Shown here piece by piece: positions 1-64,000 of a stretch of DNA of 64,000 nucleotides (positions within the stretch are counted from its first letter, which is position 1; each line of letters opens with the position of its first letter). The notes beneath the pieces were generated by a model. That model did no database searches, was not told the DNA's origin, and saw only the letters and a program-made list of their open reading frames with translations. Both the position numbers and the translations under genes were made by a program. This DNA is from Halanaerobium saccharolyticum subsp. saccharolyticum DSM 6643 (GTDB lineage Bacteria; Bacillota; Halanaerobiia; Halanaerobiales; Halanaerobiaceae), in assembly GCF_000350165.1 (NCBI RefSeq), contig NZ_CAUI01000010.1, positions 1 to 64,000 on the forward strand, written 5' to 3'.

Positions 1-339
<339 letters not shown>

Positions 340-480
340 TTATTTCCTATATGTATCTTTGAATTTACAGTTTTAATTTCAATCACCAATTAATAAGGTC
401 TGAAATTAGAACAGAAATTCTGTGAACTTAACTCTTAAAGTGAAAAGATCAAGAGATAAGAGCAGAATAAATCGAATATT

Positions 481-597
481 TCCGGTGGTAATTGCGGAGG
501 GGCAACACTTGTTCCCATCTCGAACACAAAAGTTAAGTCCTCCAGCGCCTATGGTACTGCATTGGTAACGATGTGGGAGAGTAGGTCGCTGCCGGTC
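481..597 (+). rRNA. 5S ribosomal RNA
   Basis: About 117 bases with 5S hallmarks: CCGGTGG at the 5' end pairs with the CCGG-containing 3' end to close helix I. The loop segments CCCATCTCGAACA and GTGGGAGAGTAGGTCGC are characteristic of 5S rRNA. It lies 140 bases after 23S rRNA on the same strand. A T-rich run (600-615) follows directly and may help transcription end. A minus-strand reading frame across this gene is an artefact. The ends are estimated to within a few bases. Confidence 0.95.
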
Positions 598-705
598 CTT
601 TTTTTTATTTTTTTTGATCAAAATAACAAAAAATTGAAAATAATACTGGAAATATTATATTTTTTATGTTAAAATATAACATAGTGAAGTGATAATTTTT
701 TATAA

Positions 706-781
706 TCCCCGATAGCTCAGTTGGTAGAGCAGATGACTGTTAATCATCTTGTCGCAAGTTCGAGTCTTGCTCGGGGAGCCA
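706..781 (+). tRNA. tRNA-Asn (anticodon GTT)
   Basis: A complete cloverleaf can be drawn. The acceptor stem TCCCCGA pairs with TCGGGGA, followed by discriminator G and an encoded CCA. The D arm is TAGCTCAGTTGGTAGAGCA. The anticodon loop CTGTTAA carries GTT (asparagine), and the T loop is TTCGAGT. It follows the 5S gene, so it may be the last gene of the rRNA operon or may use its own promoter. Confidence 0.96.
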
Positions 782-883
782 TTTTTTTACTCTAATATTC
801 AGAATAATTCAACTTATAATTATATTGTAAAAAAATTAACTTAAACAAATTATATTTTAATTATTTATTATATTTAAAATTAT

Positions 884-912
884 TTGACAATTAATATTTA
901 TAATGTTATAAT
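884..912 (+). promoter_or_regulatory. Strong sigma-A promoter of the glycerol operon
   Basis: TTGACA (884-889), a 17-base spacer and TATAAT (907-912) match the housekeeping consensus exactly. A TG one base upstream of the -10 box makes it an extended -10 as well. Transcription should begin near 919. About 245 bases of leader then precede the first gene at 1166. Apart from this promoter and leader, bases 782-1165 hold nothing I recognise. Confidence 0.85.
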
Positions 913-951
913 TTACTTGGTTCTAAAATTAAATATAGTTTAGGTGGAGAA

Positions 952-969
952 ATGAGAAAACCTTATTAA
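952..969 (+). CDS. Possible leader peptide MRKPY in the glycerol operon leader
   Basis: A five-codon frame (Met-Arg-Lys-Pro-Tyr-stop) starts at ATG 952, six bases after a good ribosome site (AGGTGGAGA region, 942-950). Its last codons and stop lie inside the 5' arm of the strong terminator hairpin that follows (957-1019). This arrangement suits translation-coupled attenuation, because a ribosome on this frame would cover the 5' arm. Nothing shows that it is translated, and a frame this short can arise by chance. Confidence 0.35.
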   Translation: MRKPY

Positions 970-1022
970 TAATAAATTGATATAATTATGTCAAAAAATC
1001 ATATTATTAATAAGGTTTTTTT
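957..1022 (+). terminator. Intrinsic terminator in the leader of the glycerol operon (attenuator candidate)
   Basis: AAAACCTTATTAATAAT (957-973) pairs without mismatch with 1003-1019. The 29-base loop can itself fold (TTGATAT with ATGTCAA), and a run of T ends at 1022. It sits between a consensus promoter (884-912) and the first gene (1166), so it should stop transcription unless it is antagonised. Possible controls are ribosome coverage by the short MRKPY frame or an RNA-binding antiterminator such as GlpP, which controls Bacillus glp leaders. The promoter and hairpin could instead define a roughly 100-base small RNA. Confidence 0.7.
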
Positions 1023-1034
1023 AGTTGCTTTATA

Positions 1035-1084
1035 ATTCATAATAATATTAAAATTATGAATATTAATTTTTTTAAAGGAGGTGA
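1035..1084 (+). promoter_or_regulatory. Second hairpin with T run, then an orphan ribosome-binding site
   Basis: ATTCATAAT (1035-1043) pairs with ATTATGAAT (1053-1061). A run of seven T follows at 1067-1073, which looks like a weaker second terminator. Immediately after it, AAAGGAGGTGA (1074-1084) is a near-perfect ribosome-binding site, but the only frame after it (GTG AGT AGA GAG TAG) is four codons long. The next gene has its own site (GAGAGAGGTGA, about 1145-1155). This may be a regulatory element or the relic of a lost gene. Confidence 0.45.
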
Positions 1085-1165
1085 GTAGAGAGTAGATCGT
1101 AATACTTATTATCATATTTCTTAATTAATTAGTATCAAAAAACAAGAGAGAGGTGAAAACATTTT

Positions 1166-1522
1166 ATGAAAAGACAATTAGGAACGATGGTTGGTGGCGC
1201 AATTGCCGGTGTTTTTGTATTTAATATTTGGGGTATTTTAGCTGGAACTCAAGCTTTAGGAGATGCTGGTGGATGGCTAGGCGGTCTCTTAATAGTTGGT
1301 TTTATTTGGACTGTTAACCATTATGTAGGAGTTATTTATAATCCAGAAGGTTCAGTTTCTATTGATATGGCAACTGCAATTGCTGTTGCTGGAACAATGC
1401 AGGGTGTATTTGGTGGAGCACCACTTAGTGCAGCTTTACCTACATTATTATGGGTTGCTGTTGGTGCTGTATTAGGCGGTACTTTTGCTGCTGTAGTTCA
1501 AAACGCTATTGCTGAAGAATAA
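1166..1522 (+). CDS. Small integral membrane protein, putative glycerol transporter subunit (Lin0368-like)
   Basis: A 118-residue, Gly/Ala-rich hydrophobic protein with about three to four membrane segments (roughly residues 8-28, 36-56, 68-85, 90-112) and a conserved SIDMATA stretch near residue 65. It resembles the small proteins annotated in other Firmicutes as putative glycerol transporter subunits (Lin0368 family); that family name is recalled, not searched. It is a paralogue of the next gene: both share a GG-L-GF segment, IDMA, a PTL motif and a Gly-rich last helix. It is first in the operon with glpK, and no aquaglyceroporin gene glpF is present in the window. The start is ATG with GAGGTGA upstream. 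Expression probably depends on the leader terminator at 957-1022. Confidence 0.65.
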   Translation: MKRQLGTMVGGAIAGVFVFNIWGILAGTQALGDAGGWLGGLLIVGFIWTVNHYVGVIYNPEGSVSIDMATAIAVAGTMQGVFGGAPLSAALPTLLWVAVGAVLGGTFAAVVQNAIAEE

Positions 1523-1541
1523 TGAGAGGGGGAAAAAATAA

Positions 1542-1883
1542 ATGGGTATCTTAAATATAGTTAGTACTGTTTTCGGAGCGATGCTTTTTCCATTCTTAAT
1601 TTTAATGGTATGGGGAAAAGGTGTTGAAGAAAGAGGAATTTTTGGTGGACTAGTAATGGGTGGTTTTATTGTTGGAACAAGTTGGCTTGCAAATCACGGT
1701 GGCTCTCCTTTAATTATTCAGGGACAAGGAGCACCATGGATTGATATGGCTTGGGCAGCTTCTATTGGTATTATGACACATGGTATAATTACTGGTGGAG
1801 ATTTCAAAAAGTCGGTACCTACATTGATTTTTGCTATTATTGGAGGTATTATTGGAGGCTTTGTTTTATTTGCAGCAGCTTAA
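1542..1883 (+). CDS. Small integral membrane protein, putative glycerol transporter second subunit
   Basis: A 113-residue hydrophobic protein with four likely membrane segments (about residues 5-24, 33-51, 67-84, 89-112). It aligns over its length with the preceding 118-residue protein; shared signatures include WIDMAWA, GIMTHGIITGG and VPTL followed by a Gly-rich helix. The gap to its partner is 19 bases and it lies 72 bases before glpK, so the three genes form one unit. The pair probably assembles as a hetero-oligomer that moves glycerol, which GlpK then traps as glycerol 3-phosphate. Transport of glycerol is inferred from context and from recalled family naming. Confidence 0.65.
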   Translation: MGILNIVSTVFGAMLFPFLILMVWGKGVEERGIFGGLVMGGFIVGTSWLANHGGSPLIIQGQGAPWIDMAWAASIGIMTHGIITGGDFKKSVPTLIFAIIGGIIGGFVLFAAA

Positions 1884-1931
1884 TTGCTATAATTTTTAAT
1901 TTTAAATTTTATTTTAATAAATTAAATTTAA

Positions 1932-3452
<1,521 letters not shown>

Positions 3453-3532
3453 ATAAAAGCAAAAATAGTCAAATAGTAATTTGAAGAGTATAGTTAAATA
3501 GTAAGCTGTTTTATTGGATAAAGATAAGAATT

Positions 3533-3585
3533 AAACCCAATCCAGGTACCATATTTAAATATGCTATCTGATTGGGTTTTTTTTC
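3533..3585 (+). terminator. Terminator after glpK
   Basis: AAACCCAATC (3533-3542) pairs with GATTGGGTTT (3570-3579), and the T run continues to about 3584. The loop (3543-3569) contains a second small palindrome, ATATTTAAATAT. It ends the transporter-glpK unit, or lowers read-through into the oxidoreductase genes that start 40 bases later. I see no clear promoter between this hairpin and 3626, so partial read-through is likely. Confidence 0.8.
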
Positions 3586-3625
3586 TTTAGCTTTGAGAAA
3601 ATTATATATTTAGGGGGTTATTAAA

Positions 3626-5101
3626 TTGTCTAAAGACAAATATGATGTAATTATAGTTGGAGCAGGTGTTTCTGGCTGTGCAGTAGCCTGGAAACTTGCC
3701 AGATATAATTTAGATATATTAATATTAGAAAAAGCTCCAGATGTAGCAACTGGAACTACAAAAGCAAATACTGCGATAATTCATGCAGGATACAATGCAG
3801 ATCCTGAAAAACAAAAAGGAAGATTGAATAAAAAAGGTAATGTACAGATAAAAGATATTGTAGAAGATTTAAGTGTACCGTTTGAACAAATAGGGTCTTT
3901 GGTTGTGGGAATGGAAGATGACGATTTAAGTGTTATCGATGAATTATTAGAAAAAGGAAAAGAAAATGGGGTAGAAGGTTTAGAAATAGTAGATAAAGAA
4001 TGGCTGCAGAAAGAAGAGCCTCACTTAAGTGATAAAGCCGTAAGAGCTTTATGGGCTCCTACAGCTGGGATTATTACTCCCTGGGAATTTGCTTTAGCTT
4101 TGGCAGAAAATGCAGTAGCAAATGGTGCTGAAATAATGCTTGAAACTGAAGTTCAGGATGTTTATACAGAAGATGGAAAAGTTACAGGAGTAAAAACTAA
4201 TCAGGGTGATTTTGCAGCAGATTATGTAATTAATGCTGCTGGTCTTTATGCTGATGATGTAGCAAGAATGGTAGGAATTGAGAAAATAGATATTCATCCA
4301 AGAAAAGGTGAATATTATATTTATGATCATGCCAAGGATTTTGAAATTAATCATGTTTTATTTCCAATTCCAACTAAAATTTCTAAAGGTATTGTCTGCA
4401 CAAAAACTGTAGAAGATAATCTTTTAATTGGACCGACTTCTGATTTTGTTGACAGTAAAGAGGATCTTGCAACAACAAGGGAAGGTTTAGATCATGTTTT
4501 TAATGGAGCAAAAAAAATGTTTCCAGATCTTACATTAAAGGATAGTATCAGAGTTTTTGCTGGTTTAAGAGCAGCAGATACAACTGAAGATTTTGTGATT
4601 GAAGCTGCAGAAGATGTGGCTGGTTTTGTTAATGTTGCAGGTATTCAGTCTCCTGGACTTTCTTCAGCACCTGCAGTTGCAGATTTAGTAGCTGAAATAC
4701 TTGAAAATGAAGGCTTAACTTTAGAAGAAAAAGAAGATATTATAGAGACTAGAGAAGAACCCGCTAGATTTTATGAAATTTCTAATGAAGAAAGAGCTGC
4801 ATATGCAGAAGAAGATAAAGAATATGGACAGATCATCTGCCGTTGTGAAACAGTTTCATTAAAAGAAATAAAAGATGCAATTAATGGACCTATACCAGCA
4901 AGAACTGTTAATGCAGTAAAAAGAAGAACAAGAGCTGGAGCAGGTAGATGTCAGGGTGGATTCTGTGGACCTCGGGTAACTCAAATAATTGCTGATGAAC
5001 TTGGTATTGACACAACTGAAGTGAGACTAGAAAAAGATAATTCTAAGATAGTTGAGCACAAAATAAAAGGATTACTTGGAAGTCAGGGTGATGCAGAATG
5101 A
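3626..5101 (+). CDS. FAD-dependent glycerol-3-phosphate dehydrogenase-like protein with C-terminal [2Fe-2S] BFD-like domain
   Basis: A 491-residue protein. An N-terminal FAD-binding DAO domain (VIIVGAGVSGCAVAWKLAR, residues 8-26) spans about 370 residues. A BFD-like domain follows with cysteines at 405, 407, 442 and 447 in the patterns CxC and CxxxxC, which should bind a [2Fe-2S] cluster. The family oxidises glycerol 3-phosphate to dihydroxyacetone phosphate. The start is TTG 3626 with AGGGGG upstream. It overlaps the next gene by four bases and forms a three-gene set with it and the DUF1667 gene, an arrangement I recall beside glpK in Thermotoga. The electron acceptor is unknown; the partner NAD/FAD subunit suggests a soluble complex rather than GlpABC with quinone. 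Confidence 0.85.
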   Translation: MSKDKYDVIIVGAGVSGCAVAWKLARYNLDILILEKAPDVATGTTKANTAIIHAGYNADPEKQKGRLNKKGNVQIKDIVEDLSVPFEQIGSLVVGMEDDDLSVIDELLEKGKENGVEGLEIVDKEWLQKEEPHLSDKAVRALWAPTAGIITPWEFALALAENAVANGAEIMLETEVQDVYTEDGKVTGVKTNQGDFAADYVINAAGLYADDVARMVGIEKIDIHPRKGEYYIYDHAKDFEINHVLFPIPTKISKGIVCTKTVEDNLLIGPTSDFVDSKEDLATTREGLDHVFNGAKKMFPDLTLKDSIRVFAGLRAADTTEDFVIEAAEDVAGFVNVAGIQSPGLSSAPAVADLVAEILENEGLTLEEKEDIIETREEPARFYEISNEERAAYAEEDKEYGQIICRCETVSLKEIKDAINGPIPARTVNAVKRRTRAGAGRCQGGFCGPRVTQIIADELGIDTTEVRLEKDNSKIVEHKIKGLLGSQGDAE

Positions 5102-6378
5102 TTAAAGTTAAAAAAGATGTAGTTGTAATTGGTGGAGGACCTGCTGGTTTAGCTGCTGCAGCTAAAGTTTATGATAATGGTATTAAAGATGTAATGATTC
5201 TTGAGCGTGACTTTGAGCTTGGAGGTATACTGCCTCAGTGTATTCATAATGGTTTTGGTCTACATCACTTTGGCGAAGAATTGACAGGACCAGAATATTC
5301 ACAAAGATTTGAAAATGACGTTGAAGAACGTGATATTGAGGTAAAGCTTAATACAATGGTGCTTGATGTTACTGCCGATAAAAAGGTTTTTGCAATGAAT
5401 AAAGATCAAGGTGCAATGGAAATTCAGGCAAAAGCTGTAATTCTTGCAATGGGCTGTCGTGAAAGAACAGCTGGAGCACTTGGAATTCCAGGTACAAGGC
5501 CTGCTGGTGTTTTAACTGCTGGAACAGCACAAAGATTTACCAATATAGAAGGTTATGTTCCTGGAAAAAAAGTAGTAATTTTAGGCTCCGGTGATATTGG
5601 TTTAATTATGGCTAGACGTATGAGATTAGAAGGTGCAGATGTAAAAGCAGTTTGCGAAATTTTGCCCTATACAGGAGGATTAACAAGGAATGTAGTTCAG
5701 TGTTTAGAAGATTATGATATTCCATTAATGTTAAATCATACAGTAACAAAAATTATAGGTAATGATAGATTAGAAGCTGTAGAGATAACAGAAGTTGATG
5801 AAAACATGAAGCCAATACCAGAAACTGCTGAGATAGTAGAAGCAGATACTTTACTTCTTTCTGTTGGTTTAATACCAGAAAATGAACTATCTAAAAAAGC
5901 AGAAGTTGTTTTAGATGATAGAACTGGTGGTCCAATAGTTAATGAAGGTCGAGAAACAAACATTGATGGTATCTTTGCCTGTGGTAATGTACTTCATGTA
6001 CATGATCTTGTTGATTGGGTTACAGAAGAATCACAAATTGCAGGGGACTGGGCAGCAAAATATATAAGTGGTGATTACAAAAGAGCTGAAGAAAAAATAG
6101 ATATTAAAGCGGGAGAAAATGTAGCTTATGTAATTCCACAGAGTATTGAATTGGAAGCCGAAGATAGAAAAAGAATACCGCTTTATATGAGAGTTAGCAC
6201 TCCTTTAACAGCTGTAGATATTGAACTATATGCTGATGGCGAAAAATTATACTCATTCTCAGAGCCTTTTGCAAAACCTGGTGAAATGATTAGTGTACCT
6301 CTGGCTCAAAAAACACTTAATGATTTAGATCATGTTAGTGAAATTAGGGTAGATATTATCGAGAAGGAGGGAGAATAA
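5098..6378 (+). CDS. NAD(P)/FAD-dependent oxidoreductase subunit partnered with the GlpA-like protein
   Basis: A 426-residue pyridine-nucleotide oxidoreductase with two dinucleotide-binding motifs: VVIGGGPAGLAAAAKVYDNG (about residues 9-28) for FAD and VVILGSGDIGLIMARRM (about 159-175) for NAD(P). GIFACGNVLHVHDLVDWV near residue 290 is the second FAD-binding motif. It belongs to the group of HcnB/GlpB-like subunits that pair with DAO-domain dehydrogenases. The start codon overlaps the preceding stop (ATGA), so the two are translationally coupled. It probably passes electrons from the GlpA-like subunit to a pyridine nucleotide or other acceptor; the direction is not evident from sequence. Confidence 0.82.
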   Translation: MIKVKKDVVVIGGGPAGLAAAAKVYDNGIKDVMILERDFELGGILPQCIHNGFGLHHFGEELTGPEYSQRFENDVEERDIEVKLNTMVLDVTADKKVFAMNKDQGAMEIQAKAVILAMGCRERTAGALGIPGTRPAGVLTAGTAQRFTNIEGYVPGKKVVILGSGDIGLIMARRMRLEGADVKAVCEILPYTGGLTRNVVQCLEDYDIPLMLNHTVTKIIGNDRLEAVEITEVDENMKPIPETAEIVEADTLLLSVGLIPENELSKKAEVVLDDRTGGPIVNEGRETNIDGIFACGNVLHVHDLVDWVTEESQIAGDWAAKYISGDYKRAEEKIDIKAGENVAYVIPQSIELEAEDRKRIPLYMRVSTPLTAVDIELYADGEKLYSFSEPFAKPGEMISVPLAQKTLNDLDHVSEIRVDIIEKEGE

Positions 6379-6756
6379 ATGCTTGAAAAACAAACCATTA
6401 CCTGTGTTGCTTGTCCAAAAGGTTGTGAAGTTACAGTTGAGCATGATGGTGATGAAATTATAAATATAATGGGAAATGCCTGCCCTCAAGGTGCAGACTA
6501 TGCTAAAGAAGAAATCATAGCTAAAACTAGAATTCTTCCTACAACAGTTCGAGTTAAAAATGGAGCTTTACCTTTATGTCCAGTTAAAACAACAAAACAA
6601 ATTCCTTTAGAATTAATGGATCAAGCTATGAATAAAATTGGAGAAAAAGAAATTGAAGCACCACTTGAAATGGGTCAAATTGTAATAAAGAACTTATTAG
6701 ATACTGGTGCAGATGTTGTAGCTACCAGAGATTTACCAAAAAAAATTAGTGTTTAA
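6379..6756 (+). CDS. DUF1667 cysteine-rich protein of the GlpA-like complex
   Basis: A 125-residue protein with an N-terminal cysteine cluster (CVACPKGC, Cys9, Cys12 and Cys16, then Cys36 in NACPQG) suited to metal or Fe-S binding. LPLCPVKTTKQIP follows in the second half. This matches DUF1667 proteins, which occur next to GlpA-like and NAD/FAD subunits. The start ATG directly follows the previous stop codon, with GGAGGGAG upstream, so it belongs to the same operon. It is probably the small Fe-S or structural subunit of the complex; its exact role is not established as far as I know. Confidence 0.8.
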   Translation: MLEKQTITCVACPKGCEVTVEHDGDEIINIMGNACPQGADYAKEEIIAKTRILPTTVRVKNGALPLCPVKTTKQIPLELMDQAMNKIGEKEIEAPLEMGQIVIKNLLDTGADVVATRDLPKKISV

Positions 6757-6785
6757 AACTATGTTAATGTAAGGAGGTTAGATCA

Positions 6786-7307
6786 ATGAAATTAAAAAAT
6801 AAAAAAATAGCGATGTTGATTGGTCCAGGATATGAAGATTTCGAATTCTGGGTAGTTTACATGAGAATGATAGAAGAAGGCGCAGAAGTTGATGTAATTG
6901 GTATGGAAAAAGGTGTTGAGTATGTTAGTAAACATGGTTGTTTAACTAGAGAAGCTGATTATCTTGCTTCTGAAGTTCTTGATAAAAATTATGATGGAGT
7001 TTTAGTGCCAGGAGGCTGGACTCCAGATAAAATTAGAAGAGATAAAGATATAGTAGAATTAGTCAGAAAAAATTATGAAGATGGAAAGATTATTGGTTTA
7101 ATCTGTCATGCTGGTCTTGTTGGGATTTCTGCTGGAATTATTAATGGAAAAGCAACTGGTTCTTTAGGAATTAAAGATGATATCATTAATGCTGGAGGAA
7201 CATGGGTAGATGAAGCAGCATTTAGAGATGGTAATATTGTTTGGGGTAGAGTTGTTAAAGATATTCCAGATTATTGTAGAGAATTAGTTAAAGCACTAGC
7301 AGAGTAA
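6786..7307 (+). CDS. DJ-1/PfpI family protein (class I glutamine amidotransferase-like)
   Basis: A 173-residue single-domain protein. The acid motif GPGYEDFEFW lies at residues 13-22, and the nucleophile elbow LICHAGLVGI near residue 107 keeps the Cys-His pair of DJ-1/PfpI proteins. Family members act as glyoxalases, deglycases, chaperones or proteases, so the activity here is open. It follows the DUF1667 gene by 29 bases with its own AAGGAGG site and is the last gene before a hairpin. One attractive idea is removal of methylglyoxal made from excess dihydroxyacetone phosphate; that is inference from context only. Confidence 0.85.
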   Translation: MKLKNKKIAMLIGPGYEDFEFWVVYMRMIEEGAEVDVIGMEKGVEYVSKHGCLTREADYLASEVLDKNYDGVLVPGGWTPDKIRRDKDIVELVRKNYEDGKIIGLICHAGLVGISAGIINGKATGSLGIKDDIINAGGTWVDEAAFRDGNIVWGRVVKDIPDYCRELVKALAE

Positions 7308-7316
7308 AAATTAATA

Positions 7317-7355
7317 TGCTAAATCAGGTTTGAAATATTTCAGCCTGATTTAGCA
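7317..7355 (+). terminator. Hairpin ending the glycerol oxidation operon
   Basis: TGCTAAATCAGG (7317-7328) pairs with CCTGATTTAGCA (7344-7355) as a perfect 12-base stem, but only TTT follows. It lies ten bases after the stop of the DJ-1-like gene. With a short T tail it may be a weak terminator or an RNA-stabilising stem. Confidence 0.65.
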
Positions 7356-7390
7356 TTTACAAATATTAAATTTTAAAAGGGAGTAACTTT

Positions 7391-9232
7391 ATGGATATAT
7401 TTAACGAATTCAATTTTATTAGTTTTAGCATAGGGGTAGTTATTACTAGTTTTATTATTTATTTTTTTTTGGTTTTAAAAAAAGATAATAAAAATAGTAT
7501 AGCTAAAAAAAATGAAGATGGAATTACTAAAAATAATGAATCTAAAAAAAAGACAGCTAACAAACTATTAAATTTATCACAAGAAGTGTCTTTTAAATCT
7601 CAAGATTTGATTTGGTTAATAAATGATAATAATAAAAAAGCTGAAAATTTGGTAGAAAGATTTGAAAATATTGCTGAATCAGTTGAAAATAATGCAGCTG
7701 GAGCAGAAGAAATTTCTGCAACAATTGAAGAATTATCATCTTCTTCAAATGTTATTAAAACTGAAATGGAAAAATTAGAAAAAATTTCTCAACAACTTAT
7801 GTCAGATTCGGCAAAAAACCAAAACTGGATAGAAGAATCTAACAATACTTTGCTTGAAATAGCAACAAATGTAAAAAAATCTGGTGATTCAATTGAAAGT
7901 GTAGAAGATGCTTTAGAAAATACCAATAAATTACTTGGAGGAATCATAGATATTACTGATCAAATTAATTTACTTGCTTTAAATGCTTCAATTGAGGCAG
8001 CAAGAGCTGGAGATGCTGGAAGAGGATTTAATGTTGTTGCTGGAGAAATAAAAAGTCTTTCTGAAGAAACTGAGCAATTAACTTCAGAAATTAGAGAAGC
8101 AATTAATAATATAAATCTAGAAATAAAAAATACTGATCAAATAATTGAAAATGGTCTAGATAGTATTGAGGGAGTTGAAGAGTTAGCAAGTAAATCTATT
8201 GATTCATTTAATTTAATGAATAATAATTTGCATAATGTTATTAATTCTATATCTAAGTTGTCTGATAGTACAGAGAGTCAAGCTTCAGCTACTGAGCAAA
8301 CAACCCAAGCAGTTGAATCTATGACTCAAGAATTCATAAATATTTCAGAGAATGTTTCTGAAGTTGATAAAAATATAAAAAATCAAAAAAACAATTCTGA
8401 AACTCTTATTAATTATTCTAATAATCTTAATACAATAGCCTATGAACTTCACAAAATTTCAGTAGAAAATAAAAGTGATGAAATGTTAATTTTTGGAGTT
8501 AATCCTTTTACAAAACCAGAAAAAATAGAAGAATTATATATCCCAATAATTAATAAATTATGTCAAAAAATTAATAAGAATGCTAAAACAGTTATAGTTT
8601 CAGATTACGAAGAATTAACATATTACATAAAAAATAATTTAATAGATATTGGATGGTTTTCTCCTATGGCATATGTTAAAGCAAAAAAAGAAACAAATGT
8701 TATTCCAATGATAACTCCTTTGATTAATGGCAAAGATAGTTATAGAGGATATATTTTCACTAGAAAAAATAGTAAATATAACAAATTAAAAGATTTAAGA
8801 AATAGTATTTTTGCATTTGTAGATCCATTATCAACATCTGGATATGTATATCCAAAACAAATGTTAAAAGAAGTTGGGATTAATGTGAATACAGATTTAA
8901 AAGAAACTTTATTTTTAGGGAATCATGATAATGTAATAAAGGCTGTATTAGATAATAAAGTTGAAGTTGGAGCAACATATAATGAAGCTTGGGATAGAGC
9001 AGCTCAAACATTAAATTTAGAGAGTCTAAATATATTAGAAAAAACAGCTCCTATTCCAAAAGATGTGATTGCTGCTAGATCTGATTTAGATCAAAACATT
9101 TTAGAAGAGACAAAAAATATTTTCTTAAAAGCTGATAGAGAAATTAGTGAAGTCTTAAATCAAACCAATATAACAGGATTTACTGAGAGTGAAGATAAGA
9201 AATTTGATATTATACGACGATATAATAATTAA
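7391..9232 (+). CDS. Membrane-anchored chemoreceptor (MCP) fused to a C-terminal PhnD-like phosph(on)ate-binding domain
   Basis: A 613-residue protein. One membrane helix (about residues 11-29) is followed by Lys-Lys, so everything after it should be cytoplasmic. Residues about 50-355 are a coiled-coil MCP signalling domain with the CheA/CheW-binding tip [16 protein letters not shown] near 190. Residues about 365-613 resemble the periplasmic binding protein PhnD, including the oxyanion-loop motif STSGYVYP. No periplasmic sensor domain and no C-terminal CheR pentapeptide are visible. This order puts a phosphate or phosphonate-ester binding fold inside the cell. It lies between glp and dha genes, so sensing of glycerol 3-phosphate or dihydroxyacetone phosphate is a reasonable guess, not a demonstrated one. 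Confidence 0.85.
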
Positions 9233-9376
9233 AAGTTAAAATTTGATTTAAACCTGATCAATTATTGATAATTCAGAAAATTAATGATAAAATTAGTATG
9301 GTAAATTATAATTAATTTCATTAATATCTTAATTATAAAATTTTATTTTAATCATTATTAAAAGGAGGGTTTATTT

Positions 9377-10369
9377 ATGAAGAAAAAATTAATTAATAAT
9401 CCGGAAAAAGTAGTGGAAGAAATGGTAGAGGGTATTGTGATGGCTGCTCCTGATAAGCTTGAAAAGTTAGATGATTATAATATAGTTATAAGAAAAGGTA
9501 GTCCTAATGAAAAAGTTGCTTTAGTCAGTGGTGGAGGTAGTGGTCATGAGCCTACACATGCTGGCTTTGTTGGTGAGGGTATGTTAGATGGAGCAATTTC
9601 TGGTGATGTATTTACTTCTCCAACTCCTGATGCAGTATTTGAAGCTATTAAAGCAGTTGATGGTGGAAAAGGTGTATTATTAGTTGTAAAAAACTATACT
9701 GGAGATGTTATGAATTTTGAAATGGCTGCAGAAATGGCAGAAGCTGAAGGAATTGAAGTAGATCATGTAGTTGTAAACGATGATGTAGCTGTAGAAGATA
9801 GTTTATATACAACTGGGCGACGCGGTGTTGCTGGAACTATATTTGTTCATAAAATTGCAGGAGCAAAAGCTGAAGCGGGTGCTGAACTTCCAGAGGTTAA
9901 GAAGGTAGCAGAAAAAGTTATAGCAAATGTTAGAACTAAAGGTATGGCTTTATACCCATGTCGAGTACCAGCAGCTGAAGAATCAACATTTACTCTAGAA
10001 GAAGACGAAATTGAATTAGGTATTGGTATTCATGGTGAGCCTGGAACAGAAAGAACTGAATTAATGAAAGCAGATGAAATTGTAGATGAATTATTAGGTA
10101 GTGTAATAGATGATATTCCTTACGAAAAAGGTGATGATGTAGCTCTAATGATTAATGGTATGGGTGGTACTCCTCTAATGGAGCTATTCCTGGCCAATAG
10201 AAGAGCAAATCAAATACTTGAAGAAAAGGGTATTAATATCTACAAAACTTTTGTTGGAGAATATATGACATCTTTAGAAATGGCTGGTGTTTCGATAACA
10301 TTATTAAAATTAGATGACGAAATGAAAGAATTACTTGATGCTCCAACAGAAATAAATATTATGAAGTAA
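9377..10369 (+). CDS. dhaK: PTS-dependent dihydroxyacetone kinase, substrate-binding subunit DhaK
   Basis: A 330-residue DhaK protein of normal length. GGGSGHEPTHAGFVG (near residue 53) is the substrate-pocket motif. GIGIHGEPGTER (near residue 217) holds the histidine that binds dihydroxyacetone covalently as a hemiaminal. It is the first gene of dhaKLM, which phosphorylates dihydroxyacetone to dihydroxyacetone phosphate using PEP through the PTS. The start is ATG with AAAGGAGGG upstream. Bases 9233-9376 are AT-rich; I could not assign a convincing promoter there. Confidence 0.96.
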   Translation: MKKKLINNPEKVVEEMVEGIVMAAPDKLEKLDDYNIVIRKGSPNEKVALVSGGGSGHEPTHAGFVGEGMLDGAISGDVFTSPTPDAVFEAIKAVDGGKGVLLVVKNYTGDVMNFEMAAEMAEAEGIEVDHVVVNDDVAVEDSLYTTGRRGVAGTIFVHKIAGAKAEAGAELPEVKKVAEKVIANVRTKGMALYPCRVPAAEESTFTLEEDEIELGIGIHGEPGTERTELMKADEIVDELLGSVIDDIPYEKGDDVALMINGMGGTPLMELFLANRRANQILEEKGINIYKTFVGEYMTSLEMAGVSITLLKLDDEMKELLDAPTEINIMK

Positions 10370-10388
10370 TTTATGGAGGGGACTATTT

Positions 10389-11006
10389 GTGACCGAAAAA
10401 AGCAAAAAAATTATCAATGAAATAGCTGATGTAATTATTGAAAATAAAAAATATCTTACTAAATTAGATTCCGCCATCGGTGATGGTGATCATGGTATCA
10501 ATATGACTAAAGGTTTTAAAAAAGTAAAAGAAAAAATGGAAGCAAAAGATTATGAAAATAATAAAGAACTTATAAAAACAGTTGCAATGACATTAATTTC
10601 TACAGTTGGAGGAGCTTCAGGCCCACTTTATGGTACTGCTTTTTTGAATATAAGTAAAATTATACCTGATGCTGACTTTGATTTGGAATCGATTATTGAA
10701 ATTGGAGAAACAGCTGTTGCAGGTATACAAAAAAGAGGGAAAGCAGAAGCGGGAGAAAAAACAATGTTAGATACAATTATTCCGGCTGTAGATGCTTTAA
10801 AAGAAAGCAAAAAAAATGGAGACAGTGTAGAAGAAGCATTACAACAATGTAAGATTAAAGCAGAAGAAGGAATGAAAGCTACAATTGATATGCAGGCTAC
10901 TAAAGGACGTGCAAGTTATCTAGGTAAGAGAAGTATTGGTCATCAGGATCCAGGTGCGACTTCTAGTTATTTGATGATAAAAACAGTAGTAGAAGAATTA
11001 TATTAA
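10389..11006 (+). CDS. dhaL: PTS-dependent dihydroxyacetone kinase, ADP-binding subunit DhaL
   Basis: A 205-residue DhaL subunit. The nucleotide and Mg-binding loop KLDSAIGDGDHGINMTKGF (about residues 25-43) carries the conserved Asp residues, and GGASGPLYGTAF (near 75) and DPGATSSY (near 190) complete the active site. In the PTS-type enzyme its tightly bound ADP is rephosphorylated by DhaM. The start is GTG 10389 with GGAGGGG upstream. It lies 19 bases after dhaK and 16 before dhaM. Confidence 0.95.
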   Translation: MTEKSKKIINEIADVIIENKKYLTKLDSAIGDGDHGINMTKGFKKVKEKMEAKDYENNKELIKTVAMTLISTVGGASGPLYGTAFLNISKIIPDADFDLESIIEIGETAVAGIQKRGKAEAGEKTMLDTIIPAVDALKESKKNGDSVEEALQQCKIKAEEGMKATIDMQATKGRASYLGKRSIGHQDPGATSSYLMIKTVVEELY

Positions 11007-11022
11007 AAATTGGAGGAAGCAG

Positions 11023-11415
11023 ATGGTAAACATAATATTAGTTTCTCATGTTAAAGAAATTGCTGAAGGAGCTAAAAAATTAGCAGAACAAATGAAACAG
11101 GGTGAAGTTGAGATTATTGCTGTCGGCGGGACTGCTGATGGTGATATTGGTACAGATCCTGATGCAATAGAATCAGCTGTAAATGAAATCAATAAAGAAG
11201 ATGGCATAATTATTTTAGCTGATCTAGGTAGCGCTATTATGAGCGTAAATATGGTTTTAGATTGGTTAGATGATGAAATTAGAGAGAAAATTGTTTTGGC
11301 AGATGCGCCATTTGTTGAGGGCGCTGTTGTTGCTGCTGTTGAAGCAGGAATGGGCAACAAAATTGATGAAATACTAGAATCAATAGAGTCAGTTGATATG
11401 ATTAAGAAAAATTAA
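11023..11415 (+). CDS. dhaM: PTS-dependent dihydroxyacetone kinase, phosphotransferase subunit DhaM (EIIA-man type)
   Basis: A 130-residue EIIA-mannose-like protein. The phosphorylatable histidine is in LVSHVKEIAEG (His9). IILADLGSAIMSVNM (near residue 64) is typical of DhaM. It takes phosphate from HPr and passes it to ADP in DhaL. It is the short form, without the HPr and EI-like domains found in enterobacterial DhaM. It is the last gene of dhaKLM, and a repeated hairpin terminator follows at 11460. It ties dihydroxyacetone use to PTS flux. Confidence 0.94.
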   Translation: MVNIILVSHVKEIAEGAKKLAEQMKQGEVEIIAVGGTADGDIGTDPDAIESAVNEINKEDGIIILADLGSAIMSVNMVLDWLDDEIREKIVLADAPFVEGAVVAAVEAGMGNKIDEILESIESVDMIKKN

Positions 11416-11459
11416 AAATAATATAATAAAAGAATAGGCTGCTTCAATATTGATATTAT

Positions 11460-11518
11460 CCCCTTATGGTAGACAGATTAAATAAAAAATCTGTTTATCA
11501 GAAAGGGGCTTTTTTTTG
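11460..11518 (+). terminator. Terminator after dhaM; copy 1 of a repeated hairpin element
   Basis: The outer stem CCCCTT/AAGGGG and inner stem AGACAGATT/AATCTGTT enclose an A-rich loop, and eight or more T follow from 11510. The core GTAGACAGATTAAA, a loop, then AAATCTGTTTATCAGAA is nearly the same as in the terminator at 54590-54637 after the transketolase gene. The shared core suggests a dispersed terminator or repeat family. Confidence 0.8.
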
Positions 11519-11563
11519 CTGTTAAAATTATTAAAAACTTATTTAAGTTTTTTGAAAATTATG

Positions 11564-11625
11564 TTGACAAACAAAAACAAATAATATATAATCATAAACG
11601 AAGACAAACGAAAACAAACAAACAT
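11564..11625 (+). promoter_or_regulatory. Promoter of the fructose operon with 10-base direct-repeat operator
   Basis: TTGACA (11564-11569), a 17-base spacer and TATAAT (11587-11592) give a consensus promoter. Three 10-base direct repeats follow without gaps: AAACGAAGAC (11596), AAACGAAAAC (11606) and AAACAAACAT (11616). A similar unit, AAACAAAAAC, overlaps the -35 box (11569-11578). Repeats spaced by one helical turn around the start site fit binding by the DeoR-type regulator encoded just downstream, which in this family is usually released by fructose 1-phosphate. Confidence 0.75.
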
Positions 11626-11657
11626 AAAAAATCAGAAACAGAAAAGAGGTTTTGTTA

Positions 11658-12419
11658 ATGTTTGCAGAAGAAAGACGGAAAGAAATAATCATTTTATTAA
11701 AAAAAGAAAAAAGAGCAAGTGTTAACGAATTAAGCGAAAAATTTGATGTTTCACGTGCAACAATTCGTAGAGATTTAAGCGAACTGGAAAAAGATGGTTT
11801 TATTCGTCGGACACATGGAGGTGCAATTTTAAGTGGTAGTAGTAAATTGGAGCCAAGTTTTAAAGAAAAAGAAGATAAACTAGCATCTGAAAAAGAAATT
11901 ATTGGGAAAAAAGCTGCAGAAATAATAAAAAATGGAGACACGATTTTTATTGATGCAGGTACTACTACAAGACACATAATTGATAATTTAAAAGAAAAAA
12001 AGGATTTAACAATTGTTACTCATGCTCTTCATATAATAAATAAAATTAATGAAATTAATTTAGATTGTGAATTAGTAGTTGTTGGAGGAACTTTTAAATG
12101 GTCAACAGAAGCTATGATTGGTCCAATGGCCGAAGATTATTTGAAAAAATTAAGAGTTGATAAAAGTTTCATTGGTTCAAATGGTTTTACCTTGAATTCA
12201 TCTGCAACAACCCCAGATTTAAGAGAAGCAAAAATTAAGGAAATTGCTTTAGAAATTGCTGGAGAAAATTTTCTTCTGTTTGATCAAAGTAAATGGGAAG
12301 AAATATATTTTTATAAGTTTGCAGAATTAAATCAAATTAATTTTATAATCACAGATTCTATTGAAGAAAGTAAAGAAAGGCTTTTAAAGGAAGAAGAAAT
12401 TGAAGTTATTTTAGCTTAA
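11658..12419 (+). CDS. fruR: DeoR-family transcriptional repressor of the fructose operon
   Basis: About 253 residues. The N-terminal DeoR helix-turn-helix is ASVNELSEKFDVSRATIRRD, followed by the family signature LEKDGFIRRTHGGAI. The C-terminal DeoR sensor domain has FIDAGTTTRHI and NGF motifs. I place the start at ATG 11658, seven bases after AAGAGGT; the TTG two codons earlier is too close to that site. It is the first gene of regulator-fruK-EIIA-EIIBC and probably represses its own promoter at the 10-base repeats upstream. The fructose assignment comes from the downstream genes. Confidence 0.88.
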   Translation: MFAEERRKEIIILLKKEKRASVNELSEKFDVSRATIRRDLSELEKDGFIRRTHGGAILSGSSKLEPSFKEKEDKLASEKEIIGKKAAEIIKNGDTIFIDAGTTTRHIIDNLKEKKDLTIVTHALHIINKINEINLDCELVVVGGTFKWSTEAMIGPMAEDYLKKLRVDKSFIGSNGFTLNSSATTPDLREAKIKEIALEIAGENFLLFDQSKWEEIYFYKFAELNQINFIITDSIEESKERLLKEEEIEVILA

Positions 12420-12440
12420 TTTATTAAGGGGGGTGGAAAA

Positions 12441-13373
12441 TTGATTTTAACTGTGACTTTAAATCCAGCTTTGGATAAAATTATTGTTCTTGAATGTTTA
12501 AAATTGGGAAAATTAAATAGAGTAAAAGAAACTAAAGTTCTTGCTGGAGGAAAAGGGATTAATGTTTCTGAAGTTTTAACAGAATTAAAAATTAAAAATA
12601 AGGCATTAGGTATTATTGGTGGTAATAATGGTAGAAAAATTAGTTCTATGCTTGAAAATAAGGAAATAAAGTCAGATTTTATTTGGTCAGAATTTGAAAC
12701 AAGACAAAATCTAAAGATCAAAGAGAAAAGTACTAATAGAGAAACAGAAATTAATGAAACTGGCAGAGTAAGCAAGGAAAATATTAAAGATTTTTTAATT
12801 ACTTTTGATAAAATAATTGAAAAAAACAAAACCGTTGTTTTGTCAGGTAGCTTACCAGATGGAGTAGAAAAAGACATATACGCTCAACTTATTGATAAAG
12901 CAAAAACAAAAGGGGCAAAAGTTATCTTAGATAGTTCGGGAGATGAATTTAAACTCGCTTTAAAAAAGTCCCCGTATTTGGTTAAACCAAACTTAGAAGA
13001 AATTGAAAATTTATTAGGAAAAAAAATCAATAATAATGATGATTTGAAAAAAGGAGCTAAATATTTATTGGATCAAGGTGTTAAAGTTGTAATGATTTCA
13101 TTAGGTGATAAAGGGGCTTTTATAGCATCTGAAAAAGAAGGTTATAGAATTTACACACCACAAGTTAAAATTTCTCAAACTACAGTTGGAGCAGGCGATA
13201 CAATGGTTGCTGGTCTGGCTGCTGAAATAGACAAAGATGAAAGTCTTAAAGATACTGGTGTTTTTGCTGCGGCTTTAGCTACTGCTTTTGTTGAAAGTGG
13301 ATCAATATCTAAAATTGATACATCCTTAATTGAAAGAATAAAAAATAGTATTAAAGTAGAAAAAATATATTAA
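12441..13373 (+). CDS. fruK: 1-phosphofructokinase
   Basis: A 310-residue PfkB-family kinase. TLNPALDKIIVL at the N-terminus and VLAGGKGINVSEVL (near residue 34) are the LacC/FruK substrate-site motifs, and TTVGAGDTMVAGLAAEI (about residue 247) is the anion-hole and catalytic-Asp motif. It phosphorylates the fructose 1-phosphate delivered by the PTS to fructose 1,6-bisphosphate. The start is TTG 12441 with AAGGGGGG upstream, 21 bases after the regulator. The EIIA and EIIBC genes follow. Confidence 0.93.
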   Translation: MILTVTLNPALDKIIVLECLKLGKLNRVKETKVLAGGKGINVSEVLTELKIKNKALGIIGGNNGRKISSMLENKEIKSDFIWSEFETRQNLKIKEKSTNRETEINETGRVSKENIKDFLITFDKIIEKNKTVVLSGSLPDGVEKDIYAQLIDKAKTKGAKVILDSSGDEFKLALKKSPYLVKPNLEEIENLLGKKINNNDDLKKGAKYLLDQGVKVVMISLGDKGAFIASEKEGYRIYTPQVKISQTTVGAGDTMVAGLAAEIDKDESLKDTGVFAAALATAFVESGSISKIDTSLIERIKNSIKVEKIY

Positions 13374-13396
13374 AAATTAGGAAAAGGGGTATAAAA

Positions 13397-13846
13397 ATGG
13401 AGGTAAATGAATTCATAAATAAGAATTTAATTAAAATGAAATTAGAAAGTAACAATAAAGATTCTGTAATTAAAGAATTGATAGAAATTATGGCCAAAAA
13501 TGATGTGATTACTGATAAAGAAGAGGTTATTAAAAAAGCAATGGAAAGAGAAGAAAAAGGAACTACAGGAGTGGGTAAAGGAGTTGCAATCCCCCATGTT
13601 AAGAGTGATGCTGTTAAAAGACCAGCGGTAGCCTTTGGCCGTTCAGATCAAGGGATTGATTATGGTTCAATGGATGAGAAACCAAGTTATTTATTCTTTT
13701 TAATTACCGTACCAGAAGAGTCTCATAATGAGCATTTAAAATTATTAGCACAACTTTCTAGAAATTTAGTTCATGATGATTTTAGAAACAATTTATTAGA
13801 AGCAAAAGATGAAGCAGAGATAATGAATATTTTAGAAAAAATTTAA
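13397..13846 (+). CDS. PTS fructose transporter EIIA component
   Basis: A 149-residue EIIA of the fructose/mannitol (PTS EIIA type 2) family. TTGVGKGVAIPHVKSDAV (about residues 56-73) holds the phosphorylatable His in the IPH motif. PSYLFFLITVPEESHNEHLKLL follows around residue 95 and is typical of the family. It receives phosphate from HPr and gives it to the EIIB domain of the next gene. It is a separate polypeptide here, unlike fused FruA proteins. It starts 23 bases after fruK. Confidence 0.93.
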   Translation: MEVNEFINKNLIKMKLESNNKDSVIKELIEIMAKNDVITDKEEVIKKAMEREEKGTTGVGKGVAIPHVKSDAVKRPAVAFGRSDQGIDYGSMDEKPSYLFFLITVPEESHNEHLKLLAQLSRNLVHDDFRNNLLEAKDEAEIMNILEKI

Positions 13847-13906
13847 ATATAGTATAAGAGTTAATTAAAATATAAATTAATTATAAAAAACGAGGAGGAA
13901 TATTTT

Positions 13907-15295
13907 ATGAAAAAAATTATTGCTGTAACTTCCTGTCCAACTGGAATTGCCCATACTTATATGGCTTCTGAATCATTAGAAGAAGCTGCCAAAAAAATGG
14001 ATGTAGATATTAAAGTAGAAACTCAAGGTTCTGTTGGGGTAGAAAATGAGTTGAGTGATCAAGACATTAAAGATGCTGATGCAGTTATTATAGCTGCAGA
14101 TACAAATGTCAGCAAAGATCGTTTTGGAGGTAAATATATTGTTGAGGTTGCTGTTGCTGATGCAATTGATGATGCTGAGTCATTAATCAATCGGGCAATA
14201 GAAGGTTCAGAAAAAGGTGAAACCAGTGATGTAGATTCTAATCTCTACTCTCAAGTTGATGAAGAAAAATCAAAAAGAAAAGAGAAAAGACAGGGTCCCT
14301 ATAAACATCTAATGACCGGTGTTTCATTTATGCTTCCATTTGTTGTGGCTGGTGGTTTAGCAATAGCATTATCATTTGTTTTTGGTATTAATGCTGCTGA
14401 ACAAGAAGGAACTTTAGCTGCAGCTTTGATGCAGATTGGTGGTAGTTCTGCCTTTGCTTTAATGGTGCCAATCTTGGCTGGATATATTGCTTTCTCAATT
14501 GCTGATCGCCCTGGTATTGCACCTGGTATGATTGGTGGTATGTTAGCTAGTAATCTTGGAGCTGGATTTTTAGGTGGTATTATTGCTGGTTTTTTAGCTG
14601 GTTATCTGACTCAATGGTTAAAAGAGAATATTAAACTTCCTAAAAACTTACAGGGTTTAATGCCTGTTTTAGTTTTACCATTTCTTTCCAGTTTGATAGT
14701 CGGACTTCTAATGATTTATTTAATTGGACCTCCTGTTGAAGGAATAATGAATGGTTTAGAATCTTGGTTGAATAGTATGACAGGAACTAATGCGGTTTTA
14801 CTAGGATTAATTTTAGGAGCTATGATGGCCTTTGATATGGGTGGCCCTGTTAATAAAGCTGCTTATACATTTGGAGTTGGACTTTTAGGATCTCAAATAT
14901 ACGAACCTATGGCAGCAATTATGGCTGCAGGAATGACACCTCCGCTAGGTCTTGCATTAGCAACAACTTTATTCAAAAATAGATTTAATCGTCAAGAAAT
15001 TGAAGCAGGCAAACCAGCTTGGTTTATGGGGATTTCATTTATAACAGAAGGAGCAATACCTTTTGCCGCAGCTGATCCGATTAGAGTAATTCCATCTATC
15101 ATGACTGGTTCTGCTATAACAGGAGCTTTATCAATGTTATTTGGAGTTGGCTTAAAAGCACCGCATGGAGGAATATTTGTGCTTCCAATTCCTAATGTTG
15201 TAACAAACCTTGGGTTTTATGCTTTAGCAATAATTGTTGGTACGGTAATTACAGCTTTGATGTTAAGAGTATTAAAACCTAAATTAGCTGAGTAG
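13907..15295 (+). CDS. fruA: PTS fructose transporter EIIBC component
   Basis: A 462-residue fusion. The N-terminal EIIB domain (residues 1-100) carries the phosphorylatable Cys in AVTSCPTGIAHTYMA (Cys10). The linker (about residues 100-135) is charged. The EIIC permease domain (about residues 138-460) has eight or more membrane helices and the conserved segments FDMGGPVNKAAY and FITEGAIPFAAADP. It imports fructose as fructose 1-phosphate. The start is ATG with GAGGAGGA upstream, 60 bases after EIIA. A terminator follows at 15334. Confidence 0.95.
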   Translation: MKKIIAVTSCPTGIAHTYMASESLEEAAKKMDVDIKVETQGSVGVENELSDQDIKDADAVIIAADTNVSKDRFGGKYIVEVAVADAIDDAESLINRAIEGSEKGETSDVDSNLYSQVDEEKSKRKEKRQGPYKHLMTGVSFMLPFVVAGGLAIALSFVFGINAAEQEGTLAAALMQIGGSSAFALMVPILAGYIAFSIADRPGIAPGMIGGMLASNLGAGFLGGIIAGFLAGYLTQWLKENIKLPKNLQGLMPVLVLPFLSSLIVGLLMIYLIGPPVEGIMNGLESWLNSMTGTNAVLLGLILGAMMAFDMGGPVNKAAYTFGVGLLGSQIYEPMAAIMAAGMTPPLGLALATTLFKNRFNRQEIEAGKPAWFMGISFITEGAIPFAAADPIRVIPSIMTGSAITGALSMLFGVGLKAPHGGIFVLPIPNVVTNLGFYALAIIVGTVITALMLRVLKPKLAE

Positions 15296-15333
15296 AAACT
15301 AAAAAAATAATGTTTTAGAAATAATATAATCTT

Positions 15334-15366
15334 AGAGAAGGTATTAAATTACCTTCTCTTTTGTTT
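15334..15366 (+). terminator. Terminator of the fructose operon
   Basis: AGAGAAGGTA (15334-15343) pairs with TACCTTCTCT (15350-15359) across the loop TTAAAT. A T-rich tract follows. It lies 39 bases after the EIIBC stop. Confidence 0.82.
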
Positions 15367-15440
15367 GTTTTTGTAATAATATTATTGTAAATATTAAACT
15401 TAACAATAATTAAAATTTAATTAGAAAGGTGCCTGAATTC

Positions 15441-15468
15441 TTGCTAATCATTTGATTTATGGTATAAT
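15441..15468 (+). promoter_or_regulatory. Promoter of the periplasmic foldase gene
   Basis: TTGCTA (15441-15446), a 16-base spacer and TATAAT (15463-15468), the latter preceded by TGG as an extended -10. It lies 50 bases before the foldase start codon. Confidence 0.6.
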
Positions 15469-15518
15469 TAAAAGCAGTTAAATAAATTTAAGAATATTCT
15501 AATTGGGAGTGTTTATTA

Positions 15519-16550
15519 ATGAATTTAAAGAAAAATATTTTAATTATTTCAGCAATTATGCTTTTAGTTTTATCTATACCAGTTTTAGCACAAGATGCTC
15601 AGGATGTTAATGAAACAATAACAGAGGAGACACCTGAAATTGCAGCTTATGTTAATGAGAATGAAATTTCTATGCAGGAACTTGAACAGTTTGCTGGTGT
15701 TAGAAATATTTTAATGCAGTTATTACAGTCAAATCAGGAATTTGCATCTGTAATTTTACAAACAGAAGCTGGACAGAATGTGGTAGAAGAATTTAGAAAA
15801 TTAAAATTAGAACAACTAATTACTAATGAACTGCTTGTTCAAGAAGCAAAAGATAGAGGAATTGAAGTTAGCAATGAAGAAATGAATAACATCTTTGATC
15901 AGCAGATCAATGCGCTAAAACAGCAAAATAATTTGAATGAAGAACAGTTAGAGAAAGCAATTCAACAGCAGGGATTCGAATCAATGCAACAATATAAAGA
16001 TATGTTTTTTGAAAATAATATGAATGGATTTTTAGTTAACAAATTAAGAGAAGAAGTAATAAATAAAGTAGAAGTTAGTGATGAAGAAGCACAGGAATTT
16101 TATAATAATAATCAACAGCAGTTTGAGACATCCGAACAGAAAAAGGTAAGCCATATTTTATTTGATGAAAAATCAAAAGCTGAAGAAGTTTTAGCTGAAA
16201 TTAACAATGGTGCTGATTTTGCAGAAATGGCAAAAGAGCATTCTACAGGCCCTACTGCAGAAAATGGTGGAGATTTAGGCTTCATAACAGCTGGAGAACG
16301 TGGTTTAGATGCTACTTTCCGTGATGCAGCAATGGAATTAAATGTAGGAGAAGTTAGCTCAGAACCTGTAGAAACTCAATTTGGATTTCATTTAATTAAA
16401 GTTACTGATTTTAGAGAAGCTGGAGTTAGAGATTTTGAAGAAGTAAAGTCTCAAATTAAAAATCAGCTTAGAAGTCAAAAGCAAAGCCAAACTTTTCAGG
16501 AGTTTGTTGAATCATTAAGAGAAGATGCAGAAATAGAAATCAATCTTTAA
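15519..16550 (+). CDS. Periplasmic peptidyl-prolyl isomerase, SurA/PrsA type
   Basis: A 343-residue exported foldase. The signal peptide is residues 1-24 (MNLKKN, hydrophobic core, then VLA-Q as a likely signal peptidase I site). A SurA_N-like helical domain covers about residues 40-200 and a parvulin rotamase domain about 202-300 (KKVSHILFDEKSKAEEVL, NGGDLGFITAGERGLD, TQFGFHLIKVTD). There is no lipobox cysteine, so it should be soluble in a periplasm, as SurA is, and not lipid-anchored like PrsA. This supports a diderm envelope. It is a single-gene unit with its own promoter and terminator. Confidence 0.9.
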   Translation: MNLKKNILIISAIMLLVLSIPVLAQDAQDVNETITEETPEIAAYVNENEISMQELEQFAGVRNILMQLLQSNQEFASVILQTEAGQNVVEEFRKLKLEQLITNELLVQEAKDRGIEVSNEEMNNIFDQQINALKQQNNLNEEQLEKAIQQQGFESMQQYKDMFFENNMNGFLVNKLREEVINKVEVSDEEAQEFYNNNQQQFETSEQKKVSHILFDEKSKAEEVLAEINNGADFAEMAKEHSTGPTAENGGDLGFITAGERGLDATFRDAAMELNVGEVSSEPVETQFGFHLIKVTDFREAGVRDFEEVKSQIKNQLRSQKQSQTFQEFVESLREDAEIEINL

Positions 16551-16594
16551 AATCAAATAATAATCAAAATAAATATTAATAAAATTATTTATAA

Positions 16595-16629
16595 AATACT
16601 GCTTCATTAAGTTGGAGCAGTATTTTTTT
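16595..16629 (+). terminator. Terminator after the foldase gene
   Basis: AATACTGCTTC (16595-16605) pairs with GGAGCAGTATT (16614-16624, one G-T pair), followed by a T run to 16629. Confidence 0.82.
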
Positions 16630-16639
16630 GATCAATAAC

Positions 16640-16668
16640 TTGCAATTGTTCTGGATAATGTGTATAAT
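16640..16668 (+). promoter_or_regulatory. Promoter of the T-box-controlled amino-acid operon
   Basis: TTGCAA (16640-16645), a 17-base spacer and TATAAT (16663-16668). Transcription should start near 16675, just before the T-box leader. Confidence 0.7.
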
Positions 16669-16674
16669 TATAAA

Positions 16675-16923
16675 AAATAAATAGAAAATCCTAAGAAAGG
16701 AAAAGTAAATTTAAAATTAGCCTCAGCAAACTGGAGTAGCTGTGAGTCCAGAGCTAAGATTAAATTGAAGCGCATCCTGGAGGAGCTTTACTAAAATTAT
16801 GATTTGTCATATTAGGTAAAGACATTTAAGCTGTGTTAAAGCGTTGAGTGGACTTTTGTCAAAAAAGAGTGGTACCACGGGTTATATCTCGTCTCTAATT
16901 TTATTTAGAGGGCGAGTTTTTTG
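16675..16923 (+). promoter_or_regulatory. T-box riboswitch, probable alanine specifier (GCG)
   Basis: The T-box sequence GAGTGGTACCACGGG is at 16867-16881. It is followed by a terminator stem (CTCGTCTCTAA with TTAGAGGGCGAG, 16889-16916) and a T run to 16923. In stem I, GAA precedes a candidate specifier GCG (16770-16772), then CATCCTGGAG. The serS T-box in this window has the same frame, with GAA before TCC. GCG codes for alanine, which fits ald and alr downstream. Uncharged tRNA-Ala would favour read-through into the transporter, aminotransferase and LarA-like genes. The element is certain; the specifier is read by alignment and less certain. Confidence 0.9.
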
Positions 16924-16976
16924 TATTTTATGGGCTTTTTTTAAAAGCAGGAAAAGAAAATTAAGGAGGAGAGAAG

Positions 16977-17783
16977 ATGTTTAAAAGAAAAAAAATATTT
17001 TTATTAGTAGTGACAATTTTAGGAGTGGCTCTATTTTTGGGTGGTTGTGCAGGTGATGAGAATTTAACAAAATTAGAACAAATAAAAGAAGATGGGAAAA
17101 TTGTGCTTGGTACAGCAGCTGATTATCCACCATATGAATTTCATAAAGAAGTAGATGGTGAAGATCAAATTGTTGGTTTTGATATTGAAATAGCAAAAGA
17201 GATTGCAGCTGATTTAGGTGTAGAATTAGAAATTAAAGATATGAAATTTGATGGTTTATTGGCTGCATTAAAAGCGGGTAATATTGATTTTATTATTGCT
17301 GGAATGGTACCTACTGCAGAAAGAGCAGAAAGTGTAGATTTTTCTATTCCTTATTATGAAGCGGAACAAAAGTTCTTAACAAAAACTGAAAATGCATCTG
17401 TATTTAAAGAAATTGAGGATTTAAATGGCTTTAAAATTGGTGCTCAAAAATCAACAGTGCAGCAGAAGATTGCAAAAGAAAAAATTGAGGCATCAGAATA
17501 TAAATTCATTAGTAAGATTACTGATCTTGTCTTAGAACTTAAAAATAATAAAGTTGATGGAATAGTTCTTGTTAAACCAGTGGCTACATCTTATGCTCAG
17601 GCTAATGATGATTTAGCAGTGGCAGATGTATCATTAGGTAAAGAAGATGGAATAGCTGTTGCAGTTGATAAAGGAAATGAAGATTTAATGACAGAAATTA
17701 ATTCTACTTTAGAAAGTTTACTTGATAATAATATGATAACTGAATTTATTGCTGAAGCTACAAAATTAGCTGAAAGTAATTAA
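16977..17783 (+). CDS. Amino-acid ABC transporter substrate-binding lipoprotein
   Basis: A 268-residue solute-binding protein (SBP family 3). The lipoprotein signal has the lipobox LGGC near residue 24. Family motifs are GTAADYPPYEF (near residue 46), IVGFDIEIAKEIA, FDGLLAALKAGNIDFIIAGM and ERAESVDFSIPYYEAEQ. It captures a polar amino acid outside the membrane for the permease and ATPase encoded further down the same operon. The ligand cannot be told from sequence; the T-box suggests alanine or a related amino acid. It is the first gene after the T-box, with AAGGAGG upstream. Confidence 0.92.
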   Translation: MFKRKKIFLLVVTILGVALFLGGCAGDENLTKLEQIKEDGKIVLGTAADYPPYEFHKEVDGEDQIVGFDIEIAKEIAADLGVELEIKDMKFDGLLAALKAGNIDFIIAGMVPTAERAESVDFSIPYYEAEQKFLTKTENASVFKEIEDLNGFKIGAQKSTVQQKIAKEKIEASEYKFISKITDLVLELKNNKVDGIVLVKPVATSYAQANDDLAVADVSLGKEDGIAVAVDKGNEDLMTEINSTLESLLDNNMITEFIAEATKLAESN

Positions 17784-17836
17784 TTTCAATATCTTAATTA
17801 AATAAAAGCAATTATAATTTTGGGAGGATTTGTATA

Positions 17837-19021
17837 ATGAGCAGTAAGTATATCAGTGAAAAATTTAAAAAAGAAAATGAATCATTTTTTGCTAAAGCAG
17901 CTGAATTAAAAGAGGCAGGAAAAGATATAATTGATTTAAGTTTAGGTGATCCAGATTTAATAACAGCAAAAAATATTATAAAAAAAGCAGCCTTAGATGC
18001 AGAAAATGGACATACTCGTTATGCTAATCCCCGTGGTGATTTAGAATTAAGAGAAGAAATTATTAATTATTATCAAAATAATTATCAGCAAGAAATTAAA
18101 AAAGAAGAGATAATGCTGACTGTTGGGGCCTGTCATGGAACATTTTTGGCCCTGGCAGCAGTTTTAAATCCTGGAGAAGAAGTTATAATTCCTTCTCCAT
18201 ATTTTGCTCCTTATAAAGAACAGGTTAAGCTAGCGGGAGGAACACCAGTTTTTGTAGAAAGCAAATTTGAAGATGATTTTCAAATTAATTTGGAAGCAAT
18301 AATTAAGGTAATAAATGAAAAAACAAAAGCTATTATTATAAATTCTCCTCATAATCCAACGGGAAGCATTCAGAGCAAAGAAACTTTAATTAAATTAATG
18401 AAAATTGCTAGAGAAAATGATTTATTAATTTTTTCTGATGAAGTTTATGAGAGTTTTGATTATGAAAACAAATTTTATTCTTTAGTCAAATTTAAGGAAG
18501 ATTTTAAGCGAATAATTTTATTGAATAGTTTTTCTAAAACATTCGCTATGACAGGTTGGAGGCTTGGATTTGTTATTGCAGATGAAAATATTTTAGATAT
18601 AATGCAAACCATTAATGAGGGAGTTTGTTATTCAGCGCCTACAATTTCTCAAAGAGCAGCAGTTGAAGCTTTAAAAAATGAAAAACAAATAAAAAAAGAA
18701 ATAGCAAGCGATTTTGCTGAAAGAATTAAATATGCAAAAAAACGCTTAAAAGCTAATAAGATAATGGAAATTGCTGGAGGAGAGGGAGCTTTTTATATTT
18801 TTCCTCGTATTAAAAATAGTGGAATTAAAGCTGAACAATTTGCGCTAAAATTATTGGAAGAAAAAGGAGTTTTAGTTCTTCCGGGAAATGATTTTGGAGA
18901 TCAACGAGAAGAATTTATAAGAATAGCCTGTACTTTAAAATTAGATGATTTAAAAAATGCTTTTGATAGAATTGATGACTTCACAGAATGTTTAAATGAT
19001 ATAAAAGCAGGAGATGAATAA
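17837..19021 (+). CDS. Pyridoxal-phosphate aminotransferase, class I/II
   Basis: A 394-residue fold-type I aminotransferase of normal length. The PLP-lysine motif is NSFSKTFAMTGWRLGF (near residue 238). Other family motifs are SLGDPDL, TRYANPRGDLELREEI, INSPHNPTGS and FSDEVYESF. It resembles aspartate/alanine-type enzymes in the AspC/YugH/PatA range. Placement in a T-box unit with amino-acid uptake genes and near ald suggests interconversion of alanine and pyruvate or catabolism of the imported amino acid. It starts 53 bases after the binding-protein gene with GGGAGG upstream. Confidence 0.9.
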   Translation: MSSKYISEKFKKENESFFAKAAELKEAGKDIIDLSLGDPDLITAKNIIKKAALDAENGHTRYANPRGDLELREEIINYYQNNYQQEIKKEEIMLTVGACHGTFLALAAVLNPGEEVIIPSPYFAPYKEQVKLAGGTPVFVESKFEDDFQINLEAIIKVINEKTKAIIINSPHNPTGSIQSKETLIKLMKIARENDLLIFSDEVYESFDYENKFYSLVKFKEDFKRIILLNSFSKTFAMTGWRLGFVIADENILDIMQTINEGVCYSAPTISQRAAVEALKNEKQIKKEIASDFAERIKYAKKRLKANKIMEIAGGEGAFYIFPRIKNSGIKAEQFALKLLEEKGVLVLPGNDFGDQREEFIRIACTLKLDDLKNAFDRIDDFTECLNDIKAGDE

Positions 19022-19022
19022 T

Positions 19023-20309
19023 TTGCAGCAAAAAAATTCATTGAAATATGGTAATAATAAATTTAAATTAGAACTAAAAAAAAATAAAATTAAAGATATT
19101 ATAACTACAAATGCTATTGAAAAAGTTGAATTAGAAACTATAATTAAAAATGCCTTAGCAAATCCAATTGCCAGCAGCAAACTCAAAGAAATAGTCAATC
19201 CGGGAGAAACAGTAACAGTTGTGATATCTGACATTACTAGAAGCTGGCAGCAGATTGATAAAATGCTATCTTTTATAATTGCTGAACTTAAAACAGGAGG
19301 AATAAAATTAAATGACATTAATGTTTTAGCAGCAACTGGATCACATCGTTTTCACAATAAAGCTGAAATTAAAACATTGTTAGGAAAGTATTACGGTAAA
19401 ATAAATTTTGTAGATCATAATGGAAAAGCAGAAGAAAGTTTAAGCTATTTAGGTGATACAACTTATGGGACTCCAGTTTGGATTAATAAGCTAGCCTTAG
19501 AAACCGATAGATTGGTTTTAACTGGCGGCATAGTTTTTCATGATTTGGCTGGTTTTGCAGGAGGAAGAAAATCTATTTTGCCAGGTATTGCAGCTTACGA
19601 ATCAATAATGCAAAATCATTCATTATCTCTTTCAGAAAAAGAAGGAGAGGGAATAAAAAATACAGTTACTAATAATCATCTTCAGGATAACCCGGTTAAT
19701 TTAGATATGCTAGAAGCGGCAAAAATGCTTGATGTTGATTTTATTTTTAATGTTATTCCTGATGCAGATGGCGGTATTGCAGCTGCAGTGGCTGGAGATA
19801 TATTTGAAGCTCATCAAAAAGGATGTGCAATTTGTAAAGAATATTTTGGCATAGAGCTTGAAGAAAAAGCAGATCTTGTTTTTGCTTCTTGTGGTGGTTA
19901 TCCAAAAGATATCAATCTTTATCAAGCTTCAAAATCTTTAGTTAATGCTGCTCAAGCAGTTAAAAAAGAAGGGTATTTAATTTTACTTGCAGAATGTAGA
20001 GAAGGAATAGGTCATTCTGAAGTAGAAGAAATTATTCAAAATCATACTAATAATTTTGAACGAGAACGAGCTCTGCGCAGTAATTTTACTATTTCGCGTT
20101 ATACAGGCTATTTAATTACAAAAAGAATTGAAGATATTAACTTAATTTTAGTTACTGAGTTAGATAAAGAGATTTTAGATAATACAGATATTAGAGTTGT
20201 TAAAACTTTAGCTGAAGCTTTTAAAATTGTTGAGGCTGAATTTGATCAGCTGCCTCAAAGCTACATTATGCCGGCGGCAGCAAATACTTTGCCAATATTT
20301 AAAGATTAG
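19023..20309 (+). CDS. LarA-like nickel-pincer-dependent racemase family protein (DUF2088)
   Basis: About 428 residues, matching the lactate racemase LarA family. DITRSW (about residue 76), the histidine motif GSHRFHNKAE, and HDLAGFAGGRKSILPGIA (about residue 177), whose Lys corresponds to the pincer-cofactor lysine. I favour TTG 19023, nine bases after AGGAG; ATG 19014 is only one base away. It overlaps no gene but follows the aminotransferase stop directly. LarA needs a nickel-pincer cofactor made by LarBCE, which are not in the window. Family members racemise or epimerise various 2-hydroxyacids. Presence in an alanine-responsive transport operon suggests a substrate beyond simple lactate, but this is unproven. 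Confidence 0.85.
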   Translation: MQQKNSLKYGNNKFKLELKKNKIKDIITTNAIEKVELETIIKNALANPIASSKLKEIVNPGETVTVVISDITRSWQQIDKMLSFIIAELKTGGIKLNDINVLAATGSHRFHNKAEIKTLLGKYYGKINFVDHNGKAEESLSYLGDTTYGTPVWINKLALETDRLVLTGGIVFHDLAGFAGGRKSILPGIAAYESIMQNHSLSLSEKEGEGIKNTVTNNHLQDNPVNLDMLEAAKMLDVDFIFNVIPDADGGIAAAVAGDIFEAHQKGCAICKEYFGIELEEKADLVFASCGGYPKDINLYQASKSLVNAAQAVKKEGYLILLAECREGIGHSEVEEIIQNHTNNFERERALRSNFTISRYTGYLITKRIEDINLILVTELDKEILDNTDIRVVKTLAEAFKIVEAEFDQLPQSYIMPAAANTLPIFKD

Positions 20310-20323
20310 ATTAGGAGGATAAT

Positions 20324-21001
20324 ATGGATTTTTCTTTTTTATTAGATTATAAAAACTTTTTTATTAATGGAACTCAAATAACAGTTTTACTAGCATTTTT
20401 TGCAGTTTTATTTGGAATTGGAATTGGAATCGTATTAGCTATGTTTAAAATTTCAAATAATAAATTTTTAAAAGGAATAGCTTCAGTCTATATAGAGTTT
20501 ATTAGAGGTACGCCTTTATTAGTGCAGTTATTTATAATTTATTATGGACTTCCTTATTTAGGTGTTGAATTCCCTGACTTTCCACTTTTAGGACAAAATG
20601 TAGGTGACTTTATGGCCGGTGTGATAGCCATGTCTATTAATAGTGGTGCTTATGTAGCTGAAATTTTTAGAGCAGGAATTCAAGCTGTAGATAAGGGGCA
20701 AATGGAGGCAGCGCGTTCTTTAGGGATGCCCTATTTAATGTCAATGAAAAAAATTATTTTACCACAGGCATTTAAAAATATTTTGCCTGCCCTTGGGAAT
20801 GAGTTTATAGTTGTTATTAAAGAATCTGCGATTGTTTCAATTATAGGTATCCACGACTTAATGTATAATGCTGATACTGTTAGAGGTAATACTTATAAAC
20901 CATTTGAACCTTTAATTGTAGCAGCCGTAATTTATTTTATAATTACTTTTACACTTTCAAAATTCATTGGATTACTTGAAAAAAGGATGGATACAGCATG
21001 A
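20324..21001 (+). CDS. Amino-acid ABC transporter permease
   Basis: A 225-residue permease of the polar-amino-acid (HisM/GlnP) family with about five membrane helices. [21 protein letters not shown] (from residue 65) is the family signature, and [30 protein letters not shown] (near 127) contains the EAA loop that contacts the ATPase. The start is ATG with TTAGGAGG upstream, 14 bases after the LarA-like gene. It overlaps the ATPase gene by four bases. It works with the binding protein at 16977. Confidence 0.93.
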
Positions 21002-21738
21002 GTATGATAAAAGTTAAAAAATTAAACAAATACTTTGGCGATTTACATGTCTTAAAAAATATTGATTTAAATGTTGAAGCAGGAGAAGTAGTTTCAGTGA
21101 TTGGTCCTAGTGGGTCAGGTAAAAGTACTTTGCTCCGCTGTTTAAATAGACTAGAAGAACCAAGTTCAGGTGATATTATATTTGAAGGAATCTCTGTTAT
21201 GGATGATGAGCATCATGATATTAATGAACTCAGACAGAAAATGGGAATGGTTTTTCAGCAGTTTAACCTCTTTAATCATATGAATGTAATGGAGAATATA
21301 ACCTTAGCCCCTATCAAACTTAAAAATATGGATAAAGATCAAGCAAAAAAAGTAGCAGAAGATTTGCTAAAAAAGGTAGGCCTTTTAGATAAAGCAGAAG
21401 CTTATCCAGCTCAATTATCGGGTGGCCAAAAACAAAGAATAGCTATAGCTAGAGCTCTAGCTATGTCCCCGGATGTAATGCTTTTTGATGAGCCAACCTC
21501 TGCCTTAGATCCAGAGATGGTTGGAGATGTATTAAAAGTTATGAAAGATTTAGCAGCTGAAGGAATGACAATGGTCATTGTGACTCATGAAATGTCTTTT
21601 GCCAGAGATGTTGCTGATCGAGTAATAATTATGGATGAAGGTAATATAATAGAAGAAGGTAATCCTAAACAAATATTTAATGCACCAAAGCACCCAAGAG
21701 CAAAAGACTTTTTAAGCAGAGTACTTAATCTATTTTAG
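20998..21738 (+). CDS. Amino-acid ABC transporter ATP-binding protein
   Basis: A 246-residue ATPase. Walker [21 protein letters not shown] (residues 34-53), Q loop MVFQQFNLF, signature [15 protein letters not shown], Walker [15 protein letters not shown] and switch IVTHEMSF are all intact. It closely resembles GlnQ/HisP-type proteins. The start ATG overlaps the permease stop. It is the last gene of the T-box transcript; a terminator lies over its last codons. Confidence 0.95.
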
Positions 21739-21756
21739 ATTTAAGTACTTTTTTTT
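21720..21756 (+). terminator. Terminator overlapping the 3' end of the ATPase gene
   Basis: AGTACTTAA (21720-21728) pairs with TTAAGTACT (21741-21749), followed by T to 21756. The stem begins inside the ATPase coding sequence. Confidence 0.78.
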
Positions 21757-21865
21757 ATAAATTGAAACTTTAAAGTAAAATCTTAAATGAAAATTCTTTT
21801 AATAGCCTATTATATCTGATATTATGAGTATATAATATAAAAAAATTATTAGGGAGCTGATTTTA

Positions 21866-22996
21866 ATGATAATAGCTGTGCCAAAGGAAATAAAAAATAA
21901 TGAAAATAGAGTCGCATTAACTGCTGCTGGAGCAGAAGTTTTAAAAAAAGCTGGACATACAGTTCTGATTGAAGAGAATGCTGGTCAGGGAAGTGGAATT
22001 TCTGATGAGGATTATCAAAAATTCGGTGCAGAAATAGTGGCTGATAAAAAAGAATTATTTGACAGGGCAGAAATGATCATTAAAGTTAAAGAGCCTTTAA
22101 AAGAAGAATATGAATTTTTTAGAGAAGATCAGATTCTTTTTACTTATCTTCATTTAGCTGCAGATCAAGAGTTGGTTGAATTTTTAAAAGAAAAAAAGAT
22201 AACGGCATTTGCTTATGAAACTGTTCAAAATGAAGATGGTGAATTACCTCTTTTAACCCCTATGAGTGAAGTTGCTGGTAGGCTTTCAGTTCAGGCTGCT
22301 GCTGCTTATCTTGAGAAACCAAAAGGTGGTAGTGGAGTTCTACTTGGCGGAGTACCGGGCGTAAAGCCGGCAAAAGTTGTGGTTGTTGGTGGAGGGATTG
22401 TTGGTCGTAATGCAGCTAAAGTAGCTTTTGGAATGGGTGCAGAAGTAACGATTATGGATATTAAGCAGTCTACAATGCGTTATATAGATGATATTTTTCA
22501 CAGCAGTATAAGAACGATAATGTCAAATCCAAATCATGTAGCAGAAGAAGTTAAAGATGCTGATTTAGTTGTAGGCGCAGTTTTGATTCCTGGAGCTAAA
22601 GCTCCCAACCTTGTTACAGAAGAAATGATAAAAACAATGAAAGAGGGTTCTGTAATAGTTGATGTTGCAATTGATCAGGGTGGTTGTATAGAAGGAACTT
22701 ATCCGACAACTCATGACAATCCAGTATTTACCAAATATGGAGTGATTCATTATTCTGTTGCTAATATGCCGGGAGCAGTAGCTAGAACTTCAACTTTTGC
22801 TTTAACTAATGCAACACTTTCTTATATTAAAAAATTAGCTTCTCAGGGTTATAAGAAGGCAATGTTAAATGATTATTCTCTTGCTTTAGGTTTAAATATT
22901 TATCAAGGCGAAATAATTTGTCAGGCAGTTGCCGAAACTTTTGCAGAAAACTATCTAAATATTGATGAGTTACTTGCTGAATGGAAAAACGATTAA
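21866..22996 (+). CDS. ald: Alanine dehydrogenase
   Basis: A 376-residue alanine dehydrogenase of normal length. It catalyses L-alanine plus NAD+ to pyruvate, ammonium and NADH. The N-terminal signature [19 protein letters not shown] is followed by [11 protein letters not shown]. The NAD-binding Rossmann motif [22 protein letters not shown] is near residue 170. [11 protein letters not shown] and DVAIDQGGC are also family hallmarks. The start is ATG with TTAGGGAGC upstream. TATAAT at 21831-21836 could be a -10 box but has no clear -35. The alanine racemase gene follows 13 bases later, so the pair interconverts D-alanine, L-alanine and pyruvate. Confidence 0.96.
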
Positions 22997-23009
22997 AGAC
23001 GGAGGTAAA

Positions 23010-24143
23010 ATGATGGAATTAAGTTCAAGCAGACCTGCCTGGATTGAAATAGATTTAGATGCACTTGAAAATAACTATAATATAATTCGAAAAAAAATAC
23101 CAGATTCTAGTAAAATTGCTGCTGTAGTTAAAGCAGATGCTTATGGCCATGGAGCAGTTAAAATAGCAGAGGAATTAGAAAAATTAGGAGCAGATTATTT
23201 TTGTGTTGGCAGTCCTGATGAAGGGATGGAACTTAGAAAAGCTGGTATTAAGAAAGACATTATAGTCCTTGCTGAAGTTTTAGAAACACAATATCAAGAT
23301 ATTTTAGAGGGAAATTTAATTCAAACTGTTGCCAGCTTTGAAACTTTAACGGGTTTAAATAAGATTGCTGCTGAATTCAATAAAACTATCAGAATTCATT
23401 TAAAAATTGATTCGGGAATGGGAAGAATTGGTTTCTTAAATTCTGATATAAAAAGATTGATAAATAAACTAAAAAATTTAAAACAGCTAAAAGTAGAGGG
23501 GATATTCTCTCATTTTGCTAGGGCAGATGAAGCTAATAAAAGTTATTCTTATAAACAGCTAAGTAAATTCAATAAAGTTTTAGCTGAATTTGAAAAGTCT
23601 AATTTTGAAATAGAATTAAAACATATTGCTAATAGTGCTGCTGTTATTGATTTAGAAACTAGTTACCTAGATTTAGTTAGGCCAGGGATTATGCTTTATG
23701 GACTAAAACCTTCAAAAGAATTAAATAATGAAGTTGATTTAAAATCTATTTTAAGTTTTAAAACAAAAGTTGTGCAAATTAGGAATTTAGAGCAAGATAC
23801 TGCTATTAGTTATGGTTCAATTTATAAGACTGATTCTAAGGAGAAAGTTGCAGTTTTACCTGTTGGATATAAGGATGGATATCCAAGACTTTTATCTAAT
23901 AAAGGAGAAGTTTTAATTAATGGTAAAAGAGCACCTATTAGAGGACGAATTTGTATGGGACAGATAATTGTAAGTATTGAAGATATTGAGAATGTAGAAA
24001 TTGGTGATGAAGTTGTATTGATTGGCAGACAGAGTGACGATCAAATACTTGCTTCAGAAATAGCTGAGCTAGCTTCAACAATTAATTATGAAATAGTATG
24101 TAATCTTGATCGTAATTTAGAAAGGGTTTACTTGAAAAATTAA
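23010..24143 (+). CDS. alr: Alanine racemase
   Basis: About 377 residues. PLP-lysine motif AAVVKADAYGHGAVKIAEEL (near residue 32), catalytic tyrosine region AISYGSIYKT, and VGYKDGYPRLLSNKGEVLINGKRAPIRGRICMGQ, which is very typical of Alr. I place the start at ATG 23010 behind GGAGGT; an upstream in-frame ATG (22962) lies inside ald. It supplies D-alanine for peptidoglycan and lets D-alanine enter the dehydrogenase. It is co-transcribed with ald. Confidence 0.95.
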   Translation: MMELSSSRPAWIEIDLDALENNYNIIRKKIPDSSKIAAVVKADAYGHGAVKIAEELEKLGADYFCVGSPDEGMELRKAGIKKDIIVLAEVLETQYQDILEGNLIQTVASFETLTGLNKIAAEFNKTIRIHLKIDSGMGRIGFLNSDIKRLINKLKNLKQLKVEGIFSHFARADEANKSYSYKQLSKFNKVLAEFEKSNFEIELKHIANSAAVIDLETSYLDLVRPGIMLYGLKPSKELNNEVDLKSILSFKTKVVQIRNLEQDTAISYGSIYKTDSKEKVAVLPVGYKDGYPRLLSNKGEVLINGKRAPIRGRICMGQIIVSIEDIENVEIGDEVVLIGRQSDDQILASEIAELASTINYEIVCNLDRNLERVYLKN

Positions 24144-24181
24144 TAATCTTTTTGATAATAAATTATTTTTAATAATGAAGT

Positions 24182-24211
24182 AAAGGTGTGGATTTTTGAG
24201 TCCACACCTTT
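24182..24211 (+). terminator. Strong hairpin between alr and the minus-strand gene remnant
   Basis: AAAGGTGTGGA (24182-24192) pairs perfectly with TCCACACCTTT (24201-24211). On the plus strand TTTGAAC follows; on the minus strand TTTACTTCATT. Neither is a long T run. It lies directly after both alr and the minus-strand remnant, so it may have served both. Confidence 0.6.
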
Positions 24212-24218
24212 GAACTTA

Positions 24219-24347
24219 TTAATTTATTGAAAAGACTAAATGAGCAGTCACACTTATTTCTTTATCTCTACTGCTTGTATTATAAATGTCCATACTGGAA
24301 GCATCAGTAGAATAAGGTTCTGTTATTTGGAAAATGCCTGATCTCAT
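24219..24347 (-). pseudogene. Remnant of a SIMPL/DUF541-like gene (C-terminal fragment)
   Basis: On the minus strand a 42-codon frame runs from ATG 24347 to TAA 24219. It ends with DKEISVTAHLVFSIN, which resembles the conserved C-terminal strand of SIMPL (DUF541) proteins, whose ends read like GEIEVSASVTVVFEL. A stop codon lies just upstream in frame and there is no ribosome-binding site, so this looks like the tail of a decayed gene, not a working one. A strong hairpin follows directly, where the old gene's terminator would be. The resemblance was read by eye and is short. Bases 24348-24390 hold nothing I recognise. Confidence 0.5.
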
Positions 24348-24395
24348 TTAATTTACTTATTTTTAAAAATAGAAAAAGTGAATCACAAAAACTAC

Positions 24396-24424
24396 TTGAT
24401 TTTAGTAAACTGGTGTAATATAAT
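24396..24424 (+). promoter_or_regulatory. Promoter of the serS transcript
   Basis: TTGATT (24396-24401), a 17-base spacer and TATAAT (24419-24424), just upstream of the T-box leader. Confidence 0.7.
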
Positions 24425-24430
24425 TAACAC

Positions 24431-24688
24431 AACAATTTTATAGCCATTTATTTAAAGGTGTTGAAGGACATTAGTAAATTTTTAAAACTGATTTAGAGAG
24501 CTGATGGTTGCTGAAAATCAGCCAGTTTAAAAGTTGAATCCAGTCTGGAGCTGTGATGCAGAAAAATAATTATTTATTGACTATGCTGATCCGGGTGAGT
24601 CCGTTAAAACTATATAAGAGGCAGCAATAGCTGTTATTAGGGTGGCACCACGAGATATCTCGTCCCTTTCTGGGGAGGAGTTTTTTTG
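24431..24688 (+). promoter_or_regulatory. T-box riboswitch, serine specifier (TCC), upstream of serS
   Basis: The T-box core AGGGTGGCACCACGAG is at 24639-24654. A terminator follows (CTCGTCCC with GGGGAGGAG, then seven T, 24659-24687). In stem I the sequence GAA-TCC-AGTCTGGAG gives specifier TCC (24539-24541), a serine codon, in agreement with the downstream seryl-tRNA synthetase gene. AGAGAGCTGATGG and ATCAGCCAG form part of stem I. Uncharged tRNA-Ser should stabilise the antiterminator and raise serS expression. Confidence 0.95.
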
Positions 24689-24725
24689 TTTTTAAGCTAA
24701 TTTATCTCTAAATTTAAATTCATAA

Positions 24726-26045
<1,320 letters not shown>

Positions 26046-26079
26046 GTAAAATAAAAATAAAATCAAAAAATTATCTAAG

Positions 26080-26121
26080 CGGCTAAGCACCTAAATTCTA
26101 AAGGGCTTAAGCCGTTTTTTT
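26080..26121 (+). terminator. Terminator after serS, shared with the converging gene
   Basis: CGGCTAAGC (26080-26088) pairs with GCTTAAGCCG (26105-26114) with one bulge, followed by seven T. It lies between serS and the convergent antiporter gene. Confidence 0.75.
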
Positions 26122-26172
26122 AAATGAATTTTTTATATGAAAATATTAAATTAATATAATTTAAATTATATA

Positions 26173-27453
26173 TCAACTCGCTTCAGTTTCAATTTCTCCT
26201 GCTTTAGAAATTGAATATTTTGTTGCAAGAGGTCCAATTACTTCTGTAAATGCTGTAGTAAAGAGTAGAACATTAAAAATAAGGGTTGAAGTGTCAGTAG
26301 CAAACTGGTTTTGTATAGTATAAGCCATAGCAATTGCAACTCCACTCTGTGGCAGAAGATTAAAGCCTACATATTTTTGGATCTTTTTCGGAGCTTTGAC
26401 TAAATAAGCAGCATAAGAGGCTCCACCTATTTTGCCAATCATTCTTGCAATTATATAGGTAAAGGTTATCAAAGAAAAGTCTGGTTTTAATCCTGTAAAC
26501 TTAATCTCTGTACCTGCAAGAATAAAAAACATTGCATATAAAGGTACAGTTATTATTTCCAAATAATCAGATATTTCTAGATTTTTATCAGTGAAATTTA
26601 TACAGGCGAAGCCTACAGCCATATTAGTAATTAATGGTGAATGACCAGTATAAATTGAAAGTGCGGAAGCGCCCATAATTGTCGTAATTAAAATTAGAAT
26701 TTTTTTTGTTCTATCTTTAAATATAGTGAGAAAGTATTGAGCCATATAACCAACAATCAACCCAATAATTAAAGAACCTATTATTTCAATTAATGGTATT
26801 CCAATTGTTTTAATAATTGTTAATTCGGTTTGCCCCTTATGAATTAATAGTGAAATCGGTTCAATTATACTGAAGATAATTAAAGCAAGTGCATCATCTA
26901 TACCTACAACTGCCATTATAACAGAAGTTAAAGGTCCTTTAGCATTATACTCTCTTAGAACCATTACTGTTGCAGCTGGTGCTGTAGCAGAAGCAATGGC
27001 ACCTAAAAGCAATGATATATATAGTGGCTGTCCTAGAGTAAAAAGAGATAAAGTTACTAAGCTAAAAGCAGCTAGTGTCTGAAGTATAACTATTACCAGA
27101 ATATCTTTTCCTAATCTTCTGAATAATTTAATTGTAAGCTCACTTCCGATTCTAAAGGCTATAAATCCTAGAGCAATATGAGTTAGATACCCAAAACTAT
27201 CAATCACAAAAAAATACCATTCTTTCTGTAACTTATTTAAAAAAGGAAGAGGGGTAATAAGGTCTTCACTTAACAAGATACCTAAAAACACATAGCCTAC
27301 TACAATGGGTATTCTTAATTTTTTTGTAATTAGAACAATAATAAGCGCTAACAAAATTAACAGGGCAGTGATATATAATATTTTATTTCCCGCCTGAACA
27401 TTAAAAAACCATTTGTGAGCATCTATCAAATTTGATAGATTATTAATCCCCAT
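26173..27453 (-). CDS. Cation:proton antiporter, CPA2 (Kef/NapA) family
   Basis: A 426-residue membrane protein with about 12 predicted helices, N-terminal region ALLILLALIIVLITKKLRIP. ASATAPAATVMVLREY (near residue 160) and VVGIDDALALIIFS (near 188) are the conserved unwound-helix and acidic motifs of CPA2 exchangers. It has no C-terminal TrkA-N domain, so it is a NapA/GerN-like Na+/H+ or K+/H+ exchanger, not a full KefC. Such exchange fits a salt-adapted cell. It is a single-gene unit on the minus strand. Bases 27454-27670, between its start and eda, are divergent upstream DNA in which I could not assign firm promoters. Confidence 0.88.
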   Translation of the reverse strand: MGINNLSNLIDAHKWFFNVQAGNKILYITALLILLALIIVLITKKLRIPIVVGYVFLGILLSEDLITPLPFLNKLQKEWYFFVIDSFGYLTHIALGFIAFRIGSELTIKLFRRLGKDILVIVILQTLAAFSLVTLSLFTLGQPLYISLLLGAIASATAPAATVMVLREYNAKGPLTSVIMAVVGIDDALALIIFSIIEPISLLIHKGQTELTIIKTIGIPLIEIIGSLIIGLIVGYMAQYFLTIFKDRTKKILILITTIMGASALSIYTGHSPLITNMAVGFACINFTDKNLEISDYLEIITVPLYAMFFILAGTEIKFTGLKPDFSLITFTYIIARMIGKIGGASYAAYLVKAPKKIQKYVGFNLLPQSGVAIAMAYTIQNQFATDTSTLIFNVLLFTTAFTEVIGPLATKYSISKAGEIETEAS

Positions 27454-27670
27454 TTTATCACCCCATTTTATTAAATTAAAACTTTATAATCTCAATTATT
27501 ATAATGATAGTCTAATATTAATTTCTATATCAATACAATTTATCCTCTTATGAAATTTATAATTTTTTTAAAAAAAAGAAGGAAATTTGTTTTGAGTCTA
27601 GAATAATATTAATAAGATATAAATAAAACAGTGTTTTACTATTAGAAACAAAATAGAGGAGGCTTATTTA

Positions 27671-28321
27671 ATGAGTAAAGTTGAAGATTTAAAAAGAGTT
27701 GAGGAAACCGGAATTGTTGCTGTTGTTAGAGCTGAAAATGCAGAAAAGGCATTAAAAATTACTGAAGCTGTAAAAAAAGGTGGTATTGATGCGATTGAAA
27801 TCACAATGACAGTCCCAGGTGCTGTTGATGTAATTAAACAGTTAACTGATGAATACAGCAAAGATGAAATTTTAATTGGTGCAGGATCTGTTTTAGATGC
27901 AGAGACTGCTCGTGCCTGTATTTTAGCTGGAGCAGAGTATATTGTTTCCCCTTCTTTAGATCAAGAAACAATTGAGATGTGTAACCGTTATCAGAAGGCC
28001 GTTATGCCTGGTGCAATGAGTGTAACAGAGGTTGTTAAGGCCATGAAATATGGTGCAGATATAGTTAAGATTTTCCCAGCAACTTTATTTGGACCTAAGA
28101 TTATCAAAGCGATTAAAGGCCCTCTACCACATGCACCTTTGATGCCTACTGGTGGAGTTAGTTTAGATAATGTTAAAGACTGGATTAAAGCTGGTAGTTT
28201 AGCTGTTGGTGTAGGTAGTTCTTTAAGTAAAGGTGCAAAAACTGGTGATTATGAAAAAGTAACAGAAACTGCTAAAGAATTTATTAGATTGATTAAAGAA
28301 GCCAGAGCAGAAATGGCTTAA
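27671..28321 (+). CDS. eda: 2-dehydro-3-deoxy-phosphogluconate aldolase (KDPG aldolase)
   Basis: A 216-residue class I aldolase. It splits KDPG into pyruvate and glyceraldehyde 3-phosphate. The catalytic Glu is in AIEITMTVPGAVDVI (about residue 43), GAGSVLDAETA follows, and the Schiff-base lysine is in DIVKIFPATLFGP (near residue 133). GGVSLDNVKDWIKAG binds phosphate. It is followed by two KDG-kinase-like genes, so the three carry out the lower half of hexuronate or gluconate breakdown. The start is ATG with AGAGGAGG upstream. Confidence 0.94.
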   Translation: MSKVEDLKRVEETGIVAVVRAENAEKALKITEAVKKGGIDAIEITMTVPGAVDVIKQLTDEYSKDEILIGAGSVLDAETARACILAGAEYIVSPSLDQETIEMCNRYQKAVMPGAMSVTEVVKAMKYGADIVKIFPATLFGPKIIKAIKGPLPHAPLMPTGGVSLDNVKDWIKAGSLAVGVGSSLSKGAKTGDYEKVTETAKEFIRLIKEARAEMA

Positions 28322-28391
28322 ATCTCATTTCAAAAACAAACTTAAAGAATAACTAAAATTCATTCAAAAATTATCAGGAGGTTTTTATATT

Positions 28392-29414
28392 ATGTCTAAA
28401 AAAGTTGTTACATTTGGAGAAATTATGCTGCGTTTGACCCCACCGGATCATCAGCGTTTTATTCAGGCTGACACATTTAATGTTATTTATGGTGGAGGAG
28501 AAGCAAATACTGCTGTATCTTTAGCTAATTATGGTTTAGACGCTCGTTTTGTGACTAAGTTACCTAATAATCCAATCGGTCAGGCTGCTTTAAACGAAGT
28601 ACGCCGCTTTGGTGTTGATACTAATTACATTGCTCGCGGTGGAGACCGTTTAGGAATCTATTACTGCGAAAATGGTGCTAGTCAGAGACCATCTAATGTA
28701 GTTTATGATAGAGCTCATTCTGCAATTGCTGAAGCTGAGAATGCAGATTTTGACTGGGAAGAAATTTTTGCTGATGTAGACTGGTTCCACTACACAGGAA
28801 TTACCCCTGCTTTAAGCAAAAAAATGTCAGATGTTACTTTAGAAGCTGTTAAAGCTGCTAAAAAGCACGGAGTCAAAGTCAGCTGTGACTTAAATTACCG
28901 GGCTAAGCTCTGGAGTAAAGAAAGAGCCGGTCAGGTAATGGAAGGTTTAATGGAATATACTGATGTTGTAATTGCTAATGAAGAAGATGCTGAAATGGTA
29001 TTTGATATCAAGAGTGGTTCGGATATTACCGGTGGCGACTTAAATGTTGAAGGTTACAAAGATGTTGCAAAACAGTTAATCGATCGTTTCGACTTAGAAT
29101 TAGTAGGAAGTCACTTAAGAATTAGCCACAGTGCTTCTAATAATGGCTGGTTAGTTATTCTCTTTGACGGCGAGAACTTTGTCCAGTCAACTAAATATGA
29201 GATCACTATTATTGACCGTGTTGGAGGAGGAGACTCTTTTGCTGGTGGTTTAATCTATTCTTTAGTAACTGGAAAAGAGCTTCAGGAAGCTGCTGAATTT
29301 GGTGCTGCTGCTTCTGCTTTAAAACAGTCAATACCTGGTGACTTCAACCATGTAAGTGTTAAAGAAGTAGAAACTCTAGCTGGTGGAAATGCTTCTGGTA
29401 GAGTTAAGAGATAA
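28392..29414 (+). CDS. kdgK: 2-dehydro-3-deoxygluconokinase (PfkB family), copy 1
   Basis: A 340-residue PfkB sugar kinase. TFGEIMLRLTPPDHQRF opens the protein, YGGGEANTAVSLANYGL (near residue 36) is the substrate motif, and DRVGGGDSFAGGLIYSL (near residue 276) contains the catalytic Asp; the anion hole reads GGGD where many PfkB enzymes have GAGD. SCDLNYRAKLWS is typical of KDG kinases. It phosphorylates 2-keto-3-deoxygluconate to KDPG, which Eda cleaves. It starts 70 bases after eda with AGGAGG. Codon use is slightly less AT-rich than in its neighbours (CGC, TAC, GAC), as expected for high expression. Confidence 0.9.
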   Translation: MSKKVVTFGEIMLRLTPPDHQRFIQADTFNVIYGGGEANTAVSLANYGLDARFVTKLPNNPIGQAALNEVRRFGVDTNYIARGGDRLGIYYCENGASQRPSNVVYDRAHSAIAEAENADFDWEEIFADVDWFHYTGITPALSKKMSDVTLEAVKAAKKHGVKVSCDLNYRAKLWSKERAGQVMEGLMEYTDVVIANEEDAEMVFDIKSGSDITGGDLNVEGYKDVAKQLIDRFDLELVGSHLRISHSASNNGWLVILFDGENFVQSTKYEITIIDRVGGGDSFAGGLIYSLVTGKELQEAAEFGAAASALKQSIPGDFNHVSVKEVETLAGGNASGRVKR

Positions 29415-29440
29415 ATAGTTAATAATTCTAAGCAAATAGA

Positions 29441-29472
29441 AAGGCTGCAGTTTATGGCTGTGGCCTTTTTTT
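29441..29472 (+). terminator. Terminator after kdgK copy 1
   Basis: AAGGCTGCAG (29441-29450) pairs with CTGTGGCCTT (29458-29467; two G-T pairs), then T to 29472. It separates the first KDG kinase gene from the second. Confidence 0.78.
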
Positions 29473-29520
29473 CAAATTTAGCATTAATGGCAAATCTTTA
29501 TTTTTTAGGAGTGATTTAAA

Positions 29521-30480
29521 ATGATTGATCTTGTTACTATTGGAGAGACAATGGCAGCAATGGCACCAAATGAAGTAGGTTCACTAAAATATTTAAATAC
29601 TTTTTCCAAATATATAGCGGGAGCAGAATCTAATGTTGCAATTGGGGTTAAGCGGCTTGGTTTTAATTCTGGCTGGATCAGTAAACTGGGGAAAGATCCA
29701 CTTGGTGATTATGTAGAATTTTTTGTACGTGGTGAAGGAGTAGATGTTTCTCAGGTTAAAAGAGATAAAGAGCACAGAACAGGGATCCTGATTAAAGAAA
29801 TGCATACAACTAAAGAGCCCAAGGTTTTTTATTACCGTGAAAATTCTGCTGCCAGCTGTCTGACTGAAGAAGATATAGATCAGAACTATATAAAAAATGC
29901 CAGGCACCTTCATTTAACTGGAATTACACCGGCTTTAAGTCAGAGTGCTCAGGCGGCTTTTTTTAAAGCTCTGCAGGTAGCAAGAGAAAACAATTTAAAA
30001 ATTTCTTTTGACCCTAATTTAAGGCTGAAACTCTGGGATTCTATTGAAGAAATGAAAAAAGTCATGTTAAAAATTATCCCTCAGGTTAATGTTTTGCTGC
30101 CGGGAGTTGAGGAAGGAGAAATTCTGCTTGGACAGTCTGATCCAGAAGAGATTATTAAGGAATTTTACGAAATGATGGAACCAGGATCTCTGATAGTACT
30201 CAAAATTGGAGCAGAAGGTGCTTTATATTATCAGGGTGATCAGATTGAACATGTTGAACCTTATTGTGTGGATAATATAGTTGATTTAATTGGTGCAGGA
30301 GATGCCTTTGCAGCTGGATTGATTACTGGACTTTTAAGAGAATTACCGATTCAGGAAGCGGTTGAACTTGCTAATTTAGTTGGCGCCTTATGTATTACAG
30401 TTAAAGGTGATATAGAAGGCTTACCCACCTGGGAGCAGGTTGAGATTTATCAGGGAAAAAAAGAAGAAATACACAGATGA
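29521..30480 (+). CDS. PfkB-family sugar kinase, probable second 2-dehydro-3-deoxygluconokinase
   Basis: A 319-residue PfkB kinase. The N-terminal segment LVTIGETMAAMAPNEVGSL, the substrate motif YIAGAESNVAIGVKRLGFNSGW, SFDPNLRLKLWDS and the catalytic motif DLIGAGDAFAAGLITGL are all intact. It resembles the other, more common branch of KDG kinases and is only distantly similar to the neighbouring copy. It lies after a terminator, so it may be expressed separately. The substrate could be KDG or a related 2-keto-3-deoxy acid such as KDGal. Confidence 0.82.
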   Translation: MIDLVTIGETMAAMAPNEVGSLKYLNTFSKYIAGAESNVAIGVKRLGFNSGWISKLGKDPLGDYVEFFVRGEGVDVSQVKRDKEHRTGILIKEMHTTKEPKVFYYRENSAASCLTEEDIDQNYIKNARHLHLTGITPALSQSAQAAFFKALQVARENNLKISFDPNLRLKLWDSIEEMKKVMLKIIPQVNVLLPGVEEGEILLGQSDPEEIIKEFYEMMEPGSLIVLKIGAEGALYYQGDQIEHVEPYCVDNIVDLIGAGDAFAAGLITGLLRELPIQEAVELANLVGALCITVKGDIEGLPTWEQVEIYQGKKEEIHR

Positions 30481-30520
30481 TTTAGATTATTAAAATAGAA
30501 TATATAAAGTATTAAATTGG

Positions 30521-30567
30521 AGACAGAAAAAATAATTAGTATCTTAAATAATTTTTCTGTCTTTTTT
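30521..30567 (+). terminator. Terminator after the second sugar kinase
   Basis: AGACAGAAAAAATAATT (30521-30537) pairs with AATAATTTTTCTGTCT (30547-30562) and T continues to 30567. Bases 30568-30758 are AT-rich spacer with no gene that I can see. Confidence 0.8.
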
Positions 30568-30755
30568 AATTGATTAATTACTCTACTAATCTTATAATAA
30601 TAGATATAGACCTAATTAAAGGTCAATAAATATTTATTTATAAATTGTTTGTTTTATTTAGCAGCCAATAAGATAGTTTTTGTTTAAATTTGTCATTTAA
30701 TATATAATCAATCAAGTTAATCAACATTATTATAAATGCATTTTAAACATTAGTA

Positions 30756-30764
30756 TGTTATAAT
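30756..30764 (+). promoter_or_regulatory. Candidate extended -10 promoter of the ribonucleotide reductase gene
   Basis: TGTTATAAT (30756-30764) is an extended -10 element 40 bases before the start codon. No good -35 box is visible at the proper distance, and I found no clear NrdR-box pair. Confidence 0.45.
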
Positions 30765-30804
30765 TATTTTTCTAGATTAAATTAATTTTAAGGAGGTTTT
30801 TATT

Positions 30805-33198
30805 TTGAGTAAATCTGATATGACGGTAATTAAGCGGGATGGTCGAGAAGTAGCTTATAGTCGAGATAAGATAACCAAGGCTATTTATAGAGCTATGATT
30901 GAATCCGGCGAAGATACAACAACTGAAGATGATGCAGAACAAGTAGCTTTAGATGTAGAATCAGATCTGATATTAGACTTTTATAATGAAGATCAGGTGC
31001 CAAAAGTAGAAGAAATACAAGATTTGGTAGAAGAAAAATTGATGAAGGCTGCCTATGTTACAACAGCTAAAGCCTATATTTTATATAGAAATAAAAGGCA
31101 GCAGTCGAGATTATCCAGAAAAAAGGAAAAAGAAAATCCACTTTTAACAAACGAATTTTTGAGTAAATATAAACACCAACCCAATCCTTTTCCGACAGAA
31201 CTCGGAGAATTTATTTATTATAGAACATATTCACGTTGGTTAGAAGAAGAGCAGCGCCGCGAATACTGGTGGGAAACAGTAAAAAGGGCTGTAGAATATA
31301 ACTGTTCTTTAGCTCCAACTACTAAAAAAGAAGCAGAAAAACTTTATGATAACGTATATAATCTAAGGAATTTTTTAGCAGGGCGTACACTCTGGACAGC
31401 TTCTACAGAGTCATCCAAAAAATATGGAATGAGCAATTACAACTGCTCATTTACAGTTATTGATAGCTTTAAAGCTTATCAGGACCTTTTTTATTTGCTG
31501 ATGATCGGATCAGGAGTTGGTTTTCGCGTACTTCCTCGTGACGTAGAGAAGTTGCCAAAAATAAGAACTGATATTGAAGTTATTCATAAATATTATGAAC
31601 CTGTAGAAAAAGATGAACGAAGGGAATATACAGATTTTGATTTTGATGAAGATGATGTAGTAACAGTTAATGTCGGTGATTCTAAAGAAGGATGGATTCA
31701 GTCTTTAGAATATTATTTCAAATTTTTAGTAAACCATGCTTATCGCCCCTTAAAAAGAATTATCTTTAATTATGATTCAGTTCGTCCTAAAGGGGAAAAG
31801 CTTAAAACATTTGGTGGTACAGCTTCTGGTCATCAGAGCTTAAAGAGAATGTTTACTAAGATAGATAAATTATTGAAAGAAAAGCCGGATCGAGATCTTG
31901 ACGAGATAAATCGCGTTAAATTGAAACCAATTGACGCTATGGATCTAGCAAATATTGTTGCTGAAAATGTAGTATCTGGTGGAGTTAGGCGTTCATCCCA
32001 AATCTGTCTCTTTAGTGAAGGTGATAAGGAAATAGCTCAGGCTAAGAGTAATCTGTATGTAAAAGAAGATGACGAATGGGTTATCAACAAGGAAATATCT
32101 CACCGTCAAATGAGCAATAATAGTATTTTCTACGAAGGAAAACCTTCTAAGGAACAGTTAAAATGGCATGTTAAACAGATGCGCTTTAGTGGAGAACCTG
32201 GATTTATTAATGCTGTCGAAGGTAGCCGCCGTCGTGAGAATTTCAAGGGGGTTAATCCCTGTGCAGAAATTTTATTAGATTCCAGAGGAGTTTGTAACTT
32301 AACTTCTTTAAATGTAATGGCTTTTGTTGATGAAGAAGGTAATATTGAGAAGGAAAGAATGTTTGAAGCTCAAAAACTTTCTGCTAGGTCTGGCTATAGA
32401 ATGGCTTTAATTGAATTTGAACTACCAGAATGGGATCAGATTAATAAAAGAGATAGATTAATTGGAACTTCTTTAACTGGTTGGCAGGATATGAAAAATG
32501 CTGCAGGTTTAAATGAAGCTCAAGAAGCTGAATTATTAGAAGAACTGAAAGAAGTTGCTCATAAAGCTGGTAGAGAAATTGCAAAAGAGGTAGGAGATAA
32601 TGAGCCTAAATTAATTACAACTGTTAAACCTGAAGGGACTCAAACTCAGATGCCAACAGTTTCTAGTGGTCTTCATTATTCTCATAGTGCTTATTATGTA
32701 CGCAGAGTAAGAATTTCTGCTTCTGATCCACTGGCCCGTGTCTGCGAAGAATTAGATTATCCTATTAATCCAGAAGTTGGTCAGAATCCAGATGATCCAG
32801 AAACACTTGTTGTTGAATTTCCTGTTAAAGCTCCTGAAGGGGAGGTTAAAGGAGATGTGGATGCTATTGATCAGTTAGAAACATATAAGATGTTTATGGA
32901 AAATTATGTTGATCATAATGCCTCAATTACTGTTCATGTACGAGATGATGAATGGGAAGATGTAGAAGAATGGCTGTGGGAAAACTGGAATAGTGTTGTA
33001 GGTATTTCATTCATTTCTTATAATGATAATTTTTACGATTTAATGCCTTATGAAGAAATCACTGAAGAAGAATATAATAAGCGGGTGGAAGAAATGGAAA
33101 GATTTAATCCCTCTTTAGTTTCTAAGTATGAAACTGAGTATTTAGAAAGAGAAATAGATGATGCTTCTTGTGAGACTGGCGCTTGTCCGGTAAGATAA
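30805..33198 (+). CDS. nrdJ: Adenosylcobalamin-dependent (class II) ribonucleoside-triphosphate reductase
   Basis: A 797-residue class II reductase of the monomeric RTPR type; it makes deoxyribonucleotides using B12 and needs no oxygen. An ATP-cone covers residues 1-95 (VIKRDGREVAYSRDKITKAI). NYNCSFTVIDS (near residue 214) has the first redox cysteine. NPCAEILLDSRGVCNLTSLN holds the radical cysteine and, 11 residues later, the second redox cysteine, the spacing found in Lactobacillus RTPR. The C-terminal tail CETGACPVR is likely the reductant-exchange pair. The start is TTG 30805 with AAGGAGG upstream. I considered an intein and see none. It is a single-gene unit. Confidence 0.94.
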   Translation: MSKSDMTVIKRDGREVAYSRDKITKAIYRAMIESGEDTTTEDDAEQVALDVESDLILDFYNEDQVPKVEEIQDLVEEKLMKAAYVTTAKAYILYRNKRQQSRLSRKKEKENPLLTNEFLSKYKHQPNPFPTELGEFIYYRTYSRWLEEEQRREYWWETVKRAVEYNCSLAPTTKKEAEKLYDNVYNLRNFLAGRTLWTASTESSKKYGMSNYNCSFTVIDSFKAYQDLFYLLMIGSGVGFRVLPRDVEKLPKIRTDIEVIHKYYEPVEKDERREYTDFDFDEDDVVTVNVGDSKEGWIQSLEYYFKFLVNHAYRPLKRIIFNYDSVRPKGEKLKTFGGTASGHQSLKRMFTKIDKLLKEKPDRDLDEINRVKLKPIDAMDLANIVAENVVSGGVRRSSQICLFSEGDKEIAQAKSNLYVKEDDEWVINKEISHRQMSNNSIFYEGKPSKEQLKWHVKQMRFSGEPGFINAVEGSRRRENFKGVNPCAEILLDSRGVCNLTSLNVMAFVDEEGNIEKERMFEAQKLSARSGYRMALIEFELPEWDQINKRDRLIGTSLTGWQDMKNAAGLNEAQEAELLEELKEVAHKAGREIAKEVGDNEPKLITTVKPEGTQTQMPTVSSGLHYSHSAYYVRRVRISASDPLARVCEELDYPINPEVGQNPDDPETLVVEFPVKAPEGEVKGDVDAIDQLETYKMFMENYVDHNASITVHVRDDEWEDVEEWLWENWNSVVGISFISYNDNFYDLMPYEEITEEEYNKRVEEMERFNPSLVSKYETEYLEREIDDASCETGACPVR

Positions 33199-33263
33199 AA
33201 TATTTTTATGAAATTAATATTTAAATTATTGATTAATTATAACAGAAAATAATATTTTAATTG

Positions 33264-33302
33264 AAAAAACTCCCGGCTGTTTTTTTAGCCGGGAGTTTTT
33301 TT
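33264..33302 (+). terminator. Bidirectional terminator between nrdJ and the converging membrane protein gene
   Basis: AACTCCCGGCT (33268-33278) pairs with AGCCGGGAGTT (33287-33297). It has flanking A and T runs on both sides, so it can work on both strands. Confidence 0.88.
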
Positions 33303-33309
33303 ATATCAT

Positions 33310-34185
33310 TTAAAATGTAAAACCTAAAAATAGCATTGCTGTGGTAATTAAAACAGCGATTGTACAGGCAGGAGGGTCAATGTGAGTATCTCCCCAGTCG
33401 TAGAATAGACGGGCAAAAAACTCACCAATAAATGCACCTAATATACCAAAGATGCCTCCCCAAATAACACTTCCTGTAGCTATTGCTGCAGCTGCAGCTG
33501 GAAATGCGATATGGTGGGTAACAGGTCCTTTACCTTTTGTTTCCAAAATAATTAAAGAAGCGGCTGTTATACCAAACATAATAAATTTACTGCCAGTAAC
33601 AATAGTAATATATCCAGAAACCAAACCAACGCTAAGTCCTAAAGCAAGCAGTTGAGAAAAATTCATCTGCCAGGGTAACCAAGCAATTTCTGCTGGTGGT
33701 TTCCAGCGCGAATCACTTTTATCCGGATCATAAGTACCAAAAATACCTGTTTTACTAAAAGCAAGTCTATGAATGAGTGCAGAAATTGCTACAGTTAAAG
33801 CAATTGTATCAGTAGGTGTGCCAATAGATGCAAAGAATTGATTAATTACTAAACCTAAAATACCAAAGATACCACCAACCATTAAAATATCCCAGTTTTC
33901 ATTAATTCCATACAATGGGGCTAAAATATTAGCACCATCATCGAGTTTACCTTTTTGTCCGGCATAAGCTGTTGCGGCAGCGCCACCGGCAAAAGCAATA
34001 TGAGGTCCAAATAAAGTACCAAAACCTATGGAGCCAGTAATCGCACCTCCACCAGTTGCCAGAGCTAGAGCTTCACCAGCCATTACAGCAAAACCACAGA
34101 AGATAAATGCAGGTAATGCACCTAAAGCAGCTCCGAAAGCGCCTCCCCCAAAAGCAGCAAGAACTAAGTTCAAAGTAATACCCAT
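33310..34185 (-). CDS. Multi-span membrane protein with internal duplication, function unknown
   Basis: A 291-residue, Gly/Ala-rich protein with about eight to nine hydrophobic segments. I do not recognise a named family with certainty. Two halves share signatures: GPHIAFAGGAAATAYAG (near residue 60) matches THHIAFPAAAAAIATG (near 221); VGGIFGILGLVINQFFA (near 103) matches WGGIFGILGAFIGEFFA (near 240); and SIGTPTDTIA answers DWGDTHIDPPA. Conserved His and Asp at membrane edges in both halves suggest a transporter or ion-binding site. The start is ATG with AGGAGGAA upstream. It has its own promoter with a long leader and a strong terminator. Confidence 0.8.
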   Translation of the reverse strand: MGITLNLVLAAFGGGAFGAALGALPAFIFCGFAVMAGEALALATGGGAITGSIGFGTLFGPHIAFAGGAAATAYAGQKGKLDDGANILAPLYGINENWDILMVGGIFGILGLVINQFFASIGTPTDTIALTVAISALIHRLAFSKTGIFGTYDPDKSDSRWKPPAEIAWLPWQMNFSQLLALGLSVGLVSGYITIVTGSKFIMFGITAASLIILETKGKGPVTHHIAFPAAAAAIATGSVIWGGIFGILGAFIGEFFARLFYDWGDTHIDPPACTIAVLITTAMLFLGFTF

Positions 34186-34362
34186 TCTTATTCCTCCTTT
34201 TTTTTGATATAAAAGAGTTTTTAAGAAATACCTACTTCTAGAATAATTTCAAAAAAGACATAGCCCTCCCTTCATTTTTTATTTTGTTTATGTTTTTGAG
34301 TTATTTATAAACATATATTTAAATGAAAATAATCAATATCTATTTTCTACTTCTCTATATAA

Positions 34363-34391
34363 ATTTTATCACTTTAAATAATCAATGTCAA
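34363..34391 (-). promoter_or_regulatory. Promoter of the duplicated membrane protein gene
   Basis: On the minus strand TTGACA (34391-34386), a 17-base spacer and TAAAAT (34368-34363). The transcript would carry a leader of about 170 bases before the start at 34185. I see no named riboswitch in it. The region 34186-34585 otherwise holds only the upstream DNA of the MATE gene, for which I found no convincing promoter. Confidence 0.65.
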
Positions 34392-34585
34392 AGTATTTAG
34401 AATATTATACTTATTAACAAATGAAGAGACTTGAAATATCTTTAAAGCTCTTTTGAAATAATATCTGCTATTGTTAAGCAAATAATTGTGTTATATTCAT
34501 ATAAATGCTAAAATTAAAATAGTGTGAATTTAAAAAGCACAGTAAAAGGAGATTTATTAAATTTAAGAGCGTATGGAGGGTTAAA

Positions 34586-35953
34586 ATGGTACTTAAATCA
34601 AAATCAAGTCGAATGGGTGAGGAGCCGATAGTAAAATTACTTTTTAAGTTATCAGCACCCGCAATTGCTGGTATGCTCATTCAGGCTATGTATAATATAG
34701 TGGATAGTATTTATGTAGGGCGTTTAAGTACAGATGCTCTATCTGCTTTATCTATTTCTTTTCCAGTTCAAATGTTTTTAATCGCAGTTGGTGTTGGAAC
34801 AGGAGTGGGAACCAGTTCACTGATTTCAAGATTATTAGGGAAAGGGGATAATTGTCGCGCTAACAATGTAGCAGAACATGTTTTTTTTATTGCTATTATT
34901 TATGGAATTCTGGGTGGTCTACTTGGAATATTTTATTCAGAAAATATAGTCAGACTATTTACTAATGATCCAATTTTAATAGATTTAGGTTATCAGTATA
35001 TTAATATTATTTTAACTGGTTCGATTGCAATCTTTATTCCTGCTACTTTTAACTATATTTTGCGGGGAGAGGGCAATACATTTCTACCAATGATGACCAT
35101 GATTATTGGTGCAGTTTTAAATATGATTATTGATCCTTTTTTAATTTTTGGTCTGGGTCCATTTCCACAGCTTGGTGTGGCTGGGGCTGCTTATGCAACT
35201 GTGTTTTCAAGATTTATTGGTGGTATATTTATTATTTTTGTTTTATTTAGTGATAAAAATGAATTAACTTTAAAATTAGAGGATTTCGAATTTGATTTTC
35301 AAATTATAAAGGAAATTTATAATATTGGTATTCCAGCAATGGCAAACCGCCTGCTTTTTAGTGTGTCAATTGTATTTATCAATTTAATTTTAGGAGCCTT
35401 TAATTCTACTGCCATTGCTGTCATGGGGTTAATTTTTAGAATGCAGTCTTTCTTTTTAATGATGGTTTTTGGCCTAACACAAGGTTATTTACCAATAGTT
35501 GGCTATAATTTTGGCCATAATAACCCGGAACGTATGAAAAAAACTATTATAGTCGGTAATTTAGCAGCTTTAAGTTTTGGTGTGATTGGTTTTATAATTT
35601 TTCAACTGTTTCCAGGTGCTATTATCAAATTATTTAACAGTGATCCTAAACTCTTAAATATCGGAATTGGCGCCTTGAAAAAAGTAAGTTTATCTTATTT
35701 CTTTATGGTTTTAAATATTATTGGAGTAGCAACTTTTCAGGCGGTTGGCAAAGGAATGCCAAGTTTTGCCATAACATTTTTAAGGCAGGCAATTCTTTTA
35801 GTTCCTGGGATGTATATCTTAGGCGAAATTTTTGGACTGGACGCTGTTTGGTTTTCTTTTCCAATTGCTGAATCAATTTCTTTTGTAATTATGATCAGCT
35901 GGTTGATAGCTACTATTAAAAAATCAATGAACAGAATGAGAGAAGAAGTCTAA
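34586..35953 (+). CDS. MATE family efflux transporter
   Basis: A 455-residue protein with 12 membrane segments in two six-helix halves. LFKLSAPAIAGMLIQAMYNIVDSIYVGR (from about residue 14) is the typical MATE start, GTGVGTSSLISRLLG follows near residue 71, and GIPAMANRLLFSVSIVFINLILG repeats it in the second half. PIVGYNFGHNNPERMKK (near residue 300) is another hallmark. It exports drugs or metabolites in exchange for Na+ or H+. The substrate is unknown. The start is ATG with GGAGGG upstream; the ABC exporter genes follow 62 bases later. Confidence 0.92.
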   Translation: MVLKSKSSRMGEEPIVKLLFKLSAPAIAGMLIQAMYNIVDSIYVGRLSTDALSALSISFPVQMFLIAVGVGTGVGTSSLISRLLGKGDNCRANNVAEHVFFIAIIYGILGGLLGIFYSENIVRLFTNDPILIDLGYQYINIILTGSIAIFIPATFNYILRGEGNTFLPMMTMIIGAVLNMIIDPFLIFGLGPFPQLGVAGAAYATVFSRFIGGIFIIFVLFSDKNELTLKLEDFEFDFQIIKEIYNIGIPAMANRLLFSVSIVFINLILGAFNSTAIAVMGLIFRMQSFFLMMVFGLTQGYLPIVGYNFGHNNPERMKKTIIVGNLAALSFGVIGFIIFQLFPGAIIKLFNSDPKLLNIGIGALKKVSLSYFFMVLNIIGVATFQAVGKGMPSFAITFLRQAILLVPGMYILGEIFGLDAVWFSFPIAESISFVIMISWLIATIKKSMNRMREEV

Positions 35954-36015
35954 AATAGAAGATAATAGATAAAAATAGAAGCTCTCTATATTTTGGGAGA
36001 TAGAAGGAGGAAAAA

Positions 36016-36936
36016 ATGTCTACAGCAATAAAAATCAGAGATATAAATAAGACATATGGTAATTTACAGGCATTAGATGATATAAATTTAGATATTAAAG
36101 AGGGTGAATTTTTTGGCCTGCTGGGTCCTAATGGAGCCGGCAAAAGCACTTTGATTGGAATTTTAGGTGGTTTAGTGAAAAAAGATTCGGGAACAGTCAC
36201 AGTTTTAGGCAAGGATATTATTGATAATTATAGAGAAACTAAAAAGTCTTTAGGGATTGTACCACAGGAAATAACTTTTGATCCTTACTTTACTGTTCGC
36301 GAAACTCTCGAAATGCACTCCGGTTATTTTGGGATTAAAGATAATAGTGAAAAAATTGATGAATTACTGAAAGCTTTGAGTTTAGCTGATAAAGCCGAAA
36401 TAGGACCGAGACAGTTATCAGGTGGAATGAAGAGAAGACTTTTGATTGCTAAAGCACTGGTTCATGACCCAAAAATAATTGTTTTAGATGAGCCAACAGC
36501 TGGAGTTGATGTTGAGTTAAGAAATAGCCTTTGGAATTATGTAATTCAGCTAAATAAAGAAGGTAAGACAATTATTTTAACTACCCATTATTTAGAAGAA
36601 GCGGAGGCACTTTGTGATCGGATTGCTATTATGAATAAAGGTAAAATTGTCAAGGTTGACAGCAAAGAAAGTTTGATCAATTCTATAGATAAAAAGATTA
36701 TTAAGATCAAATTTGCTGATGCAGTTCATGGATTAGAAGAAGAGTTGGTAGAAATTGATTTTAAACTGAACAATAATCAAAGACAGATTGAAATTGAAAC
36801 AGCAAAAAAAGATTTAGATAAAATTATGAGAAAAATTAATGCTTTGAATCTAGATATTGTCGATATTGATATTGAAAGTGCAAAGTTGGAAGATGTCTTT
36901 ATTAAGCTAACTAATTTAGGAGGTGACGACAATTAA
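36016..36936 (+). CDS. ABC-2 type exporter, ATP-binding protein
   Basis: A 306-residue ATPase. Walker A LLGPNGAGKSTLIGIL (near residue 35), signature RQLSGGMKRRLLIAKAL, Walker B IIVLDEPTAGVD and the switch TTHYLEEAEALCDRIAIM are intact. The C-terminal 90 residues match the extension typical of ABC-2 drug/lipid exporters (NodI/CcmA/DrrA type). The permease gene overlaps its end. The start is ATG with GAAGGAGG upstream. Confidence 0.93.
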   Translation: MSTAIKIRDINKTYGNLQALDDINLDIKEGEFFGLLGPNGAGKSTLIGILGGLVKKDSGTVTVLGKDIIDNYRETKKSLGIVPQEITFDPYFTVRETLEMHSGYFGIKDNSEKIDELLKALSLADKAEIGPRQLSGGMKRRLLIAKALVHDPKIIVLDEPTAGVDVELRNSLWNYVIQLNKEGKTIILTTHYLEEAEALCDRIAIMNKGKIVKVDSKESLINSIDKKIIKIKFADAVHGLEEELVEIDFKLNNNQRQIEIETAKKDLDKIMRKINALNLDIVDIDIESAKLEDVFIKLTNLGGDDN

Positions 36937-37693
36937 TAATATCACTTTCTTTAGTTTAGTTAAAAGAGAAGTTGCAAGATTTTCTAAAGTTGCGATTCAA
37001 ACTATATTTGCTCCTTTAATTTCAACTGGCTTATATTTAATTATATTTTCGTATTCTTTTCAGAATCGGGAGGTTGCCGGTTATGGAATACCTTATATTG
37101 ATTTTATTGTTCCTGGTTTAATTATGATGAGTTTGATTCAGAATTCATTTGCCAATACTTCCTCATCTTTAATTGGAGCAAAGTATAATGGGATAATAAT
37201 TGACTTTCTACTGGCCCCTTTTTCTTATATTGAACTTACCTTAGGTTTTATGATTGGAGGAATGGTTAGGGGAATGTTAGTGGGTAGTGTAACATATTTA
37301 GTAGCTACATTTTTTTATGGGGGAGCAGTTGCCCATCCGCTTCTAGCATTATTTTTTGCTTTTTTAGTCTCTTCAATTTTCTCTCTTTTTGGAATAGTTG
37401 CTGGTTTATGGGCGGAAAAGTTTGATCACGTGTCTATTTTTTCTAACTTTTTTATCACCCCATTGACTTTTTTAAGCGGAGTTTTTTACTCTGTTAAGGG
37501 ACTGCCGGGAATTTGGAGTACGGTATCTTTATTCAACCCGGTCTTTTATATGGTTGATGCTTTTCGTTATGCTTTTGTCGGCCAGTCTGATATTACACCA
37601 GCTTTTTCGGCTTTAGTAATCAGTAGTTTGGTGATTATTTTGTTATCATTAGTTACTTATTTATTTAAGATTGGTTATAAGGTTAAGAGTTAA
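36923..37693 (+). CDS. ABC-2 type exporter, permease protein
   Basis: About 256 residues with six membrane segments. The ABC-2 signature is in FFITPLTFLSGVFYSVKGLP (near residue 176), followed by NPVFYMVDAFRYAFVG. It pairs with the upstream ATPase as a NodJ-type exporter; the substrate is unknown. The start is unclear. GTG 36923 lies inside the perfect ribosome site AGGAGGTGA (36920-36928) with no spacing. The only well-placed in-frame codon is ATT 36932, seven bases after AGGAGGT, so an unusual ATT start should be considered. Confidence 0.88.
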   Translation: MTTINNITFFSLVKREVARFSKVAIQTIFAPLISTGLYLIIFSYSFQNREVAGYGIPYIDFIVPGLIMMSLIQNSFANTSSSLIGAKYNGIIIDFLLAPFSYIELTLGFMIGGMVRGMLVGSVTYLVATFFYGGAVAHPLLALFFAFLVSSIFSLFGIVAGLWAEKFDHVSIFSNFFITPLTFLSGVFYSVKGLPGIWSTVSLFNPVFYMVDAFRYAFVGQSDITPAFSALVISSLVIILLSLVTYLFKIGYKVKS

Positions 37694-37727
37694 TGAATTA
37701 AAGTCGATATTTTGTTATTTGTGTTAA

Positions 37728-37756
37728 TTGTCTTATTTATTGATGAATGTTAAAAT
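37728..37756 (+). promoter_or_regulatory. Promoter before the DnaJ/TerB gene
   Basis: TTGTCT (37728-37733), a 17-base spacer and TAAAAT (37751-37756), about 37 bases before the start codon. Confidence 0.55.
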
Positions 37757-37792
37757 AGTACTAATATATCTAATTAAATGGAGGTTATAATA

Positions 37793-38560
37793 ATGGCCTG
37801 GATGGGTAAAATTCTTGGAGGAACAGTTGGCTGGTCTTTTGGTGGCCCTTTAGGGGCGGTGATTGGGGCAGCTATTGGTAATCATTTTGATAAAAATAAT
37901 TTTGCTTCGAGTCAATTTGGACAGCAGCAGAAAAACAATTTGAATCAACAGGAAGAAAAGCAAACTATCTTTTTTACTAGTATCTTTTCAATGTTGGCTA
38001 AGTTTGCACAAGCAGATGGTACTGTCAGTCGATCTGAGATAAAAACTATTGATCGTTTTATTAAAAATGAGCTTAAGCTGCAGGGAGATGCTCGCGAATT
38101 AGCAATTAGAATTTTTGATGAGGCTAAAAGAAAAAATAATAGTTTTACAGAATATGCACAGCAGTTTTATGATAATTTTAAAAGTGAACAGACTCTTGTT
38201 TTAGGGATGTTTGATTTATTGATGAAGGTTGCAGTAGCAGATGATGATTTTCATCATAAAGAAGAAGAATATATTAAGAAAGCTAAAAGAATTTTTAAAC
38301 TAAATGATAGTCAGTATGAAAGCATCAGATCTCAATATGTAGAAACAGCTGACTTAGAAAAATATTATAAAATATTGGAATGCTCACCTGAGGCTGATTT
38401 TAAGGAAGTTAAGCGTAAATATCGGAAAAAGGCAAAAGAATTTCATCCGGATAATGTAATTGGTAAGGGTTTACCGGAAGAATTTGTAGATTTTGCCGAG
38501 CAGGAATTCAAAAAAATTAATGATGCTTATGAAAAAATAAAAGAACATAAAACAGCTTAA
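37793..38560 (+). CDS. DjlA-like co-chaperone (TerB and DnaJ domains)
   Basis: About 255 residues in three parts. First is a Gly-rich membrane or glycine-zipper segment at residues 4-28 (GKILGGTVGWSFGGPLGAVIG). Then a TerB-like helical domain (about 55-170; FAQADGTVSRSEIKTI and VAVADDDFHHKEEEY carry acidic motifs). Last is a C-terminal J domain (about 185-255) with the HPD tripeptide in AKEFHPDNVIGKG, which stimulates DnaK. This is the order seen in DjlA. I place the start at ATG 37793 behind GGAGGT; the ATG 15 bases earlier lies upstream of that site. The hydroxyacid dehydrogenase gene follows after 34 bases. Confidence 0.88.
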   Translation: MAWMGKILGGTVGWSFGGPLGAVIGAAIGNHFDKNNFASSQFGQQQKNNLNQQEEKQTIFFTSIFSMLAKFAQADGTVSRSEIKTIDRFIKNELKLQGDARELAIRIFDEAKRKNNSFTEYAQQFYDNFKSEQTLVLGMFDLLMKVAVADDDFHHKEEEYIKKAKRIFKLNDSQYESIRSQYVETADLEKYYKILECSPEADFKEVKRKYRKKAKEFHPDNVIGKGLPEEFVDFAEQEFKKINDAYEKIKEHKTA

Positions 38561-38594
38561 TTAAATACTTATTATATTTTTAGGGGTGAAAATA

Positions 38595-39548
38595 ATGAAA
38601 ATAGTGATGATTGAACCAATTAATATTTCTATGCTTAAAATTGAAGAATACAGGCAGACACTTGAAGCTGGGGGTCATCAGCTGATTGCTTATTCTGCTA
38701 GAGCAGAGAGCAATGAAGAAATGGTAAAAAGAGCAGAAGATGCTGACATTTTAATTATAGCCAATCAGCCCTTACCTGCAGAAGTAATCAATTCTGCTAA
38801 AAATTTAAAGATGATTTCAGTTGCTTTTACCGGTTTTGATCACATAGCAATGGATGCCTGCCGCGAAAATGATATCTTAGTTTCCAATTCTTCTGGGTAT
38901 GCAAATCAGGCTGTGGCTGAACTCGTTTTTGGTTTGACAATTGACTTAATGCGTAAGATTAATGATTCTAATACTGCAGTTAGAGCTGGAAAAACTCGAG
39001 CTGGTCTAATTGGAAATGAACTGGCCGGCAAAAACTTTGGCATAATCGGTTTTGGTTCAATTGGTCAGAAGACTGCTCGGATTGCAGATGCCTTTGGCTG
39101 TAATATTCTAGTTGATAATCATAAAAAACATCAAGCTGGAGAAGAACTTGGAGTAGAATATCTGCCAATTCCTGAACTGATGCAGAAAAGTGATATAGTC
39201 AGTCTGCATGTTCCACTCAAAGATTCAACTGTAGATTTAATTGATGCAGAAGAGATTGCTTTAATGAAAAATAGTTCAATCTTGATTAATACAGCGCGGG
39301 GACCTGTAGTTAATAGTAAAGCACTGGCTGAAGCTTTAAATGAGGAAGAAATTGCTGGAGCTGGAATTGATGTGTTTGAGATAGAGCCACCTATCCCTAA
39401 AGATCATCCACTTTTAAATGCTAAAAATACTATTTTAACACCTCATACTGCTTTTGCAACTGAGGAAGCTTTTATTAAAAGAGCTGAAATAGTTTTTGCT
39501 AATATTGAAGCCTGGTTAGCTGGCAAGCCGCAGAATGTTGTAAGTTGA
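38595..39548 (+). CDS. D-isomer-specific 2-hydroxyacid dehydrogenase
   Basis: About 317 residues. The NAD-binding motif [24 protein letters not shown] is near residue 146. The catalytic Arg and Glu lie in [17 protein letters not shown] and [12 protein letters not shown], and the catalytic His is in LTPHTAFAT. The nearest types are phosphoglycerate, glycerate/hydroxypyruvate and related dehydrogenases. I place the start at ATG 38595 behind AGGGGTG; the GTG at 38586 is part of that site. It ends seven bases before the sigma-54 activator gene, so it probably works in the same sugar-acid pathway, reducing or oxidising a 2-keto/2-hydroxy acid. Confidence 0.88.
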
Positions 39549-39555
39549 GATAATT

Positions 39556-41445
39556 ATGGAAATTGAAAATAAAATTATTTTAATAGCGCCTTATTTGAAG
39601 TTAAAAGAATCTTCTCAGAAAGTTGTTGATAGAAACAATTATTATATTGATGTATATTTGGGTGATCTTAAAGAAGGGGTTAAAGTAGCAAAAGAAGCAG
39701 TTGAAAATGGGGCTGAGTTAATTATTAGTCGTGGTGGAACTGCAACTATGATAAAAGAAAATGTCGATGTTCCAGTTGTTGAAATAAATGTTACCGGTTT
39801 TGATTTGTTAAGGGTTATTTATCCATTTGTTTCATCAGAAAACAAAAAAATTGGTATAATTGGTTACTCTAATGTTATATATGGAATGAAATCTATTTCA
39901 AACACTTTAGATATTAATATAGAATACTATGAAATTAAATGCAATAATCAAGTTGAAAAACAAATAAGAAAAGCTATTGAAAATGATGTTACTCTTATCA
40001 TTGGTGATACAATAGCTATTAAAACTGCTGCTAAACATGGTTTTGAAACTAAATTAATTACTTCAGGGGAAGAAGCTGTACAAAATGCTATTTTAGAAGC
40101 TCAAAAAGTTTATCAAGCAATTTTGAAAGAAAAGAAAGAAAAAGAAATGTTAAAAACAATTTTAGACTTTGCTCAAGAAGGTATAATTGCTATAGATAAG
40201 GATGGAATAGTAAATGTTTTTAATCCTCAAGCTGAAAAATTATTTAATCTAAATCAAAATAATGTAATTGATTATAGGGCTGATGAAGTATTACCAAACA
40301 CAAGATTATTAGAGGTAATTAAGACTGGAGAGAAAGAACTAAATCAGATACAAAATATAGGGGAAACAAGAATTGCTACAAATAGAGTCCCCATAAAAGT
40401 AGAAAATAAAGTAAATGGTGCTGTAGCAACTTTTCAAGATGTTACAAAAATACAGAAATTAGAACAAGAAATTAGAAGGGAATTAAATAAAAAAGGTTTA
40501 ACTGCTCAATATAATTTTGATGATATAATTGGAGAAAGTAAAGTTATAAAAGTAAAAAAAGAATTAGCTAAAAAATTTGCAAAAGTTAACTCTACAGTTT
40601 TAATTAGAGGTCAGAGTGGAACCGGAAAAGAATTATTTGCTCACAGTATACATAAAAATAGCAAAAGAAAAAATGGTCCATTTGTTGCTATTAATTGTGC
40701 TGCCTTGCCAACAAATTTACTTGAAAGTGAACTTTTTGGATATGAGGAAGGAAGTTTTACAGGAGCAAAAAAGGGTGGGAAAAGTGGTCTTTTTGAATTA
40801 GCTCATAGAGGGACTATATTCTTAGATGAAATTGGAAAAATGGATAAGAAGCTTCAAGCTAGATTATTAAGGGTTATTCAAGAAAAAAGGATAATGAGGC
40901 TTGGAGGAAGAGAAGTGATTCCAGTAGATGTTAGAATAATATCTGCTGCAAACAGTAATTTAAATACAGAAGTACAAAATGGAGAATTTAGAAAAGATTT
41001 ATATTATAGACTAAATGTTCTAGAACTTAAAATTCCTCCTCTTTCAGAAAGAAAAGAAGATATACCAGCATTAGTAAAATATTTTTCAAATAAAATGACT
41101 AAAAAAAATAATTTAAATATTAAATTTTCTAGTAGTGTGATCGAAGCTTTTCAAAAATATAATTGGCCAGGTAATGTCAGAGAGTTAGAAAATATGGTTG
41201 AGAAAACAATTGTAATCTCAGATTCTAAAATAATTAGAAAAAAAGATATTAAATATATATTACCAGAAAGAAATGAGAGAAATGAAAAAAATAATTTAAT
41301 TGATATATATACTTCCTTTGATAATATTGAAAAACAGGTTATAAAGTTACTTACTGGCGATGGTTTATCTAAAACAGAAATTGCTAATATATTAGACATT
41401 GACAGATCGACTCTATGGCGAAAACTAAAAAAATATGATTTATAA
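39556..41445 (+). CDS. Sigma-54-dependent activator with PrpR-type N-terminal sensor domain
   Basis: A 629-residue enhancer-binding protein. Residues 1-190 match the PrpR N-terminal sensor ([29 protein letters not shown]). A PAS domain is at about 200-300 ([30 protein letters not shown]). The AAA+ domain covers about 325-560, with Walker [16 protein letters not shown], the sigma-54 contact loop GSFTGA and Walker [11 protein letters not shown] Fis-type helix-turn-helix is at the end ([20 protein letters not shown]). The sensor domain family responds to small acids. It should activate the -24/-12 promoter at 41590, which heads the sugar-acid operon directly downstream. The start is ATG 39556; its ribosome site is weak. 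Confidence 0.93.
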
Positions 41446-41448
41446 TAA

Positions 41449-41487
41449 AACATATTGTTGCATTATGCAGCAATATGTTATTTTTTT
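41449..41487 (+). terminator. Terminator after the sigma-54 activator gene
   Basis: AACATATTGTTGCAT (41449-41463) pairs with ATGCAGCAATATGTT (41465-41479, with one mismatch-like bulge) and T runs to 41487. It isolates the sigma-54 promoter from upstream transcription. Confidence 0.82.
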
Positions 41488-41589
41488 ATAAAAAAATAAG
41501 GGGTTAAAATCTATTAATTTCAGAAATTAAAAAATTATAGTTGTTGATATAATAGGGTTTTTAAAATAATTCAGAAAATTTAAGCTTTT

Positions 41590-41605
41590 TGGAATGATAC
41601 TTGCA
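41590..41605 (+). promoter_or_regulatory. Sigma-54 (-24/-12) promoter of the sugar-acid operon
   Basis: TGGAATGATACTTGCA (41590-41605) has GG and GC elements with the required ten bases between them and matches TGGCACN5TTGCA at most key positions. It lies 45 bases before the first gene and just downstream of the gene for a sigma-54 activator with a terminator between. No sigma-A promoter is obvious here. Activator sites probably lie in 41488-41589, but I could not identify an inverted repeat with confidence. Confidence 0.85.
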
Positions 41606-41649
41606 TTAAATATATACGAGAATAATAATATCGAAGGGGGGAAATTTAA

Positions 41650-41955
41650 ATGGCAAGTAAATCTATTGTAATGAACTCTGAAGACAATATTGCTACAACA
41701 CTGTCAGATATTGCTAAAGGAGAAGAGGTTGAAGTTGAAATTAAAGAGGATGTAGAAAAGATACAAATAAATAATGACATACCTTTTGGACACAAATTTT
41801 CTTTAGTAGATATCAAAAAAGGTAGTGATGTTGTTAAATACGGTGAAGTTATAGGGAAGGCCAGTCAAGATATCAAAAAAGGTGATTATGTTCATGTACA
41901 TAATCTCGAGAGTAAAAGAGCACGTGGAGATTTAACAAAACGGGGGGTGAATTAA
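41650..41955 (+). CDS. UxaA-family hydrolyase, small subunit (SAF domain)
   Basis: A 101-residue protein matching the N-terminal SAF domain of altronate/galactarate dehydratases, including GHKFSLVDIKKGSDVVKYGEVIGKA and GDYVHVHNLESKRARG. In this family the small and large parts are either fused (UxaA, GarD) or, as here, separate genes. It should form a dehydratase with the next gene, which starts two bases later. It is first behind the sigma-54 promoter and has a GAAGGGGGG site. Confidence 0.9.
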   Translation: MASKSIVMNSEDNIATTLSDIAKGEEVEVEIKEDVEKIQINNDIPFGHKFSLVDIKKGSDVVKYGEVIGKASQDIKKGDYVHVHNLESKRARGDLTKRGVN

Positions 41956-41956
41956 A

Positions 41957-43114
41957 TTGAAAATTAAAGGTTATAAAAGAGAAAATGGAAAAGTAGGTAT
42001 TAGAAATCACCTGCTTGTATTACCTACTTCAGTTTGTGCAGCTCATACTGCTGTGAAAATAGCAGATCAAATAAGTGAGGCTGTTGCAATTCCTCATGAA
42101 CATGGATGTTGCCAGTTGGGACCTGATGAAGATCAAACAATAAGAACATTAATAGGCTTAGGTAAAAATCCTAATGTTGGTTCAGTTCTTGTAGTAGGTC
42201 TAGGTTGTGAAGGTGTAGAGCCTGATAATGTAGCAGAAGAGATTAGTAAAACTGGTAAAAGAGTAGAAAAATTAGTTATACAAAAAGAAGGTGGAACACT
42301 TAAAACTATTGAAGTGGGTACTAGAATTGCTAGGGATATGGCAAATGACCTTGCTAAAATGGAAAGACAAGAAGTAGATCTAGATAACTTAATATTAGGA
42401 ATAGAATGTGGTGGAACAGATGCTACATCTGGTATAGCAGCCAATCCTGCAGTTGGAGGAGCATCAGACAAGCTTCTTGAATATGGTGGTACTGCAATGT
42501 TATCAGAAACCACAGAACTAATTGGAGCAGAACATGTATTAGCAAAAAGAGCTTTAAATGAACATGTGAAGAATAGATTGTTTGAAATTGTTAATAGGAC
42601 TGAAGAGAGAGCATTAGATTCAGGAGTTGATTTAAGAGGTAATCAACCTACTCCAGGAAATATCCAGGGTGGAGTTACAACTATTGAAGAAAAATCTCTT
42701 GGATGTATTTATAAAGCTGGATTTGCTACTATTCAAGGTATCTTAGAGTATGCAGAAGAAGTAGATGGCAAAGGTTTTTATGTAATGGATACACCTGGTC
42801 AGGACATTGATTCAATAACTGGTATGCTTGCAGGTGGAGCTCAGATAATTGTGTTTACAACTGGGCGAGGAACCCCTACAGGGTCACCAATTGCACCGGT
42901 AATTAAAGTAACAGGTAATTCTAGAACTTATAAAATGATGGAAGATAATATTGATATTAATGCTGGTCGAATAATTGATGATGGTGTTCCAATGAGTGAA
43001 GTTTCTGAGGAAATCTTTGATTATATGATTAGAGTATCAAATGGGGAAAAACCAAAGGCAGAATTGCTTGGACATCAAGAATTCGGTATATTTAGAATTG
43101 CACCAACAGTTTAA
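41957..43114 (+). CDS. UxaA-family hydrolyase, large subunit (altronate/galactarate dehydratase type)
   Basis: A 385-residue large subunit. GYKRENGKVGIRNHLLVLPTSVCAA at the N-terminus, HEHGCCQLGPDEDQ (near residue 48), GLGCEGVE, LGIECGGTDATSGIAANPAVG and the C-terminal TTGRGTPTGSPIAPVIKVTGN are conserved in UxaA/GarD. These enzymes dehydrate sugar acids to 2-keto-3-deoxy acids using Fe(II) or a similar metal. The true substrate is uncertain because the neighbours are a KdgT permease, a DUF1537 kinase and PdxA2, which point to a four-carbon acid route. The start is TTG 41957 with GGGGGTGA upstream. Confidence 0.9.
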   Translation: MKIKGYKRENGKVGIRNHLLVLPTSVCAAHTAVKIADQISEAVAIPHEHGCCQLGPDEDQTIRTLIGLGKNPNVGSVLVVGLGCEGVEPDNVAEEISKTGKRVEKLVIQKEGGTLKTIEVGTRIARDMANDLAKMERQEVDLDNLILGIECGGTDATSGIAANPAVGGASDKLLEYGGTAMLSETTELIGAEHVLAKRALNEHVKNRLFEIVNRTEERALDSGVDLRGNQPTPGNIQGGVTTIEEKSLGCIYKAGFATIQGILEYAEEVDGKGFYVMDTPGQDIDSITGMLAGGAQIIVFTTGRGTPTGSPIAPVIKVTGNSRTYKMMEDNIDINAGRIIDDGVPMSEVSEEIFDYMIRVSNGEKPKAELLGHQEFGIFRIAPTV

Positions 43115-43160
43115 TAATAACTTATTAAAAACTTTTTAAATAATTTAAGGAGTGATGAAA

Positions 43161-44123
43161 TTGAAAATAAAGCAGTCTATTGAAAAAATTCCTGGTGGTA
43201 TGATGGTAGTTCCTCTTGTTCTCGGTGCATTAACAAATACTTTCTTTCCCGAACTTTTAGAAATTGGTGGATTTACAACAGCATTATTTAAAAATGGCGC
43301 TTCAACACTTATAGCCGCTTTTCTACTTTGTATGGGAGCTGGTATCGAATTAAAAGCTGCTCCAACAGCTATAAGAAAAGGAACAGTAGTAACTGCAACT
43401 AAGTTTATAGTTGCAGTTGGAATTGGATTATTTGTTTCTAAATTTTTAAATGATAGTTTTCTTGGATTATCTTCATTAGCGATAATTGCTGCAATGAGTA
43501 ACACAAATGGTGGATTATATGCAGCATTAGTAGGGGAATTTGGGGATGAAACTGATGTAGGAGCTATTTCCATAATTTCTATTAATGATGGTCCATTTCT
43601 TACAATGGTGGCTTTAGGAACAGCTGGAATTGCTAGAATTCCATTTATAACATTAGTTGCAGTAATTATTCCAATAATTATTGGTATGATTCTTGGTAAT
43701 CTTGACTCTGATATGAAAGAATTTTTAACAAAGAGTGGCCCGGTATTTATTCCTTTATTTGCTTTTCCTTTAGGAGCAGGAATTAACTTTACTATGCTTA
43801 TTACAGCTGGAATTTCTGGAGTTTTATTAGGTGTTATGACTAGTATTATTGGTGGATTTTTCAATTTCTGGGCTGATAGGCTAACAGGAGGAACTGGTAT
43901 GGCTGGAGCTGCTGCTTCAAGTACAGCTGGTAACGCAGTTGCTACACCACAAGCTGTAGCTGTGGCTGACCCTACTTTAGAAGCACTGGCTGCAACTGCA
44001 ACACCACAGGTTGCTGCATCAACTATAACAACCGCATTATTAACACCCGCAGTTACAGCTTTTCTGCATAAAAGATTCATAAAAGAAGAGCAAGAAAACA
44101 ATGGAAGAGAAGAGGTAGTATAA
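43161..44123 (+). CDS. 2-keto-3-deoxygluconate permease family transporter (KdgT)
   Basis: About 320 residues with some ten membrane segments. The family features are [20 protein letters not shown] at the N-terminus, [19 protein letters not shown] and [15 protein letters not shown]. The C-terminal part is Ala/Thr-rich ([20 protein letters not shown]). It imports 2-keto-3-deoxygluconate or a related acid by H+ symport. Three in-frame starts are close: GTG 43152, ATG 43155 and TTG 43161. TTG is best spaced (eight bases) from AAGGAG. It is part of the sigma-54 operon; the antisense reading frame over it is a shadow. Confidence 0.9.
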
Positions 44124-44138
44124 CATAATAAATAGCCA

Positions 44139-44172
44139 AATAGCTGCTGTTCTAAATTGGGACAGCAGCTAT
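44139..44172 (+). promoter_or_regulatory. Hairpin between the permease and kinase genes
   Basis: AATAGCTGCTGTTC (44139-44152) pairs with GGACAGCAGCTATT (44159-44172), a 14-base stem with one G-T pair. No T run follows. It is more likely an mRNA processing or stabilising stem inside the operon than a full terminator. Confidence 0.55.
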
Positions 44173-44202
44173 TAATATTAATGATGAAATGGGAGGTTAG
44201 TT

Positions 44203-45510
44203 ATGAAAGACAAAGTTGCAATAATTGCTGATGATTTTACAGGCTCTAACGATACAGGTGTACATTTTAGTAAAGATGGTTTTACTACAGTAGTAGTTTT
44301 TGATATAGAAAAAATAGAAAATATAGATGAAAAGATTGATGTCGTCGTTGTTGATACAGAGAGTAGAGCTGATGATCCAAAGATAGCATATGAAAAGGCT
44401 TATAAAGCAGCAGAAAAATTAAATGAGAAATCTTTTAAGTATATTTATAAGAAGCTTGATTCTACATTAAGAGGTAATATCGGTTCTGAAATAGATGGTG
44501 TTATGGATGGGGGTAAGTTTGATCTTGCTATAGTTGCACCTGCACTACCTGATAACGGAAGGAAAACAATTGGTGGTATTCAATTTGTTCATGATATTCC
44601 ACTTGAAAAAACAGAAATTGCAAATGATCCAATAACTCCTATAAAACATTCTTATATTAAAGATATTATTTCTGAGCAGTGTGAAAAAAGTGTAGGATTA
44701 ATTAATCTTAAAGATGTTTTAAAAGGAAAAAATAATTTAAAAGAAAAAATGAATGAAGAAATAAAAAATAAAAAAGAAATTATTATTATTGATGCAATTA
44801 CTAAAGAAGATTTAAAAACAATAGCTGAAACAATAAATTCTTTAGATTTGAAAACTCTTCTTGTCGGCTCTGCTGGATTAGCAGAGACATTACCTGAAAC
44901 TTTTAATTTAAAAACTAATAAAAATAAAGAAGCAACAAATGATAGTATTATTGCTGGTATTGTAGGCAGTGTTAGTGATGTGACAAGAGAACAAGTGAAA
45001 TATGCTAATGAAAATGATGATAATATAAATGTTCTAGATATTAATATAGAAAATGTTGTTTCTGGCAAAGAAAAAAAGGAAATAAACAGGTTGAAAAAAT
45101 TAATTGATAACAGTATTAACGAAAAAAAAGATATTATAATTAGATCTGCGAAAGAAAGAAAATTGGTTGAAAAAGCTATAAGTATTGGAGAAAAAAATAA
45201 TTTAAATCAAAAAGAGGTAAGTAAGACTATTGCTAAGTTTATGGGAATGATGGCAAAAGAACTTTATAACTTAGATGATGTAAAAGGTTTATTTATTACC
45301 GGTGGCGATATTGCAATACAATCTGCCTCTACAATATGTGCTCAGTTTAATATAATAAAAGAAGAAGTTTTACCAGGAATACCTTTAAGTGTTTTTTCTG
45401 GAAAAGAATTATCAAAAAAACCTGTGGTTACAAAAGCTGGAGCTTTTGGTAATGAAAAATCTATAATTGAGGTCTTTAAATATTTAAGGAAGTGGTCTAA
45501 TAATGAATAA
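44203..45510 (+). CDS. DUF1537 four-carbon acid sugar kinase
   Basis: A 435-residue kinase. The N-terminal motif VAIIADDFTGSNDTGVHFSKDG binds substrate, YKKLDSTLRGNIGSEIDG (near residue 84) is highly conserved, and FITGGDIAIQSA (near 365) is in the nucleotide domain. Family members (DtnK, LtnK, OtnK, DenK) phosphorylate D- or L-threonate or erythronate derivatives. Together with the PdxA-type gene that overlaps its end, it matches the threonate-type route, in which the 4-phosphate is oxidised and decarboxylated to dihydroxyacetone phosphate. The start is ATG with GGGAGG upstream. Confidence 0.9.
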   Translation: MKDKVAIIADDFTGSNDTGVHFSKDGFTTVVVFDIEKIENIDEKIDVVVVDTESRADDPKIAYEKAYKAAEKLNEKSFKYIYKKLDSTLRGNIGSEIDGVMDGGKFDLAIVAPALPDNGRKTIGGIQFVHDIPLEKTEIANDPITPIKHSYIKDIISEQCEKSVGLINLKDVLKGKNNLKEKMNEEIKNKKEIIIIDAITKEDLKTIAETINSLDLKTLLVGSAGLAETLPETFNLKTNKNKEATNDSIIAGIVGSVSDVTREQVKYANENDDNINVLDINIENVVSGKEKKEINRLKKLIDNSINEKKDIIIRSAKERKLVEKAISIGEKNNLNQKEVSKTIAKFMGMMAKELYNLDDVKGLFITGGDIAIQSASTICAQFNIIKEEVLPGIPLSVFSGKELSKKPVVTKAGAFGNEKSIIEVFKYLRKWSNNE

Positions 45511-46507
45511 TTATAAAAATAATATCGGAATTACAATGGGAGATCCCGCTGGAGTAGGACCAGAAATCATTTTAAAAGCTTTTAAAGATAATCATTTTAA
45601 AAAATCAAATAGAATTATTGTTATTGGTGATTTAAATGTATTAAAAAAAATAAACGAAAAGTTAAATTTTAATGTGTTTTTTAATGAATTAAGTGATAAT
45701 TTAAATAAATTAGGTACTAAATATCAAGACGATAAGTTAAATGTTGTTAATTTAAATAATGTAAATATAGATAACTTAATTCCGGGAGAAGTTAATGAAA
45801 ATGCTGGTAAAGCAGCAGTTGAATTTGTTTTAAAAGGTATTGATTTAGCAATGGATAAAAAAATTGATGCTGTTGTCACTGCTCCAATAAATAAAAAAGC
45901 CATTCAAACAGCAGGTTTTAAATATCCAGGTCATACAGAAATTTTTGCTGAAAAAACAGGGACGAAAGATTATACAATGATGTTATACTCAGACAAATTG
46001 AATGTAGCACATGTCTCAACACACATGTCTTTACTTAATGCCTGTAAAACATTGAAAAAAGAAAGAGTCGAAAAGGTAATAGAATTAGCTAATAGTTCTT
46101 TAAAAGATCTCGGTATAGAAACTCCAAAAATAGCAGTAGCAGGTTTGAATCCACATGCTGGTGAACAAGGATTATTTGGTGAAGAAGAAATCAACGAAAT
46201 AAAACCAGCAGTTGATAATGCTAAAGAGAAAGGTATAGAAGCATTTGGTCCGATTCCTCCAGATACTGTTTTTGTAAAAGCGGTTAATGGAGAATATGAT
46301 ATTGTAGTGGTCATGTATCATGATCAGGGACATATTCCGGTTAAACTGCTTGGTTTTGATAGTGGTGTTAATGTGACTTTAGGTCTACCGATAATTAGAA
46401 CTTCTGTTGATCATGGGACCGCTTTTGATATTGCTTGGGAAGGAAAGGCTTATGACACTAGCCTTATAAAAGCAGTTGAAGTTGCTGAAAAAATGGCTGA
46501 AAAATAA
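45503..46507 (+). CDS. PdxA-family 4-phospho-sugar-acid dehydrogenase (PdxA2)
   Basis: A 334-residue NAD-dependent dehydrogenase of the 4-hydroxythreonine-4-phosphate dehydrogenase family. GITMGDPAGVGPEIILKAF at the start, APINKKAIQTAGFKYPGHTEIFA (near residue 132), HVSTHMSL, GLNPHAGEQGLFGEEE, VVMYHDQGHIPVKLLGFDSGVNVTLG and RTSVDHGTAFDIA carry the metal-binding His and Asp residues. Its coupling to DUF1537 (8-base overlap) identifies it as the catabolic PdxA2 type, producing dihydroxyacetone phosphate, and not as a vitamin B6 enzyme. It is the last gene of the sigma-54 operon. Confidence 0.92.
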   Translation: MNNYKNNIGITMGDPAGVGPEIILKAFKDNHFKKSNRIIVIGDLNVLKKINEKLNFNVFFNELSDNLNKLGTKYQDDKLNVVNLNNVNIDNLIPGEVNENAGKAAVEFVLKGIDLAMDKKIDAVVTAPINKKAIQTAGFKYPGHTEIFAEKTGTKDYTMMLYSDKLNVAHVSTHMSLLNACKTLKKERVEKVIELANSSLKDLGIETPKIAVAGLNPHAGEQGLFGEEEINEIKPAVDNAKEKGIEAFGPIPPDTVFVKAVNGEYDIVVVMYHDQGHIPVKLLGFDSGVNVTLGLPIIRTSVDHGTAFDIAWEGKAYDTSLIKAVEVAEKMAEK

Positions 46508-46522
46508 TATTAATTAAATGAA

Positions 46523-46564
46523 ACATAAATCCTGCTAACACATTTTAGCAGGATTTATGTTTTT
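46523..46564 (+). terminator. Terminator of the sugar-acid operon
   Basis: ACATAAATCCTGCTAA (46523-46538) pairs perfectly with TTAGCAGGATTTATGT (46545-46560), followed by TTTT. Confidence 0.85.
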
Positions 46565-46621
46565 GGAAGTAAATTCAAGCAATAATATAAATCAAATTAA
46601 ATTTGAATATTTTAACATTTT

Positions 46622-46650
46622 TTGATGCAGTAAATAATATATGTTATGAT
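46622..46650 (+). promoter_or_regulatory. Promoter of the iron-containing alcohol dehydrogenase gene
   Basis: TTGATG (46622-46627), a 17-base spacer and TATGAT (46645-46650), 71 bases before the start codon. Confidence 0.55.
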
Positions 46651-46721
46651 TGATTTAAAGTGATTAAATTAAATAATAAATTATTTATAATAAAAATTAA
46701 CTAAAGGGAGGCATATCAAGA

Positions 46722-48005
46722 ATGGATTTAAAAGAAAAAGCGAAAGCACTCTTATATGATTTTAAAGGAGATGAGTATGCTTTAGGGGTAGGAATCTTAA
46801 ATGAAGTAGGAGAATATGCTAAAAAATATGGTGAGAAAGTTTTGTTAATTTCTAATGATACTTATCGAGAAACAGCGGTAACTGAAATTAAAAAATCACT
46901 TAAGAAAAACAATCTGAAAATTGCTGGAAATAGAATCTTTCCTGGTGCTGATCCAAATGCTCCAAGAGAAGATGTTTATCGTTTAGCAGTATATTTAAAT
47001 ACTTTTGAAGCTGATTCTATAATAGTAATTGGTGGAGGAAGTACTATAGATGCCCTCAAAGCTGCCAATGTAGTAGCTTCACTTGGTCATTATAGTCCTC
47101 ATATAGACGAATTTTTTGGAACTGGGATTGTAACAGAGGCACTTCAGCACAGTAAAGAACATCTAATTCCTACAATCGCTATTCAAACAGCAGCAAGCTC
47201 TGGAGCTCATCTGACAAAATATTCTAATGTTACTGATATAGTAAGCGGCCAGAAGAAATTAATTGTGGATGATGCAATTATTCCTCATAAATCTGTTTTT
47301 GATTATAAAATTACTGAAACAATGCCTTTAAATGTTACTGTTGATGGTGCTTTTGATGGGATAGCCCACTGCTTAGAAGTATTTTATGGAATAGATGCTG
47401 AAAATTATGATTTAGAAAAGGAGATTGCTTCGACAGCTATTGAACTTATAGTTAAAAACACACCAAAAGTTGTTAATGATTTAAAGAATACTGAAGCTAG
47501 AGAGGCTCTGGGTTTAGCCACTGATTTAGGAGCTTATTCAATCATGGTAGGAGGAACTAATGGTGGTCATCTTACTAGCTTCTCTTTAGTAGATGTGAGC
47601 AGTCATGGTCGAGCTTGTGGGATTATGAATATCTATTATACTGTGTTTTTTGCCCCAGCAATAGAAGAACAATTAAAAGTTTTAGGGGATATATTTAAAA
47701 GAAATGGCTATATTGAGCAAGATATTGAAAATTTATCCGGGCGTGATTTAGGTGAAGCAGTTGCAGAGGGAATGATAGAATTTGCTGAAGAAATTAATTT
47801 CCCCACAAAACTCTCTGAACTTGATGACTTTAGTGATCATCATATCGAAAGAGCTTTAAAAGCAGCCAAAGATCCACAGCTGGAGATGAAGTTAAAAAAC
47901 ATGCCGATATCACTTGATGCCTCAATGATAGATGAATACATGGCTCCAATTTTAGAAGCAGCTAAAACGGGGGATTTATCTTTGATAAAAAATATTGAAG
48001 ATTAA
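46722..48005 (+). CDS. Iron-containing alcohol dehydrogenase family protein
   Basis: A 427-residue group III dehydrogenase. VIGGGSTIDALKAAN (near residue 106) binds NAD(P). DGAFDGIAHCLEVFYG and GGTNGGHLTSFSLVDVSSHGRACG carry the Asp and His ligands of the metal. The rest of the C-terminal domain is all-helical as usual. The substrate is not evident. It is transcribed alone between two terminators, beside the sugar-acid locus and the ascorbate-type PTS, so reduction of an aldehyde or ketone from either pathway is possible. The start is ATG with AAGGGAGG upstream. Confidence 0.88.
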   Translation: MDLKEKAKALLYDFKGDEYALGVGILNEVGEYAKKYGEKVLLISNDTYRETAVTEIKKSLKKNNLKIAGNRIFPGADPNAPREDVYRLAVYLNTFEADSIIVIGGGSTIDALKAANVVASLGHYSPHIDEFFGTGIVTEALQHSKEHLIPTIAIQTAASSGAHLTKYSNVTDIVSGQKKLIVDDAIIPHKSVFDYKITETMPLNVTVDGAFDGIAHCLEVFYGIDAENYDLEKEIASTAIELIVKNTPKVVNDLKNTEAREALGLATDLGAYSIMVGGTNGGHLTSFSLVDVSSHGRACGIMNIYYTVFFAPAIEEQLKVLGDIFKRNGYIEQDIENLSGRDLGEAVAEGMIEFAEEINFPTKLSELDDFSDHHIERALKAAKDPQLEMKLKNMPISLDASMIDEYMAPILEAAKTGDLSLIKNIED

Positions 48006-48080
48006 TTTAAAGTCAAAAAATTAAAGTATTTAACTTTATAATTTAGAATAATTTAATTTAAATTAATACTTAAAGATTAC

Positions 48081-48124
48081 AGCACTTAGAAACTGATTCC
48101 GATCAGTTTTTAAGTGCTTTTTTT
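48081..48124 (+). terminator. Terminator after the alcohol dehydrogenase gene
   Basis: AGCACTTAGAAACTGAT (48081-48097) pairs with ATCAGTTTTTAAGTGCT (48102-48118) with one mismatch, followed by T to 48124. Confidence 0.85.
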
Positions 48125-48178
48125 AATAAACTAAGTATTTTGCCACAATGGTTAGAAAAAGAAGTAGTTTATTAACTC

Positions 48179-48208
48179 TTGCCATTTCAGGGATTACAGG
48201 AGTATAAT
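48179..48208 (+). promoter_or_regulatory. Promoter of the ascorbate-type PTS operon
   Basis: TTGCCA (48179-48184), an 18-base spacer and TATAAT (48203-48208), about 47 bases before the first gene. The PRD regulator encoded in the operon may act here, but I could not define its site. Confidence 0.6.
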
Positions 48209-48254
48209 AGAGACAGAAGTTAAAGAAAAGAATTATTTCAGGAGGTGAAAAGAT

Positions 48255-48710
48255 TTGATATTAGATCTTTTGAAAAAGAAAAATATAGCTGTAAATGTAG
48301 AGGCAGCTGATTGGAAAGAAGTTGTTGATGAAACTGGTAAACTCTTACTAGAAGCTGATCAAATCGAAGAAAGATATGTAAAAGCAATGAAACAATCAAT
48401 TATTGATAATGGTCCCTATGTGGTTATTGGAAAGGGAATTGCACTTTTGCATGCTAGACCAGAAGATGGGGTAAAAGAAAATTGTCTTAGTTTAATTACT
48501 TTAAAAGAACCAGTAGAATTTGGTAATAAAAATAATGATCCCGTAAAAATTGCCTTTGCTTTTGGTACAGTTGACAATGATAAACATGTAAAAACCATTT
48601 CGGAGTTATCAGTGGTTTTAATGGAGGAATCAGCAGTTGATAAGATTGCTGAAATGGGAAGCGCAGAGGAGATTTTAAAATATATTGAAGATGTTCTGGC
48701 ACAGCAATAA
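48255..48710 (+). CDS. PTS EIIA component, ascorbate/mannitol type
   Basis: A 151-residue EIIA (PTS EIIA type 2). The phosphorylatable His is in KGIALLHARPEDGV (near residue 63). LKEPVEFGNKNNDPVKIAFAFGTVDNDKHVKTI follows and is typical of the SgaA/UlaC branch. The C-terminal domain of the regulator at 50344 is a paralogue. The start is TTG 48255 with CAGGAGGTGA upstream. EIIB and EIIC genes follow. Confidence 0.9.
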   Translation: MILDLLKKKNIAVNVEAADWKEVVDETGKLLLEADQIEERYVKAMKQSIIDNGPYVVIGKGIALLHARPEDGVKENCLSLITLKEPVEFGNKNNDPVKIAFAFGTVDNDKHVKTISELSVVLMEESAVDKIAEMGSAEEILKYIEDVLAQQ

Positions 48711-48780
48711 TTTTATTCAAAATAATTTTAAGATTCTTAATTTTTATTGATCAGCCAACAAAACAATAGGAGGAAAAAGC

Positions 48781-49050
48781 ATGAGAGTATTAGCAGTATG
48801 TGGAATGGGTTTAGGTAGCAGTCTGGTTTTGAAAATGAATATCGAAAAAATTATGGAGCAGGAAGGAATTGAAGGCTCTGTTGAGGTTAAGGACTTATCA
48901 TCTATTATGGGAGAACAAGCAGATTATATTTTTGCCAGTGAAGAGATTGGAGAAAAAATAGAGCATCCAGCTGAAGTAATCAGTGTCAAAAATATGACAG
49001 ATAAAAATGAAATTAAAGAGAAAGTTCTGGCAGCATATAAAAAACTTTAA
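48781..49050 (+). CDS. PTS EIIB component, ascorbate type
   Basis: An 89-residue EIIB of the lactate/ascorbate class. The phosphorylated cysteine is in LAVCGMGLGSSLVLKMNIEK (Cys7). It receives phosphate from the EIIA encoded upstream and phosphorylates the sugar during import by EIIC. The start is ATG with AGGAGGAA upstream; the EIIC gene begins 14 bases after its stop. Confidence 0.92.
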   Translation: MRVLAVCGMGLGSSLVLKMNIEKIMEQEGIEGSVEVKDLSSIMGEQADYIFASEEIGEKIEHPAEVISVKNMTDKNEIKEKVLAAYKKL

Positions 49051-49064
49051 GGAGGGAATAGTTT

Positions 49065-50342
49065 ATGGATTTTTTATTATCTTTTATTAACTTTTTAGTT
49101 TATGAGGTTTTAAATCAACCAGCAACTTTAGTTGGATTAATGGCATTTTTAGGTCTGGCTTTGCTGAAAAAACCATTTTCTAAAATAATGTCAGGTACCT
49201 TAAAAAGTATTTTAGGTTTTGTAATTTTAGGTGCAGGTGCTAACGTTTTAATTGGAAGTCTGAATAATTTGGGGCCAATGATTCAGGATGCATTTAATAT
49301 TCAGGGTGTTATCCCGACAAATGAAGCAATAGTGGCTCTGGCACAACAAACACTTGGTACTCAAACTGCTTTGATAATGGCTTTCGGTTTTATAGCTAAT
49401 CTTCTTTTTGCAAGATTTACTCCGTTAAAATATGTATTTTTGACTGGCCATCATATTTTCTTTATGGCAGCATTATTATCAGCAGTTTTAAGTACAGCAG
49501 GTTTAACCGGAGTACCTTTAATTATAGTTGGAGCTGTAATTTTAGGTTTTGTAATGGTTCTTTTCCCAGCTTTAGCAGAACCATTTATGAAAAAAATTAC
49601 TGGTGGTACTGATGTTGCTTTAGGTCATTTTGGAACAACAGGCTATATTGCAGCAGGTTTTGTTGGTAAATTAGTTGGAGATTCGGAAGACAGCACTGAA
49701 GATATTGAAGTTCCCAAATCTTTGAGTTTCTTAAAAGAATCAGTTCTTTCTACAATGCTGACCATGATTATAATCTTCTTTGTAGTTTCCTTAATTGCAG
49801 GACGTGACATTTATTCTGAGTATTCAGGTGGTCAGAGCATCTTTATGTTCTCACTGATGCAGGGTATTACTTTTTCAGCAGGTGTTCACATTATTCTAAC
49901 TGGTGTAAGAATGATCATTGGTGAAATCGTTCCAGCCTTCCAGGGTATTGGAGAAAAATTAGTTCCAGATGCAAAACCTGCCTTGGACTGTCCGATAACT
50001 TTCACTTATGCACCAAATGCAGTAATAATTGGTTTTTTATTCAGCTTTTTAGGTGGACTGATTAGTATGTTCTTACTTGGACCTCTGGGTCTTGCCTTAA
50101 TTATTCCTGGTATGGTTCCTCACTTTTTTACCGGAGCAACTGCAGGGGTATTTGGTAATGCAACAGGTGGTAAAAAGGGAGCAATGATCGGTGCCTTTGT
50201 TAATGGAATTTTAATCTCATTCTTACCAGCATTATTATTGCCGGTTCTGGGATCACTTGGTTTTGCAAATACAACCTTTGGTGATGCAGACTTCGGAGTT
50301 GTTGGTATAATAATTGGTTATATAGCGAAGCTGTTTGCTTAA
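49065..50342 (+). CDS. PTS EIIC component, ascorbate (SgaT/UlaA) family
   Basis: A 425-residue membrane protein with about 11 segments. Family features are FINFLVYEVLNQPATLVGLMAF at the start, LGFVILGAGANVLIGSLNNL, VFLTGHHIFFMAALLSAVL, GGTDVALGHFGTTGYIAAGFVGKLVG and PDAKPALDCPITFTYAPNAVIIGFL. It resembles UlaA, but the usual ascorbate-breakdown genes ulaDEF and ulaG are not nearby; a transketolase gene sits in their place. The imported substrate is therefore uncertain. Confidence 0.92.
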   Translation: MDFLLSFINFLVYEVLNQPATLVGLMAFLGLALLKKPFSKIMSGTLKSILGFVILGAGANVLIGSLNNLGPMIQDAFNIQGVIPTNEAIVALAQQTLGTQTALIMAFGFIANLLFARFTPLKYVFLTGHHIFFMAALLSAVLSTAGLTGVPLIIVGAVILGFVMVLFPALAEPFMKKITGGTDVALGHFGTTGYIAAGFVGKLVGDSEDSTEDIEVPKSLSFLKESVLSTMLTMIIIFFVVSLIAGRDIYSEYSGGQSIFMFSLMQGITFSAGVHIILTGVRMIIGEIVPAFQGIGEKLVPDAKPALDCPITFTYAPNAVIIGFLFSFLGGLISMFLLGPLGLALIIPGMVPHFFTGATAGVFGNATGGKKGAMIGAFVNGILISFLPALLLPVLGSLGFANTTFGDADFGVVGIIIGYIAKLFA

Positions 50343-50343
50343 A

Positions 50344-52584
50344 ATGAAAAAGAGCACAAGATTATTTGAATTATATAAATATCTTGTTGATCAGAAGGAG
50401 CCTGTTTCTATACAGGTTCTTTCTGAAATTCTAGATGTAAGCAGCAGAACAATTCGTTATGACCTGAATGAGATAGAAGACCTGATTCAAAAATATGAGT
50501 TAAAGCTGATTAAAAAACCAAATTTTGGGGTACTTTTAGAGGGAACAGAAGAGGAGCAGTTTAAGGTTTTTGCTGAATTTAATAATTTTTATAACAGCCG
50601 TCATTTTCGTTCTGCTAAAATGCGAAAATATCTGATTTTATATAGACTTTTTCAGAAAAAAGAGCCGATTTTAATTTTCGAACTGGCTGATCTATTAGAT
50701 GTAAGTTCGGCAACTGTCAGTAAGGATTTAGATGAAGTTGAAGCATGGCTGCAGAGCAGAGGTTTAGATCTGATTAGAAGAAGAAACTATGGAGTCCAAA
50801 TTGAAGGGGCAGAAATTGATATTCGGCACGCTATGAAGAGTCTGCTTAATGAAAGTTATGAGACTGGAAATATGATTGAGCTTTTAAATAAGAGTAATAA
50901 AAAGGTTGATTTTAAAAGCCGCTTAGACCATGGCTATAATGAGGAAATAAAAAATCTATTAGGTGAACTGAATCTTTCAGAAATCGAGGGGATAGTTAAA
51001 GTAGCTGAAAAAGAATTAAAAATTCGCTTCACTGATAGTGCTTTTACAGGATTAATTGTCCACGTTGCCTTTGCTATTTCTCGACTTTTAGCTGAGCAGG
51101 ATATTAAAATTGCTCCAGAGAGATTGCAGGCTGTTAAAGATAAAAAAGAATATCAGATTGCTAAAAAAATTGCTCTGCTGCTGGAAAAGAAATTCCCAGT
51201 TGAAATTCCCGAAGATGAAATTGCTTTTATTACAATTCACCTGCTGGGAGCAAAAATGAGAGAGGGAGAAGTTAAAGCGGACTTTGCAGAAAATGAGCTA
51301 GAATACCTGGTTAAAGAAATGGTCAGAGTTGTTGAAAAATATTTTTCAGTTAATCTTGCAGCTGATCAGAAACTTTATTCAGGTTTATTAATTCATCTGC
51401 AGGCTATAGTAAATCGAATTATTTTTGATCTCCCGATTAAAAATCCGCTTTTATCAGATATTAAAGATAAATATGCAGAGGTTTTTCAGGCTTCAAAATT
51501 GGCAGCAAGGTTAATACAGAGCGAATTTTATGTAGAGGTCAGTGAAGATGAGGTGGGTTATATTACAATCCACTTTGGAGCTGCACTGGAAAGAAATAAT
51601 TATCAGGAAAAGAAGAAGGCAAAAGTAGCAATTGTTTGTTCAAGTGGAGTTGGAACTACTAATCTTTTAGAAGTTAGATTAAATAATGAATTTAAAGTAA
51701 TTGAGATTACAGCCAGTCTTTCCAGTTTAGATTTAGAAGATAATGAGCTGTTAAATGAAATTGATTTTATTATTTCAACTATTCCTTTGAGTTTAGAAAA
51801 ATTAGATGTGATTGTGGTCAATCCATTTTTAAATGATAGTGATGTAGAAAAAATTAAGTCTTATCTTCGCAAAAAGGAAATTGAATATGGAATCTTTTCA
51901 GAAAGAGAAGAAAAAAAAGCATTAAATGAGATAGAAAATAAGATCAATATTAAGCAGGAAGAAAAAAGTTATAAAGCTGAAGAAATCATAGATCTTCTTA
52001 AACCTTATTTAGAAGATGATAAACTGGAAGAAGCACTAGAAAAAATTGAAAAACATCTTGAACCTGCAGAGCTTGTTAATAAAAAGTCACTTTCTAAAGA
52101 GAAGTCTGCGGGACTGCTTAAACTTCTTAAGCAGAATCAGATTAAAATAATTGATGAAGAAATTGACTGGAAAGAAGCAATAAAGCAGGCAGGAAAGCTG
52201 CTTTTAGATAAAGATTTAATTGAAGCAAAATATATTAGAAGAATGATTGAAATTGTAGAAGATAAGGGACCATATATTGCAATTGCACCAGAGATTTGTC
52301 TGGCTCACGCTGGAATTGAAGATGGTGTTAATGAATCAGCTATTAGTCTGTTGGTTATTAGAAATGGAATTAAATTGGGTCATCAATTTGATCCAATTAA
52401 ATTTATTTTTGTGCTGGCCCCAATTAATAAAAAGGGGCATATGCCTGCTCTGACAGATATAATGGACTTTGCAAACAATAGTGAGCTGATGGCAAAAATA
52501 GCAGCTGCAAAATCAGAAGCTGCAGCCTATAAAATATTGGAAGATAACTTTAGTCAAGATGGCGGAAGGATAATAGAGGAGTGA
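50344..52584 (+). CDS. PRD-containing transcriptional regulator with EIIB- and EIIA-like domains (BglG/MtlR type)
   Basis: About 746 residues. Domains in order: two N-terminal helix-turn-helix units (STRLFELYKYLVDQKEPVSI...VSSRTIRYDLNEIED, then LLDVSSATVSKDLDEVEAWL), PRD1 and PRD2 (about 190-410; His-containing ITIHLLGAKMREGE and VGYITIHFGAAL), an EIIB-like domain with Cys in VAIVCSSGVGTTNLLEV (near 430), and an EIIA-like domain (about 595-740; His in ICLAHAGIEDGVN). It should activate the PTS-transketolase operon according to phosphorylation by HPr and EII proteins. ATG 50344 directly follows the EIIC stop and lacks a good ribosome site, so translation is probably coupled. Confidence 0.92.
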   Translation: MKKSTRLFELYKYLVDQKEPVSIQVLSEILDVSSRTIRYDLNEIEDLIQKYELKLIKKPNFGVLLEGTEEEQFKVFAEFNNFYNSRHFRSAKMRKYLILYRLFQKKEPILIFELADLLDVSSATVSKDLDEVEAWLQSRGLDLIRRRNYGVQIEGAEIDIRHAMKSLLNESYETGNMIELLNKSNKKVDFKSRLDHGYNEEIKNLLGELNLSEIEGIVKVAEKELKIRFTDSAFTGLIVHVAFAISRLLAEQDIKIAPERLQAVKDKKEYQIAKKIALLLEKKFPVEIPEDEIAFITIHLLGAKMREGEVKADFAENELEYLVKEMVRVVEKYFSVNLAADQKLYSGLLIHLQAIVNRIIFDLPIKNPLLSDIKDKYAEVFQASKLAARLIQSEFYVEVSEDEVGYITIHFGAALERNNYQEKKKAKVAIVCSSGVGTTNLLEVRLNNEFKVIEITASLSSLDLEDNELLNEIDFIISTIPLSLEKLDVIVVNPFLNDSDVEKIKSYLRKKEIEYGIFSEREEKKALNEIENKINIKQEEKSYKAEEIIDLLKPYLEDDKLEEALEKIEKHLEPAELVNKKSLSKEKSAGLLKLLKQNQIKIIDEEIDWKEAIKQAGKLLLDKDLIEAKYIRRMIEIVEDKGPYIAIAPEICLAHAGIEDGVNESAISLLVIRNGIKLGHQFDPIKFIFVLAPINKKGHMPALTDIMDFANNSELMAKIAAAKSEAAAYKILEDNFSQDGGRIIEE

Positions 52585-52589
52585 AATTA

Positions 52590-54545
52590 ATGCTGCAAAA
52601 AATTGCTGATACAGTCAGAGCTTTATCTGCAGATGCTGTGGAATATGCTGGTTCTGGTCATGCCGGGATGCCCTTAGGCTGTGCAGAAATCGGTGCTTAT
52701 TTATTTGCTAAAGAAATGAAATATAATCCAGAAGAGCCTGACTGGTTTAATAGGGATCGTCTGATTTTATCTGCCGGACACGGCTCAATCTGGCTTTATT
52801 CACTGCTTCATTTATCCGGTTATGATCTTAGCCTTGAGGACCTAAAAGAGTATAGAAAGCTTAATTCTAAAACTCCTGGACATCCAGAATATGGAGTAAC
52901 TCCTGGGGTTGAAATGACAACAGGCCCTTTAGGACAGGGGGTTGCTCATGCTGTTGGGATGGCTCTGGCCGAAGAAGTCTTGGCTGAAAAGTTTAATCAG
53001 CCAGACCATAAATTAATAGATCATTATACCTATATAGTAGCTGGTGATGGAGACTTGATGGAAGGGGTAAGTTATGAAGCTGCATCTCTGGCAGGAAGCT
53101 TGGAACTTGATAAACTGATAGTTGTTTATGATCATAATCAAGTTTCAATTGATGGACCGACTGATATAACTTTTATAGATGATATTGAAAAGCGATTTGA
53201 TTCTGCTAACTGGCAGGTAATCTCTTCTGTAGATGGAAGCAGCTTTTCTGATTTAGAAACTGCTTTTAAAAAGGCTAAAAAAGATCAGAGTCGACCAACT
53301 ATCATTATTGCTGATACTACAATAGCCAAAGGCATAGCTACTAAAGAAGGTGACAGTTCAGCCCATGCCTCGCCTCTGGGAAAAGAAGAGATACTTGAAA
53401 TGAAGAAGAAAGCTGGGCTGCTGCCAGAAGACTTTGCAGTTCCAGCAGAAGTGGATGATTATTTTAAAGAGCATCTTTTAGAACTGAAAAATGATTTTTA
53501 CGAGTGGCAGGAGTTAAAAAATAACTATCAGGCAAAATTTGAAAAGGAGTTTAAAGAACTTAAATCAGGAATTGAGCTTAATGCTGATATTGATTTTGAT
53601 GATTTAAGATTTGAGCCAGAAGCTGGAAAGCCAATTAGAAATTATTCTGGAGAATATTATCAACTTTTAGCTGAAAAGCTTTCCTATTTAATTGGAGGAA
53701 CTGCTGATCTTTCTGCCTCAACCAGAATTAACCTCGATCAGTATGCTGATATTAAAAGAGGCAATTTTGGTGGGAAAAATATTAAATTTGGAGTTAGAGA
53801 ACATGCAATGGCAGCAACAGCTGGAGGAATAATGCTGCATGGAGGTTTAAGACCTGTAACTGCAACTTATTTAACTTTTTCTGATTATATGCGGCCTTCG
53901 CTCAGAATGGCAGCAATGATGGATTTACCTGTAATTTATGTATTTACTCATGATTCAATACATGTTGGTCAAGACGGACCTACCCATCAACCGGTAGAAC
54001 AGTTAGAATCCTTAAGAATGATACCTGGCTTAAGGGTGATTAGGCCTGCTAATAGTATAGAAGTTAGATTGGCTTGGGATTCTGCTGTCAAAGAAAAGAA
54101 AAAGCCTGTAGCGTTAGTCATGGCCAGGCAAGCTGTTGATTCCTATAAAACAAAAATTAGTGCTGAAGAATTTGAAAAAGGAGCTGCTATAGTTTCGGAA
54201 TCTTCTGGAGCAGAGATTGCAGTTATGGCTTCTGGAAGTGAATTAGAAACTGCTAAAAAAGTTAAAGAGCTGCTTAAAGATAAATATAAAATAAGAGTGA
54301 TTTCTGTATTTGAAAAAGAAAAACTTTATCAGAATCAAGTTTATCTAAAACAGCTTCTAAAAGATGTAAAGCTAAGTGTTGCCATAGAGGCAGGTAATCC
54401 GACCGGCTGGTACAGAATTGCAAGAGGAAAAGCTTTAGTTTTCGGTATTGAAGACTTTGGTTTTAGTGCTGCTGGAGAAAAAATTGCAGAAAAATTTGGT
54501 CTGACAGCAGAAAAAATTTCATTAGCAATAGAAAAAAATATTTAA
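52590..54545 (+). CDS. tkt: Transketolase
   Basis: About 651 residues, a full-length single-chain transketolase. ALSADAVEYAGSGHAGMPLGCAEI at the start, GHGSIWLYSLLHLSGYDL, TGPLGQGVAHAVGMA, the thiamine diphosphate motif GDGDLMEGVSYEAASLAGSLELDKLIVVYDHNQ and the catalytic-Glu segment FGVREHAMAA with HDSIHVGQDGPTHQPVEQ are intact. I place the start at ATG 52590 behind AGAGGAG; the GTG three codons earlier is too close to that site. It is the last gene of the PTS operon, so the imported sugar phosphate is probably a ketose phosphate or is converted to one for C2 transfer. Confidence 0.95.
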   Translation: MLQKIADTVRALSADAVEYAGSGHAGMPLGCAEIGAYLFAKEMKYNPEEPDWFNRDRLILSAGHGSIWLYSLLHLSGYDLSLEDLKEYRKLNSKTPGHPEYGVTPGVEMTTGPLGQGVAHAVGMALAEEVLAEKFNQPDHKLIDHYTYIVAGDGDLMEGVSYEAASLAGSLELDKLIVVYDHNQVSIDGPTDITFIDDIEKRFDSANWQVISSVDGSSFSDLETAFKKAKKDQSRPTIIIADTTIAKGIATKEGDSSAHASPLGKEEILEMKKKAGLLPEDFAVPAEVDDYFKEHLLELKNDFYEWQELKNNYQAKFEKEFKELKSGIELNADIDFDDLRFEPEAGKPIRNYSGEYYQLLAEKLSYLIGGTADLSASTRINLDQYADIKRGNFGGKNIKFGVREHAMAATAGGIMLHGGLRPVTATYLTFSDYMRPSLRMAAMMDLPVIYVFTHDSIHVGQDGPTHQPVEQLESLRMIPGLRVIRPANSIEVRLAWDSAVKEKKKPVALVMARQAVDSYKTKISAEEFEKGAAIVSESSGAEIAVMASGSELETAKKVKELLKDKYKIRVISVFEKEKLYQNQVYLKQLLKDVKLSVAIEAGNPTGWYRIARGKALVFGIEDFGFSAAGEKIAEKFGLTAEKISLAIEKNI

Positions 54546-54589
54546 GGTAATAAAGAAGAATATATAAGTTTCAAGGTTGATACTCTACT

Positions 54590-54640
54590 CTTCTGTTAGA
54601 CAGATTAAAACCAAATCTGTTCTATCAGAAGGGTTTTTTA
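54590..54640 (+). terminator. Terminator after transketolase; copy 2 of a repeated hairpin element
   Basis: CTTCTG (54590-54595) and TAGACAGATT pair with AATCTGTTCTA and CAGAAG (ending 54631), followed by a T run. The core GTTAGACAGATTAAA, a short loop, then AAATCTGTTCTATCAGAA is nearly identical to the terminator core at 11460-11509. Confidence 0.8.
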
Positions 54641-54700
54641 TTTTAACAAATAAAAAGAGGCTTTTTTTCAACTTTGATGAATTATAATTTAGGTGATAAA

Positions 54701-56110
54701 ATGAAAAAATATAATTACGATATAGTTGTTATTGGAGGTGGAGCAGCAGGTTTAACAGCTGCTTTTACTGCAAATGGTTTGAATAAAAAGGTTGCTTTAA
54801 TTGAAAAAGATAGACTTGGTGGAGAATGTACCTGGAAAGGTTGTGTACCTAGTAAAGCTCTATTAAAATCAGCTAAAGTTGCTCATCAGATTCAAGAAGC
54901 TGATAAATATGGAGTTAAAAGTGATTTTGAGATTGATGATAAAAGAGTAATGGATTATGTTCATTCGGTTCAAGAAAAAATATATCAAAAAGAAAATCCT
55001 AAAGTCTTAGCAGAAAAAGGAATTGACTTTATCGATGCTCAGGCTGAGTTTGTTGATAATCATACTCTTAAAGTAGGAGAAAATAAAATAAGTGCAGATA
55101 AAATAATTATTGCTTCGGGATCTTTACCTTTTATTCCAGCGATAGAGGGGGTTGAAAAGATTTCTTATTTAAGTAATGAGAATCTTTTTGAACTTGAGAA
55201 GTTACCAGAATCATTATTAATTATTGGCGGAGGGCCGATTGGAATTGAAATGGCCCAGGCTTTTAATCGTCTGGGAGTTGAAGTTAGTCTAGTTCAGCGA
55301 AGTGAGCAGATATTAAAAAAAGAAGAAGCATCTTTTAGTCAACGCTTGAGAAAAAAATTGGCTCAAGAAGGAGTAAATTTCTTTATAGGATTTGAAGCTG
55401 TTAAATTTGAAAAAAAAGATAAAATAATTCTAACTGCTGCTGATAATAATGGGGATGTAAAGCAAATCAAAGCAGAAAAGGTTTTGATAGCAGCTGGCAG
55501 GAAAGCTAATGTAGAAAGCCTGAAATTAGATAAAATTGGTTTAAAAACCAGCCGCCAGGGAATAGTTACAGATAAAAAAATGAGGACAAATATAAATAAT
55601 ATTTATGCTTGTGGCGATGTAGTTGGACCTTATCGGTTTAGTCATATATCTTATCAAGAGGGAATAACTGCTGCAGTTAATGCAGTATCACCACTTGCTT
55701 TTAAAAAAATGAACTATGAGAATATTATCTGGGTTACTTTTACAGATCCGGAACTGGCTCATCTTGCTCTGACAGAAGCTGAAGCAAAAGAGAAATATGG
55801 AAATCAAATAAAGGTTTATGAGCTTGATTATTCAGATTTAGATAGGGCGGTAACTGAATCTGAAAATGGTAAAGCTAAATTCATCTGTGATAAAAGAGGT
55901 AAGTTGTTGGGGGCTCATATAATTGGTGATCGTGCGGGCGAAATAATACATGCCTGTCAGATTTTAAAAACTTTTAACCTGCCTTTAAAAAAACTGCAGT
56001 CGGTGATCCACGCCTATCCTACTTATTCCGAAATAATTAGAGATGCTGCTAAAAAGTCGTATATCAGTGAATGGGAAAATAGATTAGAATTTTTGAATAA
56101 ATTCAGCTAA
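54701..56110 (+). CDS. Class I pyridine nucleotide-disulfide oxidoreductase (dihydrolipoyl dehydrogenase/mercuric reductase-like)
   Basis: About 469 residues. FAD motif DIVVIGGGAAGLTAAFTANG, redox-active disulfide GGECTWKGCVPSKALLKSA (CxxxxC near residues 42-47), NAD(P) motif LLIIGGGPIGIEMAQAFNRLG, the second FAD motif NIYACGDVVGPYRFSH, and a C-terminal His-Glu pair in HAYPTYSEI. I place the start at ATG 54701 behind AGGTGAT; an earlier ATG (54674) has no site. No lipoyl-enzyme complex genes are nearby, so the disulfide substrate is unknown. It follows the terminator of the PTS operon and may be a single-gene unit. Confidence 0.88.
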   Translation: MKKYNYDIVVIGGGAAGLTAAFTANGLNKKVALIEKDRLGGECTWKGCVPSKALLKSAKVAHQIQEADKYGVKSDFEIDDKRVMDYVHSVQEKIYQKENPKVLAEKGIDFIDAQAEFVDNHTLKVGENKISADKIIIASGSLPFIPAIEGVEKISYLSNENLFELEKLPESLLIIGGGPIGIEMAQAFNRLGVEVSLVQRSEQILKKEEASFSQRLRKKLAQEGVNFFIGFEAVKFEKKDKIILTAADNNGDVKQIKAEKVLIAAGRKANVESLKLDKIGLKTSRQGIVTDKKMRTNINNIYACGDVVGPYRFSHISYQEGITAAVNAVSPLAFKKMNYENIIWVTFTDPELAHLALTEAEAKEKYGNQIKVYELDYSDLDRAVTESENGKAKFICDKRGKLLGAHIIGDRAGEIIHACQILKTFNLPLKKLQSVIHAYPTYSEIIRDAAKKSYISEWENRLEFLNKFS

Positions 56111-56117
56111 ATTATTT

Positions 56118-56146
56118 TTGTATCTTTATACAAAAAATGCTAAAAT
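56118..56146 (+). promoter_or_regulatory. Promoter of the phosphorelay genes
   Basis: TTGTAT (56118-56123), a 17-base spacer and TAAAAT (56141-56146), about 54 bases before the response-regulator gene. Confidence 0.55.
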
Positions 56147-56199
56147 TAAGTTAAATAACTAATAAATATTATTAATAATATTTAAAATTAATAGAAAAG

Positions 56200-57201
56200 G
56201 TGATCAATATAAATATTTTAATTGTTGATGATGATCAGGACATACAAAGACTTTTAGAAAATTATTTAAAGAAATTGGAAGTTGAAAAAATTAATTTTAC
56301 AGATACTGCAGAAAAAACTTATAAATTATTAAATATTAATAATTTGAAATCTGATCCAGTAGTTGATTTAATAATTCTGGATATAGTTTTGGGAGCAGAA
56401 AATGGAATTGATATCTGTAGAAAAGTAAAGACTAATCCTGTTTATCAAGAAATTCCAATTATTATGATAACTGCTCAAAAAGAATCAGAGTATTTAAAAG
56501 ATGCTTTTGAGGCAGGAGCTATGGATTATATAAAAAAGCCAGTTAAAAAAATAGAATTTATGGTGAGAATTAATTCCGCTATTAAGTTAAGAAAAGAAAC
56601 TAAAGCAAGAATTGAAAGAGAAAAAGAACTGCTTGAACTCTCAAAAAAACTTAAAAAGATGAATCAAAAACTTGAGAAGATGGCCTTAGTAGATGGTTTA
56701 ACTAATATTTCTAATAGACGGTTATTTGATAAAACAATAAAAAAAGAATTAAAAAGAGCTAAAAGAGAAAATGATCCACTATCTTTAATTATGATAGATA
56801 TTGATAATTTTAAAGCCTATAATGATACTTACGGCCATCAACAGGGGGATCAGTGTTTAAAAGAGGTAGCTTCAGTTTTAACTGAAAACACTAAAAGGGC
56901 AGCTGATTTTGCTGCGCGTTATGGGGGAGAAGAATTTGCTGTTATTCTGCCTGATACAGCTAAAAAAGGTGCTGTAAAAATTGCAGAAGATATTAGAAAA
57001 GAAATTATGGAGCTGGAGTTGGAACATGAAAATTCTATTACAGCTGATTGTGTAACTGTCAGTTTAGGAGTTAGTAGTATTTGTACAGACCAAGAAATTG
57101 ACCAGCAGTTAGTTAATTCTTTTATTGATAAATCAGATCAAGCATTGTATCAGGCAAAAGAAAATGGAAAAAACCAGGTGGTATATCAAAAATTCGAATA
57201 A
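56200..57201 (+). CDS. Response regulator with GGDEF output domain (diguanylate cyclase)
   Basis: About 333 residues. The receiver domain covers residues 1-130 (ILIVDDDQDIQRLL; phospho-Asp in LIILDIVLGAENG; Lys in DYIKKPVKK). A coiled-coil linker runs over about 130-165, followed by a GGDEF domain (about 165-333) with intact RYGGEEFAVILPD and an RAAD inhibitory site five residues before the GGEEF motif. It should make cyclic di-GMP when phosphorylated, with product inhibition. HPt and hybrid-kinase genes follow. The start is unclear: GTG 56200 lies inside the ribosome site AAAGGTGATC, and the next in-frame candidates are ATA 56209 or ATT 56215. Confidence 0.92.
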   Translation: MININILIVDDDQDIQRLLENYLKKLEVEKINFTDTAEKTYKLLNINNLKSDPVVDLIILDIVLGAENGIDICRKVKTNPVYQEIPIIMITAQKESEYLKDAFEAGAMDYIKKPVKKIEFMVRINSAIKLRKETKARIEREKELLELSKKLKKMNQKLEKMALVDGLTNISNRRLFDKTIKKELKRAKRENDPLSLIMIDIDNFKAYNDTYGHQQGDQCLKEVASVLTENTKRAADFAARYGGEEFAVILPDTAKKGAVKIAEDIRKEIMELELEHENSITADCVTVSLGVSSICTDQEIDQQLVNSFIDKSDQALYQAKENGKNQVVYQKFE

Positions 57202-57247
57202 ATTGAGTTTAGGCTTAAATAAAAGCTGCTAGAAGGAGGCTATTAAA

Positions 57248-57553
57248 ATGGCAAAAAATGAAGTTTATATTGATTCAGATCTTGAATTTTTAATTCCACA
57301 GTTTTTAGAAAATAGAGAAGAAGATATAAAGCAGCTGGAAAAATTATTAAAAGAATCAAAGTTTGATCAAATCAGAATTATTGGCCACAGTCTAAAAGGG
57401 TCTGGTGGTGGCTATGGTTTTGATTATTTAACTAAAGTTGGGAGCCAGATTGAAAAAATGGCTGAGTTGAAAAATGAACAAAAAATTAAAAAGCTGATTT
57501 ATAAATTAAAAGATTATCTTGCTAATATAGAAATCATCTATGAAAAAAAGTAA
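57248..57553 (+). CDS. Histidine phosphotransfer (HPt) protein
   Basis: A 101-residue free-standing HPt domain. The phosphorylatable His is in IRIIGHSLKGSGGGYGFDYLTKVGSQIE (near residue 47). It has no other domain. It lies between the receiver-GGDEF gene and the hybrid kinase gene, so it probably carries phosphate from the kinase's receiver domains to the diguanylate cyclase. The start is ATG with AGAAGGAGG upstream. Confidence 0.92.
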   Translation: MAKNEVYIDSDLEFLIPQFLENREEDIKQLEKLLKESKFDQIRIIGHSLKGSGGGYGFDYLTKVGSQIEKMAELKNEQKIKKLIYKLKDYLANIEIIYEKK

Positions 57554-57566
57554 AAGGAGGGATATT

Positions 57567-60344
57567 TTGCCTAAATTTAATTTAGAAAAAGAATATGAGA
57601 TAGTCTTTAATAATACACAAGATGCACTTTTTATAATAGAAGTAGATGAAAATAAAAATTTTCGATTTCTTAAACTAAATCCTACTCACGAGAATTTAAC
57701 AGGCATGAGAACAGAAGAGATTGCAGGTAAAACACCTGTAGAAGTTCTTGGAGTAGAAACAGGTAATGCAGTAAGAAAGCGTTATCAAAAATGTCTTGAT
57801 AAAAAAGAAACTATTACTTACGAGGAAGTCTTAAATTTACCTAGTGGTAAAAAAGTATGGTCGACTAAATTAAGTCCCGTTTTAAAAAATGGTGAAGTTA
57901 CACATATTGTAGGTAGTGCACGTAATATCTCGGAAAGAAAAAAGCTTGAAGAAGAAAAAAAAGAACTTAGCAGAAGATATAAACTAGCTACTAGCGCTGC
58001 TGAAATAGGTGTCTGGAAGTTAGATGTAGAAAATGATGAATTAATTTGGGATGAATATATGCTAAAAATTTACGAGATTGAAAATGATGATCAATATAGT
58101 TATGAAAGTTGGACTGAGCATATTTATTATCAAGATCGAGAAGAGACTTCTAAAAAATTTAAGCAGGCAGTAGAGAATAATGAGATCTTTGACCATGAAT
58201 TTAGAATAAAAACAGATGCTGGTAGTTTTAAATATATTAAAGCTTATGGGAAACCAGTTTTAGATGACCAGGGTAATGTAACTGAAGCAATAGGTGTTAA
58301 TTTTGATATTACTGAAAGAAAAAAATATGAAAAGAAATTTAAAAAAATTTTTGATGAAACATTATTTGGTGTAGCTTTGATTAATCCAGAAACAGCTAAA
58401 GCAGTTGAGTTTAATAATACTGTTTGTGAGATGCTTGGCTATACTAAAAAAGAATTTGCTGAACTTAAAATAGAGGATTACGAAATTTTAGATAATAAGG
58501 ATTTAATTTATAATAAATTAGATAGGATAAGAAAAGGTGAGAAATTAGAGTTTGAAACAAAACACAGGAAAAAAGATGGAACAACAATAGATGTATTAAT
58601 AAGAGGAAGTGCTATTAACTTAGACGGTAGAAATTTAGCCCAAATTGTCTATGTTGATATAAGCGAAAAAGTCGAAGCACTGAAAAAGTTAGAAGAATAT
58701 TCGAAAGAGTTAAAGTTAAGAAATATTGAATTAAAGCAAGCTCGCGATAAGGCTAAAGAGGCTTCAAAAGCAAAATCAGAGTTTTTATCAACAATGAGTC
58801 ATGAAATTAGAACTCCAATGAATTCGATAATTGGAATGGCAGAACTGCTGCAGGATACTAATTTAAGTGAGCAGCAGAAAAAATATGTTAATATCTTTCA
58901 AAATTCTGGAGAAAGTTTATTGACTTTAATTAATGATATTCTTGATCTATCAAAAATAGAAGCTGGTAAGGTAGAGCTAGAAAATAAAGAATTCAATCTG
59001 ATAAATATAGTTGAAAATGTTGCAGAAATGATTTCGGTTAGAGCTTATAAAAAAGGTCTAGAAATGCCTCTAAGAATTTCATCTGCAGTACCAGAATGTG
59101 TAATTGGTGACCCAGAGCGCTTAAGACAAGTTTTAATTAATTTGTTGGGGAATGCTGTTAAATTTACTGAAAGTGGTCAGATTTTTTTAGATTTGAGAAT
59201 CGATACTGATTTTGAAGAAAAAGGTAAAAATAAAGTGATTTTTGCAGTTAAAGATACAGGGATTGGGATAGCGGAAGCAAAACAAAAGCAGATATTTGAT
59301 AGTTTTACTCAGGCTGATGCCTCAAGCACCCGCAAGTATGGTGGTACAGGACTGGGACTAACTATTTCTAAGCAGTTAGTAGAAATAATGGGAGGAGAGA
59401 TATGGCTTAGAAGTAGTCTAGAACTTGGCAGCACCTTTTATTTTTCTTTGCCATTTGAAATTCCAAATAATAATTTTGATAAGCAAAAAGATAAAGCATT
59501 ACAATTTAATGATTTGAGAATTTTAACTGTGGATGATAATCCAACTAATATTTTTATTCTTAAAGAAATACTAGCTGATAAAGGTGCTGAAGTTGGTACT
59601 GCAAGAAGTGGGGAAGAGGCAGTAGAAGCTGTTGCAGAAAGTATAAAATCTAAAAATCCTTATCAGATTATTTTAATGGATAACTTTATGCCAGAAAAAA
59701 ATGGTTTGAAGACTGCAGAAGAAATTAGAAACAAATTTAGTTTAAATAATTTACAAATAATAATTATATCTTCGGATTTTGAAAACAAATATTTGGCCCA
59801 AAATAAATGTTTTATTGATGATTATATGATGAAACCTATTCGAAAAAAAGATTTATTTGATCTGCTTGAAAAGGCTGCTGGTAGAATTTACAATCAAAAA
59901 AAAGAAAAAAATATTATAAAGAGTCAACTTGATGAGAAGAAAACTATAATTGATACATCTGATCATAAAAGCAAAAAACTACTTGTAGTAGAAGATAATC
60001 CGGATAATCGCTTTTTAATTAGAGCCTTTTTAGAAAAAAAAGATTATTTATTTGAAATGGCTGAAAATGGTCTTGAAGCTTTAGATAAATTTAATAATAA
60101 TAGTTATGACCTTATTTTAATGGATATCCAAATGCCTAAGATGAATGGTTATCAAGCAATAAATAAAATTAGAGAATTAGAAATAGAAAATAAACTTAAA
60201 AAAACTAAAGTGATTGCACTAACAGCATATGCTTTAGATTCTGATAAAGATAGATCTCTGAGTGAAGGATTTGATGATCATTTGACTAAACCAATAAAAA
60301 AAGATAAATTATTTTCAATGATAGATAAATATTTAAAATACTAA
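57567..60344 (+). CDS. Soluble hybrid sensor histidine kinase with three PAS domains and two receiver domains
   Basis: About 925 residues. Three PAS/PAC units (about 8-130, 135-255, 262-380), a coiled coil, a HisKA domain with phospho-His in STMSHEIRTPMNSIIGMAELL (near 413), an HATPase domain (LINLLGNAVKFTESG; DTGIGIAEAKQ; GTGLGLTISKQLVEIMGG), receiver 1 (LTVDDNPTNIFIL; Asp in IILMDNFMPEKNG) and receiver 2 (LLVVEDNPDNRFLIR; Asp in LILMDIQMPKMNGY). No membrane segment is visible, so it senses a cytoplasmic signal. I place the start at TTG 57567, behind AAAGGAGGG; the ATG 57540 lies upstream of that site. It forms a phosphorelay with the HPt and GGDEF proteins. Confidence 0.93.
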   Translation: MPKFNLEKEYEIVFNNTQDALFIIEVDENKNFRFLKLNPTHENLTGMRTEEIAGKTPVEVLGVETGNAVRKRYQKCLDKKETITYEEVLNLPSGKKVWSTKLSPVLKNGEVTHIVGSARNISERKKLEEEKKELSRRYKLATSAAEIGVWKLDVENDELIWDEYMLKIYEIENDDQYSYESWTEHIYYQDREETSKKFKQAVENNEIFDHEFRIKTDAGSFKYIKAYGKPVLDDQGNVTEAIGVNFDITERKKYEKKFKKIFDETLFGVALINPETAKAVEFNNTVCEMLGYTKKEFAELKIEDYEILDNKDLIYNKLDRIRKGEKLEFETKHRKKDGTTIDVLIRGSAINLDGRNLAQIVYVDISEKVEALKKLEEYSKELKLRNIELKQARDKAKEASKAKSEFLSTMSHEIRTPMNSIIGMAELLQDTNLSEQQKKYVNIFQNSGESLLTLINDILDLSKIEAGKVELENKEFNLINIVENVAEMISVRAYKKGLEMPLRISSAVPECVIGDPERLRQVLINLLGNAVKFTESGQIFLDLRIDTDFEEKGKNKVIFAVKDTGIGIAEAKQKQIFDSFTQADASSTRKYGGTGLGLTISKQLVEIMGGEIWLRSSLELGSTFYFSLPFEIPNNNFDKQKDKALQFNDLRILTVDDNPTNIFILKEILADKGAEVGTARSGEEAVEAVAESIKSKNPYQIILMDNFMPEKNGLKTAEEIRNKFSLNNLQIIIISSDFENKYLAQNKCFIDDYMMKPIRKKDLFDLLEKAAGRIYNQKKEKNIIKSQLDEKKTIIDTSDHKSKKLLVVEDNPDNRFLIRAFLEKKDYLFEMAENGLEALDKFNNNSYDLILMDIQMPKMNGYQAINKIRELEIENKLKKTKVIALTAYALDSDKDRSLSEGFDDHLTKPIKKDKLFSMIDKYLKY

Positions 60345-60393
60345 TTTCATTTTATTCATAAATGGTATATCATATAAATAAGGGAGTGTTTAT

Positions 60394-60774
60394 ATGAGTT
60401 TGTTAGATGGAATTTTAGGTAATGCAGGTGAGATGGATTTAGAAAAATTGGAAAGTGAATTAGAAGAGATAATTATCGAAGGAGAAAAAATTGAAGGTGG
60501 ATATAAAGTATTAAGAGATTATTTTGTTTTTACAAACAAAAGACTTATTTTAGTTGATAAACAGGGCGTAACTGGCAAAAAAGTTGAATATCATTCAGTT
60601 CCATATAAAAATATTAGACATTTCAGTATAGAATCAGCAGGAACTTTTGATAGAGATGCAGAATTGAAATTATGGGTTGCTGGAATTACTGGTCCTCTTG
60701 AAAAAAAGTTCGGTAAAAAATCTAGTGATATATTAAAAATACAAAGGTCACTAGCTAAATATATTTTGAATTAA
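60394..60774 (+). CDS. Bacterial PH-domain protein (PF08000-type)
   Basis: A 126-residue protein resembling the bPH_1 family: IEGGYKVLRDYFVFTNKRLILVDKQG followed by KVEYHSVPYKNIRHFSIESAG and AELKLWVAG. No membrane segment or catalytic motif is visible. The function of these proteins is poorly known; membrane or protein binding is presumed from the PH fold. It ends 23 bases before the microcompartment shell gene, so the two may be co-transcribed. The start is ATG with AAGGGAG upstream. Confidence 0.85.
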   Translation: MSLLDGILGNAGEMDLEKLESELEEIIIEGEKIEGGYKVLRDYFVFTNKRLILVDKQGVTGKKVEYHSVPYKNIRHFSIESAGTFDRDAELKLWVAGITGPLEKKFGKKSSDILKIQRSLAKYILN

Positions 60775-60797
60775 AATTTATAAATGGGGTGAAAAAA

Positions 60798-61352
60798 ATG
60801 ATTGATACAATTGGATTATTAGAATTTAAAAGAATATCGTCAGGTATTGAGGCTAGTAATCAGATGATTAAGGCTGCTGATGTGGAGTTAATTAGTGCGA
60901 GATACATATGTCCGGGGAAATATATTGTTCTAATCTCTGGTGATCTTAGTGCTGTTAAATCTTCAGTTAAGGCTGGAGTTGAAGTGGCTAAAAAAGATCT
61001 TATGAAAGAACTTGTAATCCCCAAAATAAATAAAAGTTTAATTGATATAATTCAAGGTAAAAATAATGAAATTGGAGAAATTAAGGCGCTTGGTATTCTT
61101 GAATATTCAAGTATTGCTTCTGGGATTATTGCTGCTGATGCTGCTGTAAAAGCTTCTGAAATAGAATTTTTAAAAATAGTGTTGGGAATGAGAACAGCGG
61201 GGAAATCTTTAATTATTTTTACAGGTAGTATAGAAGCCTGCCAGCAGGGATTAAATGCTGCTGAATTAGCAAATAAAGATAACGAAAAGTATTTATTAGG
61301 TAAAAAATTAATTTCCTCTCCAGAAAAAAAGCTAGTGGAAAAGTTAATTTAA
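60798..61352 (+). CDS. Tandem BMC-domain shell protein, PduT-like (BMC-T)
   Basis: About 184 residues with two BMC domains (residues 4-85 and 97-180). Each starts with the BMC signature: IGLLEFKRISSGIEASNQMIKAA and LGILEYSSIASGIIAADAAVKAS. ICPGKYIVLISGDLSAV in the first domain closely matches PduT, and with the ATG 60798 start the cysteine is residue 38, the position that binds the [4Fe-4S] cluster at the PduT trimer pore. Such shell proteins normally belong to microcompartment operons, but no other shell, diol/ethanolamine or signature enzyme gene is in the window. The upstream GTG (60789) is part of the GGGGTG site. Confidence 0.9.
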   Translation: MIDTIGLLEFKRISSGIEASNQMIKAADVELISARYICPGKYIVLISGDLSAVKSSVKAGVEVAKKDLMKELVIPKINKSLIDIIQGKNNEIGEIKALGILEYSSIASGIIAADAAVKASEIEFLKIVLGMRTAGKSLIIFTGSIEACQQGLNAAELANKDNEKYLLGKKLISSPEKKLVEKLI

Positions 61353-61418
61353 GCTGAAGATAAAGATTATAATATATTAGTTTGTTTGAGACTTTGATTT
61401 TTTAGTTGGTTTTAATAG

Positions 61419-61455
61419 GTCCTCTTTTTTGTGAGATTGCCTTTGAAAAGAGGAC
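61419..61455 (+). terminator. Hairpin after the shell protein gene
   Basis: GTCCTCTTTT (61419-61428) pairs with AAAAGAGGAC (61446-61455). Only TTT follows, so as a terminator it is moderate. Confidence 0.6.
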
Positions 61456-61514
61456 TTTGGATATTATTTGAGTTATAGTGACAAGCAAAATAAAATAGTT
61501 ATTATTAGCTTCTC

Positions 61515-61543
61515 TTGACAATTATCAAAAAATTATATAGAAT
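61515..61543 (+). promoter_or_regulatory. Promoter of the lactate-dehydrogenase-type operon
   Basis: TTGACA (61515-61520), a 17-base spacer and TAGAAT (61538-61543). Transcription should start near 61550, giving a leader of about 165 bases. Confidence 0.75.
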
Positions 61544-61584
61544 AAAACATAAGTTAAAATAGTCAAAATATTTTTTTAACTTTA

Positions 61585-61597
61585 ATGGTCTGACCAT
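61585..61597 (+). promoter_or_regulatory. Palindromic operator, GntR/FadR (LldR-like) type
   Basis: ATGGTCTGACCAT (61585-61597) is a perfect palindrome around a central T. It matches the TGGTnnnACCA pattern bound by FadR-subfamily GntR regulators such as LldR, PdhR and GlcC. It lies about 35 bases downstream of the expected transcription start, a good site for a repressor that responds to lactate or glycolate. No such regulator gene is in the window. Confidence 0.65.
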
Positions 61598-61629
61598 CAT
61601 TCCTATTTTTTTTAATTAAATCATTTATA

Positions 61630-61674
61630 AAAGGAGGTATTTTTATTAATCAAGAGGATAGAATATTATTTTAG
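61630..61674 (+). other. Orphan ribosome-binding site with a nine-codon ATT frame
   Basis: AAAGGAGGT (61630-61638) is a near-perfect ribosome site, but no ATG, GTG or TTG lies at the right distance. ATT 61645 does, and opens a nine-codon frame that ends at TAG 61672. EtfB has its own site at about 61702. This is either a leader peptide with an unusual start or the remains of a lost gene. Confidence 0.35.
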
Positions 61675-61714
61675 CAGTGGGTTTGAATTTTATAATTTAA
61701 AAGGGGTGTAATAA

Positions 61715-62509
61715 TTGGAAATATTAGTTTGTGTTAAACAGGTTCCTGAAACTAAAGATGTTGAAGTAGATGAAAATGGAAATCTGATTCGTGATGGTGT
61801 TGACTCTATAATGAATCCCCATGATATGTATGCATTAGAAACAGCCTTAAGATTGAAAGCTGAGCATGGAGGAACAGTCTCAGCAATTACAATGGGGCCT
61901 CCACAATCTAAAGAGGTTATTAGAGAGGCTTATATGATGGGGGCAGATAAAGGGTATATTTTATCTGATATTAAGTTTGCGGGTGCTGATGTTTTAGCTA
62001 CTAGTTATACATTAAGTCAAGGACTTGAAGTTATCGGGCTGAAAAATGGCTATGATTTAATTATATGTGGTATGGAAAGTACAGATGGAGATACAGCACA
62101 GGTGGGACCTGCAATTGCAGAAACTTTAAAAATTCCACATGTAGCCTATGTTAGTTCAATAAAGGAGTCTAATGGGGAAAAAATTATTGTTGAAAAAGAT
62201 ATGGGAGAAACAATTGAAATTGTAGAATTTAGTTATCCCGGTTTGATTACAGTTACTAAAGAGGTAAATCAACCGCGGCTTCCATCATACAGACTTAAAC
62301 TTGATACACGTGATAGAAAAATTGAAACTCTTACTTTTGCTGATTTGCTTGATGATGATGAAAACAATTTTGGTTTAAAGGGTTCTCCAACTCAGGTAGA
62401 AAAAGTATTTCCTCCAGATGATAATATTGAAAAAGTAATGTGGACTGGAAATGGCGAAGAACTGTCAGAGAAATTATTTAATGAATTAAAGGAGTTGAAA
62501 GTTATATGA
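61715..62509 (+). CDS. etfB: Electron transfer flavoprotein beta subunit (lactate dehydrogenase complex type)
   Basis: A 264-residue EtfB. EILVCVKQVPETKDVEVDENG at the start, GTVSAITMGPPQSKEVIREAYMMGADKGYIL, DLIICGMESTDGDTAQVGPAIAETL (flavin/nucleotide site) and TVTKEVNQPRLPSYRLK are typical. Genes for EtfB, a ferredoxin-domain EtfA and a GlcD-type oxidase in this order match LctBCD of Acetobacterium, which couples lactate oxidation by NAD to oxidation of ferredoxin. The start is TTG 61715 with AAAGGGGTG upstream. It overlaps the next gene by four bases. Confidence 0.93.
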   Translation: MEILVCVKQVPETKDVEVDENGNLIRDGVDSIMNPHDMYALETALRLKAEHGGTVSAITMGPPQSKEVIREAYMMGADKGYILSDIKFAGADVLATSYTLSQGLEVIGLKNGYDLIICGMESTDGDTAQVGPAIAETLKIPHVAYVSSIKESNGEKIIVEKDMGETIEIVEFSYPGLITVTKEVNQPRLPSYRLKLDTRDRKIETLTFADLLDDDENNFGLKGSPTQVEKVFPPDDNIEKVMWTGNGEELSEKLFNELKELKVI

Positions 62510-63729
62510 GCAACTACGATATTGGTTATGTAAATTGTTCCTTATGTGAAAAATGTATTGATGCTTGTCCATTTGATGCCATTGCTGTAGTGGATGGTAA
62601 AATAAAAATGAATTCAGCCTGCAAAGCTTGTGGAATATGTGTTGATAGCTGTCCGGAAGGTCTTATTACTCCTGTTAAAGATCAGAGAGCAAGCGTTGAT
62701 AAAAGTCAATATACTGATGTTTTAGTTTTTGCAGAGCAAATTGAAGGGGAAGTACATCCGGTAACCTATGAATTAATGGGCAAAGGAAGAGAATTAGCTA
62801 ATAAAATAGATCAGGAACTTCATGTTATTTTACTTGGGCATAATTTAATGGATCAGACTGATGAAATCTTGGCACATGGTGCTGATAAAATTTATGTTTA
62901 TAACCAAAAAGCACTTCATCATTTTGATGTTCAGGCTTATGCTCGAGCATTTGAAGATTGTGTTGAAAAAACTAAGCCAACAATTATCTTAATTGGAGCA
63001 ACTCCAGTTGGTCGCTCACTCGCCCCCAGAATATCAACCAGGTTCAAAACAGGTTTAACTGCTGACTGCACCATTTTAGATGTAAGAGAAAATACAGATT
63101 TGGTTCAGACAAGACCTGCTTTTGGTGGTAATATAATGGCTAGAATTTTAACTACTAGAACCAGACCCCAGATGGCAACAATGCGCTATAAAGTTATGGA
63201 GCCAGCTGCAAAAGTTGATAATCCAACAGGGGAAATTATAAACTTTAGTGTTCCGGAAGCAGAATTAGAAACAAGATCAAATTTTATCAGCATTACTAAA
63301 AAACCTGAAGTAGAAAGTATTGAAGATGCAGATAAAATTATAGCTGTTGGTCGAGGAATAAGGGAAGAAAAAGACTTAGAGATGATCAAAGAACTTGCCG
63401 ATCTCATAGGAGCTAAAATTGGAACAACTAGACCTTTAATTGAAAAAGGATGGACCGGCCATCACCAGCAAATTGGCTTAAGTGGTAGATCAGTTAGACC
63501 AGAATTAATAATTACCTTAGGTATTTCGGGAGCAGTTCAATTTGTTGCAGGCATGAAAAGTTCAGAACATATTTTTGCGGTAAATAGTGATCCTGAGGCA
63601 AGCATTTTTAATGTGGCTCATTATGGTATGGTTGGAGATTTATATAATATTGTACCAAAATTAATTGAAAAAATTAAAAATGGAGAGAATGTATTTAAAA
63701 AAATAGAAAAAGAAGCAGTTGCAATTTAA
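62506..63729 (+). CDS. etfA: Electron transfer flavoprotein alpha subunit with N-terminal ferredoxin domain
   Basis: A 407-residue EtfA. Residues 8-60 form a 2x[4Fe-4S] ferredoxin-like domain with CSLCEKCIDACPFDAI and CKACGICVDSCPEGLI. The ETF alpha N-domain follows, and the FAD-binding C-domain is recognisable from GRGIREEKDLEMI, GTTRPLIEKGW, IGLSGRSVRPELIITLGISGAVQFVAGMKSSEHIFAVNSDPEASIF. The extra ferredoxin domain is the mark of bifurcating or lactate-dehydrogenase-linked EtfA such as LctC. It sits between etfB and the FAD-linked oxidase gene. Confidence 0.94.
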   Translation: MSNYDIGYVNCSLCEKCIDACPFDAIAVVDGKIKMNSACKACGICVDSCPEGLITPVKDQRASVDKSQYTDVLVFAEQIEGEVHPVTYELMGKGRELANKIDQELHVILLGHNLMDQTDEILAHGADKIYVYNQKALHHFDVQAYARAFEDCVEKTKPTIILIGATPVGRSLAPRISTRFKTGLTADCTILDVRENTDLVQTRPAFGGNIMARILTTRTRPQMATMRYKVMEPAAKVDNPTGEIINFSVPEAELETRSNFISITKKPEVESIEDADKIIAVGRGIREEKDLEMIKELADLIGAKIGTTRPLIEKGWTGHHQQIGLSGRSVRPELIITLGISGAVQFVAGMKSSEHIFAVNSDPEASIFNVAHYGMVGDLYNIVPKLIEKIKNGENVFKKIEKEAVAI

Positions 63730-63756
63730 AAACACTGAGTTAAAGGAGGAAAATTG

Positions 63757-64000
63757 ATGGATTATAATAAAATAACAAAAGAAGATATAGAAGTATTAAT
63801 AGATATCTTAGATGATGATCGTGTAACTTTAAGAGAGGATATAAATGAGGATTATTCTCATGATGAATTAGCAGAATTGAAAGCATTTCCAGAAATTATG
63901 ATAGAACCTGAAACCACCGAAGAAGTTTCTCAAGTAATGAAATTTGCTTCTAAGAGAAATATACCGGTAACTCCCAGAGGGACTGGAACAGGACTTTGTG
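63757..64000 (+). CDS. FAD-linked lactate/glycolate dehydrogenase (GlcD/LctD-like), 5' part only
   Basis: The first 81 codons are present; the gene runs off the window. The start is ATG 63757 with AAAGGAGG upstream (TTG 63754 is also possible). IEPETTEEVSQVMKFASKRNIPVTPRGTGTGLC is the start of the FAD-binding type 4 domain, where PRGTGTGL contacts FAD pyrophosphate in GlcD and D-lactate dehydrogenases. Its position right after etfB and etfA indicates the LctD role, oxidation of lactate with electrons passing to the ETF. Stereochemistry and exact substrate are not evident. Confidence 0.9.
   Translation, partial: MDYNKITKEDIEVLIDILDDDRVTLREDINEDYSHDELAELKAFPEIMIEPETTEEVSQVMKFASKRNIPVTPRGTGTGLC

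Follow-up and report, generated by a model that had tools for sequence, protein, structure and literature searches.

Metabolism-dependent ('energy') taxis is usually ascribed to the sensing of redox state or proton-motive force, and the internal state of the cell is reported through cytoplasmic or membrane-tethered MCP receptors such as Aer, TlpD, and FrzCD. Aer uses PAS-FAD, TlpD carries a zinc-binding C-terminal domain, and FrzCD has no known metabolite site; to our knowledge, none of these receptors contains a periplasmic-binding-protein fold. Phosphorylated C3 compounds, including glycerol 3-phosphate (G3P) and dihydroxyacetone phosphate (DHAP), are bound by chemoreceptors of the PacP / sCache_PC3 type, which the paper describing PacP (2025) calls the first chemoreceptors for phosphorylated compounds (PMC12395807). 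These receptors, the only ones reported for such compounds, belong to Pseudomonadota and sense outside the cell through a periplasmic sCache domain, which is unrelated to the PhnD domain, predicted to lie inside, of the receptor described here. SBP-type domains are known in general as sensors of cytosolic signalling proteins (PMC9602780).

Within the PhnD family, GpxB, a PhnT-family substrate-binding protein, recognizes glycerol-1- and glycerol-3-phosphate with a Kd of ~1-2 uM (PMC12718374), and the PDB entries 9lf9/9lfb are probably this protein. Since GpxB binds G3P at ~1 uM, the PF12974 fold can hold this metabolite. GpxB shares with the domain studied here this fold and the Tyr, SxS, and His residues that contact the phosphate head, but it is a secreted transporter component whose tail residues are Arg223/Thr247, where the fusions have Glu/Asp (PMC12718374); it is also distant from the fusion-family profile (E 2.3e-18). 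In E. coli PhnD, E177 and D205 bind the amine of 2-aminoethylphosphonate (PMC5700983; PMC12718374), and in PtxB a capping Tyr contacts phosphite (PMC5700983). E. coli PhnD, PtxB, and HtxB belong to the same Pfam family as the fusion domain and have its side-chain oxygen-binding residues, with E177/D205 of E. coli PhnD kept in the fusions; these proteins are periplasmic and linked to ABC transporters, whereas the fusion domain lies C-terminal to an MCP region and, by prediction, inside.

The window, a 64,000-nucleotide stretch of Halanaerobium saccharolyticum subsp. saccharolyticum DSM 6643, encodes such a fusion (Table 1). We put at roughly two in three the probability that it is a chemoreceptor reading cytoplasmic G3P or DHAP, a ligand that we infer from site residues and gene context. 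According to the ORF listing and translation, the frame is intact, starts with ATG, and yields a product of 613 aa. The order of membrane helix, MCP part, and binding-protein fold, first proposed from the letters of the DNA, is confirmed by a Pfam match to PF00015 (MCPsignal) at residues 152-313 (106.6 bits, cut-off 34.6) and to PF12974 (Phosphonate-bd) at residues 368-604 (208 bits, E 1.7e-61), both following the N-terminal helix. The hairpin is complete: Glu202 marks the tip within a 17-residue stretch, coiled-coil arms span ~56 to 355, and the tip sequence, ten residues followed further on by GRGF, has a match in 59 of the 60 family members analysed. Putative methylation-like sites occupy both arms (102-118 and 298-307, with motif matches at 102, 109, and 298). 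The receptor has no Pfam match to sCache, and a periplasmic domain is absent. It passes the cut-off of TIGR01098, the NCBIfam model for ABC-transporter binding proteins (149 vs 112 bits), so automatic annotation likely mislabels the family as such; unlike a PhnD transporter component, the receptor is fused to an MCP and lacks a signal peptide, and no transporter neighbours were noted. AlphaFold models, with alignment rows from three close sequences, reached pLDDT values of 38 for the full protein and 42 for the PhnD domain alone and were unusable.

Table 1. Features of the receptor gene and its surroundings; positions are those of the window.
Feature	Position	Strand	Basis
DUF6905 pair (PF21846), at the place taken by glpF in other loci	1166..1883 (1166-1522, 1542-1883)	+	Pfam
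glpK, glycerol kinase (makes G3P)	1956..3452	+	sequence; conserved neighbour
G3P dehydrogenase-type module	3626..6756	+	Pfam (3626-5101, 6379-6756); sequence (5098-6378)
DAO + Fer2_BFD FAD oxidoreductase	3626-5101	+	Pfam
Second FAD oxidoreductase	5098-6378	+	sequence
DUF1667	6379-6756	+	Pfam
DJ-1/PfpI family protein, 83 nt upstream of receptor	6786..7307	+	Pfam
MCP-PhnD fusion chemoreceptor, 613 aa	7391..9232	+	ORF, translation, Pfam, family comparison
Single N-terminal transmembrane helix, residues ~10-28, predicted N-out/C-in	7418..7474	+	hydropathy; charge -2 before, +3 after
MCP signalling hairpin, residues ~56-355	7556..8455	+	PF00015; tip + motif; conservation
PhnD-type (PF12974) binding domain, residues 368-604, predicted cytoplasmic	8492..9202	+	Pfam; PDB homologues; column mapping to E. 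coli PhnD
dhaK, dhaL, dhaM: PEP-dependent dihydroxyacetone kinase (makes DHAP), 144 nt downstream of receptor	9377..11415	+	Pfam

Hydropathy and comparison across 60 homologues were used to determine the side of the membrane. The N-terminal helix is the only hydrophobic segment of the window protein, a second one having been looked for, and the charges around it indicate an N-out/C-in orientation by the positive-inside rule. Of the 60 fusions, 24 lack any membrane segment or signal, 27 have two helices, and nine, including the window protein, have one, while hydropathy reveals no hydrophobic segment beyond residue 100 in any of them (0/60). In the two-helix members, the N-terminal helices are joined by loops of 0-17 residues, which leave no room for an outside domain. 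Because the MCP hairpin works in the cytoplasm and no membrane crossing follows it, a cytoplasmic PhnD domain, the placement proposed in the sequence-only reading, is well supported by sequence comparison. The folded hairpin would bring its C-terminal end to the membrane-proximal base, the usual entry point of HAMP, as the symmetry of the hairpin suggests (tip 202, arm ends ~60 and ~355). An exported domain that senses the outside through an unconventional topology would agree with the extracytoplasmic nature of free PhnD proteins and with the single membrane helix of the window protein, but it is scarcely credible beside the members without membrane segment or signal and the lack of a helix between the cytoplasmic MCP part and the PhnD domain; an external location was rejected on topology.

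The site columns of the 60 fusions were mapped on E. coli PhnD (L077). Equivalents of the oxygen-binding Y47, Y93, S127, S129, and H157 (E. coli PhnD numbering) are present in all 60, corresponding to Y406, Y451, S481, S483, and H512 of the window protein, whose tail residues are E532, K557, and D558. An 11-residue motif of the receptor aligns with the phosphonate-binding DPNSTSGFLVP of E. coli PhnD; the STSGYVYP motif noted earlier is thus present, although 'oxyanion motif' is a loose wording for the SxS motif that the PhnD family conserves for binding phosphate/phosphonate. In the tail pocket, the E177 equivalent is Glu in 58/60 fusions and the D205 equivalent is Asp in 60/60, with Lys just before it in 58/60, while free SBPs vary at these positions and have the cap Tyr in 12/30. 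The position of the phosphite cap Tyr (Te_PtxB Y208) is Asp in every fusion. Together, the invariant head residues and the E/D tail pair suggest a domain suited to ligands that pair a phosphate or phosphonate head with a polar tail, rather than to phosphite, in agreement with the phosphorylated metabolite that had been predicted as the ligand class. Since the tail residues resemble those of E. coli PhnD and not of GpxB, the mode of G3P binding would differ from the known one.

These same features bear on the notion that the domain has kept the ancestral PhnD/PtxB ligand and senses inorganic phosphate, phosphite, or phosphonate inside the cell. Its closest solved homologues in the PDB are PtxB, ArrX, and PhnD, its head site is intact, and the residues equivalent to E177/D205 agree with those of the pocket that holds 2-aminoethylphosphonate in E. 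coli PhnD (PMC5700983; PMC12718374). Nevertheless, we regard this as distinctly unlikely, as the phosphite Tyr cap is replaced throughout, we noticed none of the phn, ptx, or pst genes in the neighbour lists, and a glycerol context recurs. Against a G3P/DHAP ligand, it must be weighed that cytoplasmic phosphate and other sugar phosphates are plentiful. Conservation is higher in the binding domain than in the coil arms (mean top-residue frequency ~0.6 vs ~0.4), the reverse of our expectation for a fast-evolving chemoreceptor sensor, and this pattern fits one unchanging ligand. Additionally, Trp75, in the basal part of the N-terminal arm, is invariant in 58 aligned members, and the residue just before the linker is Gln or His (Gln in 89%, H354 in the window protein), making W75 and H/Q354 candidate coupling points.

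The receptor lies co-directionally between a glp part upstream, from glpK to the DJ-1/PfpI gene, and the dha genes downstream, as the sequence-only reading had described, and DHAP is the end product of both pathway branches. No terminator-like sites were found in either gap flanking the receptor. Halanaerobium congolense DSM 11287, the nearest named record (85% identity over the whole protein), and two further relatives carry this fusion in the same neighbourhood, which rules out an assembly chimera.

A survey of related genomes for the fusion and its neighbours, as had been suggested, covered the 60 members. Using BLAST/phmmer with a small reference set to assign neighbours, we counted glp, dha, or triose-phosphate genes within ten genes of the fusion in 39/60 loci from 13/23 taxonomic families. 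In controls, such core genes accompany 0/18 free PhnD-type binding proteins and 0/8 other MCP loci in the window's genome, where only isolated weak paralogue matches appear; the comparison of 39/60 with 0/18 gives a Fisher p of 6e-7, which ignores relatedness and is indicative only. Gene orders include glpK-glpO-FADox-DUF1667-(HPr-sigma54 regulator)-MCP-dhaKL(M), glpP-glpF-glpK-glpA-glpB-glpC-MCP-pyk-gap-pgk-tpi-eno, gap-pgk-tpi-eno-MCP-glpABC-pyk, glpC-pyk-gap-pgk-tpi-eno-MCP, and glpP-MCP-glpFKABC, as well as MCP-glpP. GlpP in these loci (PF04309) is a G3P-responsive antiterminator. The recurrence of the glycerol context in varied orders is consistent with G3P and DHAP as candidates, for which the window's own neighbours had first argued.

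Since the gene orders differ between subclades, one inherited operon is not favoured. This tells against the view that the PhnD domain is now a protein-protein or structural module whose glycerol context reflects operon hitch-hiking. That view could draw on the 21/60 loci, including two whole subclades and some loci at contig ends, that show no glycerol genes nearby, but the invariance of the site residues and the stronger conservation of the domain relative to the coil arms make it very improbable. A structural or pseudo-domain was rejected on conservation.

The neighbourhoods also allow for the same cytoplasmic sensor with PEP, 3-phosphoglycerate, or glyceraldehyde 3-phosphate as its ligand, reading glycolytic/PTS flux rather than the entry of glycerol. 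Several loci lie beside gap-pgk-tpi-eno and pyk, two of them (L086, L087) without a detected glp gene, and PEP is consumed by DhaM/PTS-type genes. However, glycerol-pathway genes are commoner partners than glycolytic ones, GlpP adjoining the receptor points to G3P, and a carboxylated tail would be electrostatically unfavourable against the E/D pocket pair, so that this alternative appears unlikely.

The range of the family was explored within one phylum, where a PF12974 search over 398 genomes returned ~20 long reading frames, all in the MCP-PhnD order except L076, an ORF artefact without the MCP part. A profile built from 24 PhnD domains of fusions scores the fusions at 320-403 bits and the best free binding proteins among the matches listed at no more than 182. 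The fusion is present in 21/398 genomes of the phylum (~5%), in 14/26 of one class and 25/200 of another, nearly always as one copy. In a maximum-likelihood tree, a branch with 100/100 support separates all fusions from 31 free proteins, which is consistent with one fusion event. CheA and flagellin are encoded in the window's genome, and in 37/38 and 36/38 host genomes, respectively. A scan of viral contigs found no relatives, and in a plasmid search no record reached 80% coverage of the query, the matches being confined to ordinary MCPs. No description of an MCP-PhnD fusion was found in the literature searched, most subscription journals lying outside it. We consider it fairly likely that these receptors form an apparently undescribed, single-origin family of Bacillota-type bacteria, in which a relocated cytoplasmic binding-protein domain provides a direct, transport-independent gauge of G3P/DHAP for navigation.

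Because glycerol enters by facilitated diffusion, a phosphorylated product within the cell signals that the substrate has come in and also that it can be catabolized. In the proposed mechanism, glycerol or dihydroxyacetone would enter and be phosphorylated, and G3P and/or DHAP would then bind the Venus-flytrap PhnD sensor of the membrane-tethered receptor, held in the cytoplasm at the C-terminal end, or base, of the hairpin. Closure of the flytrap would shift the base of the four-helix bundle, probably via the region of the invariant Trp75 and His/Gln354, and this shift would change CheA activity, allowing the cell to follow gradients of glycerol-type substrates by the rate of their conversion. 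Ligand identity, signal coupling, and the sign of the response are all inferred here. G3P is slightly favoured over DHAP, owing to the GlpP neighbours and GpxB, while the glp and dha branches meet at DHAP, and the data fit both. If the proposal holds, cells would be guided by the phosphorylated intermediate that comes first in glycerol catabolism, and a receptor binding a named intracellular metabolite would form a direct molecular link from a catabolic pathway to CheA, so that navigation by metabolism could be tested with a single purified domain. The soluble members, which lack a membrane part and are ~570 aa long, are good targets for structural and binding work.

Several further observations concern the surroundings of these genes. 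In the 26 glpK-bearing receptor loci, the slot before glpK holds glpF in 16 and the DUF6905/PF21846 pair in 8, never both; the pair is seen in the window and at L052, L055, L070, L071, L073, L078, L079, and L083, and these hydrophobic proteins may serve as another channel or transporter for glycerol. Directly upstream of soluble MCP-PhnD genes, an HPr domain is fused to a sigma-54 activator and HTH_50 (L070:11328-13007, minus strand; equivalents in L065, L069, L071, L073, L074, and L078-L083); this protein probably links regulation of the glp-dha locus to the PTS. In L086, L087, L060, L064, and L088, the receptor gene comes after the eno of a gap-pgk-tpi-eno cluster, a setting in which other glycolytic intermediates could be the signal. 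In a Halanaerobium relative (L051:3864-12260, minus strand), the fusion lies outside the glp-dha locus, beside fliW, cheA, cheW, cheC, and cheD. Elsewhere in the window, T-box leaders at 16684-16899 and 24452-24670 precede a gene for an amino-acid-type binding protein (16977) and the ORF at 24777, and a perfect 12/12 sigma-70 consensus at 11564-11592 lies upstream of a DeoR-type regulator of fructose-type PTS genes.
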